Origin: Xiphophorus maculatus
Lineage: Eukaryota > Chordata > Actinopteri > Cyprinodontiformes > Poeciliidae
DNA length: 64,000 nucleotides
Assembly (NCBI RefSeq): GCF_002775205.1
Contig: NC_036448.1
Span: 682,001-746,000 of the forward strand
Direction: 5' to 3'
Shown here in pieces: positions 1 to 64,000 of the stretch. The position numbers were made by a program, and so were the translations under genes. The stretch's first letter is position 1; the number at the start of each line of letters is the position of its first letter. The notes under the pieces are model-generated. The model saw only the letters and a list, made by a program, of their open reading frames with translations, made no database searches and was not told the origin of the DNA.

Positions 1-350
1 TGCTGTCTTTTGTTTCTATTCCGTTACACTTCAGAGATATTTCACAGATTTTACTGAGTCTCGAATCCCTTTGTCATCTTTATTTTAATTAACATTTAAA
101 ATATTTACATCATTGAATATTAACTGCATAAACTCTGTAGTGAGTGAAACATTGTTAAGATCTCAGTTCTGTTTCTTGATACCAAAGTTGTGAATCATTT
201 CATGTGCATCCTTGACTTCATGACATATCAAGGTGTGTATTGATCCCTCCTTACTATGAAGATTTGTGGAGGTGTGTATTGCTTTTGAGAGTGAAGCAGG
301 ATGCTTACTAAAGCTAGCAACATCTTATAATTGCACTTAGCTACACTTAC
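1..350 (-). other. exoc3 intron 3 (partial)
   Basis: This stretch follows the donor GTAAGT at 345-350 and runs off the left edge. I see no other exon or repeat in it. A purine/pyrimidine-balanced open frame here is only read-through from exon 3. Confidence 0.7.
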
Positions 351-3300
351 ATCTTCAAAGTAGATAGAGATGAGGTTCATGTCACTGGTGTTCTTGCTGT
401 CCATACGATACTGCTCATACATAAGGTCATCGCGAGAGCACTCCAGCTCCATCAGCTTCCTGTGAGCCTGCAGCAGCTCCCCCTGCTCAGTCAGCTGCTG
501 GGTCTCCAGCACTATCTCTGGAACTGAACCCAGAACAATAGAACAGCATACAGAACATTAACCAGATCCAAAACACTCATATTTTAGATTTAATATGACA
601 AAACTTACCAGAGAAAATGTTTTTCAGGTTTTCCACGGCAGCAGCTAGCTGACTGTGCTGAACAACAGCATCCTTCACATCTTTTAGGTTCTCAATAGTG
701 TTGATGCTCTGCCTCCAGTCTTTGCTCACATTAGCCAGAGAGCTCTGGATATCTTTGACATCCAGCAGGGCGGTATGCAGTTGAGTCAATCCTGTGCGAA
801 CACCATCCAGCTGAGACTGGATTGCTGCCTGAAAAAAATCACAGAAAACAGAACTAGTTATTGGAACTGTTTAAGGGTGAGTCAAACCTGCCAAAACACA
901 GCAGATTAAACCAAAAATCCGATTAAAAGAGGTTCCTGTATTTCTCACAGCTGCCATCTGCTAGTGTTTAAGCTTAAGTAAACCTGTATAGGAGGGGGTA
1001 TAACTTTACAGAGACTCGGCAAGATTACTACCATTAACATGTATATGAATACTGACAAAAAAATTACTTATCAGGCTCAACAAAATGAGGAATGACACTG
1101 TTTTCCTTTTATGTTGAGAAATAAACATCTGCCTCCAAACACAATAGGTTCTCCTAATGCTAATACAGCCCTAATTCCGCAGATCTTTATCTTGCCTCCA
1201 TTTCAGTCATAATTTTGCTAGAACTTCAGTGGTGTTACTGTTGTTTTGAAGGTTTTAAATGGCATAACTGAAGCTTTGATAATAAAAAAAACCCCAAACA
1301 AACAAAAAAAACAAACAATGCTGACTTTCCCTTTCCGCTAATTTCTCAAAGGCATTTGTTGTTTGTCACAGCCTTTTACATTACAAAAACTCCAAGAAAA
1401 GGTTGTGGGTGGCATCAAGTGGTTTGTTCTATGACTTTGTAGTTTTGTGTTTTTTATGTTGTAAAGTACTTTGAAATGCCTTGTTGCTTAAATGCGCTAT
1501 AAAAATAAAATTTGATTTGATTTTGATTCCTAGCACATTCCGACTTGATTCTTTGAAAAATATACGTTGTTCATTTCTTGCAAAGACATTGACAGAATAA
1601 TATCTGATAATGTCTTAAAACTTATACATAAGACAAGTTAGCTGAATTAGATCCAACAAATTCAAAAAGTGGTCAAATATATCATTTTAAGATCTTCACA
1701 TCATCACACTGGACATTTGACAAAAAACATCTCCATCAACCCTACACCAAATTAGTTTGGTGTGTTCCTAATTTCTTAGTAATAAAAGTTTCCAAAGTAG
1801 TAACAACATTTCCAAATATAAGAATTAACTACAGATTTAGTTTCCAAACTAGCACAGGTATATTTTAGCTACTTAAGGAAAAAACAAAATTGATAGAACT
1901 TATTATTTACAAGAATTTGACGTAAATTTACACCTAACGTTAATCAAATGTTTGTCAGCTGTTGGTTTTTCTCAACAAGCAGTTGAGTCATTCGGGTGGG
2001 TACGCACACCCAAACTCTTAATTAGGGTGTTTTAAAAATGTGCTTTTTTATTAGTTTTAGTTTTTATTCATTTTTTTATTTTTATTTATTTAATATCAAA
2101 GTAGGAAACACATGGTGTGGTGCATTACATTAATGAAAGGAAAAAGAGAATTAAAAAATAAAATCACAGAATAAACAAAGAAAAGAAAACAAAGTTTTGT
2201 GTTTTAAAGGATGAGTATATATTAATCATATGTGGTTCTAATTTTAAATGTCATGTAATTATGACCTGTAAGCACAGAAGAATCTTAAAGAACAGAAATA
2301 AAGGCTTTGAAACATCTATGCATGTGTAATTATCTATAACAATGTGTTTCACTTGGTAGGTAAAAATCTTGATATCCCTGTTTCAACAGTGCGTTATTGA
2401 AAAGTTCCTGAAATAAATGGACTTTTCAATAATGTTCTAATTTAATTAATGAATCTGTGCACTGAATGAAAAAATCTAAAAAAGAAAAACAGAGTTGTTG
2501 TTTCTTGTTTACCTTCAAATGACTAAAATTTTTAAGTAAGGCAAAGTATTACAGTCCTGTTTACCATTATTGACACCCATGATGTTTATGCATTATGGAA
2601 TATTTACTTAAGGAAATTCATCAAGTATCACATCATATATCATCACCTCAGGTTCCCGCACATACTCCTTAACAGTCAGCCTTCTGACTAACACCCTACT
2701 GTTGCCCTTATCTACCCCCAACTGTACCATGCCTGTTATTTTTAGCCTGTAAGATCTCACTTCAGCACGCCTACTTCCTTAGTTAATCATCCTTCTCCTT
2801 CCCTTTTCACCGTCTCTCCGCCTTGGAACTCACTTTTCGAGGGAAGACATCTCAAATCAACATTGCAAAATGCTCATCCAAGCTTATCACAATTCACAGC
2901 ACAGTGCCTTCTGCTGGGGTCTGAGAACCAAAGAACTTTAATTCATTTATGTCAACAAAACTTTTTAATTGCTGTTTTTCTCTGTGTGAATCTCAGGTTG
3001 AAATGAAGCCTAGGCATAAATTCAGAGTGGAAGACTCTTCAGCCCCAACTATATCACCCAATCACCATGTCACGTTCATCCGCCGCAGCCTATTGACATT
3101 GTTCCATACTTTGTCATAGCCAGTCATCGTTCAGTAATCTGTTTATACGGACCTTCATCAATGGCACCATCTGCTTTCCAGCCGTGCTCTACACATCTCC
3201 ACCACCTCTATGCTCCCGGCTCCTTCAGCCTTCCATCTTTTCTCCAACCTCCACCACCAGTGTACGGGGGAAGATGTCTCAAATAATCATCACAAAATGC

Positions 3301-4960
3301 TCATCCAAGCTTATCGCAATTCACAGCACAATGGCTCCAACTGAAAGAAGCTCCTGGTTTTTCCACTATTCTCTGCATGTCACCACAAGGTTTTTTCATT
3401 ACAGCTGAGCATGATGTGCTCAGCAGATGCACAGTTCCATTGGGTGTCTGCTAATGGCGCTAGTCTGAAGGAACTGAGTGGGGGAAATCACAGGAGAGGG
3501 CTGATCTGTGAGGTGGAAGCTAAGCTGGAGACTGCAGCTCTGAGGAGAAGCTGTGTGGAAAAGGCAGCGCTTGGTGAGAGCAAGTGTTCAGACACCCTGG
3601 AATGGTTTCCATGGGAGATTCAAAGATTTCTCAAGTAAGTAAAGTTTATTTATAAAGTACTTTTCACAGAAATGAAATCACAAAGCGCTGTACAATAAAA
3701 ATCAACCTTGAAACAATACAAAACATAAAACCAAGATAAGAAACACAATAAAATCAAGAGATAAAAAACTGGGAAAATAGAAATGTTTTAGTTGCTTTTT
3801 AAAAACCTCGACAGAGTCAGAAAAACTGAGCTGCAAGGGCCAACTGCGGGGCCACCGACTGAATGGTTCGGTCCCCTTTAGTTTTTAACAGTGTTCGTGG
3901 AACAACCAGGAGATTCAGACTTAGAGAACGAAGACCACAAGCAGCAGAATATTTAGTTACAAACTGACAAAGATAATCAGGAGTGGCTATGTAATGCTCT
4001 ATATGTCAGCACAAGTACTTTAAAACAAATTCTAAAATCAACTGGGAGACAATGTAGTGAATATAGAACAGGACAAATATGACAGAATTTACTGGATTTG
4101 GTGAGAAATCTGGCTGCTGCGTTCTGTATTGACTGCAACCATAAAATTGAGGTTTTATCCAGGCATTACAGTGATCCAGACGAGATGACACGAAAACATG
4201 CATGATTTTCTCTAAGTAAACTCTGGAGACCATTTGTCTAATATTAGAAATATTTCTTAATTGAAAGAAACAAATCAAAGATTTCTCAAACATGTAAGAC
4301 AGAATCAAAGCAACACTACAGGTATGTTTTTGATAAGGGAATAACATAACATTATATAAGCTCAGAAAAGTCTATTTTACATATTACTGCCCTTTTAAAC
4401 ATTTAGCAACGATTATTATTTTAAGGTAGCTTTCTATAGCTTGTTTATGGGAAATTTTGAATTGCAAGTGTGAGGCCAGACACTGCTGTTTCGCGCTCCC
4501 CTTTATGTCATCCCTAATATTTTTTTTTAATCTGGCTGAGATCAGGATTGCAGGTCAGAAAAGGTTTTTTTTTGGTAACAAGAGCCCCTCTAAAAACGGT
4601 CCCTGAGCTAATCTGGAAAATAACAACAAAAAAACATGATGTTTGGAGGTTATAAGCTAGAATGCTGTCAGTTTTGGCTTTATGTGCCTCAGCATCCACT
4701 GATGATGTTAGAAAGGGATGGATTGAGTGCTTGACTCGATATATTGTATATTAGAATAGACTGTTCACACATTTCCAATTCAGTTACAGTGCTGCTGGTT
4801 TGATGTGGTGAAGTACCTTAAGTCTGGCCTCCACCGAAGCCTTCTTCCGGGCTTCTCTCCTTCGGTACTGCTCCACTTTATCCAGCTGGTCGGACCTCTG
4901 CAGCATGCCGGCCACACGCTGCACTGCAGTCGCTACAGCCTCCCTGCTGGTCTCCTCCAT
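351..4960 (-). CDS. exoc3: Exocyst complex component 3 (Sec6), 5' part of gene, coding exons 1-3
   Basis: Three minus-strand exons join in phase: 4817-4960 (48 codons from the ATG), 609-828 and 351-523, giving the first 179 residues. The peptide is that of the exocyst subunit Sec6/EXOC3: it starts [13 protein letters not shown], carries a basic stretch [11 protein letters not shown], then [31 protein letters not shown] and [17 protein letters not shown]. Junctions are canonical (AAG|GTACTT, TCTG|GTAAGT, GAAGAT|GTAAGT donors; CAG acceptors) and phases match (0, then 1, then 0). EXOC3 is a roughly 750-residue coiled-coil/helical-rod subunit of the octameric exocyst that tethers secretory vesicles to the plasma membrane, so about a quarter is here and the rest lies beyond the left edge. 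The start is the first ATG after a CGTAG acceptor at 4976-4978, implying an upstream non-coding exon. Identification is very secure from sequence. Confidence 0.96.
1440..1528 (+). mobile_element. 3' tail of an L2-type LINE or its SINE
   Basis: The block runs from GTAAAGTACTTTGAAATGCC to AAATTTGATTTGATT. The same tail recurs at 8440-8512 and, more degenerate, at 20410-20446 behind an L2-like reverse-transcriptase fragment. This points to a shared LINE/SINE 3' end. Confidence 0.6.
2841..3331. repeat. Pair of ~65-bp direct repeats, 427 bp apart
   Basis: The segment beginning GGGAAGACATCTCAAAT at 2841-2906 returns as GGGAAGATGTCTCAAAT at 3268-3331 with only a few changes. Both continue through TGCTCATCCAAGCTTATC and a CAATTCACAGCAC ending. 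The sequence between them is C-rich, unlike the AT-rich intron around it. The element family was not identified. Confidence 0.65.
3636..4270 (-). mobile_element. Decayed L2-like LINE 3' end
   Basis: On the minus strand a frame reads [20 protein letters not shown], the late reverse-transcriptase signature of fish L2-like LINEs. It is followed by broken sequence and a terminal AT-rich tail (complement of AAAGTTTATTTATAAAGTAC at 3645). It is truncated and non-functional. Confidence 0.65.
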
Positions 4961-5485
4961 GACGAATATCTGGACCTACGGAGGGAGGGTTGAAATCGCA
5001 ATTTGGGAATTTTGTCACTTCCACGGGGATCGTTAATAGTTCAATCTGCTGGTAGAAAAGTTTCTTAATCATTGCAGCTACTTCCACTGAGGACACTGAG
5101 CAGACTCGGTCTATCTGGGGACTCTGGATCTGATCAGCTGACCACAGCTTTAATGGCGTCAGCAGGTCATCGCTACCAACACCAGAAGAACATTATACTG
5201 GCATGTAAGCGAAGGTGACGTAGATTCCCATAGAAAAAATAACAACAGCACAACTTGACTTTGTCAGAAAAACGATAACTGAGAACTGATAAATCAAGAA
5301 AGGTCATCTGAAGCTGCCATAGCATCGCTAAGCTAATTGGAGACACGAAGTTCTTGGTGTTTCTAAGCGCTTCTCTACAGGAACCAGGAAACATTCTTAC
5401 CTCAGCAAGTTACAGAAGAAAATTGGTCTTTGTCTCTACAAATAAAACAATGTTTCACATAGAAACTGCCTTTGTTGTATTGTTG
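4961..5485 (-). promoter_or_regulatory. exoc3 5' flank: UTR splice acceptor and presumed promoter
   Basis: A minus-strand acceptor CCGTAG at 4976-4978 leaves a 15-nt 5'UTR before the exoc3 ATG, so transcription should begin in a non-coding exon further right. I cannot place the first exon or a TATA box. The stretch is not clearly CpG-rich. The promoter call rests on position only. Confidence 0.35.
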
Positions 5486-7715
5486 CCTCCTCTTCCTCTT
5501 CTGTTAGCTTCTTCTTCTTCTTTAGATTTTGACGGCAGCTTGCATCCATTATTGTTGCACTACTGCCATCTATTGGATCCTAATATCTATACCTCAAATT
5601 CTCATAATGATCCCAGTATTTTTTTAAAAATGAAAAATCTTCTTTTTCCCCTCAATACTATTAAACTGATGAACCACATTCTCAAATTTCAATTCCCCAT
5701 TAAAACCTAATTCCGTTTTTAATAATCTTCTTTGATTTACATATTTTCTACAACTAATAAAAACATGTTCCATCGTTTCTACAGCATCACAGCAACTACA
5801 TAACCAGTAAGATGTTTTCCCATCTTAAAAAGAGTTGCATTTAAAAAACTGTGACCGGTTCTTATTCTGTTTATAATTATCTCCTCCCTCCTGTTTATTC
5901 CTCTAATTTTTACTACATCAACTGTATTTCGTATCCTGTATAAATGCCTTCCATTTATTTCATTATCCCACCTAATTTTCCATAACTTCTTACTTTCTCT
6001 CCAAACTATGCTTTTGCCTTCAGATTTAGATAACTTTATTGGCATATCAATATCTTCTTTTTTAATAGCCTCCTTAGCCAACCTATCTGCTCTTTCATTA
6101 CCCAAAATACCCACATGAGCAGGAGTCCAAAATAATATTAGATTTTTATTTTGTTCACAAATTCTATGATGAACAGCCATAATCTCATATAATATATTTT
6201 GATGATTATTTGTACTTCCTCTTCCAATATTTAACAATGCAGATAATGAATCACTACAAACTATTATTTTATTTATATTAGTATCCTCCACCCATTCTAA
6301 AGCTAATAATATAGCACATAATTCTACTGCATATATACTGAGATAATTAGATGTTCTTTTTGAAATATTAATCTTTAATTCAGAAATCACTACTGCTATA
6401 CCAGTCGCTTCATTTTTGGGTTTTTTCGAACCATCAGTATAAATTTGCAAATAATCATTATATTTATTCTGTATTTGATTATAAAATTCTTGGCAGATAT
6501 CTATTATATTTCTTTCCTTAATATTTGATAGTGATCTGTCTATATTAATATATTTCCATGTCCATGTAGGTCTCAAAGGCCACAATACTGTTGGACTAAA
6601 TTCTTTGTTATATACATAAAATGTTTTTGCTCTGTCATCCTCAACCCACCCAAAACTATCATTTGTTCCTTTCCTCTTTCCCAACAATTTTCTAATACTT
6701 TCTTAACTGGATGATCTTCAGTATGTCCTTTTAAATGTATCCAATAATTAACCACTATCTGTTGTCTTCTGATACATAATGGCATTTCTCCTGATTCTAC
6801 TTGTAAAGCACATACTGGAGTCGATTTAATTGCCCCTAAACAAATTCTCAATGCTCTAGCTTGAATAACATCTAATTTTTAAATCTAGTTTTAGCCGCTG
6901 AACCATACACCACACTCCCATAATCTATCCTTGACCGAATTAGAGACACAAACATTTTTAAGTGATTGAAAACCTGCACCCCATGCCAACCTGCTAAACA
7001 CCTCATAATATTAAGAACCTTTTTACTTTTCTCCGTAATATGTTCTATATGATTTTCCTAAGTTAGTTTCTTATCAAAAACAGTCAACCCTTTATAATTC
7101 TTTCCCTTATGAATACAACTTTTACAACTTATATTTTTTAAGTGCCCTATTCAGTTCTGTTATTGTAAACAACATATTCAATGGATCATTTGTATCTCCC
7201 ATTTGCTGTAATAATTCCTTGTTCTCTAAAATGGTCTTTTCTCTTCCTATTTTCCCTTCACTAATATTTTCAGAACTATGAATTTTAACTAAATTATTTA
7301 CCAACATTTTTGCCTTTTCTCTGTCAGTAGTTGCTGTTATTTCTCCATCATTTAATATTGGATATCCAGTCACTCTTTTAATCTCATTCATCCTTTTAAT
7401 TGTTGCCCAGACCTTAGAAATATCTGTCTCCCTCCCTACTGAATTACAAAAACTCCTCCAACAATCTGTTTTTGCATTTTTAATAATTCTTCTTACATTT
7501 GCTTGCAATTTCTTGTATTCATTCAGATTCTGGAAGTTGTGATATCTTTTTTAATAATTTGAAAGCTTTATTTTGTTTCTTGATAACCTCAGTACATTCT
7601 GATGTCCACCAGGGCACCAATCTTCTTTCCCTTGCCCCACCTTTCTTCCTCAATAGCCTGATCCTCTGTCAGCTTATGAACAACTTCTGCTGGACTGTGT
7701 AACTGAAGATTAAGC
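5486..7715 (-). mobile_element. RNase H-bearing LINE (I/Nimb-like), copy A, with internal deletion
   Basis: This is a 5'-truncated non-LTR retrotransposon. From its 5' side (7715) it shows the pre-RT region with KAFK...VWATIKRMNEI (7122-7700), loses the reverse-transcriptase core near 7135, resumes at the post-RT linker (FDKKLT, then NIMRCLAGW), and continues into a 302-residue open frame (5779-6687). That frame has an RNase H domain with all four acidic residues visible: YTDGSK, VELCAI, CSDSLSAL and NERADRLAKEA. The 3' end carries a GAA-type microsatellite tail (CTT repeats near 5509) after a GCCGTCAAAA motif, shared with copy B. Compared with copy B about 300 RT residues (~0.9 kb) are missing, and several frameshifts are present, so it is a dead copy. 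RNase H plus this tail suits the I/Nimb group; the exact clade is inferred. Confidence 0.8.
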
Positions 7716-9655
7716 AAGAAAAGAAAAATAATTTTCTTTTGATCAATCCGGTTTGTCTTGAAAATGTAAAGACAGATGGTTAGACACTGGTAATGCTTGT
7801 TTATCCTGCAAAGGTGACTAACAAACATAAACTGGTTCATCATTATACTTTGTAAAAAACAGTAAAACGTGTTTTAATGGTTGATTATCAAATATAATCT
7901 GTAATTTAGACTTGTATGTCTAGTTCTTAATAGAGCATTTTTCTTTACTTTCCTGGTTATTCTAACTTATCTTTAAAGGTTGTGAAGATAACTTCTACTG
8001 ATATTCCAGATCTGATATCTTGGATATTGAGATGCTGAATATACATGTTTTGATGAATGAAACATTGTTACAACGCAAATCAGCCAATCACACCACATCA
8101 ACTAATACATTTTGACATTTAGTGTGAAAGTATTTTTGGTGCAAAATTATTTGTGCTGTGTGAAGCTGATGAGAAAATTCTTATACTATAGAATTGCACA
8201 AAAATCCGTGAGGGACGGTGGAGTCCTTGTTCGAAATTCCGTGAAAGAGGTGTACGGAGCCTCGTGCTGGAAGCCCGTTGAAAGGCTGTTTACATTGTTT
8301 AAAACTACATGATTGTGAGAGTGAGTGGGAATAAAAATACCAATAGGTATTTCGTTCCATATAACACAGTAGGAGTGTAACCTGTAAACCTTTTATGGAT
8401 GCAAAAGCAAGAACCCACTTGTTGACTTTGTGTTTCTGTGTTTGTTATGATGTAAAGCACTTTGAAATGCTGCTGAAATGTGCTATACAAATAAAATTTG
8501 ATTTGATTTATAGGAGTTTGTAATTTTATTTTTTTAAGTCTTCCAGATAACAATAGTTGCACCTCTTCAAACTGTGTTCGGCAGCTCTCCCTGCTGTACA
8601 GATATACGTACTAACAGTGATAATGAAAGTGCTCAAACACTGTATACAAGCAAAATTACAAATAAACAGACAAAAATGTACTCTAGTAAAAGTAAATGTA
8701 CCACTCAAGATTTTTACTTGAGTTAAAGTAAGTACTTGCGTCTAAAAATGCTGCAGTATGTAACTTTTATAAAACGTGTACTGGCCCAAAGATCCTCTTC
8801 TCATGTCTCCTTGATCCTTTCCTTTGCTGTTGACATACAAGTCTTTGTTCCTGGCTGGGATCCAAAGACTTGTACCTAAAAACACAAACTGATTTGAAGC
8901 TAATGTCCTTACATCCTTCAATAAAATCCAGGCATAATGATTGAAAAATCTTGGTACTGAGAAATAAATTGTCTGTAGGATAATTAATCAATATTAAGTA
9001 CATTAAGATGCAACAACAACATAGACCTCAAGTAACTGTAATGATGATTTGATATACAGTATGGCAAACTCCAGATATGATCAGTATGCAGTTAAAATGC
9101 ATCATATAAAACCAACCAAAAAAATGGACTTCAAATGTCAGTAGTCTACTGAACAGCAGAGATGTCCAAAGTGTGGCCCAGGGCAATTTACAGCCCCATA
9201 CATTGTTTTTGTGCAGACCCCCAACTGCATTCTGAATGGTAGAAATATAACTCATCAGCACAGACAGTTGATACAGGTGGAAACAAGTTAAAATCCTTTG
9301 ACAATATGGTAAGAAAGTATTTGGCTTACCACACCTTGGTTTTATTTTTAGTTAGATCATAACTAGGACTTTATTTGAAAACAAAAATTGTACCCAAATA
9401 TTTATGAATTGTGTTGCTAAAAAGAATTTTCCAAGCCAATAACATAAGCTGTCAACCTCTAAATATCCATTTATTGGAGATTTTTACTTTAAGGCAGACA
9501 TGCAAAACCTTGTGCTTTGATCCACATTAAGTTGCACATCTATGTCCTACAAATCTCTTTACTGCTTTATTCTGCCAATGTAGCTCACACACCATTATAT
9601 ACCTGCCTCAACAAACCCAATGTCCTGTAGACAAAGCAGGCAGCAGATTTAGATA
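7716..9655. other. Intergenic sequence with small repeat remnants
   Basis: This is AT-rich with no exon recognised. It contains an L2/SINE 3' tail at 8440-8512 (GCACTTTGAAATGCTGC... AAATTTGATTTGATT) and, at 8749-8785, a single terminal-repeat remnant (TGCTGCAGTATGTAACTTTT) of the MITE family seen complete at 48538-49107. Confidence 0.6.
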
Positions 9656-9659
9656 AAAC

Positions 9660-10530
9660 CCTATTTCCATCATGGGAGAAGTGGAGGTGGTGGAATATAA
9701 ATATCTCAGTGTTCATCTAGACAACAGACTGGAAATGCAACAGCGAAGCCAGGTATAATAAGGGACAGAGCAGCCTGAACTCATCGGGGAAGCTAAGATC
9801 TTTCAAGGTTTGCAGCAAGATGCTGCAAATCTTCTATAAGTCTGTTGTTAAGAACGTCATCTCATCTGTTTCAGCAGCATCAGAGCCAAGGACCTAAAAA
9901 AAGCTCAACAACCTGATAAAGAAGGTTCTGGTGACAATGATGCAAAGAATTCTTCATTTCAACTTTATTTACTTAATATACAGCAAAACACACTCAGTAG
10001 AAAGGTACAAAAACATGTTTCATTTCAAGTTTGAACAAATTGTTTTAAAAACCAACTATTGTCTTGAGGCTGGTCAGTTAATACCGTGGTTTTCTTCCAC
10101 CTGCAAAAGCAAAATATTAAACAAGTCCTCGCTGTCAAATACAGACGTCAAGAAACAACTCCATGTCAAACAATAGAGGAAAACAAGATCCTCACCTTTT
10201 GTTTTCCCTCCTCTAGAGTATCCACTATGAGCTTCCTGATGGTTAAACTGTCGCTCTGTGGGATAAAAAACTGTTCAAAAGAATATCAGGGAGCAAAACC
10301 TTCTGTCCATTTAAAGGGACATAATCCACTTAAAAAAATTTAATGTTGAACAAGTTGATAAAGAAAGCTGGTTGTGCTCTGGCTTTCCTGGAGATTAAGC
10401 TTCATAACATGAACATAATGAACACTGAGAATCCACTTAATGAGAGTGAACTAAGAGTGCAGTCCTGCTGTACAAACATAGCTCTTCTTCAAAGAATCAT
10501 CTACAATGACTGAATACACCCAACAGTAAG
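9660..10530 (+). mobile_element. LINE reverse-transcriptase 3' fragments (two pieces)
   Basis: Plus-strand pieces at 9660-9935 (GEVEVVEYKYLSVHLDNRLE) and 10335-10530 (LIKKAGCALAFLEIKLHN, broken by stops) resemble the end of a fish LINE open reading frame. They flank the 3' exons of the buc-type gene, which lie on the other strand. Both are degenerate and not coding now. Confidence 0.55.
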
Positions 10531-13080
10531 AGTTACAACACGCAAGTATTTTTGATTGATCAACTGTGCTATGACTGATATTTGTAAGATTATGAGGAAC
10601 ATATTACACCTGATGGAACCAAATGAGGTTGCATTACCTTGACCTGTCCCCCTCCATTGCCCATTCTTTCTCTGCTGTCCAGTTCTGCCATCAATTGCCT
10701 TTTTTATATCTACAAGATAACACTCAAGTTTCAGTAATCAATATATTATGGATAAGTCAAAGTAAACGTTCATTACTAAATAAGAAAAGCACTACCTGAA
10801 GATTTAAAATGATGTCTTCCGTTTGTTTCAGTATTCTTCAGCTCCCCACATAAACAAAGTTGCTCATGGAATTCATCACATTGGACACCACAGTCCACCA
10901 AAGTTCCCTTTGATAGAGACACTTCAGCTACATTTTGAACTATAATCTGAACTTCATCATCTTTGATGTCCACTGCATTCTGGGAAATCAGCTGGATGGC
11001 TGATGAGGAAATTTCCTCTGCTGCAGAATCGAGGGATATTTCTTCAGAGGATGAAAGGCTTTTCTGCTGCAGCTCAATCAGGGTGTTCTGGTTTGGGCTT
11101 TGACCATCCTCAGGTTCAGAAGACCTATTTTCAGCCTCATCCCTTTCAGTCGGAGTAGATGCGGCTTTTCTTGGAAGAGCTGAGGAAGGAGACGAGACAT
11201 TCTTTTTTGAGTGAAGCAAGTTTTGACTTTGTTCTGGTTTTATAGATCCAGATACATCCCCTTTCATTTCTGTTCCTGTCTCTCTCACAGGACTATGCTC
11301 CTCTTCTTGAATACTGGAACAAAGACAGTTTTCTGGTACTTGAACAGAGACACAGGTCAATAAGCTGTGCCCTCTCTTTTCTTCATTCATGAGGTTGTCA
11401 TTTTGGTTGAAGAGTCCAGCATTTTCAGCTTCCTCTGTCTCTTCATTAACTTTGCCATAACTTTGCTCCAACATGCCATTTTGTAACAGCCACTCTCTAG
11501 TAGGGACATAGGCAGGCAGAAACTCCACAGACCAAATGGATTCATTGGATTTTCTCTTCACCCGACAGCTACTAGCAGACATATGAGGTGCAACATCTGA
11601 GATCTTATGTAGATATGTCCTATTGTAATTTTCTTGCACCTCAGTTTCAGAGTTGTTGGAGGAGAAATTTTGCACATCATCTATGAAGGTTAATGAATGT
11701 CTTTCTGAAAAGCTTACTTCTACAGGCTCCTCATGTGTACTAGACTCCAGGAATGCATCCATTGTAGAATAAGGGAGTCGAAGGCTTCTGAAGAGCACTT
11801 CACTAACTTTTGGACTTGTCATACCTTCATCAATACCAGTGCCAAGTCCTTTAACAGAACCAATGTTTGTTTCTCTGGAATTGTGGGATAAAGGTTTGTT
11901 GAGCTCAACATCATGCTGAGATGTCATCCAAATATCAGTATAGGACAGCTCCACATCTGTCGTTTTCAGCAGCGCTGTTTGTGGTGTTCCACCGCCACGG
12001 TTCATCAACATGTCAGGAACAGAGATGCGCCTTTCTTTAAGGACAGCATCGTCTTTCTGAGATGAGCTAGACACTGGAAGTAAACCATCTGGAGACCTTA
12101 TCCTCATATTGAAATCCCCATCTTTAGAAAGCAAGTCAGGGATAGGCTCTTGGTCAGTATTAATTTGTGTGTCTTGCCTTGTGCTTCCAGATGATTCAAC
12201 AGCAGTTGATGAAACAGGTTGTCTGTGAAAGTCTGTTATGACGGTGGTACTTGCGACGGGCTCATTCACTTGCAAGTCTTTTTCTTCTCTGCTGGGCAAC
12301 TTGCAGACTACCACCTCAGTTAAGGCTTGCTTGGGGGAACGTAAGGCTGGGGAGCATGGAGAATTTGAACGACTTTCCCTCCAAGAATCTGAGCCCATGT
12401 CATACCCATGCATGCCTCTTTGTGCAGGCTCAGTTTGAACTTCAGAATTCACAGTTTTTCTTACAGGGATAAAATGATTTGGGCGAATTCTTCGCATCTG
12501 ATTAGGGTTCTGATGGGATGCATCTTGAGTGTGTAACTGTGGGTGGTGCAAGCGCCTGTAGTCAACTGGTTGAACATGAGGGAGAATATATCCTGGAGTC
12601 TCCATGTAAGGGGGTTGGAGTAGTGGGGGAGGTGGTGCAATCATACCATAGCCTAGAAGATAAAAAAAGTTTGGGTTTTTTTCACAAAAATATTTTGCTG
12701 TAAAATAGAAGGAATAAAGTAGCTTTTTGAAATTTATGGGTTAGGATCATTTATGTAAATCTGAGACTAAATCTAACTTCTAAACCACACACACTTGCTA
12801 AAACAAGAACTCATTACTCACCCATGCTTGGGAAGTGAGCAGAGGGGTTATAGGAGAAGGGTATCAGCCACTGGTATTGAAGTAAAGGGGGTGGAAGTGG
12901 TGCAGGAATGTACAAGACAGGATGGGCAAAGATGGGATGTTGGGCATGTGGGGGAAATCCCAGATCCTGAGCAGCACTTTGTGGACCTGGATCCTGCTGT
13001 GCCAACGATGCCACACCACTGCTGGGGTTCCTTCCATCAGGTTCACAATGAGTTGGAAGTGGTCTGTTAATCGCTGCCAT
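10078..13080 (-). CDS. buc: Bucky ball / Velo1 family germ-plasm organiser, complete coding region
   Basis: Five coding exons join in phase 1 throughout: 12822-13080, 10796-12652, 10638-10709, 10196-10255 and 10078-10100 (TAA at 10078-10080), predicting 756 aa. The N terminus carries the aromatic/proline-rich BUVE-type region: PVLYIP (~54-59), LLQYQW (~66-71), PGYILPHVQPVDYRR (~106-120) and SEVQTEP (~156-162). A long acidic, Ser-rich disordered middle follows, then GVQCDE (~675-680). The small 3' exons encode a basic, arginine/glycine-containing tail (RGTG, GYSRGG) ending GGRKPRY. In zebrafish and Xenopus, Buc/Velo1 builds the Balbiani body and germ plasm through its prion-like N terminus and binds Tdrd6 through methylated arginines. 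Whether this is buc or a buc2-like paralogue is not decided. Exon 2 could read nine codons past its donor (GTAGTG) to TAG at 10776, an alternative C terminus. Family assignment is strong; the last three exons are inferred from phase and splice sites. Confidence 0.88.
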
Positions 13081-13990
13081 ATTCAGACTACAGAATTAGG
13101 AAAGTGGAGTTAGTTGTGCAACACTGTTCTAGCAAATTAAAAATAAATTCCATCATTCATCATATAGAGCAGGGGTCTCAAACTCCAGGCCTCGAGGGCT
13201 GCAGTCCTGCAGTTTTTAGATGTGCCACAGGTACAAAACACTGGAATGAAATGACTTAGTTACCTCCTCCTTGTGTAGATCAGTTCTCCAGAGCCTTAAT
13301 GACCTAATTATTCTGTTCAGGTGTGGTGCAGCTGAGGCACATCTAAAAGTTGCAGGACTGCGGCCCTCGAGGACTGGAGTTTGAGACCCCTGATATAGAG
13401 CATCATTACATACCCAACAAGGTCTCAAAGCAAAGAAGAATACTCCTGGGAGAGAGAAAAACATTTTAAAACAACCAAGCTTGAGTGAGGTTTATACCAG
13501 CCCATTTAGCAAACATAGACTGACTTCATAAGTTAGAACTTTTCGCTTCACCAAAATATTGTGTTTTTTAATTTGTTAGACATTAAGTTTAACAATTGAA
13601 AGTTTACCTGTTTAAAGTTAAATAATTCAACATAAAAGCCTTGAAATCCATCTTCCATGCCAGGCAAAGATATACGTATATTGTTTGGTTCATTTTGTAC
13701 AGACAAATGTTGCTGCAAAGATAAACATGAACTTACAATTGTATATGAAAAAATTCCCTAAAATAGTGTTTTTCTGTGAGAATGCGGTATGATTAAAGAT
13801 GAAAAGTTCACACTCTGAAATAAAACCCTCCTCAGAGGTCTCACACTAATACAAGATATAAACTAAAAAAAAAAAAAACAGTAATATGAACAAAGAGAAA
13901 GAATTCCTGTACCTTGCTGAAAGCCGGACAAAGTATCCACTTGCAGTGCAGCCAGTCAGTGAAACATCACAGCTGACACACCTGACAATA
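13081..13990 (-). other. Candidate 5'UTR exons of the buc-type gene
   Basis: An acceptor (CTGTAG, 13088-13090) directly precedes the coding exon, so upstream exons are needed. Minus-strand candidates are 13414-13445 (acceptor CTCTCCCAG, donor GG|GTATGT), 13608-13712 (acceptor CTTTGCAG, donor CAG|GTAAAC) and a first exon ending near 13912 (AGCAAG|GTACAG). Joined, the middle two keep the buc frame but meet a TGA inside 13414-13445, which supports the annotated ATG as the true start. A hAT MITE (13170-13392) lies in the same intron. RNA evidence is lacking. Confidence 0.4.
13170..13392. mobile_element. hAT MITE, family 1 (CAGGGGTCTCAAACTCC ends)
   Basis: This is a 223-bp element with terminal inverted repeats CAGGGGTCTCAAACTCC / GGAGTTTGAGACCCCTG. 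It is flanked by a perfect 8-bp target duplication ATATAGAG (13162-13169 and 13393-13400), the hAT hallmark. It has no coding capacity and sits in the 5' intron region of the buc-type gene. A second copy is at 19534-19758. Confidence 0.93.
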
Positions 13991-15554
13991 AGTACGGTAA
14001 TCTTCTTCTTCTTCTTCTTCTTTTTGTTTTATGGCGGTTGGCAAACAACTTTCAGGTGCATTACCGCCACCTTCTGGACTGGAGTATGAACCAGATGTCT
14101 AATCCCTATAATCTCCCTATTAGACCTGTTTTTCTAAGAAACCTAAACACGGAATTAAAAACCACATCTCCAGATGATTTTTGTAGCAGATCTCTAATAT
14201 TTAATTTAACTTTATTCTTATTTAACTCTTCTACTAATTCCTCTCTTTCTAGATTATATTTATTACATTCCATAAAAATATGTATAACTGTTTCCAACTT
14301 TCCACAAAAATTACATAACCCCGTACTATGTTTATTTATTATTTTCAAAGTACTATTTAACCCTACATGTCCAAATCTTAACCTAGATATAATATCTTCC
14401 TCTTGTTTATTCCTATTTTCCTTTCTACATTCCCCCACTTTTTTTTTGAATACTATAATAAAACCTTGCCTTCTTTTCACCCTCCCATTGTTCCTGCCAC
14501 TTCTTCTTGTAAAATATTTTACTTATACTCCTTATCTCATTTTTACTATACTTAACTTCCAATTCAATTTCATTTCTCTTACTCGCACTCTTTGCAAATG
14601 TATCTGCTAATTCATTTCCAACTATTCCGGTATGAGCTGGAATCCAAATAAATTTAACAGTAGATCAATTTATTCCCATTTTATGTATTGATTTATTTAT
14701 ATCTATCAGAATGTCTTGTCTTGCTTCCGACTCTTGTTCCATAATACTTATTAATGCACTACTCGAATCAGAACAAATTAACACTTTCTTTTCCCTTAAT
14801 TCTTCACTCCATTTTAACGCCATTGAAATAGCCAGTAACTCTCCTGTGTATACATTCAAACTATCCGTTAATCTTTTATTTTCCATGATGTTTAAATCTG
14901 GAATTATAAATGCTATCCCTACTCTATCATTTACCATTTTTGATGCATCTGTGTATATTTGTAAGTATTCTCCATATTCCCTTCTTATGTATCTTTCCAC
15001 CTCTCCTTCTACTGTTTGTCTTCCTTCGTCCAACAATGTTAAATCAACTTTCATCTCTTTTTGTATCCAAGGTGGATTACATGAAAAATCCACCACCGGG
15101 CTAATTAAACATTGATTTAATCCTATTTCCTTTATTTCTTTATTTATTATCCATCCAAAACTATTTACATTTACATTCTTAACACTTTCTTGGCATGGTT
15201 GTAATATATTATTTATAGGATAACTTTTTTATGCCCTTTTACGTTTGCCCAAAACCCTACTCCTAATTGTTTCCTTCTTAACTCCAATGGCATTTCCCCC
15301 ATTTCTACCTGTAGTGCTGACACTGGTGTTGTCTTCATTGCCCCACAGCAAATTCTTAACGCTTGATACTGTATTTTATCTATTTCTTTTAATAAGTTAC
15401 TTGAGGCAGAATTATATACCACACATCCATAATCTATTACCGATCTAATAAGTCCAATATATAATATCTTCAAAGTTTTCCTACCTGCTCCCCATTCTTT
15501 ACCTCTTAAACACCTCATGATATTTAATATTTTTTTACTTCTCTCTATTATTTT
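13990..15554 (-). mobile_element. RNase H-bearing LINE copy B, 3' half
   Basis: This is the continuation of the LINE at 17681-19200, separated from it by an LTR-like insertion. It encodes the post-RT linker (NIMRCLRGKEWGAG, IDYGCVVYNSAS, CCGAMKTTPVSALQVE at 15213-15518). An RNase H domain follows at 14665-15096 with YTDASK, TGELLAIS and CSDSSSAL. A C-terminal zinc-knuckle-like stretch (LCNFCGKLETVIHIFMECN, 14106-14480) completes it. The 3' end shows GCCATAAAAC followed by a GAA-type tail (CTT repeats at about 14000-14021). Frameshifts break it into several frames. The tail abuts the 5' exon region of the buc-type gene. Confidence 0.82.
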
Positions 15555-17680
15555 TGTTGTTGCGCAACACCCCCCCCCCTCCTTTCTGTCTCTACTCTCT
15601 CACTCTCGTACTTCCTCTTCTGAGAGGGGAGATGTGCTACCAGCTCTCCTTCTAACGGGTTAATTGAGTTTCCTAAATCTGCTGGGATTTACCCTGTCCA
15701 GAACTGAAGTAAACTCTGTTTAAGCTGGTTTCGAGAAACGATTCGCCTAGTTTCTGACGGTCTACATCCAGGTGTCCCACCCTTCTTCCCCCTGTGAATT
15801 AGCCAGACTGAGCAGCCTACAGCCAACTAGTTTCACAGAGCACACCTGTTAACGGTCGCTCGTTCTCTATTTTACAACTTGCATTTGTTATTGAACCAGG
15901 TAGGTTTTAGTGACTCGGGCGAGTCCCAAGGATGTTGTTTTACATTTGGGCTACCAGCAACCTAAAAACATTTTCCACTTCTTCCTCTTCAGAATCAAAC
16001 ATCACAGCTATTTTACAACCATCAAAGAACTTTAAGGTGACTCATTAACTGAATGTCCACAACATCTTTTAGATTTTCTTTATGCTAAATATTTTATTAG
16101 TAAGGCATTTTTGCAAGGGTCAGTACAGCTTAATTCAGTATCAGAAATAATCAAATAAGTAAAATCAATCATCTAGTCTATCTTTCCCTACTGCTGACAC
16201 TGAGAACTAAAAAAGGGAACCTTTGAGAGAGACGGACGGAGTTTGGCGTTTCGATCCCCAGACCTGGCTCGATGATGATGAAGATGTTGCAGCAGGAGGA
16301 AGACGCCGATCGATGAAGGCAGGGATCTCCGCAGGTCTGATGAGCCTCCTCTCCGCGTGGATGGTGAGGTCACACAGGACTTGGTGCTGGCAGGAAAAAA
16401 GGCAGCAGTTCTTCTTCTTTGTCTTTGCCTTTGTCTTTGTCTTCATCTTTGTCTTTGGGGTCTGAACCCAGCCGATGAGAGAAGTGCGATTCGAAGCCAC
16501 AGGTTGTGGGCCTGACGGGTTGGTCCCCATGGCAGGACAGTCTTCGGCTCTGTGGCCCCGGCTCTTCTTCAGCTGCAGAGTTCTTTGTCCATCTCGATCT
16601 TGGCTCGAAGCTGCCCGGAGGATCCAACGAACAGTTCCTCTTTTGCACCCACCTTTTATAGGGTTTATCCACCTTTTGGTGCGTTTTCATTGGCTGTCTG
16701 CTTAGACAGATGATCTCATATCCATCACTGTCTTACAGACATTATGTCCTAATGTCTGTGCTAATGTCTCAGGGTTGCTCAACCTCCTATGTCCGTTGTC
16801 TGCACAACCTTTCACCTAAATAAGGCGTTGATCATCTCTGCTCTCCTGTTAGTTCCTCTTTTTCCCTTAACCGTTCACCTTTCACCTACCATCCACCTCC
16901 AACATATCAGTGATGTTTAATTGCAGTTACACCTTCTTACACCATTTCAAGTTCAATGTCAAAATCACATTTATATCACATTTATTTTCTTTAGCTTCTC
17001 TGATTTAGCATTCATTTATAATTTTATAACCATAACTTATATCACATTTATTTTCTTCAGCTTCTCTGATTTATCATTCATTTATGATTTTATAACCATA
17101 ACTTATTAATTATACTTATTATAATCTTAATGCGAGTTATTACAGATGTTTTTCTGAAAAGAAACCAAGAATAATCCATGATTCTAATTATTTAATACTA
17201 AAGTTACAGTTACTTGTTTTTCTTGTAAGTGTTCCCACAAATGTTCGTGTAAATATTATTACAAGTAAACCAATATTAATATAAGTATTTTACTTTGAAT
17301 CTTATCAAATTACCAAAATGTTTAGATTTCATTCTTTAAACTTTCATGATTTAAAATAAGGAATAGTCTCAGCTATTTTTTATAAATCTGCAGGCTGGAA
17401 ACTTCCTCTTTTTCCAGGAAACCTGCTTTTCCTGTTTAATGACTCTCTCTGACTGACTATGATTTCTTATGATTAGATAGAGAAAAGTAGAATTAAAGCA
17501 AAGTTTGCATGAGACAAAAACAACACACACACAACCAGATTTATTTTATTGACACTTAAGTCTACTGTTGGGCCTTGATGTCACTTGAGTGATTCATTTT
17601 AAAGATAACTTTATTTATTATTACTGTTAAACTAAAATCTCCAGCATGGGGAAGCGGGATGAGCTCGGATTTTCTTGACA
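15555..17680 (+). mobile_element. 2.1-kb LTR-like insertion splitting LINE copy B
   Basis: The insert starts TGTTGTTGCGCAACACC and ends TTTTCTTGACA, the TG...CA ends of an LTR element. It is flanked by TTTT duplications (15551-15554 and 17681-17684). Removing it restores the LINE frame (HISK followed by IIERSKK), which fixes the boundaries. Its CTTGACA end matches the solo LTRs at 22468-22831 and 58533-59811. I found no gag/pol frame and no paired internal LTRs, so it is either a very long solo LTR or a non-autonomous LTR element. It contains a tandem duplication at 16970-17106. Confidence 0.7.
16970..17106. repeat. Tandem duplication of ~68 bp
   Basis: Two adjacent copies run from TATATCACATTTATTTTCTT to TTTATAACCATAACTTA (about 16971-17041 and 17038-17105) and differ at only a few bases. 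They lie inside the LTR-like insertion. Confidence 0.85.
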
Positions 17681-19200
17681 TTTTACTAATATGTATTTTC
17701 CATGTAAGCTTTTTATCAAACCATAAACCTAAATATTTGAATTTATCTACCCTTTCTACTTCTTTATCATACATTTTTAATTTTATATTAGTGCCTACCT
17801 TCCTATTAGTAAAGTTAACAAATTTAGATTTTGAACTTGAAATTCGAAATCCCCATTCTAGCGCCCAATCTTCTACCTTACCTAACGCTTCTTGCATTTT
17901 ATCATTTATAAATTTTATATTTCTTCCCCGTTTCCAAATAAGACCATCATCCGCAAATAAAGTCATTCCAAACTTACCTTCGATTTTACTAAAAATATCA
18001 TTAATCATTATTATAAATAACATTGGACTTATAATACTACCTTGAGGAGTGCCATTTTCTGTTAAATATTTTGAACTTACTTCATTTCCTATTTTAACTC
18101 TTATATTTCTATCAGTTAAAAAATCTTTAATCCAATTATAAATTTTACCTCTTAGCCCTATTTGTCTAATTTTAATCAGTAAACCTTCCTTCCATAACAT
18201 GTCATATGCCTTCTCAATATCCAAGAACACTGCCATTAAAACCTCTTTATTCACCTGTGCTTTACTGATTTCATGTTCAAGCTGTACCATAGGATCTGTT
18301 GTACTTCTTCCTTTCCTGAAGCCATATTGATATTTTATTTTTCCTCTTGATTCTAAGAAGTAAATTAACCTATTATTCACCATTCTCTCCATTACTTTTC
18401 CGTCACAAGATGTTAACGCTATTGGCCTGTAACTTTCAGTTAACTGAGGATCCTTACCTGGTTTACATATAGGAATAATAATTGATTCTTTCCACTTATC
18501 TGGCAAAGTTCCTTCTTCCCATATTTTATTATATAGTTTTAGTAAAACTAATTTACTCCTTTCATTCAAGTTTTTAAGCATAACATAATTTATTTGGTCC
18601 TCCCCTGGTGTTGAATTTTTTGTATTCTTTAATGCTTTTTTTAATTCTGTCATTGAAAACTTCATATTTATAGTATCATTATCAACCATTTCCTCATTTA
18701 TCCTTTCATTATATTTTCTCATCGTTAATTCTCTTCCTTCACTAAGATTTTCATTACTATGCACTTTAGCTAAAACTTTTACTAATAATTCTACCTTATC
18801 TTTATCTTCTATAATCATATTTCCATTATTCTTCAGTATTGAGAAATTATATTCCTTTGACATTCCTGACATTTTCTTAATTGTATTCCATACTCTATCT
18901 AATGCTGTAGTTTTTCCTAATGATTCACAATATTTACTCCAATAAAACTTTTTCGCATTTCTAATCTTCCTCCTGACTTCTGCTTGTTTCCTCTTATAAC
19001 TAATTAGGTTTTGGAAACTGACATCTTTTTTAAGTGTTTTAAAAGCCTTATTCCTTGCTTTAATTGCCATTGTACATTCTATATTCCACCAGGGGACTAT
19101 TCTTTTCTTTTTAATCCCTTTACCTTTTGGGATTGCTTCTTTTGCTACTTCAATAATACTCTTACTAACTTCTAAATTTAAAGTACGGTAATCAGCCAAC
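17681..19200 (-). mobile_element. RNase H-bearing LINE copy B, 5' half with reverse transcriptase
   Basis: A long open frame (17562-19256) covers the pre-RT region and nearly the whole reverse transcriptase. Visible are PGEDQINYVMLK, SYRPIALTSCDGKVMERM, the A-motif aspartate in LDIEKAYD, NGTPQGSIISPMLF, and the catalytic FADDG. It is 5'-truncated near 19200, where the flanking sequence has no LINE similarity. At the 3' side the frame runs about 40 codons into the inserted LTR element, creating an accidental chimeric end. The RT is well preserved but the element lacks an endonuclease and is cut in two, so it cannot move by itself. Confidence 0.88.
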
Positions 19201-19533
19201 TCTGCAGTTATTAAGATCAGCTGAAAATGTTGAAGCCAATCAGAGGGCCGCATCACAGGGATGCATTCTGCAATTCTAACACTAGATGGCGAGTCTAGCT
19301 AAGCTATAAATGAAAGTTTTTCTGATGAGTAGATATTAATCAGAATTATTTCAGTGGCGACGTTTTGTTGCAATGTCGAGTCATTTCCCATAGAAAAAAC
19401 GTACGTTTGTCTCATGGCCAAAAAAAAAAAGAAAGAAAGAAAATGTTTATCTTTGCACCTCTAAAACTTCATAAAGAAACCTTAACAGTAAATAGCTGAA
19501 GATACTATCTGACTCTATACACACGCTTTAAAG

Positions 19534-19758
19534 CAGGTGTCTCAAACTTCAGTCCTCGAGGGCCGCAGTCCTGCAACTTTTAGATGTGCCTCTGCTGCAC
19601 CACACCTGAATAGAATAATTAGGTCATTAGCAAGGCTGGGAGAACTGATCTACACAAGGAGGAGGTAATTAAGTCATTTCATTCCAGTGTTTTGTACCTG
19701 TGGCACATGTAAAACCTGTAGGACTGCGGCCCTCGAGGACTGGAGTTTGAGACCCCTG
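19534..19758. mobile_element. hAT MITE, family 1, second copy
   Basis: This 225-bp element starts CAGGTGTCTCAAACTTC and ends GGAGTTTGAGACCCCTG, with a perfect 8-bp target duplication CTTTAAAG (19526-19533 and 19759-19766). It is closely similar to 13170-13392 through the middle (TACACAAGGAGGAGGTAA). Confidence 0.93.
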
Positions 19759-19854
19759 CTTTAAAGGAATACTTTCACTATTTTTAATAGGTATGTCTGA
19801 TGCCTGTCTTTTAATAGTGCTTACATAAAAAGGTAGACAGTGGCATGAATCACA

Positions 19855-20446
19855 TGACAGATGGTGGAAGAACCACAGTGCTGGTTATGTTGGACCTCAG
19901 TGCGGCTTTTGACACTGCTGATCATGACATATTATTGGAACGACTGGAGAGAAGGGTAGGACTCTCCAGTCCGTCACAACTAGTTCAAATCTTAAAGAAC
20001 AGGGATTTTTTTGTTTGAACAGGATACTTCTCATCGAAGCGGATAGAAGTCATGTGGTGTACCCCAATGTTCAATCCTAGGACCTCTCTTATTCAATATC
20101 TATATGTTCAGGTTACAACAGGAAATAATATTAGCTACCATAAGTATGTGGATGATACACAGCTCTATATTACAATGTCACCAGGTGACCTTTGACCTCA
20201 TCCAATCACTGAACAGATGCTTAGAACAGATAAATGTGTGGATGTGCCAAACCTTTCTCCAGCTGAACAGAAACAAAACCAAAGTTCTTATATTTGAACC
20301 TAAAGAGGAACGATCTAGAGTCAATGCACAGCTTCAGTTATTACAGCTAGAAACTAGACATCAGTGATGGACTTTGACCTGAATCTGTAGAACCACATAA
20401 AGGCAATTACAAAATGTGCTACACATATAAAATTTGATTTGATGTG
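19855..20446 (+). mobile_element. L2-like LINE reverse-transcriptase fragment
   Basis: The plus strand reads VMLDLSAAFDTADHDILLER, then with frame breaks [13 protein letters not shown] and [18 protein letters not shown]. These are the A, C (Y[AV]DDT) and following blocks of fish L2-type reverse transcriptase. It ends in the ATAAAATTTGATTTGAT tail. Internal deletions and frameshifts make it dead. Confidence 0.78.
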
Positions 20447-22467
20447 ATGATGCTTGTCAGAACAGTAATAGTCACAAGTTAGTCCTTAAAAATGTAGAAG
20501 TTTTGCCTCAGGTTTTATTTATATGTTATCCTGTAAAAGTTACGATAAAATCATGTTAATCTACAGTTGGCAAGATCTGTTTTGAAAATGTCAATGTTTT
20601 CCCTCAGTAAATTTATTTCTAACATTTCTATTGAGATGAAATTTAGATGAAATGTTGGTAGCAAACCTACTAACCTGCACATTAAAATAAATCAAAACAA
20701 AGTAATTAATAAATGAAATTATGTGTAATGAAGTGTAATAATTCTGTTGCCATTTGACTTACAATGGCGACATAATAAGAGAAAAACTTTGCCCAAAAAC
20801 ACCGAAGCACTAACTGCAGGCAAAATATCAGAAGTCACTGACTTACACCAAATATTACACCAACAATATTTATATCAAAAGGTGTGGCTCGATCTAGAGA
20901 CGGGTGCTATGAATTCTGTTAGTGTTTTGAGTTACTATCGCAATGAAATAGGTGAAAACAACAACAACAACAAACTGCTCAAAAACCCAATTCAAGTCAA
21001 TGAAGTCTGGTCTTTAAAATCCTGAAAATCCACTTTTTTGAGGATTTGCTGTGCCATCATTGCTTCATCTTAAAACTGCATTCCACTTTCAGTTTGTAGA
21101 GACATCTGTGCTTTGTTGAGAAGTGAAGACAGTATCCCAATACTATTTATGTTTTTTCACAACTTGTCTCCAGGCTCAACAAAGTTTTATTTTTTCCTAA
21201 AACTAAGGAAACTAAGGAAGTGGAATATCTGCCCTGCTAGAGTGGGAGACACACTGGATTTTTGACAGCTTAAGATTTTTAACTTGCTCTCACACCTACA
21301 AACATTGCTCTATTGGCCTGATATTTATTTATAACATTGTGCCGACGGTCTGCTTCCATAAAATCTTCTCAAAATGACTCAAGGGCTCAGGGTTTTCCAT
21401 CAAAGTGCTTCAGAGAGTTCTGATGTCGAAGGGAAAACTCAGACTCATGTCATTCATTTTCATTCCATCCTCAAAAATTTGAGAGGGCAGCACACATCTC
21501 TCTCCTTCATCCGTGCTTTTACTGTGATTGAGGTACTGATATGAATCTTGGTACTATCAAAGAAGACAAATGGACCTCGCACATGCTTCAAACAGCTTTC
21601 AGGTCGGGTCTTATGGTTCCTGAACTAGAATGAGTTGTTCAAACTGCTTTTTTTCACTGAAATTCATTGGACAATAGGACTTTGTTCTTTAGAGTATTCA
21701 ATATTGTAACAATATTGCAGATAGCAAACTAAAGACGTTTATTAATGTGTTTACAAGCCACCTGTCATGTAAACTAATATATGAAGTAATGGAGCAGAAA
21801 AGCCAGTTATAAAATACATTAAATTAAGCTTACCATAATCTTTGACAAAATAAAACAAATGAAAGAAAACTTCCACAGACTATGTAGAATGTACATAACA
21901 AATACATACATTTGTTATGTATCAATAACAAATCTGCGGAGTAAGACACACACACCAATGTTATGTTGGTGTGTGTATACGTATTGCTACAAAGTAGGAC
22001 GGATCTTTGGTTGGCACAGACAGTCAGAACACTGGCATCATTAGAACGCTAGGTTCCCACCGACACGCATGCTTTGGAAGGCACCTTTTGAATTTCTTCA
22101 GAAATTTTCTACTTTACATTTTAATTCTGGGCATATTATTTTGCTACCTGAAATTCCAGAATGTGTTTCAGCTCTTCCTTTAATCCTACTGATTATTCAC
22201 TTTGGAAGATATTCAGCACTGCTATGACCTCTCACATGGCACACCTCCCTCGTTCTTGATGAGGTCCTCCTTGATTGACTCAGCTTGTACCATTCCTGAG
22301 CATGGTTCTGATCTTGTCTCCGTCTGTGAGCCTTCTCTGTGGATAATGACAATCTTTACAAATTGAAATATTCTTCCTCAGCACATTCTGCTGGTGACAG
22401 ATAATGTGTAACTGTAAGTGAAGGTGGAGCATTCTGATGCATGTTTGTGTATCATGCAAAGTGTTTG
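20447..22467. other. Intergenic sequence, nothing recognised
   Basis: This is AT-rich with short open frames only. I see no exon, RNA gene or clear repeat boundary. Confidence 0.5.
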
Positions 22468-22831
22468 TGTTGTGATCTGTGTTGATTTGAGTTCTTCTGT
22501 GTATTTATTTTGAGTTCCTGTCTCCGCGTCTCCCTGTTGTCCTGTCTTACCCCTTGATTGCTCCCTGGTGTGTCTCGTTTCCTTGATTACCCTCTGTGTA
22601 TTTAACCCCACCTGTGTTCCTTGTTGAGTCCTTGTCAATGCATCCAGTCAGTATTGTTTGTCCATTTGTTGCCTCCAGCTGCTACCGGTGCTGAGCCCTG
22701 GTTTTCTGCTCTGCCGTGCTGCCTGGTTGTTGGACTTTTTGTGGACTATTCTCTACAATAAGCCTTCATTTTCATTTGAACCTGGTTCTACAGCGTTTGC
22801 CTCACCGCCTTCCACACCGCACTTCTTGACA
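22468..22831 (+). mobile_element. Solo LTR (gypsy/ERV-like ends)
   Basis: The sequence runs from TGTTGTGATCTGTG to ACTTCTTGACA and is flanked by GTTTG on both sides (22463-22467 and 22832-22836), a 5-bp target duplication. It is C/T-rich in the second half and has CAATAAGCC near 22757 as a polyadenylation-type signal. The left edge could instead be 22448, because GTTTG also occurs just before it. Confidence 0.6.
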
Positions 22832-22860
22832 GTTTGGGCTGCTGATAGGACAATAATATG

Positions 22861-23127
22861 GTAAAAGGCCTGAACTTGTATAGCTCTGTATGTAGTCCAG
22901 AGGACTCTATAGCACTTTATGCTACATTCAGTCATTCACACATACTGTATATTCACACACTAATAGTGGTGAGCTACTTTGTAGTCGCCTTGAGGCACAC
23001 TGACTGAAGAAAGGCTGTGATTCAATTGGATCCACTGGGACCTCTGACCACCACAAGCACACAGTGAAGTGTCCTGCCCAAGGACACAATAATAGGTTGT
23101 GGGTTCAAACCAGCAACCTGAAAGTCA
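22861..23127. repeat. SINE-like repeat, first copy
   Basis: The block holds CTACATTCAGTCATTCACAC, a middle with GACCTCTGACCACCAC, and GAAGTGTCCTGCCCAAGGACACA. It ends in a B-box-like GGTTCAAACCAGCAACC. The same order of motifs is at 32100-32372. It is a widespread teleost repeat; exact family not assigned. Confidence 0.6.
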
Positions 23128-25734
23128 AAATAATAATGACTGAGACTTGAACTTAACAAAAGCAGATTTGAATCTGAAGATCTAAAATCTGTAACTGAAA
23201 AGAAAAACAGAACTGAGCTAAACTAAATCTTCTTTGAATTACAGTTTTTTGTTTTTCTGATTTCAATTTAAAAACATAAATGTACACTTCCTGAATTGCA
23301 GATAAACTGCATTTTCAAAATTGTTTCGGTTACATAACATAAACCACTGACAGAATATTTTCACCTTAGCTTTTCCACAAGCAGCTGACATAAATCTTAA
23401 AAAAAAAAAAAAAGTTTTTCATGATACCCTCTAAATAGTTATTTTGCAGCTTCAAAGTTGACCTATAGCATATATTAAAAATGCTTTTTACCTCTCTAAA
23501 AACAATTTCAATGGTTCTGCACAACCATCAAACATCTTGCACATTTTTAAAATGTGTAAGCAAAAGAAAGCAAGGTTTGAAATAGGCAGCAATATGAGCT
23601 TAACATTAACTTAAATTCAAAGATTTCCAGTTTGCATATTTTCCATTTCTGTGGCATCATTATGACCTTAAAACCTCTAACCTGTTTGTGACCAAGGCGC
23701 TGTCCTGATGGGGAATTAAGTCCAGTTTGTAGAATTTTGGAGCCTATTAAGAATTAGATTAATTTATTTTTTGCTAAATTATTAATGTTACAGATCCAAG
23801 ATTATGTGAATGGTAGATCTATTGTTGTTTATTTATTTGTTTGTTTTGCTTAGCCCCTCCTCCTTGTCAGTCAGCCTTCTGCTGTGGTTGATCTGATTGT
23901 TTGGTGAAGGAGTGATGAGTGAAACAGTTTTTCTACCACAAATTAACTTTTATGTTTAAATGTTTTGCATGAAGTCAACTCAGAGAATGTTTCTGTTATT
24001 TTTATAAGTAAAGAGAACACACCTTTTAAAACCAGAAAACTCTCCGCGAGTGCTTTTTATTTTGAGTGAGTCAAAAACCTCCTCCTAAAAACTACTCTGG
24101 TATTTTTTCATATTTGGACATTTTTATGTTGCAAGAGTAGCCATAACATAAAGTTATCTAAAAACATGTGAAGATGAGACTTGGTTTGGGCTGAACACAA
24201 AAGATGGGGTGTGGGAGTATGTGTGTATGGGGGGGGGAGAAGGCGGGTGCGTGCATGTGTGTGATCTACAGCTTTATGTCTTTGCTGATAAGAGATGTCC
24301 AATCTTTTGTTTAAACTGTTAACATCTGAATCCGCTTATAGAATTTATAGATGTTGGTTTCTTTGTTCCAAAGATTTAAGGCAGTCTCTGCTAAAGCCTC
24401 TTCACCTGCATGCTTCAGTCAGAGCCTCTTGCTGCTGATATGTAGGTCAATAAATAGAGTGGAAGAGGAACATCTAAAACTCTGAAGGTAAGACAGAAAT
24501 ATTAAGAAAACTGATCTGGTTTTCCATATTTAAAACATCTGAAAAATGGGCTGCATAACTACATGCAATAAAAAAAACATCTATTACAGACAAAATTCTA
24601 GACATTAAAATTAATTCAAACTAACAAGATCAAACTGAATATTATACCTGACACATGGTCAAATTATGTCATTTCAGCAGCCACTCCCCTCTGCATGGTT
24701 TCCATGCAGACCTAATTTTCCCCATGGAAAATATTTTCAAAAACATTTGAACCACTTTCTAAAAAGATAGAAAAAAGTATCAGAGTTGTTTATGATTCAT
24801 GACACATAAACTCACCCCCAAAAAGTTGATTGAATATTGTTGTTTGTAACTATGGAAAGATAAACTCCTTGGCAGAAATTGATGGGAGCTCTCTGAGAGA
24901 ATACTATGTACTGTCACTATAAATATGCATAAATAAAATAATCTTTTTTATTGTTTTTGTTGAACAAAAAGTTAAACACAAAAATCTGAAAACATTGGCA
25001 CCTCATTAGGATTTGAAATGTTAGGACATTATGTATGTCTGCTCTTGTGTGTTCATGATCATTTTTTTCTGACTGTTTTGCAGAATTTTGGGGAGGCTCA
25101 TCTAAGAATATTAGTTTGGGGGTATGGCCTGTTAACTGATGAGTTTGATCTAACTAATCTAATCACACAAACAAACTAACCAATTAGCTTTTGGATTTTC
25201 TGAAATTAAAGACTTTGTTAATATACATCAATTTTGCGGAATAAGTCCAAAATATGAGATGACCGACATTCAAAATAGAATAAGGTGGAGAAAAGAAATC
25301 TTAAAGAAATATGTATTTTTACTAGTAAAGTGTTCCAAATGATCTGAATGTCTGTGAATGTGTTAAAGAGTGAAAAAGTCTGCTTCTTCGTGTCTGATAT
25401 CAGCTGCATGCAGGTTCTTAGACTGCAGAATGATAACAGACCGTACCCACCCATCAGTGGGTTGGGTCAGCACAACTGACATGAAGCATAGTGCTCACCT
25501 TAACTAAGGGCATTACAGCTACTGATTCACAGTTTTTAGTTTAATCTTTTCCTGTTTTCATTTGATTTATTTGGTGGCTCTTTGAAACAGGTAAATTCAT
25601 CAAGTTCTGAATTCGTGATTGTTATATTACACATTCCTTAAATTAAAAAAAAAAAGTGAAATGTTTTTGCTATGCTATTTTTTCTTATGCTGCCTTTATT
25701 GTACAGTCTCATTCTTTTTAAAAGGTTTTATTGG
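23128..25734. other. Intergenic sequence, nothing recognised
   Basis: This is AT-rich with simple runs (poly-A at 23399, a G run at 24232). No exon, RNA gene or bounded element was recognised. Confidence 0.5.
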
Positions 25735-25905
25735 CTCTAGTGGCCTTTATTTGATAGTTAATTGACAGGAAGGTGGGTAATGAGAGAAGGAGAAGACATG
25801 TGGCAAAGGTCGCCAAGCCGGGAATTGAACCTGCGACAGCCGCATAGAGGAGTAAGGCCTCCATATGTGGGTTGTGTTTAACCCCTGCACCATCACAGCA
25901 ACCCC
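25735..25905 (-). mobile_element. tRNA-derived SINE
   Basis: Read on the minus strand, it opens with a tRNA-like head (TGGTGCAGGGGTTAAAC as a box A region and GGTTCAATTCC as box B) and ends in a body with TTATTTGATAGTTAATTG. The same element lies in the opposite orientation at 33698-33871, with matching order. Confidence 0.82.
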
Positions 25906-27240
25906 AGTCTCAGTCTGGCTTTTGTATTTTTGAATGGGCTCTTTGCACCTGCCGCGCTGACGTCACAACCACATGCGCAAATGCGGCTCTCTTGTTTCCG
26001 CTTTCAGTTACCGTGACAGCTAGAAAAGACAAAGTCTTATTTCAGACGCAAATAAAACTATACTATGAACATTGCTGTCTTCCTAATATAATGGGCTTTT
26101 AAGTTTTCATGGATTTCCAAGCGGTCCTGAATTAAGAAGACGGTGGCTTGTAAATATTTGACGCTACCAGTTAAAGCTAACGCCGCACAGCAAAGTTTAC
26201 AGCCTTCACTTCACTCCGGATCAACTTCTTCAGCCTAAAGAAGAAGGTAAAGGAGCCTCCTGTGTTATTTCCATGGAATCACTTCTGCATTCAGCCTGAA
26301 AGAGTTTATGGGAACTAGAGAGCAGACCAGAGCCAGACAGCCAAGCTACTGATACACACTGCTGTAAACACCGTCCTGCTTCACAAGAAGCATGCAAAAC
26401 TAATAAAGCAAAGTAACACGGACACCATAAGGAACACGGCCATATTTTTCTAAAAGCAACAACTTTGAACCTGAACAGTCACCTGAACTAGAACTCTGAC
26501 ACCAGAGCTGCTCTACTGTTAAGCTATGGGCTTGTTGTTCCTCAGGCTTCAGAAGCAAAAAGCCTGAACCGTAAAATCCCCGTTACTTGGTCTCTGACAC
26601 TAACGACAATAAACACATGTAATATACTTGAACATAAGGTAAAAACATTGTCCGTTAGAATGGATAAAACATGTTTAGATACTTAAATAGCACATTTTTA
26701 CAAGAAAAATGTCTAGCATAAGCTAAAGCTAATGTTAGCCACAAAGTTAAAAGAAAGTAAAACTCACCTTTGTATCTGTGTATAACGAGGCAAACATCTT
26801 AAAACCTTTCTCCAGCTTATGGGCTCTTTGCACCTCAGCTTCCGCGTTCTGGGAAAAGCGGCTCAATCTTTTCCGATCTATTGAAAAAGGCTCTTTACAC
26901 TCGGTGTTTTCAGGGCTTGTCCCAGGTAACAATTAATGATGAACATCGATCTGAAGCCCCAGCAAATAAATCATTCTGCTGCTTGTGGGCTCAATGTTGG
27001 CGCTCAACCGACTAGATCCAGTTAAAGGATTTTCAAAAATAAAAGATCCTCCAGACTCAATACATGAAACGGAAGTATTTCATTATTTCTTGTGCGGCCT
27101 GGGGGTTGGGGACCACTGCTATTTACAATGATCCGTCCACATTGTGGGTATAAACTGTTTCCAATTCTATAAATATTTAATGGGGGAATATGATAATAAT
27201 AATACAACTTTTTTCATAATATACTTTACATGTAAATCTC
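25906..27240. other. Promoter-like GC-richer block and possible exon
   Basis: A CRE-like TGACGTCA (25958-25965) lies in a CG-containing stretch. On the minus strand a frame at 26766-26935 reads AEAEVQRAHKLEKGFKMF and reaches a good donor, ACAAAG|GTGAGT, near 26766. The gene, if any, was not recognised. At 27090-27125 there is half of a hAT-type end (minus strand CAGTGGTCCCCAACCCCCAG). These may be parts of a decayed transposon rather than a gene. Confidence 0.35.
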
Positions 27241-27249
27241 AAAGTACTA

Positions 27250-28225
27250 CAAATTTAGTGTTCAATCAATTTTATTTATAAAGCACCTTCATGCTATAAA
27301 GCAGCTCAAAGTGCTGTACAAAAAAAAAAATAAAATAAAAAATCTACAAAAAAAACAATGAAGACCATAAAGACATCTAAAACCAGCAAAAGAATCTTAA
27401 AATCAACCCTGAGATGTACTGGGAGCCACTGCAATGAACAGGTGTGATGTGAGCCTGCCTTCTGGTCTTGATTAGCACTGGAGCAGCAGAGTTTTGTAAC
27501 AGCTGAAGGCTGTGCAGTGTTTTTTAGGGAGACCAGAAAGCAGGGCATTACAATAGTCTAAACGGCTAGAAATAAAAGCATGCTTAAGAGTGTCAGTATT
27601 GACGAAAGATAGAATAGGGTGAACTCTGACTATATTTTTAGATCACAAAATCCTGTTTTAACTATTTATTATTTATTTGTTTAATATGTGGAATAAAAGT
27701 AAGGTCAGAGTCAAGAAGAACCCCCAGGCTTCTGACTTGCTTTGAAGGTTTAAAAGACATAGTTTGTAATTTTTGAATTATAATTTCTTTCAGATCCTCT
27801 GGCTCAATGATTAAAACTTCTGTGTTGTCCTGGTTGAGCTGGAGAAAGTTCTGTAACATCCAGGTCTTTATGTCTGAAATGCAATTAAAAGCCCCTGGCC
27901 AGTGATTGGCTGGGGATCGTCAGCATAACCCTGGAAGCTTATTCCATGATTCCTGGTGACTCCACCAAGTGACAACATGTAAAAATTAAAAAGTTGGGGA
28001 CCCATAATCCCCTACTTTGTAATGGTAATGAGCCTTGGAGGATGCAATAATTAGCATCATGGATCTGTGAGGAACATGCATCCATACCCACCAAAAAAGT
28101 TTTATCTGCAAGATAGGAGCTGAACCACTGAAGAACAGTACCAGGAAGGCCAACCAGATGCTGTAAACTATTTAAAAGATTCGAATGATCCACTGAATCA
28201 AAGAAACACTCAGATCCAAAAGCAC
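27250..28225 (-). mobile_element. L2-like LINE, rearranged 3' portion
   Basis: Minus-strand frames give DHSNLLNSLQHL and VLQWFSSYLADKTF, then FLQLNQDNTEVLIIEPEDL, RSLGVLLDSDLTFIPHIKQI, and LQWLPVHLRVDFKILLLVLD. These are successive blocks of L2-type reverse transcriptase. Segments between them are missing, and the 3' end carries AAAGTGCTTTATAAATAAAA-type sequence. It is non-functional. Confidence 0.8.
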
Positions 28226-28261
28226 AAGGACTGAGAGCTTGAATGTGAATCCAGATTACAC

Positions 28262-29250
28262 TTCAAATAATTTACAATTTTTATTATTATTCAAATCTTT
28301 TTATTTGTTTTAAACATGTAAGAACAACAATGAAACAAACAAAAATAAAATGGCAACAGGTGCTGACAACACATATTTAGTAAGAAGGGAGGAGGAGAGG
28401 AGGGAAAAAGGAGGGATGGAGGAGGGGAGGGCAGGTGGGAGGGCTATATACTCATTAGAAGTCTCTCAAAATACAAAAGAAATGGCTGCCAGGTGGCATT
28501 GTATTGTTGAATTGAGTCGTTAACTGTATGTTTCAGATGCTCAAGCTTCAGATGGAACATAAAATCTTCGATCCATTGCTTATGAGACGGAGGAGCAGCT
28601 CTCTTCCAATTGAATAATATTAGGCGTCTTGCAAGTGGTGTAACAAATGCTGTGGCATTGTCCTGCTGAGTTGTTATTGGTGTAGTCGGAGGGACAACCC
28701 CAAATAAGGCAGTTAGAGCACTTCGATCGATATTCCTCTTACATATAAATGTAATAGTCCTAAAGATTGACTCCCAAAAGGGGAGGAGCCTGGGGCAAAG
28801 CCAGAACATATGACTGAGATCAAGAGGGCTGTGCCCACACCTAACACAAGGTGAGTCTACGCCAGGACACATTCTAGATAATTTATTAGGGGACAAGTAT
28901 AATCTGTGCAGCACCTTAAACTGTAGCAGGCTATGTCTAATGCAAATTGAAGAAGAGAGGATTCTTGAAATTGCAGCCTTCCAGGCTGTATCAGTAAATA
29001 GTTCCCCTAACTCTTCTTCCTATGATTCTTTCAGATGTCTAAGTGATGGGGACGCAGTGTTCTGAATTTTGCCGTATATAACTGATATTAAGCCCTTATC
29101 AATCAGATTCATATCCAAACATTAATCAATCCACATTATTCGAGGCAGCATTAATGAGAAATTAGCTTTCACGTAACTACGTATTTGGAGATACCATAAT
29201 TTAAAATTTTTAGAAGGGCAGTCTCTATACTGTGGTTCATCCTAAAACCA
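28262..29250 (-). mobile_element. L1/Tx1-like LINE ORF2 C-terminal fragment
   Basis: An open frame of 156 residues (28444-28914, minus) has the Tx1-type C-terminal zinc motif: LHRLYLSPNKLSRMCPG, CVRCGHSPLDLSHMFWLCPR. This is followed by a WQPFLLYFERLL end. A broken extension continues to about 29250. A purine-rich tract (GGAGG repeats on the plus strand, 28385-28440) and a poly-A-like tail follow the stop. It is 5' truncated. Confidence 0.82.
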
Positions 29251-30087
29251 GAATGATACTTTTCTAAAGTACCAGTGTCATTTTAAAAGATATGTAATTA
29301 GAAAGAAGCAAGCTTTAATAAAATTTTACTTAAATTCTTCATATAGTTACTGGTGTATATTTGGTTACACATATTTGCATTTGGTAATATAATTATTTGT
29401 CATTTAGGCACTAAAATAAAGAAGCAACTTCTAATATACAAATGGCATATAGTCAATTAAATGGTTAATTATAACATAAGTACTCATATATTTGAAGGTT
29501 TTTTTTATATAGGAATAAAGTCTCACCAACTCACAAATGAGATTCTCAATACCGGCTTTTATTTAGCAATTTAATGAGTGGAATACAATCCTAGAAAACA
29601 CTCGAGCATGGAAAAGAGCATTCTACAAAACACACACAGGCTTTTATTACCAAACAAATCTGAAATAACTCCACATACTTCATAAACAGGCAGGATATAA
29701 TTATAAGTTAAAGATTAACAATATATTCAGTTATGCATTTGGTCATATTCTTCAGACCTCAGTAAATCTTAGTATAAAGATAGCCAAAGTTTCAAAGATT
29801 ATATTTTTTTAAATAACAACCACACCCATGAATTTCATGGGTGCGTTTATTTATGGATTAGTTAGATATTCTAATGTTTCAAAGATTACAAATTGTTGTT
29901 AGACAAAAATGGCATTTATTCATCCTCAGAGGAAAAGAAGGCAAAACATTCTAGAGATAAAATGAAGCAGAAGGTTTAAGTTTCAAGTAGCTGGAGACAA
30001 GCAGTAAATTAAAAAGCTGTCTTTGTGTATTAATAGTTCAAAGAATGAACATGAAATGGAAAGCTATTGTATAAAGACACTTTGGAA
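29251..30087. other. Intergenic sequence
   Basis: No gene seen. A small palindrome CACCCATGAATTTCATGGGTG lies near 29826-29845. The rest is AT-rich. Confidence 0.5.
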
Positions 30088-31724
30088 TACAGCTGTATTG
30101 AACACATCACAATTTGTCATAGTAAATATGACTTTTTAACCAGGTGTTTGTAACAATTTAAGTAATCCATATATAGAAGAAACCAAAACAAACAAGTTCA
30201 GACATTAAGTTATGTGCAGTAATAAGAGGTAAAAGTATTGAACACACAGAAAGGGAAGTGGACAAAGTCGTGGAAATCCATCAGTGATCAGAAGACATCC
30301 TGCAAATGAATGAGCTTTTAAGTGCAAATGAATATCAGCTGGTTCAGTCCAAACTGATGGTCTATAGAAGCTAAATTGCTGAAAACAGTTCTTGTTGTTG
30401 CAGTTGCATGAAGAAAATTGCATCATTTTGTTCTCTTCCTTATGCTGTTTGTCCCCCTGGTGAACCTTTTGCCCCTTCTCTGAAAGATTGTGTGATTGGT
30501 CTGAATTTCATGAGTGTGTATATTCATTCAGGATACTGCCACACAATTTCCATGGGCCGCTGATCTAACTAATATCTGTGCAATTTAGTCGGGTATCTCA
30601 GATAGTCAGAGCATTGTTTTTTCAGTCAGAGAGAAACTGTTTGATGAGGAGGAGGAAGTACATACTGAAATATTACACTGCCCATTCTCTCAGTTGAAGT
30701 AGGAGAATGGCTCATCAACGCCTAACTTTTGTCTTTTTATTTTCTTAATGACATGGAAAAAAATTGATTTTCCAGACTGTTAAATATTATTCCCTCCTCC
30801 TCTTAACTTTTGAACGCGTAATAGTTGTCTCTCTGTTACTACAATTATAAATTACACACATGGCAAAAAAAAAAAAGACATCATGACGTATTCTGCAGTG
30901 GGAGGGAAGCTCGCCTCAATTTGTTTTGTGGATTATAAAAGGTCTTTGCAAAAATGAAAATCTGAAAACCACATGACTGTACATTGTCAGTCCGACTTTG
31001 GTCAAACTACGCTGGGCCCTTCAGAAAGATATAGAGTTGGCAAGTAGAATTGTTTCAGAAAACGATAAGCAATGTACTCTGTAGCCATGGCCTGTATGCA
31101 GGCTCACCACGCAAAGCTCCATTTCTGGAGTTGAAGCAAGTTTAAGCTCGTTTAATATTTGCTGAACAACATTTGGACAAGCCTGTAAAACACTGGGAGA
31201 ACACAGACTAGTCAGATAAGAGCAATATTGAACTCTTTGGATGCCATAACAAACACCATATTTAAAGGACAAAATGAACTGCCCCAAAAACACCAGGCAG
31301 ACAGTGAAGTTGGAGGTGGGAACATCAATATGTGGGTCTGTTTTTCTGCATATGGTACTGGCAGAATTCATGTAATTGATGGAAAGATAAATGGTAAAGT
31401 GTACACACATTATAGAGAAAAGTCTGCTGCCAGATGAAAAAAGGGTGGACATTTCAGCAGGACAATGATCCCAAACATAGAAACAAGGAAGCTCTCAACC
31501 AGCTGCAGAGACAGAACATAAAACTGCTAGAATAGCCCAATTCGTTTTATATAATTACTCATAATTTAATTTCTGAACTGATTTGTTTTATTTTTTCTAT
31601 GTATGGATTGCATGGGTTGTTACCAACACCTAGCATTAGTAACACCAGGTGTTCCATGTCAATAGCTAAAATATGTTTACTATGAAAAATTGTGATGTGT
31701 TCAATAATTTTCATACCTGCTGTA
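30088..31724 (+). mobile_element. Decayed Tc1-like transposon abutting the carbonic anhydrase stop codon
   Basis: The ends are inverted copies: left from TACAGCTGTATTGAACACAT (30088), right ending ATGTGTTCAATAATTTTCAT...GCTGTA (31724), with similarity continuing through TTGTCATAGTAAA. Between them are degenerate transposase blocks, [20 protein letters not shown] (31228-31437) and the second catalytic-aspartate motif [14 protein letters not shown] (31456 onward). The N-terminal part is lost. The right end lies 10 bp from the stop codon of the carbonic anhydrase gene, which reads into it from the other strand. Confidence 0.8.
31587..31592 (-). terminator. Candidate polyadenylation signal AATAAA for carbonic anhydrase
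   Basis: The plus-strand TTTATT is AATAAA on the minus strand, about 145 nt beyond the carbonic anhydrase stop and inside the Tc1 copy. It is the nearest canonical signal I noticed. Usage is inferred. Confidence 0.4.
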
Positions 31725-31734
31725 TAACTAAGAT

Positions 31735-33881
31735 TTACTTAAAGGAAGCACGGACTTGACGGCCCTTGAGGAGCTGTGGAGGACGGAAGTTGTCCACCAT
31801 GCAGCACGCTGCCTCTCCCTCTCCAGTGAACAGGAGGTTTCGAAACTTTGCCATCTAATAGAATACAGGAACACAGAAACAGTTATGACGTTCCTTCGAC
31901 ACAATATATGTTGCTTTATGTCACATCACAATAATTCCCAACAATAACCATTTTCACCCTCCCAGCATGATTCACCTACTTTGAATAATAGTCTCAAGTT
32001 CTCATAAATTTTAATAGAAGCAAGTCCTTGCATGTATTGGGCTGATGAACCCATAACATATAATTTTAATAAAACATTATTTAACAGGCTGAGTATTTTG
32101 TAATGGTAAAAATTGCTTTATCAAGTCCACAGGACCCCAAAGTGCTTCACACTACATTCAGTCATTCACTGATTCACCATACATTCACACCCTGATGGTG
32201 ACACACTACTGGATAGCAGCCACAGCTGCCCTGGGCAGTCTGACAAAACCGAAGCTGCCATGCACTGGGCCATCGGCCCTGACCTCCACCAGCAGGCAAG
32301 GTGGGTGAAGTGTCTTGCCCAAATACACAACAACAGAGTGGGGATCAAACCAGCAACCCATCAATAAAGTTATGAACTTAAAAAAAATAAAAATAAAAAT
32401 AAAGTTATGAACTCCTACCACCGTTGATGGCGTGTTAATGTCTTCTTTTGCTACTTAAGCCTTTTTTAAACAACATTAGAAATACATTGTGTTTATTTTG
32501 TAAGCCCTTAACTGTCACAGCAAAAACACTTACATGCAGGCCTAATTTGCAATAACAACATTATTATTATAGGGACAATCTATGTGACACTCTCAAAGCG
32601 CCACCTGGATGTCGATAAAAACCAACCATAAGTCCAATAATCCAGAGAATCAGGAAGAAAAGTTCTTGGATGAAAGTTAAAGAAAGTTGTCTGCTTTCCC
32701 TATAGTAGCAAAGGATGCTAAAAAACAATGACCTTTTCTCTAGTCTGTATACTACAGTTAATGATTGATTACTCAGTTATCGACAGTGATGGTGGAGTTA
32801 CTTTGAAAAAGTAACTTTAATCAGATCACTGATTACTCCTTGAAAAAGTAACTTAGTTAGATTACTGATTACTTGATTTGGAAAGTAACGAAGTTACATT
32901 AAAAGTAACTTTTTCAGTTGCTTTTAGCAGCTGCTAACAACGTTGTGCCGCCTGTGAAAATAACATTGAGCTTTGCCAATACTTAATTGCCAGTTATTTT
33001 ATAATTGTTGGGTTCTGCAGGGGAGTGGTTTCTCTACATTTACAGGGTGGCAGGCTGACAGGATCCAGCTGGTGCTCATCAAGACCAATCAGCGAAGGCC
33101 TTAAATAGGAGCGACTTCCCTGAGGCAGACGCCAGATGATTTTGCTTCAGTAGTGGTACACTCTGGCTCTCTGTTACTGTGTTTAACTGTTCTGATTCCT
33201 CTCTCATCTATTCCCTCCTCAGAGAACCAGCTCTGATCACCCCCTGGTGCTCAGACTACCTAATTACCCGATCCTCGCTGCTCCGCTAAACCTAGCTCCA
33301 GGATACCTCCACGACCACCAGCCAGCTGCTGCCTGTCCACCCTCAGTCTCATGCTGGAACTCCTCCACCTGGAAATCCCACACTGCACTGACTGCTGGAA
33401 AACCCAGGTACTCACCTCTGCTCATCCTAACCCTCAGACAGTAAGCCATCACCAGGTTACACCATCATTCCCTTCATTTGGTTCCCTGTTTAACCATTCA
33501 CCTTTCCTCAGTTCCTCCTCTGGCCTGGTTCCTCCCTGCTGCTGCAGATCAACGCCTCTCTATTCTCTCCCCATTTGCACTCATTATTCAATAAATCTGT
33601 TAAACTGCGCTTGGTGTCCGTAGTTGTTGCTTGCCTTCGAGTCCTGGTAACCTCTCACCATGACAATAATAGTAATGTGAACAATATATCTCCACTTGGG
33701 TGTGCTGTGGTGGTGCAGGGGTTGAGCACAACGCACATATAGAGGCCTTAGTCCTCGACGCGGCTGTCGCAGGTTTTATTCCCCTGCCTGGCAACCTTTG
33801 CCGCATGTCTTCCCCTTCTCTCATTACCCACTTTCCTGACAATTAACTATCAAATAAAGGCCACTAGAGCCATTATACATA

Positions 33882-33912
<31 letters not shown>

Positions 33913-36187
33913 GTTTGATGGTTATAACAGTACAAAAGAAAACTTTTGTAATTTGTCCGTGTTTTTGTGTGTTCCAGTATTGTCTGGAAAACTATAAATA
34001 GAATGTTTTACCCCCTCACCCCCCTCATCCAGGTTCTGTATAATGGCCCTGTGTTTGCTGTCAGAGCGCAGCGCACAACTTATATGTCCCGCTAAACAAA
34101 TTTGTGACATTTATCTTAATATTAAGAATTATAATGACGTTTAATTGCATAACTTTACAGACTCGTTCATTCGTGGCTGTTTTCACGTTTATTGTGCTGT
34201 TCATATTAGTCTTCCTACGTAATTCACAGGTAATATATTAAGTTGACATTAACAAAGACACAGCGGAACGGATCATCCGGGAAATGATGGACGAGGACAG
34301 TCTGATTAAAACTAACTGGATTTCAGAGAAATTCTGGGGTTTATGTCTGCTTATTTCCAAGCCCAAAAATCGTAACCCGCAACTCATTAAATCTGCAAGC
34401 GACTTTAGAAAAAAACAAGCCCAAAGCTGCTTATAATTATTGGACTTGGCGAGCCAAACTCAAAATAGTTCCTGTTTTTCCAGCAACAAAATGCGCATCT
34501 TCCTCTTCCCTCCATTGTTTATGTTTCTGTCGCTGCTGATACTGTTGCATAGAAACAGCGGTCACTCCCGAAGACGTCTAGAGGAAATAAAATTAAATTA
34601 CAAAAGAGAATAGTAACGCACAGTGATTTTGATAAGTAACTGTAGTCTGACTACTGGATTTGAAATAGCAACACGTTAGATTACTTGTTGCTGAAAAAAG
34701 TGGTCCGTTATGACATCACTGGTTATCGATTGATCCAGTTAATTGTTTCAGTCCTAGTTTATAGTTTTCTGTTCAATTCCAACATTAATGATCTCAGTAA
34801 TGTAGTGAACAGTCATTCCTGAATAAGTTTGAAATCCATTCACCCATTATCCCACATGTTTATCCCCAGTGGGGTCATGAGGGAATCAACAGCAGTCAAC
34901 GGGCGAGAGGCGGGGTCACCCTGTACAGGTCGCCAGTCCATCGCAGGGCAAAACAGAGACAAACAGGACAATCATACACATACACCCACACACACACACC
35001 CATGCACACAAACACACCTAAGCAGGTTTTATACAAACTAATTAATCTATCACTCACTTTTCTTGGACTGTGGTAGGAAGCCAGAGTACCCAGAGAGAAC
35101 CCATGCATGCAGAGGGAAACATGCAAACTCCAGGAAGAAAGACCTTCTTGCTGCCAGGCAACAGTGCTACCAATTGCGCTACAGTGCAGTTTGAAATAAA
35201 TCCCAGCAAATCCAGTGTTGATTTCACTGACTTGTGGACTATACTTATCCAGTAACAACATCAAGCTGAGAATATAACAGAGACAAACTATATGTTGACC
35301 ATGCTTTTCCCCACCTGCCAGCCCAGTACATACATAATATAGATGTCTAATAAATGTTACATGAACATCACATGAATGAGAACTTTTTTTCCTCTCAAAA
35401 GAGAGCTTCAAAGTTTCAGTTTTAGATCTACAATAAGCATAATTTAAAATTGAAAATAAAAATCACTCTTAAGTGATTATTTTAGCTTTTCTGTCCTTCC
35501 AGTGTTTTAAGTGGACCAAGCTACCCACCTGAGCAGGGCTGACACTTATAGGCTCCCTCAGGACAATCCAGGTGACGCTCTCCAAAAGGGGTGGGGTTGT
35601 CAAAGATCCATCATAAGTCCAATAATCCAGAGAACCAGGAAGAAGAGTTCTTGCATCAAAGTTAGAGAAAGTTGTCTGCTTCCCCTATATGTTTCACAGA
35701 GAAGAGATGGAAATGTAAAGCTGGAAAAACAAAGCTATCAGTATGAGCACATTTGAACAAAGCAAGTTCAGTTCCACGTCAGATGATTTTTGTTTGTACC
35801 TTTGTCTTAATAGAGTCCAAAGCATCCAGAACTTTCTGAAGCCGGGGGTTGGCTGCACCAATCTGAATGAAAACATCACCTTTAATGTAGTTTTCTTCAA
35901 ATACAAAGTTATTGGTAGACATTTTCTCCAACACATCTCTATTGGAGATGCTGGTGGAAAGAGCACTGATTAGTTACTTTGAGGAAGATTCCAACCACAG
36001 CCAGTCCATCAGGCTTGTCAGCAGACTCCCCAAAGCTGGGATATTTAGTATTCCAGTGCACCAGGTGAAGCTAACGAGAAAAGACACATGCTGTTATCTG
36101 TAGTAGCAGGAACCTTTAAAAGTCAAGTAAACTGTGTCCACTTCATCAAGTTATTGGGTTGACATGCAGTACAACTCCACACACACC

Positions 36188-36221
<34 letters not shown>

Positions 36222-36312
36222 CACATACAGTACATACATATATATTACATATATATATAAAATAAATAAAAATAATTAAGATTAATAGGGGTGCCCAAAC
36301 TTTTTCATATGA

Positions 36313-36366
<54 letters not shown>

Positions 36367-39300
36367 TTTTTATTTCTAAATATTTGGGAGTTTGCAACAG
36401 CTATTTCAGTTTGATATATCTAATAACTGATGGACACGGTAATATTTCAGTATTGAATTGAGGTTTATCGTACTAACAGAAAATGTATGCATCAAAACAA
36501 AATTTGACAGGTGCAAAAATGTGGGTACCCTTATCATTTTATTGATTTGAATACTCCTAACTACTTTTCACTGACTTACTGAAACACAAAATTGGTTTGG
36601 TAACCTCATTAAGCCTTGAACGTCATAGACAAGTGTATCCAATCATGAGAAAATGTACTTAAGGTGGATAGTTGCAAGTTGTTCTCCTATTTGAATCTTC
36701 TCTGAAGAGTGGCATCATGGGCACCTCAAAACAACTCTCAAATGATCTTAAAACAAAGATTGTTCAACATAGTTGTTTAGGGGAAGGATACAAAAAGTTG
36801 TCTCAGAGATTTAAACTGTCAGTTTCCACTGTGAGGAACATAGTAAGGAAATGAAAAACCACAGGGACAGTTCTTGTTAAGCCCAGAAATGGCAAGACAA
36901 GAAAAATATCAGAAAGGCAGAGAAGAAGAATGGTGAGAACAGTCAAGGACAACACACAGACCACCTCCAGAGACCTGCAGCATCATCTTGCTGCAGATGG
37001 TGTCACTGTGTATCGTTCAACAATTCAGCGCACTTTGCACAAGGAGAAGCTGTTTGGGAGAGTGATGCGACAGAAGCCTTTTCTGCAAGCATGCCACAAA
37101 CAGAGTCGCTTGAGGTAAGCAAAAGCACATTTGGAGAAGCCAGCTTCATTTTGGAATAAGGTCCTGTGGACTGATGAAACAAAGATTGAGTTGTTTGGTC
37201 ATTAAAAAAGGCGTTATGCATGCCAGCAAAAAAACATAGCGTTCCAAGAAAAACACTTGCTACCCACTGTAAAATCTGGTGGAGGTTCCATCATGCTTTG
37301 GGGCTGCGTGGCCAATTCTGGCACTGAAAATCTTGTTAAAGTTGAGGGTTGCATGAATTCCAGTCAATATCAACAGATTCTTGAGAATAATGTTCAAGAA
37401 TCAGCTACAAAGTTGAAGTTATGCCAGGGATGGATATTTCAGCAAGACAATGATCCAAAACACCGCTCCAAATCTACTCAGGCATTCATGCAGAGGAACA
37501 ATTACAATGTTCTGGAATGGCCATCCCAGTCCCCAGACATGAATATCATTGAACATCTGTGGGATGATTTGAAGCAGGCTGTCCATGCTCGGCGACCATC
37601 AAATTTAACTGAACTGGAATTGTTTTGCAAAGAAGAATGGTCAAAAATCCCTTCATCCAGGATCCAGAAACTCATTAAAAGCTACAGGAAACAACTAGAG
37701 GCTGTTATTTTTGCAAAATCAGGATTTACTAAATATTAATGCCACTTTTCTGTTGAGGTGCCCATATTTTTGCACCTGTCAAATTTTGTGTTAATGCATA
37801 CTGCACATTTTCTTTTAGTCCAATAAACCTAATTTCAATACTGAAATATTACTGTGTCTATATGTTATCGGTCGTATCAAACTGAAATAGCTATTGCAAA
37901 CATGCAAATATTTAGAGATAAAAATAATTAAGATTAATAGAGGTGCCCAAACTTTTTCATATGACTGTATATAGCAACACCTGAGCCTTTAAACTAAGGG
38001 GACAAAGTTGCCTTGTATTTGATGTGAGGAGTTTAAGGTTATAGCAAATCTTCATATTATTAGTTTTCTATGCATGTGTTACAATACAAACATAACTCAG
38101 CAAGCTGTTGAATTCATTACCTCACAAGGGAACTTGACGCTGTTTATAGTGTGCTCTGAGCCTCTATCATCACTGCCTCCCCAGTGGAAATGAAATTGCT
38201 TCAGTCGGTATGTTCCAGAGATGGGACCTCCAGTCAGGGCTGAGAAATACAAACAATAGACTCATTAAGACAGAGAAAAAAACAACAAATAAATCATTTT
38301 CCTATTTTCATCAGCCAATGACAAAGCTCTTTCAATAGATCATGCTAAAATGCTCCTGCTAGCTATGACTTTTGTAAGCTACTGTTGATCAGCTTTAAGA
38401 GGAAATAGTTGAACAATATACCATGAAAAACTGGAAATGATACATTTAGACTTCCATCCATCACCCTTGTCCCTAGCGGGGTTGGGAGGGGTGCTGTTGC
38501 CTATCTCCAGCAAGACATTTTGGGCAAGAGGCGGGATCACCTGGACAGGTCACCAGTCTGTCGCAGGGCAACACAGAGACAGAAAAGGACAAACAACCAT
38601 GCAAGCACACGCCCCCCACACACACACCTAGGAGAATTTAGAGAGACCAATTAACCTGACAGTCATGTTTTTGGACTGTGGGAGGAAGCCGGAGTACCAG
38701 GAGAGAACCAGGTGCACAGGGAAAACATGTCCATGCAGAAAGACCCCAGGCCAGGAATCGAACCCAGGACCTTCTTGTTGCAACACAGCAATGCTACCAA
38801 CTGCGCCACTGTGCAGTCCAGTTAGACTTTATCTGAGCCAGTGTCATCTGTGTCTACCAGTGTCTCCTTTATAAATAAACTGAAATAAATAGAATTATTA
38901 ACTACACATTAAGGGTAAATTCTTGGATATTTTTTCATATTTTTCTCATCTGTTTATGTTGATCATTTGATATTTGAAGTTGCCTGCATGTTCAAAACTA
39001 AATTTCTTTATGGCTTTTATGACAGATTATAGCTGTTTATCTGTGACAACTACTGGAGCACAGAGTAAAACTGAAGAGTCACGGTGATGGGCTGAACATG
39101 CATGTTGACCTTCAGATAAAGAACCAGGGCTGTTAGGAGATAACTGAGCACTTACATCATCAGACATGCTTATCTATGTGTACATACAGCATGGGTGGAG
39201 GAAACAAACAGGAGAGATAAAATTCAAAGGTAAAATAATAATATATCTTGCAAGTACTTAAAATAAAAGTCAGAAACCAAGTTTTAGGAGTTTAGGATGT

Positions 39301-40742
39301 CATGTTTGTTATACCAACAATACGTCTGAGTGATACAGGACTTGAAACAAAACTAAAACCATTTCCAGAATGAGTATAAAATGATGAAGTGTGTTTGTAG
39401 TCATTCATAACTTTAGTCTCAAACTTAGAGGTTAGCTTTGCTTACTGGAGCTGTCTGTGTCGTCCACAAAGTCCACCTGGAAGGAGTGTCCATTGTTAAG
39501 AATGCCCCTGGCATTGGAGGGGTCATACTGGAGTTTCAGACGCTTCAGAGACGGATCATATTGGGCCTCCTTGGTAACGATGTTGATGGGAGACTGTCTG
39601 GGTCCATTAGCAAGCGGGAAGTTTTCTGCCCACTTGTCAGGTCCTGTAAATGTAAAAATGAGGAGCTATTCAAGTCCTTTATTTAAAGGCAAAGTTTTTA
39701 CAGTGACCATTATGATGTTCTAGTACATCTTGAAGAAAAGCAGCATTGCTCCCATAGAAACAAACAATGGGATCATTCATAATGAATACTTAGAGTAGGT
39801 AGTTGCAGAAAGGTTCATTTAACAAGGCATCACTAATTTATTCCTTATGCAACATCTCTATTAAGTTTTGAAAAAATAGAAAGTTATGAGTGAACTAGAA
39901 ATACAGGTCAAAATGTATTGCCAGCATCAATATGAACAGAACAAAATGTAAAATCTAGTACAAAGTTATGACTTTTATTGTGCTTACTGAGCGCACAATA
40001 AGATATTTCAGATATTTCCAACATATTTTTCAGCTGTAAAAGTCAATGCATTCAGAAAACGTAGCTGACAGGAAACAGACTGCGTGAAACGATCAACCAT
40101 CACTTTAGTTGATCCTCCTCATCATGACCTTCAGTGTCCAGAGTTGGGAACGTCGAGCAGCGCATCATAAAGCTGATGATCTATTTTAACCGCAGTTGTT
40201 GCCACAAAGCAGCTGTCCTCAGGCTGTCCTACATTCGTTACTGCAGAAAAGTGTGATAATTGTTTACTTTAAATGACAACAAAGTGACAAGTAAAACAGT
40301 TGAATAGATTTTACACCCTTCAACTTTAAGTGAAAACTACTGATTTATTAATTATGTTGGTGTAGCGCAATTCCTGGGGCGGAAGTGTACGGCAATTAAA
40401 ACCAAAGGTTCCCATTGGGTAGAATTTATTTGATTATTCAATATTGTTTACATTAATGTTAAACTATAATTCAATTCTACTTAATGATTTTAATCTGCTA
40501 GTGTTTAGACAGAAATAAGTAAAATGTAATTTAAATCATTTTATAAAAGTGTAATTAAACGCGCACTCATTTTTATTTTCATTTTTTTTAATCAATAGGC
40601 TGCTGGTATTTCTTTTGTAAATATTAATGTCACCCAGTCACACTCTTTTCAGTGTAATAAGGAATGAGACTTGCCGGTGGGCAGTGCTGCAGGCTGCAGG
40701 GTTCTTACCGTCGCTCGGTCCGTATCCCCATCCGTGAGACAT
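31735..40742 (-). CDS. Cytosolic alpha-carbonic anhydrase (CA2/CAHZ type), complete
   Basis: Seven exons join in phase: 40709-40742, 39446-39643, 38121-38239, 35978-36070, 35800-35862, 35529-35684 and 31735-31854, giving 260 aa, the usual length of CA2-type enzymes. Exon borders fall where they do in vertebrate CA genes (exon 4 LHLVHW...FLK, exon 5 IGAANPRLQ...IKTK). The enzyme hydrates CO2 to bicarbonate. Zinc ligands are present in QFHFHWG (His94/96) and ELHLVHW (His119). The proton-shuttle histidine is in NNGHSF, and the Thr199 region is [13 protein letters not shown]. It starts [12 protein letters not shown] with no signal peptide or membrane segment, so it is cytosolic. Introns are repeat-filled; intron 6 (31855-35528) holds a dead duplicate of exon 6. 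The orthologue (ca2, cahz or another fish paralogue) is not resolved. Identification of the family is secure. Confidence 0.95.
32100..32372. repeat. SINE-like repeat, second copy, in carbonic anhydrase intron 6
   Basis: It shares CTACATTCAGTCATTCAC, GACCTCCACCAGCAGG, GAAGTGTCTTGCCCAA and the ending ATCAAACCAGCAACCC with 22861-23127, in the same orientation. It is followed by an A-rich run at 32380-32402. Confidence 0.6.
32573..32700 (-). pseudogene. Decayed duplicate of carbonic anhydrase exon 6
   Basis: After an acceptor CTACTATAG the minus strand reads [26 protein letters not shown] and ESVT, matching the real exon 6 at 35529-35684 in order. The essential tryptophan codon after ESVT is TAG, the SLTTPPLL segment is scrambled by small indels, and similarity stops near 32573 with no donor. 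It lies between exon 6 and exon 7, in the same orientation. It is either a duplicated exon or the remnant of a tandem gene copy. It cannot encode active enzyme, since the Thr199 region is destroyed. Confidence 0.9.
33006..33665 (+). mobile_element. Solo LTR nested in the hAT element
   Basis: This is a 660-bp sequence starting TGTTGGGTTCTGCAGG and ending ACCATGACA, flanked by ATAAT on both sides (33001-33005 and 33666-33670). It contains a TTAAATAGG TATA-like motif (33102) and AATAAATC (33591) as a poly-A signal, in the order expected of an LTR. No internal retroviral region is present, so it is a recombined solo LTR. Confidence 0.85.
33698..33871 (+). mobile_element. tRNA-derived SINE, second copy
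   Basis: It has the tRNA-like head TGGTGGTGCAGGGGTTGAGC, a GTCGCAGGTTTTATTCC box B region, and the body ending AACTATCAAATAAAGGCCAC. It is the inverse of 25735-25905. A TA-rich microsatellite follows at 33876-33913. Confidence 0.85.
34835..35190 (-). mobile_element. tRNA-like SINE family 2, copy in carbonic anhydrase intron 6
   Basis: The minus strand begins with a tRNA-like GCGCAATTGGTAGCACTG. It continues through the conserved block that on the plus strand reads GGACTGTGGTAGGAAGCC and GTCGCCAGTCCATCGCAGGG, with a CA-rich middle at 34975-35020. The same organisation is at 38452-38817. Confidence 0.75.
36185..36365. repeat. TA-rich microsatellites around the Tc1 left end
   Basis: Two TA tracts (36189-36230 and about 36316-36365) bracket a 50-bp Tc1 terminal segment. 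The second tract directly precedes the internal part of the Tc1 left repeat. Confidence 0.85.
36268..37969 (+). mobile_element. Tc1-like transposon in carbonic anhydrase intron 3
   Basis: Long inverted repeats flank a transposase gene. The left internal arm is 36366-36535 (AAATATTTGGGAGTTTGCAA) and the right arm about 37765-37935, ending TTTCATATGACTGTA at 37969. The outermost ~50 bp at the left (36268-36317) is in the same orientation as the right end instead of inverted, and a TA tract separates it from the rest of the arm. The left terminus is therefore rearranged. Confidence 0.85.
36717..37739 (+). pseudogene. Tc1-like transposase with three nonsense codons
   Basis: One continuous frame of 340 codons, the usual Tc1 length, starts at ATGGGCACCTCA. 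It is interrupted only by stops at 36852-36854, 37116-37118 and 37203-37205, with no frameshift. The N-terminal helix-turn-helix part ([20 protein letters not shown]) is visible. The DD34E triad follows: [15 protein letters not shown] and [11 protein letters not shown]. The C-terminal 160 residues are open (37257-37739). The copy looks relatively recent but cannot make full-length protein. It is oriented opposite to the host gene. Confidence 0.92.
38452..38817 (-). mobile_element. tRNA-like SINE family 2, copy in carbonic anhydrase intron 2
   Basis: The minus strand has GGCGCAGTTGGTAGCATTG and a box B GGTTCGATTCC, then a body whose plus-strand form reads GGACTGTGGGAGGAAGCCGG and CAGGTCACCAGTCTGTCGCA. 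It is closely similar to 34835-35190. Confidence 0.8.
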
Positions 40743-40789
40743 GGCTGCTGCTGAAAGCTGCAACGGCAATGATCAGTCCGAGGCAGCGG

Positions 40790-40900
40790 CTGCTCGGGTG
40801 ACCAATATTGGGGCGCTTTATGAAGGACCTGGTATTGCTCGCTGTGAGGGGTTTGGCTTGCATGGTTACGTCATTTCTCCCCTCCTATTTGGTTGTTGAG
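40790..40900 (-). promoter_or_regulatory. Possible core promoter of carbonic anhydrase
   Basis: On the minus strand a TATA-like CATAAAG (around 40816-40822) lies about 80 bp before the ATG, within a locally GC-richer stretch that includes CCAATATTGG nearer the ATG. The distance suits a 5'UTR of about 50 nt. No transcript evidence. Confidence 0.3.
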
Positions 40901-42707
40901 TGTGCAAAGCTGTGAGTGATGAGATGTGTCGGGAAGACGAACTGCTGGTCCCGATCCGAACAGGTCAGGATCCAAGCCCTTAGCACTGATTTCAACTTTT
41001 GAAGGTACTTCCAATTGCCCTGAAGAGTTGATGGCAACATGTTGGTGTGTGTTGCCCAGGGATGAAAGTAGTTTTAAATTATTGCCAGTACTATAACGAA
41101 AATAGTCAGGCTCATCGTGAAAACCAAAACAAATAAAAACATAAACATTTTACTGTCCTATAGGCTACCTGTATGGATAACGCAGAAGAACCACTTCAGA
41201 ATGTGAAAAAATATGTATTTTGGCTCTGCCATATATAAGTTACAATTACATTTATTGCTATAATTACAATTTGTCTAAATTGTCTTTTAAGTTCTTTACA
41301 AAACCTGACCTTTCATCTTTCCTTGAATTGTTTTGAATAAAGTTACTCAGTTACATTTGAAATATCCATTTCAAACCAAACACCAGCATAACAGCATTTA
41401 TCTTTCGACTGTGTTTGTATTAAGATCTCATGGTGTTGCATCAGTTGGAAGACAGAGTAAGAAGAAACTATAAAATTTAGTTCAAGTTAACTTCTGAGAA
41501 AAAGAAAACCCCTCACTGAATTGAATGCATCAAGTTAACTGTAAGTATCATACATAGCAACTTTTAATATTTTAACAACAAATGTAAATGTCAGTTTTAT
41601 CAGGTATTTATATTGACTAAACAGAAAATCAGATGTTTTTGGAGTCATTTATTTAACTATTATATAGGACGGACAAACAGCTGATATAAGATATTGGAAA
41701 TTATCTTGCCATTAAAAATACACATAATAATTGTTTGTTATTGATAAATGCTCCTTAAAAACAGTTATAGGCCAATGTGTTCTCATTTCCTTTGTGACGA
41801 GCAGAACTTTTGCTCATCAAAAGTAACTAAAGTAAAATTGTAATGAGGCTGTTACTTTTAATATCAGTAACTATTTGTATTTAAGTGCGTTTTCATAAAT
41901 AACTTCGGCATCACTGCCTTTTCTTTTGAACAAATTAGTAATTGTCTTCTGCACTTTTGTCAAATTCTGATTTTGCTTGAATTAATAATTCACTGTCCCG
42001 AGGTGTTTTCTCAATTTTTATTTTAAAGTCTATGAATGATAAGTGATTTATTGTTCGTCCTGTTCCAGTGCGAGAGGCATGGATGTTCCAGTCCATAAAT
42101 CAAACGCAACAATCCGACCGTCTTTTAGAGGAAGACCCGCGTGCCATGCGCTATCGTTTAATACCAGTGAAATCTCCGGTCAGTTATTTTAGAGCAGTGG
42201 CTCTAAAGCTCCCCCTGGAGAAGTCATAGCGCCCCCTTAGCACCGCTAGAAAATATTAGATTTAGTTGTTTTTTTCATCTAATTTAACATTTCTTATATT
42301 CTTAGCTGTTTGGGCATTTTCATCAAAAGACACAAAATAAAAATAAATTATATACTTAGTTTTAAAAAAATAGGATTTGAACTTTGTCTATGGGTATTAT
42401 CACTTCTGGGAAACGATTGACATGATGGCGGCTCCGCACCAATGCAGACGTGGAGCAATTCTCCCTCAATCATTCCAGGGCACATGTCAGCAACTGACCA
42501 ATCGGTGGTCACAATTTGTCAGAAAGTGCATATACCTTATCTAGATGAACTGACTTCAACAATATTGACAGTGTTTATCATAGCAGCTACCAAATGTTAG
42601 TCAGTACGAAAGTAACAGGTAGTAAGCACAATATGTTTTATCATACAGACACTTAGTCAAATCAAGCCCTGTAGCAGTTAATTAGGCAATTAAATAAACA
42701 CAAGTTA

Positions 42708-42710
<3 letters not shown>
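40901..42710. other. Intergenic sequence with a possible hAT remnant
   Basis: This is AT-rich with no exon recognised. At 42194 a CAGTGGCTCTAAAGCTCCCC-type start resembles a hAT end, but no partner end was found. Confidence 0.45.

Positions 42711-42801
<91 letters not shown>
42711..42801. repeat. Dinucleotide microsatellite (TA)45
   Basis: This is an uninterrupted run of TA over 91 bp. It generates a meaningless isoleucine-tyrosine frame. Confidence 0.98.
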
Positions 42802-42803
<2 letters not shown>

Positions 42804-44736
42804 AAATTGGACCAATGGCTACAACAGATCCCAGGAACAACATCAGACATCTCAGTCCAAAAATGCGCAGTCCTTGGCACAGCCAAGATACTGCGCAGGA
42901 CCCTCAAGCTCCCAGGCCTCTGGTAGAGGACCCGAGCTCAGAGGATAAGAACCACCCGCGGTGGGTGAGAAGGGAATTTTTTATATACAGTATATATAGC
43001 ACATGATGTTACTCTCTTCACCACGATGGATGTCAAAACCTATGTGCTCCTATAAAGCCTGTCAAAACACGTACATGTGGTATCCTAATGTCGCTTTTAT
43101 TTAGTCGATTTCACAGTAAAAATGATCACAAGCATAGGCGCCGGAACAGGGGGTCCAGGGGGCCACTTTACAGCCCTGCCTTGCCCGTCCGCTGGTCCCG
43201 CCAGACGTTTACACGTTACACTGACAATCCGTCACTGACATCTCTCTGTGTTTGTATGCAGACAGAGGTACAGAGAAAACCTACATCACTGAGATCTGGA
43301 CCAAATCTAAGGCTCCAGATCATAACAGTCACCCAACGGTTTATGCTCATGCGGCAGCTTTGGGTCGGGTTGGGATTGTGAACCGGTCTGACATCTGTAA
43401 AAAGGCTTTGACTGATCCGGTCCAGGTCTGAACCAATTCTGCCTAAAAATTAAATGAGATTTCTGTATTTGTCACCATTTATAGAACTGTGACGATGTTT
43501 TCTTTCTAATGGGGTTGGGATGAAAAAAAAAGAAGACATCGGGCCCATGTCCGTTAACGGGTCCGGACCAAATGCTCACCACACTTTGCCCAGAACAGAT
43601 CATTTTGGCTCAGGTCGAAAACTAATTGCGTGAATTTTTTTTAATATCCTCTTTGATCTTCCAAAAACCAGTCAGCCATCAGTAGCCATAAATATAAATA
43701 GATACTGATGGTTTTCAAGTCTTTGTTGGCTGTTGAAATTCATTTTTGTCTGCTAAATAACAAGCGCATAAAAGTTTATTCATGGTGTTTTTCATTTTGT
43801 TTTAATGCAAAAATATTGTCAGCAGTCTGGCTGGTTATGTGTCCCACTCAGACATCTCTTTCCCGCACAATTTGTGGAACATGCAGCAAATATAATCTGC
43901 GCCGCCTTTTGGTTTTATACCCACAGCATCCAGATAGCGCTGCTGCTGCTGCGCCGTAACGTTATGATGCGCTGGAACCATTAGGTTGTCCTGCTGCTCT
44001 AAATTGGCATTGCTGCAGGATATTTGACATCAATGGAAGTACTTGGTCTCACTTGTGGTTATCCCACGGAGATGGAACTGGGCTTGCACATGCTGGAACC
44101 ATGGTTCTGGATCGTACTGCCAGAACTCTGGAAGCTTGACAAGGACAGCAAAAACAGTTTGGAGTAACGGCCGCCTGGCAAGAAACTGGGTCCGAAACCA
44201 CAGCTGGTGGAGAAGCAGCGGCAGCCTCTGGTGAGCTCTTGTTAAAATAGCTACATGTTCAGATGTTCGGGGTCACCAATGTGGAAGTCAGCAGAAAAAG
44301 ACGTAAAAGTAATTTGAGTCTTGATTTATCCTCAATGTCTTCCAACCAAAGCCAAAAATAGAATGAAGTACAATCGTGAATGCCTTCTCCTCTCACCTTC
44401 TCCCCTTCACAATGAAGGTATACATTCGGGTGTGAAATATATACATTGCATCCGCTACAATATATTTGAAATTTTAAACTGACATTTGTGACAAAATGAC
44501 CAGCAAATATTGCAGTAAGCATATTGTGAGGGAACTCAAAACTTATTGGTAACGCAAAAAGTTTGCAAGGTAAAGCAAAAGAAAAAAAATCCCCATGGCC
44601 CTTTGAGGGCTCCATAAGACCTGGCATGTCGCCTACCAAATAGAAATAATTTTGTTAATTCTAACTGACCTAAAGCAATTGAAATTTGGTCCGATTTTAC
44701 TTCAGACAACAAAAAATGTGTATGCGTCGTTTTTAT
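42802..44736. other. Intergenic sequence with a LINE scrap
   Basis: Just after the TA tract (42830-42950) a plus-strand frame reads DISVQKCAVLGTAKILRRTL, a recurring fish retroelement C-terminal scrap. The remainder has short frames only, including CTG repeats at 43939-43955. No gene recognised. Confidence 0.45.
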
Positions 44737-45682
44737 ACAAAGCTGAAGTTGGTTTCCGATTGCAGCTTTCAATTCGGGAAATGGCTAAAGGGCGATTCCA
44801 CCTAGTTTTTTACTTAAGCATCTTTAATCTACTCTGGTTAAAGAAACTACAACACATAGACTCTTCAAACCTGGACTGGACTATTATCAACTAATAGCAG
44901 AATATTTACAACCAAATTTGTGATCTGTGAAACCTTTATCTGATTTGTAAAACTTCAATAAAGGGTGATTTCAGCCATTTTTTGTGTCTGGACCACTTTA
45001 GAATTGCTCCAATTCCAAAAATACAACACCTAAACTTTTCAAACCTGGACTAAATTATTCTTCTCTAATAGCAAAATATTTTAAAGCAATTTTGCGATTT
45101 GTGAAACCTATATCTGATTTGTGAAACTTGAATAAAGGGCTATTTCAGCTATTTTTTCACTATCTTCAGCATTTTTTATGAAAGAAAACAAAAAGCTACA
45201 ACGAGATATAACAGCAAAATAATGGAAATTTCAGAAAAGGAGGAGTTCAATACTTATGAAGTCCAGATGCAAAAAGAGACATGAAGTCACCCCTTATTGA
45301 GGTTTCACAAATCACATAAAGGTCTCACAAATCCCACATTTGGTTTTAAATATTCGGTTCTTAGAGCAGAATAATCCAGTCCATGTTTTAAGAGTCTAGG
45401 TGTTGTAGTTTTGGAATTAGAGCAATTCTATTATGGTCCAGATGCAAAAATGAGCTGAAATCGCCCTTTATTGAAGTTTCACAAATCAGACAAAGGTTTC
45501 ACAAATCTCAAACTTAGTTTTAGATATTCTGCTATTAATCCAGTCTAGTTTTGAAGAATCTAGGTGTTGTAGTGTTTTAGTAGAGTAGATTAAAGATGCT
45601 GACTGTAGTGAAAAACTAGTTGGAATCGCCCTTTAGCCATTTCCAGAAAAAAGCCGCAATCAGAAACCAACTTCAGCTTTGT
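44737..45682. repeat. 946-bp fold-back element (long inverted repeat)
   Basis: The left edge reads ACAAAGCTGAAGTTGGTTTC and the right edge is its complement, AACCAACTTCAGCTTTGT. Complementarity continues inward for roughly 420 bp per arm (GGGCGATTCCACCTAG against CTAGTTGGAATCGCCC, and CTACAACACATAGACTC against CTAGGTGTTGTAG), with the centre near 45210. Each arm is itself a two-fold repeat of a unit with CTGATTTGT and TTCAATAAAGGG. A single-arm relative lies at 56087-56335. No coding frame; it would fold into a very long hairpin. Confidence 0.85.
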
Positions 45683-46594
45683 TCGTTTATTTCAGTGTAT
45701 GTGGCTTCAAATGTTTCTATGGTTTCAACTCATCTACAAACACTGGTTGTAATTCAAGGTGAAACATGATATTTATTGATTTATTTATTTATTTATTTTA
45801 CCGTTAACATTAACATTATACTACTAGCATCAAACAACACATTAACTCATTGTGCCTTTTTAAGAAGAAACCAAATAAAGGCACCATTTCTAAGCTTCTT
45901 CAGCAGAAAAAAAAATCTGTTACAAAAGTCATTTGCTGCCACCATGTGGCACAATAAGGAATGTGCCCCAAATTACACTTTCTGCATTTATCCATTAAAA
46001 CATTAGACATATACTTTGATCAGACCACCTTTGCATCATAAAACATATTTTAAGCATATACTCTTTATTAATCTAATTTTATCAACTCTGGGGTTTCCCA
46101 GTTAAATCTAGAATAGCTCTTGCTTTATCTTTGCTTTCATTAGAAAAGTAGAACGGGTTGCATAACTTTCTGTTTTCAGGTTCCTCTCCTATGGAACCAG
46201 CTCTTAGTTTTCCTGTTGTTAGTCTCACACTTGCCAATATTTAAGACAAGATATAAAAATTTAATTTTTTCATCATGATACTCAGTGTAATTTCAGTATT
46301 CTTTGTATGACATGAAAAGTAGTTAACTCAACCACAAGAAATATGATCTCTTTACAATTACCCAAATAACCAGGAATAAAAAGCTACTTTCTGAACAAAC
46401 TGAGGTGAGAATGTTCCAGCTTCAGTACTATGTGGAGAGGACAGCAGATTTTTTTATTATCTTAGATTGACAAGAAACTAAAAGGATCAGATTGCTTCCC
46501 CATCTTAAAAAAGATAACCTGAAAATGTAGCTTCTATCAGAGTTTGATGAACTTATTGAATCTGTTTACTGATTCCGTGGGATTTTTTAGTTTT
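45683..46594. other. Intergenic sequence, nothing recognised
   Basis: This is AT-rich and holds no recognised exon or element. A short ATTT repeat run is at 45774-45800. Confidence 0.5.
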
Positions 46595-46674
46595 CCATCC
46601 ATCCATCCATCCATCCATCCATCCATCCATCCATCCATCCATCCATCCATCCATCCATCCATCCATCCATCCAT
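46595..46674. repeat. Tetranucleotide microsatellite (CCAT)20
   Basis: This is a perfect run of about 80 bp. It directly adjoins the 3' end of the Rex3-type LINE and probably grew from that element's short-repeat tail. Confidence 0.98.
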
Positions 46675-47930
46675 TTTCTTCCGCTTATCAGGGGTGGAGT
46701 CGCGGGGTCAGCAGCTTAAGAAGGGAGGCCCAGACTTCCCTCTCCCCAGTCACTTGTTCCAGCTCTTCCAGGGGAATCCTGAGGCGTTCCTAGGCCAGCC
46801 GAAAAACATCGTCCCTCTAGCTTGTCCTGGGTCTTCCCCGGGGCCTCCTCCTGGTGGGACGTGCCTGGAACGCCTCACCAGGGAGGTATCCAGGAGGCAT
46901 CCTGACCCTAAGATGTCTGAGCCACCTCAACTGGCTCCTCTCTATGTGAGAAGCTCCCGGATGACCGACCTTCTCACCCTATCTCTAAGGGAGAGCCCAG
47001 ACACCCTACAAAGCAAACCCATTTCGGCCTCTTGTATCCGTGACCTCGATCTTTCGGTCATGACCCAAAACTCATAACTATAGATGAGGGTAGGAATGTA
47101 GATCGACCGGTCAATCGAGAGCTTCGCTTTTTGACTCAGCTCTCTCTTCACTACAACTGACCGGCACAGCGCCCGCTTCACTACAGACGCTGTGCCTGTT
47201 TGTCTGTCAATCTCCCGCTCCCTTCTTCCCTTATTTGTTAACAAGATTCCAAGATACTTAAACTCCTCCACTTAGGGCAGGACACTCCCCCTGACCCAGA
47301 AAAGGCACTTTACCCTTTTCAGGCTCAAGACCATGGACTCAGATTTGGAGGCACTGATCTTCATCCTGGCCGCTGCACACTTTGCTGAAAATCACTCCAG
47401 TGAAAGCTGCAGATCACAACCTGATGACGCTAATAAGACCACATCATCCCCAAAAAGCAGAGACATGATCCTAAGGCCACCAAAACGGATCCCCTCAACA
47501 CTCTAGCTGCACCTAGAAATTCTGTCCATGAAAGTAATGAACGGAATCAGTGACAAAGGGCAGCCCTTGCGGAGTCCAACTCTCACCAGAAATGAGCCCG
47601 ACTTACTGCAGGCAATGCGGACCAGACTCTGACACCAGTCATACAGGGACCTGACAGCCCGATACCCCATACTCTCGGAGAATCCCCCACTGGGTTCCCC
47701 AAGGGACATGGTCAAATGCCTTCTCCAAGTCCACAAAACACATGTAGACCGATTGGGCAAACTCCCCTGCACCCTCCAGGACCCTGCTGAGGGTGTAGAG
47801 CTGGTCCAGTGTTCCACAACCAGGACAAAAACCACACTGCTCTTCCTGTTTTTAGCAGTAAAAATAAGTGTTGCCCCTCCCAGACCAAAAGACCTGAACC
47901 CCCACGGATCTGCATGAAATGGTTCGTTCC
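46675..47930 (-). mobile_element. Rex3 (RTE-clade) LINE, 3' portion
   Basis: Minus-strand frames show the RT region (EPSGGFSESMGYRAVRSLYD, SLVRIACSKSGSFLVRVGL, then CPLSLIPFITFMDRISR; 47503-47835). They continue into the C-terminal part (EEFKYLGILLTNKGRREREI, KAKLSIDRSIYIPTLIYSY, IQEAEMGLLCRVSGLSLRDR; 46942-47271). These are the hallmarks of fish Rex3. Stops and frameshifts interrupt it; the 5' half is absent. Confidence 0.85.
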
Positions 47931-48212
47931 TGATTGGAGCTCTTGAGGGGGACAGTGTTCAGCAGCAGCCAGTAGAAGATACGAACAACTGTGGCAGTTA
48001 CTATGCTGCTAAAAAAAAAATAAAGTTAGGTTTTAAAAAATTAGAGAGACTGAGAGAGAAAAAGGTAAAAGTGTTAATTTGTTACCCAGTTTTTCTCCGA
48101 GAGTTGGGTGAGATTATCAACCTTTCAGCATAGTTAGCTTAGCTACAGACTCTTTACCTCCATTTCACTAACAATTAATGAATGAAGGAAATAAATTACC
48201 AACATATTGATA

Positions 48213-48440
48213 TACACTGCTCAAATAAATAAAGGGAACACTCAAATAACACATCCTAGGTCTGAATGAAAGAAATATTCTCATTGAATACTTTGTTCTG
48301 TACAAAGTTCCATTTGCACAACACCAGGTGAAATTGATTGTCAATCAGTGTTGCTTCTTAAGTGGACAGTTTGATTTCACAGAAGTTTGATTTACTTGGA
48401 GTTATATTGTGTTGTGTTCCCTTAATTTTTTTGAGCAGTA
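48213..48440. mobile_element. Tc1/mariner-type MITE
   Basis: The inverted ends are TACACTGCTCAAATAAATAA / TTAATTTTTTTGAGCAGTA, the common CTGCTCAAAAAAATAAAGGG family. They are flanked by TA on both sides. It is 228 bp long with no coding capacity. Confidence 0.88.
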
Positions 48441-48537
48441 TATTTAACTCGTCCCTTGAACCTTTTACCACTTAACAGATGAGTCAGTCAGCAGCAGACT
48501 GACCATCCCTCCTGACCAGCCTGTCCTATGTGAAATT

Positions 48538-49107
48538 AAAGCTGCAGTATGTAACTTTTTATAAAAATATTTTTTTCCATATTTGTTATAACTCTCATTA
48601 TGTTGTGACAATATAGTATGAGAGTTAATCTGTGAAAAATCTATTTCCTCTGCTTTCTCAAAGTGCTAGAAACAACCAGTCAGTGGCAGGAGAGTTTTAG
48701 TGCTGTCAATCACAATCTCATGTGGCTGCTCATCCTTCCTCCCCCTCACTCTGTGCTATGCTGCAGCTAGCATAGCCTGTTGTAAGTGCTCAATCTAGTT
48801 AGCATAGCCACCAATGACGGCAGATAAATGGTTTCCTGTAATGATATGTTGTTTCTTCACCATTAGCACATTTAGCAGTGAGTGAATGAGGTTGATTGGC
48901 AGCACTAAGAACCTCCTCCTGGTTCTGATTGGTTGTTTTGGCTGGAATGTTGCAATACTTTAGCCAGTAATGGTGATTCAGGGACGAGGTGGAGGAGATT
49001 GATTGTTTTCTCAGATTATCTGTCTCATAACAAACTGTCACGACATGGTGACAGCTTTAACAAATATGGAGAAAACATATTTTTTTATTAGTTATATACT
49101 GCAGCTT
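48538..49107. mobile_element. MITE-like element with AAGCTGCAGTATGTAAC ends
   Basis: The inverted ends are AAGCTGCAGTATGTAACTTT and TTAGTTATATACTGCAGCTT, with second matching blocks just inside (CATATTTGTTA against TAACAAATATG). It is 570 bp. Lone ends of the same family lie at 8749-8785 and 51978-52002. Superfamily not assigned. Confidence 0.75.
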
Positions 49108-49236
49108 GAATAAAATGCAACTACATAGCATTTTTTGAGAAGTCTGGATTGCTTCATGTACATTTTGCACGTTGCCTATGACTGTTGCTCGTGGGGAGAG
49201 ACATTTCAGTAAGTGACCTCACCTTTCCTTTATAAA

Positions 49237-50702
49237 TCCTAATTTTCAGGAAATAGAGCGCAGCTGCTGGTCCGCCCTGTCGCCACCCATAAATACATAT
49301 AAATTAGTATAAATACTCGGAAATCTGCCACCACGTGATACAATAACCCAGTGGTGTCCAAAGTGGGTCCTGGAGGGCCGGCATCCTGCACGTTTTAGTT
49401 CTCTCCCTGGTGGTACCAACAACCTTTAGGTCTTCTAACGAGCCATCATTTGGGGCAGGTGCGTTAACCCAGGGAGATAACTAAAACATGCAGGCTGCCG
49501 GCCCTCCAGGACCGACTTTGGACACCCCTGCAATAACCACTCCAGTGAAAGCTGCAGATCACACTTGTTCGAATCAGTATAATAATTTATAATAATAATA
49601 ATTATGTATTTTATTTAAAAGGTGCTTTGAGGACACATAATGTCACCTCACAAAAATAATAATACATTTTAAAGAAAAAAAATCCAAATAAAAAATAAAG
49701 AGATCCTGCAAATGCCTGTTTGAACAGTAGAGCGTTCAGCCAGGATTTAAAGACAGACAGCGTGTCAGAGAGTCATTGAGTGGGAATGTGGAAATTTATT
49801 CTAAATACTAGAATGTGTATGTCCATAAGGCGTATTCACAAAGCGGGCGACTCGAATGAAGGTTGACTGCAGCTGGACCGGTACCAGTACCGCACGGCTC
49901 TTTAAGTTTTGCGCAGAGCTCCAGGATGATCAGTCTGATCAATCTAAATGCTCATAAACCGTCATCAACATTTCCCAGCAGATCAATGTGATCTCTGAAC
50001 AATCGCTCCCTCTGAATCCTTCCCTTGGCGATGTTCTCCATCAGAGACAAAGCGCTCCACAATTGCGTGGCTCACCTTTAGCAGCTACTTATATACGTGT
50101 GATTGTATACACACCTTGATCATCTTAAAAATAATCAAACCTGTTGATTATTTTTAATCAGCAGGTTTGAGTTAATCTGCTGATCCAACCCTGTTTTCTT
50201 CTTTTAGTGAGAATGAAATTACCCCATAGATGCATTTCATGCACTTCGGCGCACAGACCAATGCGTTATATCTTTATGAGACAAAAACTGAGAAAAAATA
50301 CTATTTACATTTGAGCGAGGTTTTACATACTTTTATTTTTATTTTGTTTATATTGTGTGCGTGTTAGCTTATTGTCTGAGGATAAATGCGGTTCAGTTTC
50401 ATTGTTTACGTTTAAACAATAAAATATTCAAACCATGAAAAACATCGGGTTTGATGCTTCTTGGTCTAAATAACACCGAATGTAGTAAGATTTCAGTGTA
50501 TTTAGGTGAGTTTTGACGCTTTGTAGTTTGATATTGTTCACAGAAAAAGTTTGCGTGGCTGCCGCACATTTTCACGCCAGCAAAAAAGTGTGCGTATATT
50601 TAGGCAAACTTTGACGCAAAGTTAATTTTTATACCTGCCGACTTGTGCGTAAAATATGGCGCCTCACATTTTTTGTGCATGCACGCTTTATACATGAGGC
50701 CC
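49237..50702. mobile_element. DNA element E1 (right end CTTTATACATGAGGCCC)
   Basis: This long non-coding repeat is shared with E2 (51093-51808). Shared blocks are AAATAGAGCGCAGCTGCTGG, CGTCATCAACATTTCC, CAATCGCTCCCTCTGAATCC and CACTTCGGCGCACAGACC. Its right end is the complement of the E2 left end. The left end is truncated, and a hAT MITE is inserted at 49349-49530. Superfamily unassigned. Confidence 0.65.
49349..49530. mobile_element. hAT MITE, family 2, nested in E1
   Basis: This 182-bp element has ends CAGTGGTGTCCAAAGTGGGT and ACTTTGGACACCCCTG and a perfect 8-bp target duplication CAATAACC (49341-49348 and 49531-49538). Removing it restores colinearity of E1 with E2. A sister copy is at 59336-59536. 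Confidence 0.93.
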
Positions 50703-51092
50703 TTGGAAACTATCAATCAGGCCCGAATTTTAGGTGTAGTGATGGACTCTGACCTGAACTTTCAGAGCCACATAAAAACAGTTACAAAGTCAGTCTTCTA
50801 TCACCTGAAGAACATTTCCGGGATTAAAGGACTAATGTCTAAGAAAGATCTAGAGAAATGCATCCATTTATCTTTAGTTGCATTGATTACTGCAGCAGTG
50901 TCCTCACAGGTCTGCCTAACAGATCAATCCTCCAGCAGCTGATACAGAACGTTGCTGCTGGCGTTCTCACTATACCAGGAGGATAGAGCACATCATCAAG
51001 TTTTAAAACCCTTCACTGAGAATAGGCTATAAAATATTGTTTTTAATTTCTAAATCCCTGACCAGCTTAGCACCACAATACATTAAAATCAT
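50703..51092 (+). mobile_element. L2-like LINE fragment between E1 and E2
   Basis: The plus strand reads ARILGVVMDSDLNFQSHIKT, then FYHLKNISGIKGLMSKKDLE, then with breaks LISKSLTSLAPQYI. These are successive late L2 reverse-transcriptase blocks. It is bounded exactly by the outward ends of E1 and E2. Confidence 0.8.
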
Positions 51093-51808
51093 GGGCCTCA
51101 TACATAAAAGACTGCGTAGATTTCACACTAAAACTTGGCGTACAGACAAATTTAGAAAAGTGCGGGCATGTGGCTGCGCACCCCAATTTGCGGGAAATAG
51201 AGTGCAACTGCTGGTTCGCCTTGTCGCCACCCATAAATACATATGTAAGTTAGTATAAATACCAGAAGTTTGTCACCACGTGAAGCAATAACCATTAAAA
51301 AAATCAAGAGGTTGTGCAGAGAGTTCAGCCTGAATTTAAAGACTGGCAGAGAGTTAGAGTCCTTTGAATGGGGAATGTGGACGTTTAATTTAAATAGAGA
51401 GATCATGTGCATAAGTTATACATTTACAGAATAGAGATGTTTTCTGTCTGTTTATCTTTTGATCAGGGCTACAGTTCGGGAAATCTAAATGATAATAAAC
51501 CGTCATCAACATTTTCCAGAAGATCAATATGATCTCTGATCAATCGCTCCCTCTGAATCCTTCCACTGTTGATGTTCTAAATCAGAGCCAAAGGGCTCCA
51601 CAATTACGCGGCTCACCTTTATGCAGCTACTTAAATACGTGTGATTGTATACACACCTTTATCACCTTGAAAACAATCAAACTTGTTTGGAGTTAATCTG
51701 CTGATCCAATAATAATTTTCTGTTTTCTTTTTTTAGTGAAAATGAAATTACCCCATAGATGCATTTCATGTACTTCGGCGCACAAACAGATGCGTTACAT
51801 CTTTATGG
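51093..51808. mobile_element. DNA element E2 (left end GGGCCTCATACATAAAAG)
   Basis: It is homologous to E1 in the same order but shorter. The left end is intact; the right end stops near GCGTTACATCTTTATGG. No coding frame recognised. Confidence 0.65.
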
Positions 51809-52077
51809 TCCTAATTTAGGACATGTTGATAGGCTTTCTTCTCCGTTTCACAGGAGAGAATGAGGGGCCCCTAGATGCCTGTCAGTGTGGTCCCTGGGAG
51901 GAGCTGGCTACAGGGTGCCTAGCTGGAGGCTTGGGCAGAGCTTGTTCAAAGTTCCAGGCCAAGTCCACAGTTTCGGAAAAGTTACATACTGCAGCTTTAA
52001 GTTCACACTTAAACCAACTTCATAGTTAATGCCAGCATCAACTGATTCTATGATATTACTGACTATTTTTTCTACTT
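51809..52077. other. Remnant of the GCTGCAGTATGTAAC element family
   Basis: GAAAAGTTACATACTGCAGC at about 51977-51996 is the right-end sequence of the family complete at 48538-49107. Upstream is a GC-richer stretch (51845-51970) with an open frame but no recognised product. Confidence 0.45.
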
Positions 52078-52410
52078 CTAACATAAACAGGCAATTAAGT
52101 CACTCAGAAATGTTTTTTCACTCCGGTCCCAATCATCATCAGTTCTGATGATGTCACATACATAGCGAGTCCACAACATCCTGAAATTGTAAGTTTGACT
52201 TTTTCCTTTGCCATTTTTCTGTACTCTGATTAATTTCTCTATTGTTTTATCCTTTTTTGTAGGTTTCTGTAAAGTGCAGTGAATGGGAATGTTCTGTTGT
52301 TGATCCTCACTGTTCATAGGAAGGAGAAATGTCAGTTTGTCTGCAGTAACACTGGAATACTGTGACGTTGTATTAAAACAATATTCTGTCCTTGGTGAAA
52401 CATTTTTCAC
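52078..52410 (-). CDS. Unidentified 110-residue open frame
   Basis: I do not recognise this frame. It is preceded by a possible acceptor (CACATTTTAG, ~52416). It contains TEYCFNTTSQYSSVTADKL and FRMLWTRYVCDIIR, with four cysteines and a charged C-terminal half. No donor, and no second exon was found. It could be a last exon of a gene or a remnant, or chance in AT-rich DNA. Confidence 0.2.
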   Translation of the reverse strand: MKNVSPRTEYCFNTTSQYSSVTADKLTFLLPMNSEDQQQNIPIHCTLQKPTKKDKTIEKLIRVQKNGKGKSQTYNFRMLWTRYVCDIIRTDDDWDRSEKTFLSDLIACLC

Positions 52411-52506
52411 ATTTCCTCTAAAATGTGTCTATTGTACTAATTTTCATAAGCATTTTGTCTGTAAACTTTGAGTATATTTGTCAGTTTGTACAATTCTCTG
52501 GCAATT

Positions 52507-52549
52507 ATACAAACTGTCAATTGCCAAACTGGCAATTGACAGTTTGTAT
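52507..52549. repeat. Perfect 20-bp hairpin, 3-nt loop
   Basis: The left arm 52507-52526 (ATACAAACTGTCAATTGCCA) is exactly complementary to 52530-52549, with AAC between. It is isolated in AT-rich DNA. Confidence 0.97.
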
Positions 52550-53755
52550 CCAATATTTTCACATTGGTAAATGTGAATATATTGAATGCACAATATAATA
52601 AAAGTGTGTTGTAATTGATCATTCTGTGTTCTGGTAGCCTGATGTGTTTGCAGTACTGTAGTGTGTATGAAGCATTAATGTACAAAGTGACAAAGCAGAA
52701 CAAGTAACATTAAGTAATTAACAAGTGTACTTTTTACACTTCATTAACAGGTGTACTTCATTAGCAGTTATAATAAACCAGAAGGAGCATACTGTGATCA
52801 CACTTCTAATATATAAAATATATATAATGCTTATTTATTTAAAATACATTCTAAATATATTTTAAATGTAATTCTTACACAAAAATGGTACAATTAAGAT
52901 ATACTAATCAAGCACGTTTATATTACATATAAAGCCATTTACTTAAAGTATACACAGTATAACTTTAGTTATTTATAAATGCATGTGATAGTACACTTGG
53001 TACATTTTAAATTGTGATTTTCTACAATTTAATTACTATTTAAATACATTAAGCACTGGATTAGTTGTTTCAACATAGCATGCTTCAAGTTAAATAATCC
53101 TTAAAAAACCCAAAGTATATTGATGATTAGTCTGGCTTCAAGTATATTTATTTTTCTCAGGGCCTGCCTCCCTCCAGTCCACAGTCCTAATTTTTTTTGC
53201 AAACAATTGATTTATCTAACTTTTAATTTATTATTTCTTTTCTACCAGAAACTATTTCATTTGATCATTTCATTGTGTGTCTGTAGTGGTTAAATGTCTG
53301 ATTTCCTGTTTTGAACCTTCATTGGATGAAAAGTGTTATATAGTTTTCCGCCAGCTAAGTCATTTTTGGATGCTATCTTGTAAAACTCACATCCTCGCTA
53401 AATGAATTAATTTTCATTATCAGATCTTACAAGGAATGTTCTTTCCTCTGAATTTGAGTAAATCTTATGACGTTAGCAAGACACTGCTTCTGTTTTTCTT
53501 CCACAATAAAAGTGAAATATTAATCAAAACATCACTTAACGACAGGTTTAATTAGTTCGAGATCTCTGGGGTTTTGGACGTTAGTGCTTTTCAGCAGAGG
53601 GTTAGGGTTTGGTGTGGAGTCTTGTAAATAAAGTTCCGTTTTAAAAACAAGCTATGTAGAATTTTGACTAATGCATTACTAAAAAAAATCCTTAAATATT
53701 TTTCTGATGCAAAGCCAAAGGTACCATTAGCTGACTACAGCTGAGTGACGGTATG
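52550..53755. other. Intergenic AT-rich sequence
   Basis: No gene or bounded repeat recognised. Confidence 0.5.
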
Positions 53756-54056
53756 ACGTATGCTTAAATTTTCTTTCTTTCTCTCCTCCTGCCCCTTGTC
53801 GGTCTTTTATTTTTGGAGCCCATCCTTCTGTTTTCCGGTGCAGTTCTGGCTGTATGCGCTTGATATGCTGCCGCAGATGGCGGACCGCAGGCTTGCGCCT
53901 CCTGTGCCCGCACATTCCCGCTCACTCTGACACACACGCACGCACACGAACCGACAGTGGCTGTTCTCGCTTCCTGGTCTCCGGAATCAGAGAAGCTTTT
54001 GGATTTATCAGCCGGTGTTCTCTCGTTCAGGCGGCGGTGTGTGAGGAGCTGCGGAG
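53756..54056 (+). promoter_or_regulatory. GC-rich promoter region and probable 5'UTR exon of a plus-strand gene
   Basis: Base composition changes abruptly to GC-rich with many CG dinucleotides over about 53820-54180. On the plus strand an exon-like stretch ends GAGCTGCGGAG|GTAAGC, with the donor at 54057. An ATG at 53877 opens only a short frame (MADRRLAPPVP, then stop), so the exon would be untranslated. The coding part of the gene, if real, is further right and I could not find it before 64000. CpG-type promoters of this kind are normal for broadly expressed vertebrate genes. Confidence 0.5.
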
Positions 54057-54057
54057 G

Positions 54058-56086
54058 TAAGCTGGAAGCTCTCTTCTCAGACACATGCGGTGCGGTGCGG
54101 TTCTCCAGCCTGTCTCGGCGCCCCCTGACTCGCATTGCCCACACGGAGCTCCGCTGATGGAATGTGACAGCCATCATTAACGGCCTTATGCTTCCGATTC
54201 ACCTGCGCTGGCGTTCATGAAAGCTCCGGCCGGTGCTCTGCTGTGCGCCTCCACAGCTGTCTGTTTCTGCGCCTCTCTCTCTCATCTGCTCACTAATGCT
54301 TCACACTAAAATGACGAGAAAGATCCTCAAGCGAATCCTCGAGAATAATAAAAAAAAAAATCTATGTTTAGCTGTGCGCCCACGCAGTGCGCCGTTCCTC
54401 ATGATGGGAGGGAAAGTTTAATGGCTCATCTGCAGACTGATTTTTCGGTGGAGGTGATGGTGATCACAGATGTGGTGAGGGGGCTGGTTAGGATCCGGAG
54501 GATTTTTCAAGAATCTCTGTAGATATGACTCCTGGGTTATTGTTTTCATCTTCTTGGATTGAAATGTGTGGGTGACGTGACAGATTTCCACTGGAGGGGT
54601 TTCCTCCAGTGGAAATCATGGCACCTGAAACAGAGTGCACCTGCGCAGCTGGATGGAGAGGTGGAACCTGGTCCTGCTCCTGATGCTGCTGCTGCCTCCT
54701 CCAGCTGACAGGCTGCTGTGATGTCATCAGAGCTGCCTGCATGTACAGAGGAACAAGCATCTTCTGCTCCACTGACAAGTTGTGAGCTCATAGAGGAGAG
54801 CATGGCTCAGAGGGAAGTGTGAGCGTAATCTCTTTCTCATTTCCCACTCTGATATGAGCAGACATGTGCTATGAGTAGTTTCCTGTGAAGATTTTTATTC
54901 ATATGTTCACTCCTTCCTCCTTATCCTGTTCACTAATTGTTAACTGCTCACCTCTAACCACCTCTACTCATTGAAGATGGTTGCATTTACTCAGTTACAT
55001 TTACTTGAGTAACATTTTGGAAAAATAATGAGTGATCATTTAAATAATTCAACTTATTCAGTAATTGATTAATAGTTAACTGGAGTACACAGAGTCAAAA
55101 AGGTCATTTGCAGAAAAAAGTTCTTCTTACTCCCCAGAATTCCTCAAGTGACAGTTAAAGCTTCACTTGTTTCACATTCTGTGAAAAAAATAAAATAAAA
55201 AAATCTATAAAGCACCTGCTAATTACTATTCAATTATTAATCAGTTAATTTAAAAAATAATCCTCAGATCAAACCTATACTGTATTGATGTTAGTTCAAC
55301 AGAAAGGACTGAATTTTTCACATGCTGATGTTAGAAGTAGACTGATGAGAGTGAAGCAGAGATGAGAGTTGATAAAAATCAACGTTTGAAAAAAAAATAT
55401 TTGACAGATATTAAGTACACATAAGCAACTGAGAAGTGTCAATTACAAGTACAGCACCTTCAAATTAATTATTTGAAGTTTTTATTATTGATTATAAAAA
55501 TCTTATTAATATTAAAAATAGTAATTTACCACCTCATATTACTTTTTCTGATTGTTACCAGTAAAATCATGATAGTCTAATATTTGCCCCCTTTGTCACA
55601 CTATATTTACTGTCTGAACTGACAAATAATAATAGGTAGGAAAAGTTAAGACCATTATTTCATATTTAAGTTATTAAAAACCTGCATTTGGTCAGAGTTG
55701 TTGCTACATAATTGAATGATTATTTTACAATAACTGCTAAACACTGATTAACAAACTAATTTTATTTTATCACTATCATCAGGTAACATCAGATATCTAC
55801 AACATAGAAACAGACATGTTTTTTTGTAAAAATGAATTTTTAGAATAACAAAAAACTACAGAGCCCGTAAGGGGACAAGGAGGGAAAAAAGCCATCCCAA
55901 CTTGCTTTCTGGAGATCCCGAGAAACTTTTAGAAAATCTTGCATTCCTTTGGGGGGAAAAGGCTTTTTATACACGTTCTGAAAAGCCAGTAGCAGTGGTG
56001 GAGTCTAAACGAGAGACACAAAGGATGATTTGCACCATTTCTTACGGTCCACAGATGTCCCAGATGAGGATGTTATGCTAAGAGAC
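54058..56086. other. Presumed first intron of the plus-strand gene
   Basis: It begins GC-rich and becomes AT-rich after 54850. It contains a hairpin at 54584-54616. A minus-strand frame at 54488-54778 (QQPVSWRRQQQHQEQDQVPP) is of low complexity and lacks splice support. Confidence 0.4.
54584..54616. repeat. Perfect 14-bp hairpin, 5-nt loop
   Basis: ATTTCCACTGGAGG (54584-54597) is followed by GGTTT and its exact complement CCTCCAGTGGAAAT (54603-54616). Confidence 0.97.
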
Positions 56087-56335
56087 ACAAAGCTGAAGTT
56101 GGTTTATGATTGCAGCTTCCAATTGGGGAAAACTATTTTCACCAACTTCAGTGTCTTTCATCTACTCTAGTTAAAAAACTGCAACATCTAGACTTTTCAA
56201 ACCTGGAATAGATTTAAAACCAAGTTTGTGATTTGTGAGACTTCAAGATAAGGTGATTTAAGTACTGTATTTGCATCTGGACCACATGAGAACTGAACTC
56301 CACCTTCTCAGCATTATTTTCCTGTTTTCCACTTT
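56087..56335. repeat. Single-arm relative of the fold-back element
   Basis: ACAAAGCTGAAGTTGGTTTA, TTTCATCTACTCTAGTTAAA, AACATCTAGACTTTTCAAAC and TTTGCATCTGGACCA follow the order of the left arm of 44737-45682. The second arm is absent. Confidence 0.8.
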
Positions 56336-58122
56336 TAACTTTCTATTTTCTCTCATTTTTTTAATATTCAGTGTAGCAAGATTTGTTAGTTATCAAACAG
56401 TATAGCTAGGTTAATTATTCAAAGTAGTTTAAATAGTGTATTTCCAAGGAAACCCAGCAGATTGCATTGAGTCATTGACTTGCAGCATTCACTCCTCTTA
56501 GACCAGCAGGTAGTGACAGTAGAAAATGGCAGCATGCATTCAGGGACGGAAAAAATATTCAGAAAGGTAGCTTAGATGTAGAGTATATGCACCATATGAG
56601 AAGTCTACAGTCAGTCAGTTGTGGATGTAACGCAGGCGTCCATAAATGCACTGGAAAACACTAAAGCCCTAGCTGGGGCCGAGGCAGTGGAACAAACTGA
56701 GCATGAGGTAAGAGAATTAAAGTGACTGGAGCAATATGAGAATCCAAAAATAATCATGTATAAAAAGCAGAAAAATATTTCAAGTGATTCATAGCTGTCT
56801 TTTCTGCAGTAAGAGAGAAGAGCTTCTCATTGAAAAAAATCAAGTAAAAATAAAACCTAAATTCAAATAAGAGCTGTAAAATAAAAATGTTGAATTTTTA
56901 TTATATTCAAAAGTTTGCCAACTTTTATAAGTCCTGCCCTTATTGGCTATGGCATCCTGTGAGGTACAAAACAAAACATTGAAAACTGCATATACCATTA
57001 TATCAAAACTAAATATAAACAACCAACAGTGTTAATCGAAACAGACAGACATCTAAAAAGAATATGCACAATCTGGAAATTCATTTTACATAATTTACAG
57101 TCAGTTATACCATAATTATTTTTTTTAAAAGAAGATGAGGAAGAGAATGGAAGGACATGAAGTTGAAGAGAATCTCTAGGAGCTTTTGGAAAGCTCTTTT
57201 CCTGCTCTGCAGACCTCCCTGAATAAAGCAATAAAAAATAATACAACTCACACTCATACATGAAAAGACAATCTTATAGAATTGCGTAATTTTTCTATTC
57301 AAGGAAAAGTGAAAGTTCTCTGATCATGAAGGGGAGCCGTTTTAAAATATTTTTACTAGTATAAATTTACTTGCTCAAAAATTGCTAAATAGCAAATTAA
57401 AGTAACAAAATATTTAACTAAAAATATCTAAATTTACTGAGAAAAATGTTATATCTTGTTGTCTGGTGCAGTCTGTAGCTGCCTCACCCTGTCAGTGGAG
57501 CTTTGCTGCTCCAAAAACTCCAAATCACATTTTAAAGAATGAACATTCTGGATGAACTGAGTGGATACATGAAGCCATGAAGTCTACTTTCTTCCCTAAA
57601 GACATCTTAAAACTTCTTTTTGTGTGACAAATTAATAGTGTAAAAGAGCGCTGCATTTCCTACTTACTCTTACCGCTGCTGGTGGTGCAATGCATTGTGG
57701 GATATCTTGCTGGGTCAAGTCCACAGAAAGATGCATTGGTGCTTCATCGCTAAAATGGGCAGAGGAATAACACATGCAGGCTTTGCCTACTTAAACAGTA
57801 CTTGGGCCACCATTGATGAGGTTTCACAAATACACAAGCATGGACATGTACGCATATTGAGAAACGACCAATGCAGTCATATTTAGCAACTTTTCAGACT
57901 CCTCTAGCGACTGTTTTCCAAAAATAACTAATGACAAATCTTTCTTCTGCTATTCAGAACTTTGGCAACACCAATGTGAAAGCAGCAATCACTCTGCAGC
58001 AACTGTCTGCAGGCAGTGAGCCCTAACCCCATTCCAAAGCACTAGAAAAGGTCTCACAGTCATCGTTTAGTAATCCCCCCCTGCAGCCAGAGCAGAGAGG
58101 AGACATTGAGAAACATTGATCG
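56336..58122. other. Non-coding AT-rich sequence with one weak exon candidate
   Basis: At 56620-56710 the plus strand can read VTQASINALENTKALAGAEA and then EQTEHE before GAG|GTAAGA. It has no clear acceptor and the product is unknown. TGCATTGTGGGATAT occurs at 57693. Nothing else recognised. Confidence 0.35.
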
Positions 58123-58236
58123 ATATGGATTTTCAGCTCTGCACATATGTGCAATGTGGATACAGAGAGGAGACACAATCTACTCTGTGTCCACATTGTA
58201 AATAAACCATGCATGTGCAGAGCTGAAAATCCATAT
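58123..58236. repeat. Interrupted inverted repeat, 24-bp outer arms
   Basis: The outer arm 58123-58146 (ATATGGATTTTCAGCTCTGC...) is perfectly complementary to 58213-58236. An inner pair, CAATGTGGATACAGAG (58152-58167) and CTCTGTGTCCACATTG (58183-58198), has one mismatch. Together they can form a long stem of about 50 bp with bulges. Confidence 0.92.
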
Positions 58237-58532
58237 AAATCAGTGCTCACCATGCAACATAGACATCAACCAACTATAGTAGGAAAATTCAGCTGCAGTA
58301 GCAGAGGGCAGCACAAAGACTGTTTTAGGCCAAATATTGTAGAATTAAACAAATTCACATAAAAATGTCACAATTTACACACTAGCAAAAGATAGCACCC
58401 TTAAGGTCCAATTTACAGAGCTTACTTGCAAAAAAAGATTATTCAGATTTTAGTAAAGAGTAACTAGATGAACTAACAGATCTTTAAGAGCCGGACTTCT
58501 TGTCGGATTCTAGGTGATGAAATATTTATTTC

Positions 58533-59811
58533 TGTCAGGACTCTGGGTTTTGGGTTGGTTTTGCTTCTCATTTTATTTAGCTTCATGTTTTAGTTCACTT
58601 TAGTTTAGCCTTTCATGGTTCTTTTGATATTATTATTTGAGGTATTTAGTGAAATAAGAATTGTCTTATTGCTTTCCTTATTTTCAGTCCTTTATAGTGT
58701 TTCTAGGTTTATTTTTTAGTTACCTTAGGTTTTGTCCTTGTTTGTCTGAGTCCATGTCAAACCTTCTTTAATGACTATAGTTTAATTCTATTTTATCCTT
58801 CTAGTTATTATATTTCAGCCTCCCTGCAGTGTTTCTAGTAATGTTTATTTCTTAATTTCATCACCCTAGGTTCAGTTATTCTTCCATGTCCTAGTCTACG
58901 TATGTATATCTTCCTTTAGTAATTCAAGTTAGGTTTTTTCTTAAGTCATTCTAGCTTCCCCCGTAGTGAACTAATTCTTATTTTGTCTCTTTAGGTTTGG
59001 TTAGGCTTTCTTTAATAATTCTAGTTAGGTTATTTCTTTGTTTAGATCTCTTAGTTTCTCTAGATCTATGTTCCTTAGTTCTTATTGTTGTTAGATCAGC
59101 CTTGTTTCAATTTATGTTTGGTTTTGGTTTCCCTCATATCTTTCTCTCCTAGTTCATCAGGTTTTCCTTACTCTTAGTGTCTTTTGTATTAGTAGTATTT
59201 TTTAGTTCCCTGTTTTCTTCCATTTGTGTTCCCAGCAGATCTCCTTAGTTTCTCTGCGCCACCTTCTCCCCGCCCCTCAGCCAGCTCCTGTGCCAATTAC
59301 TCACACCTGCAATCACTTTTCTCCTCTAGCTAGGCCAGGGGTCCCAAAGTCAGTCCTTGAGGGCCGGCATCCTGCATGTTTTAGTTCTCTCCCTGGTTTA
59401 ACGCACCTGGGTCAAGTGATGGCTCATTGGAAGACCTAAGAAGAACACTAACATGCTGAAAATGTTGTTAGTACTACTAGTGAGAGAACTATAAAATGCA
59501 GGATGGCCCTGCAAGGACCGACTTTGGACACCCCTGAGTTAGGCCATTGTTCCATTTACTCCCAGTATTTAAGCTCTTTATCCCAGTCACAACTCGCCAG
59601 TCCGTCTTGTCACCCTGATTGTCACTACCCATGGTTCCCTCCCTGGATGACCTGTTGTTCCCTCGTGTTTCCAGTTTGTTTTGTTTTTGGATTTTCTTGT
59701 ACCCTTGAATTTTGGATTTTTTGTTGGTTAATTTTCTTCATTAAAACATCCATTTATTTCTACGTCTACTGCCTGCTGCATTTGGGTCCACCGCCACACC
59801 ACATCATGACA
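58533..59811 (+). mobile_element. Solo LTR, ~1.07 kb plus nested MITE
   Basis: It starts TGTCAGGACTCTGGG and ends CACATCATGACA, flanked by ATTTC on both sides (58528-58532 and 59812-59816). The interior is T-rich with repeated TAGTT/TAGGTT motifs. A hAT MITE (59336-59536) is inserted in it. No internal coding region remains. Confidence 0.82.
59336..59536. mobile_element. hAT MITE, family 2, nested in the solo LTR
   Basis: The ends are CAGGGGTCCCAAAGTCAGTC and GACTTTGGACACCCCTG. The 8-bp flanks AGCTAGGC and AGTTAGGC (59328-59335 and 59537-59544) differ at one base. It is the same family as 49349-49530. Confidence 0.88.
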
Positions 59812-60349
59812 ATTTCATGCAATAAAATGCAAGTCAAGTATTTAAAAATTGTATAATGTGGTTTTCTGGATTATTTTTTACATTGTGTCTCTCACAGTTG
59901 AAGTGTACCCACAATAAAAATTGCAAACCTCTCCATTCTTTGTAAGTGGGATAACTTGAAAAATCAGTGATACATCAAATACTTATTTCCCAATATTTTA
60001 TAAGTTTGTTTGGTTTAAGTGTTATCTGTGGAGATACTAAAATTATCTTCACTGTTCAATTGGTTGAGTTAAAACAAGTAGTAAAACTGACACAAGGAGC
60101 TGTTTGAAGTCTGCTCAATTAACACAAACAGGCAAAGTACTAATGCCTGTTCTTTGGGCCCAGATTCTAGTCTAAATGTTTCTTTCAACATTTATTCAGA
60201 AGAAATTTCAGCAGAAGGAGGATGTGTGTGCAGAACTCGTACACTTTGTTTTGTCTACTCATGATTAGCCTTTGATTCTCATGCAACGTGCTATGCTTCT
60301 GTGTAAAACCAACAAAGCCTAGAGCATCCCTCTGTTTCTCAACATCTGA

Positions 60350-61570
60350 CTTAAAGTCTATTCAGTTTTATCTTTTCCATAGATGACAAAACTGATAAAA
60401 TCACCCTTGTGGCTTTGCCACCGAGGAGCTCTTTAATCACCTTGGCGACTTTATCACCAGAGATTGGAAAGCTTGACCCAGAGTACCCAGTCTCCACTTC
60501 CTTGATGGAAGGCATGTTGGTGGGATTGCAGTATCCCAAAGACGCATGCCGCTTGGACTGCCAGTACCCATTAGCTGCTTCTGAGGTCCCACAGGCCAAA
60601 AAGGTCCAATAGGTCTCCATCTTCAGTCTGACAGCGTCCCTCACTGGAGGTGTCCACCATCGGGTTCGAGGGTTGCCGCTGTGACAGGCACCGACAACCT
60701 ACTGGCCACAGCTCCGATAAGCCACCTTGACAATGGAGGGCTGGAACATGGTCCACTCAATGCCCCACTTAATGTATTCAAAGTTCTCCCAGAGGTGAGA
60801 ATTAAAGCCCTGTCTCATGGTAGACTCTGCCATTTCAGCAACAGCAGATCCTCACAATACATTTGGACCAACCAGGTCTGACCCGCAGCCTTCACCACCA
60901 CCGGAGCCAACTCACCAACAGGCAGTGGTCAGTGGACAACTGTTCACCTCTCTTTGTCCAAGACATGCAGTCCCAAATCCGACGTGATGACAACAAAGTT
61001 TATAATCGAACTACAGCCTAGGGTGTCCTGGTACCAAGTGCACATATGGACTCCCTTATGCCTGAACATGGTGTTCGTTATGGACAATCTATGACAAGCA
61101 CAGAAGTCCATTAATAGAACACCACTAAGGTTCAGCTCATGGGGGCCATTACTCCAAACCACGCCCCTCCAGATCTCACTGTCATTGCCCATGTGAGCAT
61201 TGAAGCCCCCCAACATAATAAGGCTGTCCACTGGAGAGAGAAGGGTCTACTGGAGAGAGAAGGGGCACTCTCCAGTACCCCCTCCAAGGACTCTAAAAAG
61301 GGTGGGTAATTTAAACTGCTGCTTGGGCGGAAGCACAAGCAACAGTCAGAACCCGTCCCCCCACTTATAGGTGGAGGGAGGCTACCCTCTTGTTCACCTG
61401 GGTGAACGCCAATGTACAGGCACTAAAATCGGGGACAACAAGTATGCCCACTCCTGCCTAGCGCCACTCACCAGAGGCAACTCCAGAGTGTAAGAGTGTC
61501 CAACCTCTCTGAAGGAGACTGGTTCCAGACCAGAGCCCTGTGTTGCGCTGATACAGACTATTTCTAGCTG
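60350..61570 (-). mobile_element. RTE/Rex3-like LINE, endonuclease region fragment
   Basis: A minus-strand frame (60944-61231) gives [38 protein letters not shown] and [12 protein letters not shown]. This is the apurinic-type endonuclease core (the GDFNAH and T-W blocks) of RTE elements. It is followed by VRLKMETYWTFLACGTSEAA (60351-60644), the region before the RT. The active-site aspartate of GDFNAH is glycine here. Frameshifted and truncated on both sides. Confidence 0.82.
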
Positions 61571-64000
61571 AGAATATTAAACAGCTGAAAATCATAAAGC
61601 AATCTCTAAATTAACTCAAATTATTTAGTGAAAAAAAAAAGTTTCACAGATGTAAAACAGCTCAGAACAGTGGACCTCCAGTATCTGCAGGGCAGGGGGC
61701 CACAACCATCTGTAAATAGCTATTCAACTTCCTTCTGGAGTTTGGCATGCTGCAGATGCCTGTTTGGTGCTCAGGTGGTGAGTTCTCCAAAAGCACCCGA
61801 GGAGAGTAATTAGCCAGGCTTAGGTTGGTTTCTAATCCGTCTTCCGGCCTATAAATTTTGTTAGGTGCCGAGACTGAACACTGTTAAAGGATTCCGAAGG
61901 ATTGTGGTCTGCCTGACCTCACATATTGTCTCATGATACTTTCTGTGAAAACAAGGAAATGTATTGCTGATTAATGAATTCTCTTTTTAAGAAACAGAAG
62001 TTTTATTTGCGTAGCAATTTTTCAGCAACAAAGCAGTTCAAACTGCTTTTTTTTAATATTAAGAAATAGATCAAGTAGCTCTAAATATTCTGCATTAACT
62101 TACATTGATTAAAATACATCTCTTACTATGAAATGCTGTTAAAAACTTAATAAACTGACCAAGTATTCCACTAAAGTCACATTTTTCATGACAGTTAAAT
62201 TAATATTACTTTTTTCTTCACTGTTTGAACAGCTTTCTGATACTCTGTTGTGAACTCTTCATACATCTTAATACAGCAATGTAAAACAACACAAGAACAA
62301 ATATATCATTTAACTCCCATTTACACAAAATATCATATCCGCCTTAGTATATACCATGATGCATTGTATTCACAGTAACATGCCATGAAAACAAATAAAG
62401 GTGGTTTTGGGGTATTATTTAATAGCAAGGGTTAGCAGTATGGAAAAAAACCCTCAATAAGAAGAACAATCAAAATTTAAAAGAATAAACAAGGAGGGGA
62501 GTTGTATTGCTATAAAATGTAAAGGTCTATATTCAGCAATGTTTAATTAAAATATGTGCAGTTATGTGTGAGACACACAGAACACACTTTCCTGATGAAT
62601 ATGTCCAAATAGATTCAGATAATATCTTTCTAATCTTGGTGAGTCGTATATACATGGTGATTCCTACTAAAACAAATTATTTGAGCATTATTACGACCGG
62701 TTGCGTCGTGAACAGTTCGCAATATAGGTAATTCTTGTTATACCCTGCCTTGCATAACATTTACATTTCAGTGCATTTGTGAAACAACAACTTGAAATAT
62801 CTCACTTCTGGCTTTATGTATTTGTAAAGTAGCCTTTGAAGCTTTCTTACCTTTTAAGGGTGTTTTTTTAGATAGGGCCATCTGATTCCTGAAATATCAT
62901 AGCTCATCTTATAGCTGACTCTGTGGATGCTGTTGCTACTGGGTGCAGAAAATGCTTCGTCTGCAACTCATTTTAGGCATATTTAGGCATCAGAGGGTGT
63001 ATATATTACTCTCCATCATTTTAGCTGGGCAGTGACAGAAGTTAGCTCTGATACAACAGGTAAAAAAGTTGGATGGTGGTATGCTGTTATCTGGGAACTT
63101 CAGACTGCCGGTTCTGGACCTCATGTGTGACAGAATGTAACACATTCTTTCTGTAAAGAAATCAAGGTTTTAAGCACAGGTAGTTTTTGGTCTTTTCTAT
63201 TTTGAACTAACCATGGACAGAAGTTGGAAACTTACAGAAATCTTGTTTTAACACAAGCTATTGGCTTCAATGTAATGATTCTAAAACTAAGTAACCTGAA
63301 CACCTTGATGCTCCAAAGCAGACTTCGGAAGTGAGGGGAGGGTGAACTGATCAGAGCGACCGCACTTGTTTTCCAGAGGTATTTCTGCCAGCACTTGGCT
63401 TCTACTTGTTCAAGTCAAGCTAGTTTGTATGTGAAAGTAGCACACCTGGTCAGGCCTCATAGTCAGCTGAGTTTGCAAAACTTGAAAATAGTTGGCTCAG
63501 AAGCAGACCATCTCTTCTCTCTCCTGCTGTATTTGTTGATTTGATCAAATTGCTGACTTCAATTCATGCCACATAATTTATATCAGAATGTCATAAACTT
63601 TGTTTCCTCTTAGGAGCAGACTTAAAGTGTGCAAAAGTCTAAATGCGTACCAGTTTTCTCTGTACATGGAAGGCTACCTGATGATGGATCAATTTCTCCA
63701 TGCCTACTAATGATTGCATCTTATTAATCTCACTTAAGAAATATGAACATTAACCTTCTTACCTTGTAAAAGGTGTTTGCTGCAAATCCGTGTATAAGCT
63801 GAGGGCTGCCAGTCTGTATGATTGATGGCTGCTATTCATCGCCATCCTCTTTATTTTTCAAAAGGTTTATGATAAAATTACAAGTTCTTTTGCATCTTTG
63901 CTTGTTTGTGCAGCTGACCACTCAGCAACCTATGATCATTTTTACAATGAAACCATCTAAATAAATACAATATTAGGCTTTAGAAGTGTCTTTTTTTTTT
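61571..64000. other. Non-coding sequence to the right edge
   Basis: This is AT-rich and no exon, RNA gene or bounded repeat was recognised. It may be intronic to the plus-strand gene proposed at 53756. Confidence 0.45.

Follow-up and report, generated by a model that had tools for sequence, protein, structure and literature searches.

Is the Bucky ball (Buc)-family gene on contig C6 of the platyfish, Xiphophorus maculatus, the counterpart of zebrafish Buc, or a different member of this family, whose proteins organise the germ-cell-forming material in eggs? The gene lies in a stretch of 64,000 nucleotides (C6:682001-746000; assembly of 704 Mb), referred to in the following as the window. From the sequence of this stretch, it had been described as a complete 'Bucky ball/Velo1-type' gene. 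We therein re-examined its structure, its relatives and its genomic surroundings, and compared it with Buc-family loci elsewhere in the platyfish genome.

An intact five-exon gene on the minus strand

Between positions 13080 and 10078, the minus strand of the window holds five coding exons that join into a 2271-nt coding sequence for 756 amino acids. This gene is real, intact and already predicted by NCBI: our model agrees at 756/756 residues with P0001, 'uncharacterized protein LOC111608834 [Xiphophorus maculatus]', and the original prediction had coordinates, length and motifs right. It had also counted five phase-1 introns; the five exons and the phase stand, but five exons hold only four introns—each GT-AG and each phase 1.

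Coding exon 1 (12822..13080, minus strand) starts with the ATG at 13080, encodes residues 1-86 plus one nucleotide, including the first half of the BUVE-type region, and ends in phase 1 at a donor at 12821, in agreement with P0001. Coding exon 2 (10796..12652, minus strand; 1857 nt, phase 1) follows an acceptor directly before 12652 and comprises the remainder of the BUVE-type region, an acidic middle and the motif GVQCDE. It matched its own genome at 100% across 12650-10797, and the stop-free frame around it extends over 654 codons, for which a simple estimate from stop-codon frequency gives about 1.5e-13 expected by chance. The basic tail is encoded by exon 3 (10638..10709, minus strand; 72 nt, donor at 10637; identical to P0001) and exon 4 (10196..10255, minus strand; 60 nt), and exon 5 (10078..10100, minus strand; 23 nt) contributes GGRKPRY and the stop; the last two exons are placed by consensus scan, reading frame and identity with P0001. 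Our simple consensus scan recovered three of the four donors and three of the four acceptors. It missed two weak sites that scored under its thresholds, GTAGTG at 10795 as donor of exon 2 and the acceptor of exon 3. Both were positioned via the reading frame and P0001; they are backed by identity with the NCBI model and by Poecilia, Poeciliopsis and Xenotaenia, whose proteins have a tail like that of the window protein.

An acceptor-like site found by the consensus scan 7 nt before the ATG (13087..13088, minus strand; last intron base 13088, exon resuming at 13087) suggests a further, putative intron in the 5′ UTR. At the other end, an AATAAA at 9964..9969 (minus strand), 109 nt past the stop, is a candidate polyadenylation signal by motif match. 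Directly upstream of the ATG lies an inverted repeat (13165-13397) with 82-nt arms that are 84% complementary, possibly representing a small mobile element close to the promoter.

Elsewhere in the window, the minus strand encodes RNase H domains at 5779-6702 and 14665-15228 (the second below the Pfam cut-off) and a reverse transcriptase domain at 17562-19298, which we take to be fragments of non-LTR retrotransposons. The plus strand carries a DDE_3 transposase fragment at 37206-37739, presumably Tc1/mariner-like. Neither tRNAs nor Rfam matches at gathering score were found. Outside the window, at C6:767,467-769,176 (L025:1467-3176), a 570-codon open frame lacking a Pfam match is possibly a coding exon.

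The encoded protein belongs to the Buc family

A search with the 756-aa model yielded 132 proteins at E <= 1e-3 (120 listed), and a separate alignment search yielded 140, again with 120 listed. Among the matches listed, several are named buc2l or bucky ball, bearing out the predicted similarity to teleost Buc/Buc2l, and the organisms named are teleosts. Records of zebrafish Buc or Xenopus Velo1, and proteins named as amphibian, were absent from the matches listed (lists of 120, 120 and 23). Identity to the window protein is 80-85% in four other poeciliid species, 65% in Xenotaenia, 60% in Fundulus and about 40% in many perch-like fishes; some relatives bear misleading names such as 'transcription factor SFL2-like' or 'histone-lysine N-methyltransferase SETD1B-like'. 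Acanthomorph orthologs filed as buc2l or LOC111608834 align over the full length (Morone saxatilis, 40% identity; Cyclopterus lumpus, 38%), and in M. saxatilis the BUVE region, a central block and the tail correspond to the window protein residue by residue. A literature search on Xiphophorus and bucky ball found no work on this gene in the texts available.

A profile built from the window protein and 38 related sequences, seven of which are from ostariophysans or salmonids, matched a three-row Buc-type profile with an E-value of 8.4e-16 across P0001 residues 38-165, and pairwise comparison of the BUVE region with the Buc-type gene on C21 (see below) gave 36% identity over 107 aa. On the strength of the buc2l and bucky ball matches and of this profile, the label 'Bucky ball/Velo1-type' holds for the family; it does not extend to a direct counterpart of zebrafish Buc, for which C21 offers the better candidate.

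The BUVE-type region runs from residue 54 in exon 1 (12822..12921, minus strand), as delimited by conserved columns and the profile match to the C21 gene, to residue 162 in exon 2 (12426..12652, minus strand). Close to its end, EVQTEP (12443-12426) starts at residue 157, with V158, Q159 and T160 among five invariant columns of 70 aligned sequences. GVQCDE (10872..10889, minus strand) occupies residues 675-680 and GGRKPRY starts at residue 750, so that the predicted BUVE-type N terminus, both motifs and the basic tail ending in GGRKPRY are all present in the 756-aa model. This tail (residues 701-756) has a net charge of +10, with K+R at 14/56 and G at 10/56 residues and only two RG and two GR dipeptides. 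Its terminal RY is common to Siniperca, Oreochromis and Oncorhynchus; the Gambusia model P0005 differs by a tail insertion and in its last residues, and that of Fundulus, P0007, terminates early.

Residues 163-700 carry a net charge of -36. An AF2 model based on 70 sequences had a mean pLDDT of 50.2, with 465/756 residues below 50, and a Pfam search of the window protein gave no family above the cut-off. The middle is thus acidic, as had been proposed, and poor in domains as far as Pfam is concerned, but it harbours the most conserved block of the protein. We conclude that the window protein has the features of the Buc/BUVE family—an N-terminal BUVE region, a large predicted disordered body and a basic C terminus. 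By description in the available parts of PMC6219760 and PMC8533965, zebrafish Buc and Xenopus Velo1 share with the window protein a BUVE-type N terminus, disordered body, conserved central block and basic C terminus.

Two further Buc-family genes lie in tandem on C21

A search of the platyfish genome for the avl9 family returned five matches, all on C21 near 23.77 Mb. We compared 100 kb at this locus with 100 kb around the window, each in ten pieces, by tblastn with 142 retrieved proteins. Two of the ten pieces from C21 contained Buc-family matches; outside the window, all ten C6 pieces were free of them. The C21 matches represent a tandem pair (L008 and L009) beside kbtbd2 (PDB match, 8e-297), avl9 and the likewise adjoining rnf31. 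According to the accessible text of PMC5080839, teleost buc2 lies beside kbtbd2-avl9-lsm5, and buc1 beside rnf31 and rnf152. At the C6 locus, a Kv2 channel gene lies 32 kb from the window gene, and the kbtbd2-avl9-rnf31 neighbourhood was not found. A phase-1 intron interrupts the BUVE region at one and the same point in each of the three platyfish genes.

L009 (C21:23,741,122-23,742,792) reads RPYFFVQPPSQQ... / ...YPVDYRRMFEP...RRETACSGAQTDPSDAINK..., and its exons 1-2 are open, with 531 codons and no stop, counted from where the upstream frame begins. L008 (C21:23,733,732-23,737,482) resembles ostariophysan buc2l, with E-values down to 1e-43. Its two main ORFs overlap in different frames of the assembly and its central block is degraded; the frame break may be an intron, an assembly error or decay.

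As given in the portions of PMC8533965 available, the Vasa-binding motif of zebrafish Buc spans residues 372-394, with D379, E386 and S389 as tested residues, R384 as the control and a second helix containing R, D, E and M; we used the residue numbers of that paper rather than a sequence record. L009 holds SLDELSSRDEMFS, in which the spacing of D, R, E and S and an RDEM stretch match D379, R384, E386, S389 and the helix composition. The pattern SLD-6-E-2-S occurs in L009 and in two of the 142 retrieved proteins, the Buc-like halves of catfish P0117 and P0124, which have H at the position of R384; with R384 required, it occurs in L009 alone. The window protein lacks this pattern, and unlike zebrafish Buc—which has D379 and S389 and lies beside kbtbd2-avl9-rnf31—it has no D379- or S389-like residues. 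P0117 (Bagarius) and P0124 (Clarias magur) each combine an L009-like part with a subsequent buc2l-like part, which is what misprediction of a tandem pair would produce; they appear to be fusions of neighbouring buc and buc2l genes.

The window gene as a probable third, buc2l-class paralog

In a 42-protein tree, the window gene clusters with other poeciliids, then with other cyprinodontiforms and Melanotaenia, and groups with acanthomorph buc2l. A 22-row tree, rooted on the Buc clade by assumption, united L009 with the catfish Buc parts (100/100), the acanthomorph proteins of the window type with Oncorhynchus (95/95) and L008, flagged as a long branch, with ostariophysan buc2l (83/89). Since these three clades meet at one node, the tree alone cannot tell which two are sisters. 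In pairwise BLASTP, the window protein matched Colossoma buc2l at E 2e-19, L008 at 2e-14 and L009 at 2e-8. Ostariophysan buc2l and L008 are 39-50% identical to the window protein in the BUVE region, yet form a separate clade; the ostariophysan proteins carry an SVWSVESLxPYxPxxEW block, and their last three residues are TRY or TRC. The pairing of the window gene with buc2l is weakened because L008 scores nearly the same against the window protein (60.5 bits) as against L009 (61.6 bits). Given the rooting on the Buc clade and raw similarity, we infer that the window gene would be nearer to buc2l than to Buc.

Most likely, then, the window gene is a third, buc2l-class paralog and not the positional ortholog of zebrafish buc, because L009 has both the Vasa-motif residues and the kbtbd2-avl9-rnf31 neighbourhood, and the window gene has neither. 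Orthology with zebrafish Buc was considered and rejected on these same two features, both of which are found at C21. In the available text, Skugor et al. use synteny to tell buc1, buc2 and bucL apart. Their scheme gave no name for the window gene, because rnf31 and kbtbd2-avl9 occur together on C21, and neither rnf152 nor lsm5 was located. What is new is the three-locus picture, with at least three Buc-family loci in platyfish, together with a conserved helix block described below.

In Antarctic notothenioids, several buc2l-class proteins are encoded per contig: three in Champsocephalus gunnari, and three plus one elsewhere in Pogonophryne albipinna (P0055, P0065, P0109; P0053, P0076, P0097). 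These clusters look like a recent tandem expansion, on which no paper was found among the literature matches listed.

A conserved block within the disordered middle

The central block SIWSVEFLPAYVPTREWLLQNGML (11469..11540, minus strand; residues 458-481) stands out by conservation and by a predicted helix. When all 142 retrieved proteins were aligned, including P0001 and the fragments, conservation over 15-residue segments peaked at residues 456-470, with 3.74 bits compared with a median of 2.27; the next four segments all lie in the BUVE region. The most conserved stretch is NESIWSVEFLPAYVP, followed by TREWLLQNGML. AF2 placed its sole helix at residues 472-477, with a mean pLDDT of 91 for residues 471-480 and values below 50 for residues 442-463. 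A strict block pattern occurs in 118 of the 142 proteins (once in 114, twice in two and three times in two), and the other 24 include both fragments and proteins with a looser block, among them P0001-P0005. Repeats of the WSVESLxPYVPS block were seen in P0136, P0128, P0110 and P0058—three copies in Cirrhinus mrigala and Triplophysa rosa, two in Oncorhynchus and Myripristis.

The WSVES block and the L009 motif share their order, an upstream [FY]xIL[KR]LP stretch and one glutamate in ungapped spacing, in a column with E in 121/142 and D in 13/142 proteins. Counted without gaps from the SL/FL pair, this glutamate (E473) is the only one of the tested Vasa-motif residues that is kept. Profile comparison of the central block with the Buc Vasa-binding motif gave no significant alignment; among 53 query windows, the best match fell on the 12-column [FY]xIL[KR]LP stretch (P 0.0067, uncorrected). 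By eye, length and spacing had suggested that the WSVES block is itself the published Vasa-binding motif; this was rejected, with L009 fitting all four positions and no significant profile match for the block. Because of that missing alignment, docking of Vasa by the central block is a guess.

Private changes in the platyfish copy

The platyfish protein shows no difference in kind from acanthomorph buc2l. It does change five otherwise invariant columns of 20 aligned proteins (P72L, G82H, P98L, G177W and S464F), a post hoc count from one assembly. The same count gives 0, 0, 2 and 0 for four other poeciliids and 0 to 4 for the remaining 15 fishes; among 14 acanthomorphs alone, platyfish has five and the others 0 to 11. 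In the 142-protein set, the platyfish residue at positions 98, 177 and 464 recurs in one or two other proteins, and the column of residue 464, inside the central block, holds S in 133, F in two (platyfish and P0108), P in one, D in one and a gap in five. Judged from these substitutions, S464F included, the changes could hint at relaxed constraint. Overall acceleration of the platyfish copy was rejected, as its terminal branch in the 42-protein tree (0.074) is no longer than those of relatives (0.082 and 0.099).

Proposed function in the oocyte

The window gene is an intact member of the Buc family and encodes a mostly disordered protein, likely a scaffold of the class named buc2l by NCBI. It is probably expressed in oocytes, where it would contribute to condensing RNA and proteins within the Balbiani body or the germ plasm. 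We infer expression, condensation and binding partners of the protein, and this reading is held most likely given the analogy with Buc and Velo1 and the behaviour of medaka bucl mRNA. As described in the accessible parts of PMC10984276, medaka possesses both genes, buc and bucl, with the bucl transcript accumulating at the microtubule dome and the Balbiani body; salmon Buc1a and Buc2a are located in the Balbiani body according to the text available from PMC5080839. By analogy with Buc and Velo1, as covered in the available parts of PMC6219760 and PMC8533965, the aromatic- and proline-rich BUVE region would drive self-assembly and the basic tail may contact RNA or Tudor proteins. The acidic middle would serve as a flexible linker, from which the conserved, predicted WSVES...REW helix may dock a partner. 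A role comparable to that of Drosophila Oskar has been proposed for Buc in the consulted portion of PMC6219760, with no sequence relation claimed.

Two other readings have to be weighed. The window gene might itself be the functional platyfish Buc and germ-plasm organiser, with the C21 genes as decayed relatives: it is intact and full-length with its BUVE region present, the reading frame of L008 is interrupted from one main ORF to the other, and Skugor et al. propose, in the available text, that Buc2 took over the role of Buc1 in most teleosts. We regard this as unlikely, however, as L009 is open in exons 1-2 and has the Vasa-binding residues and the kbtbd2-avl9-rnf31 neighbourhood, and as the D379- and S389-like residues are wanting in the window gene. 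Alternatively, a buc2l paralog may have departed from germ-plasm work into a somatic or accessory role under relaxed constraint in platyfish. The five private changes, set against 0, 0, 2 and 0 in the other poeciliids, point in this direction, but more distant fishes reach up to four by the same count, the frame is intact, the terminal branch is not lengthened and strong constraint acts on the central block across fishes, which makes such a departure improbable.

Within the preferred reading of an oocyte condensate scaffold, one may tentatively go further and imagine that acanthomorphs split germ-plasm assembly, so that the C21 Buc keeps the Vasa-binding helix and the C6 paralog, its corresponding position converted into the highly conserved WSVES...EW helix, recruits another, or the same, germ-granule partner—a possibility to which we attach limited confidence. 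Cypriniform and salmonid relatives have up to three copies of the block, as would be expected if its valency tuned condensation. The central block offers a concrete peptide for partner-binding tests in a family nearly devoid of recognisable domains. Finally, which platyfish locus fits zebrafish Buc decides the target for a knockout in a live-bearing fish, in which the window gene is so far filed as 'uncharacterized'.
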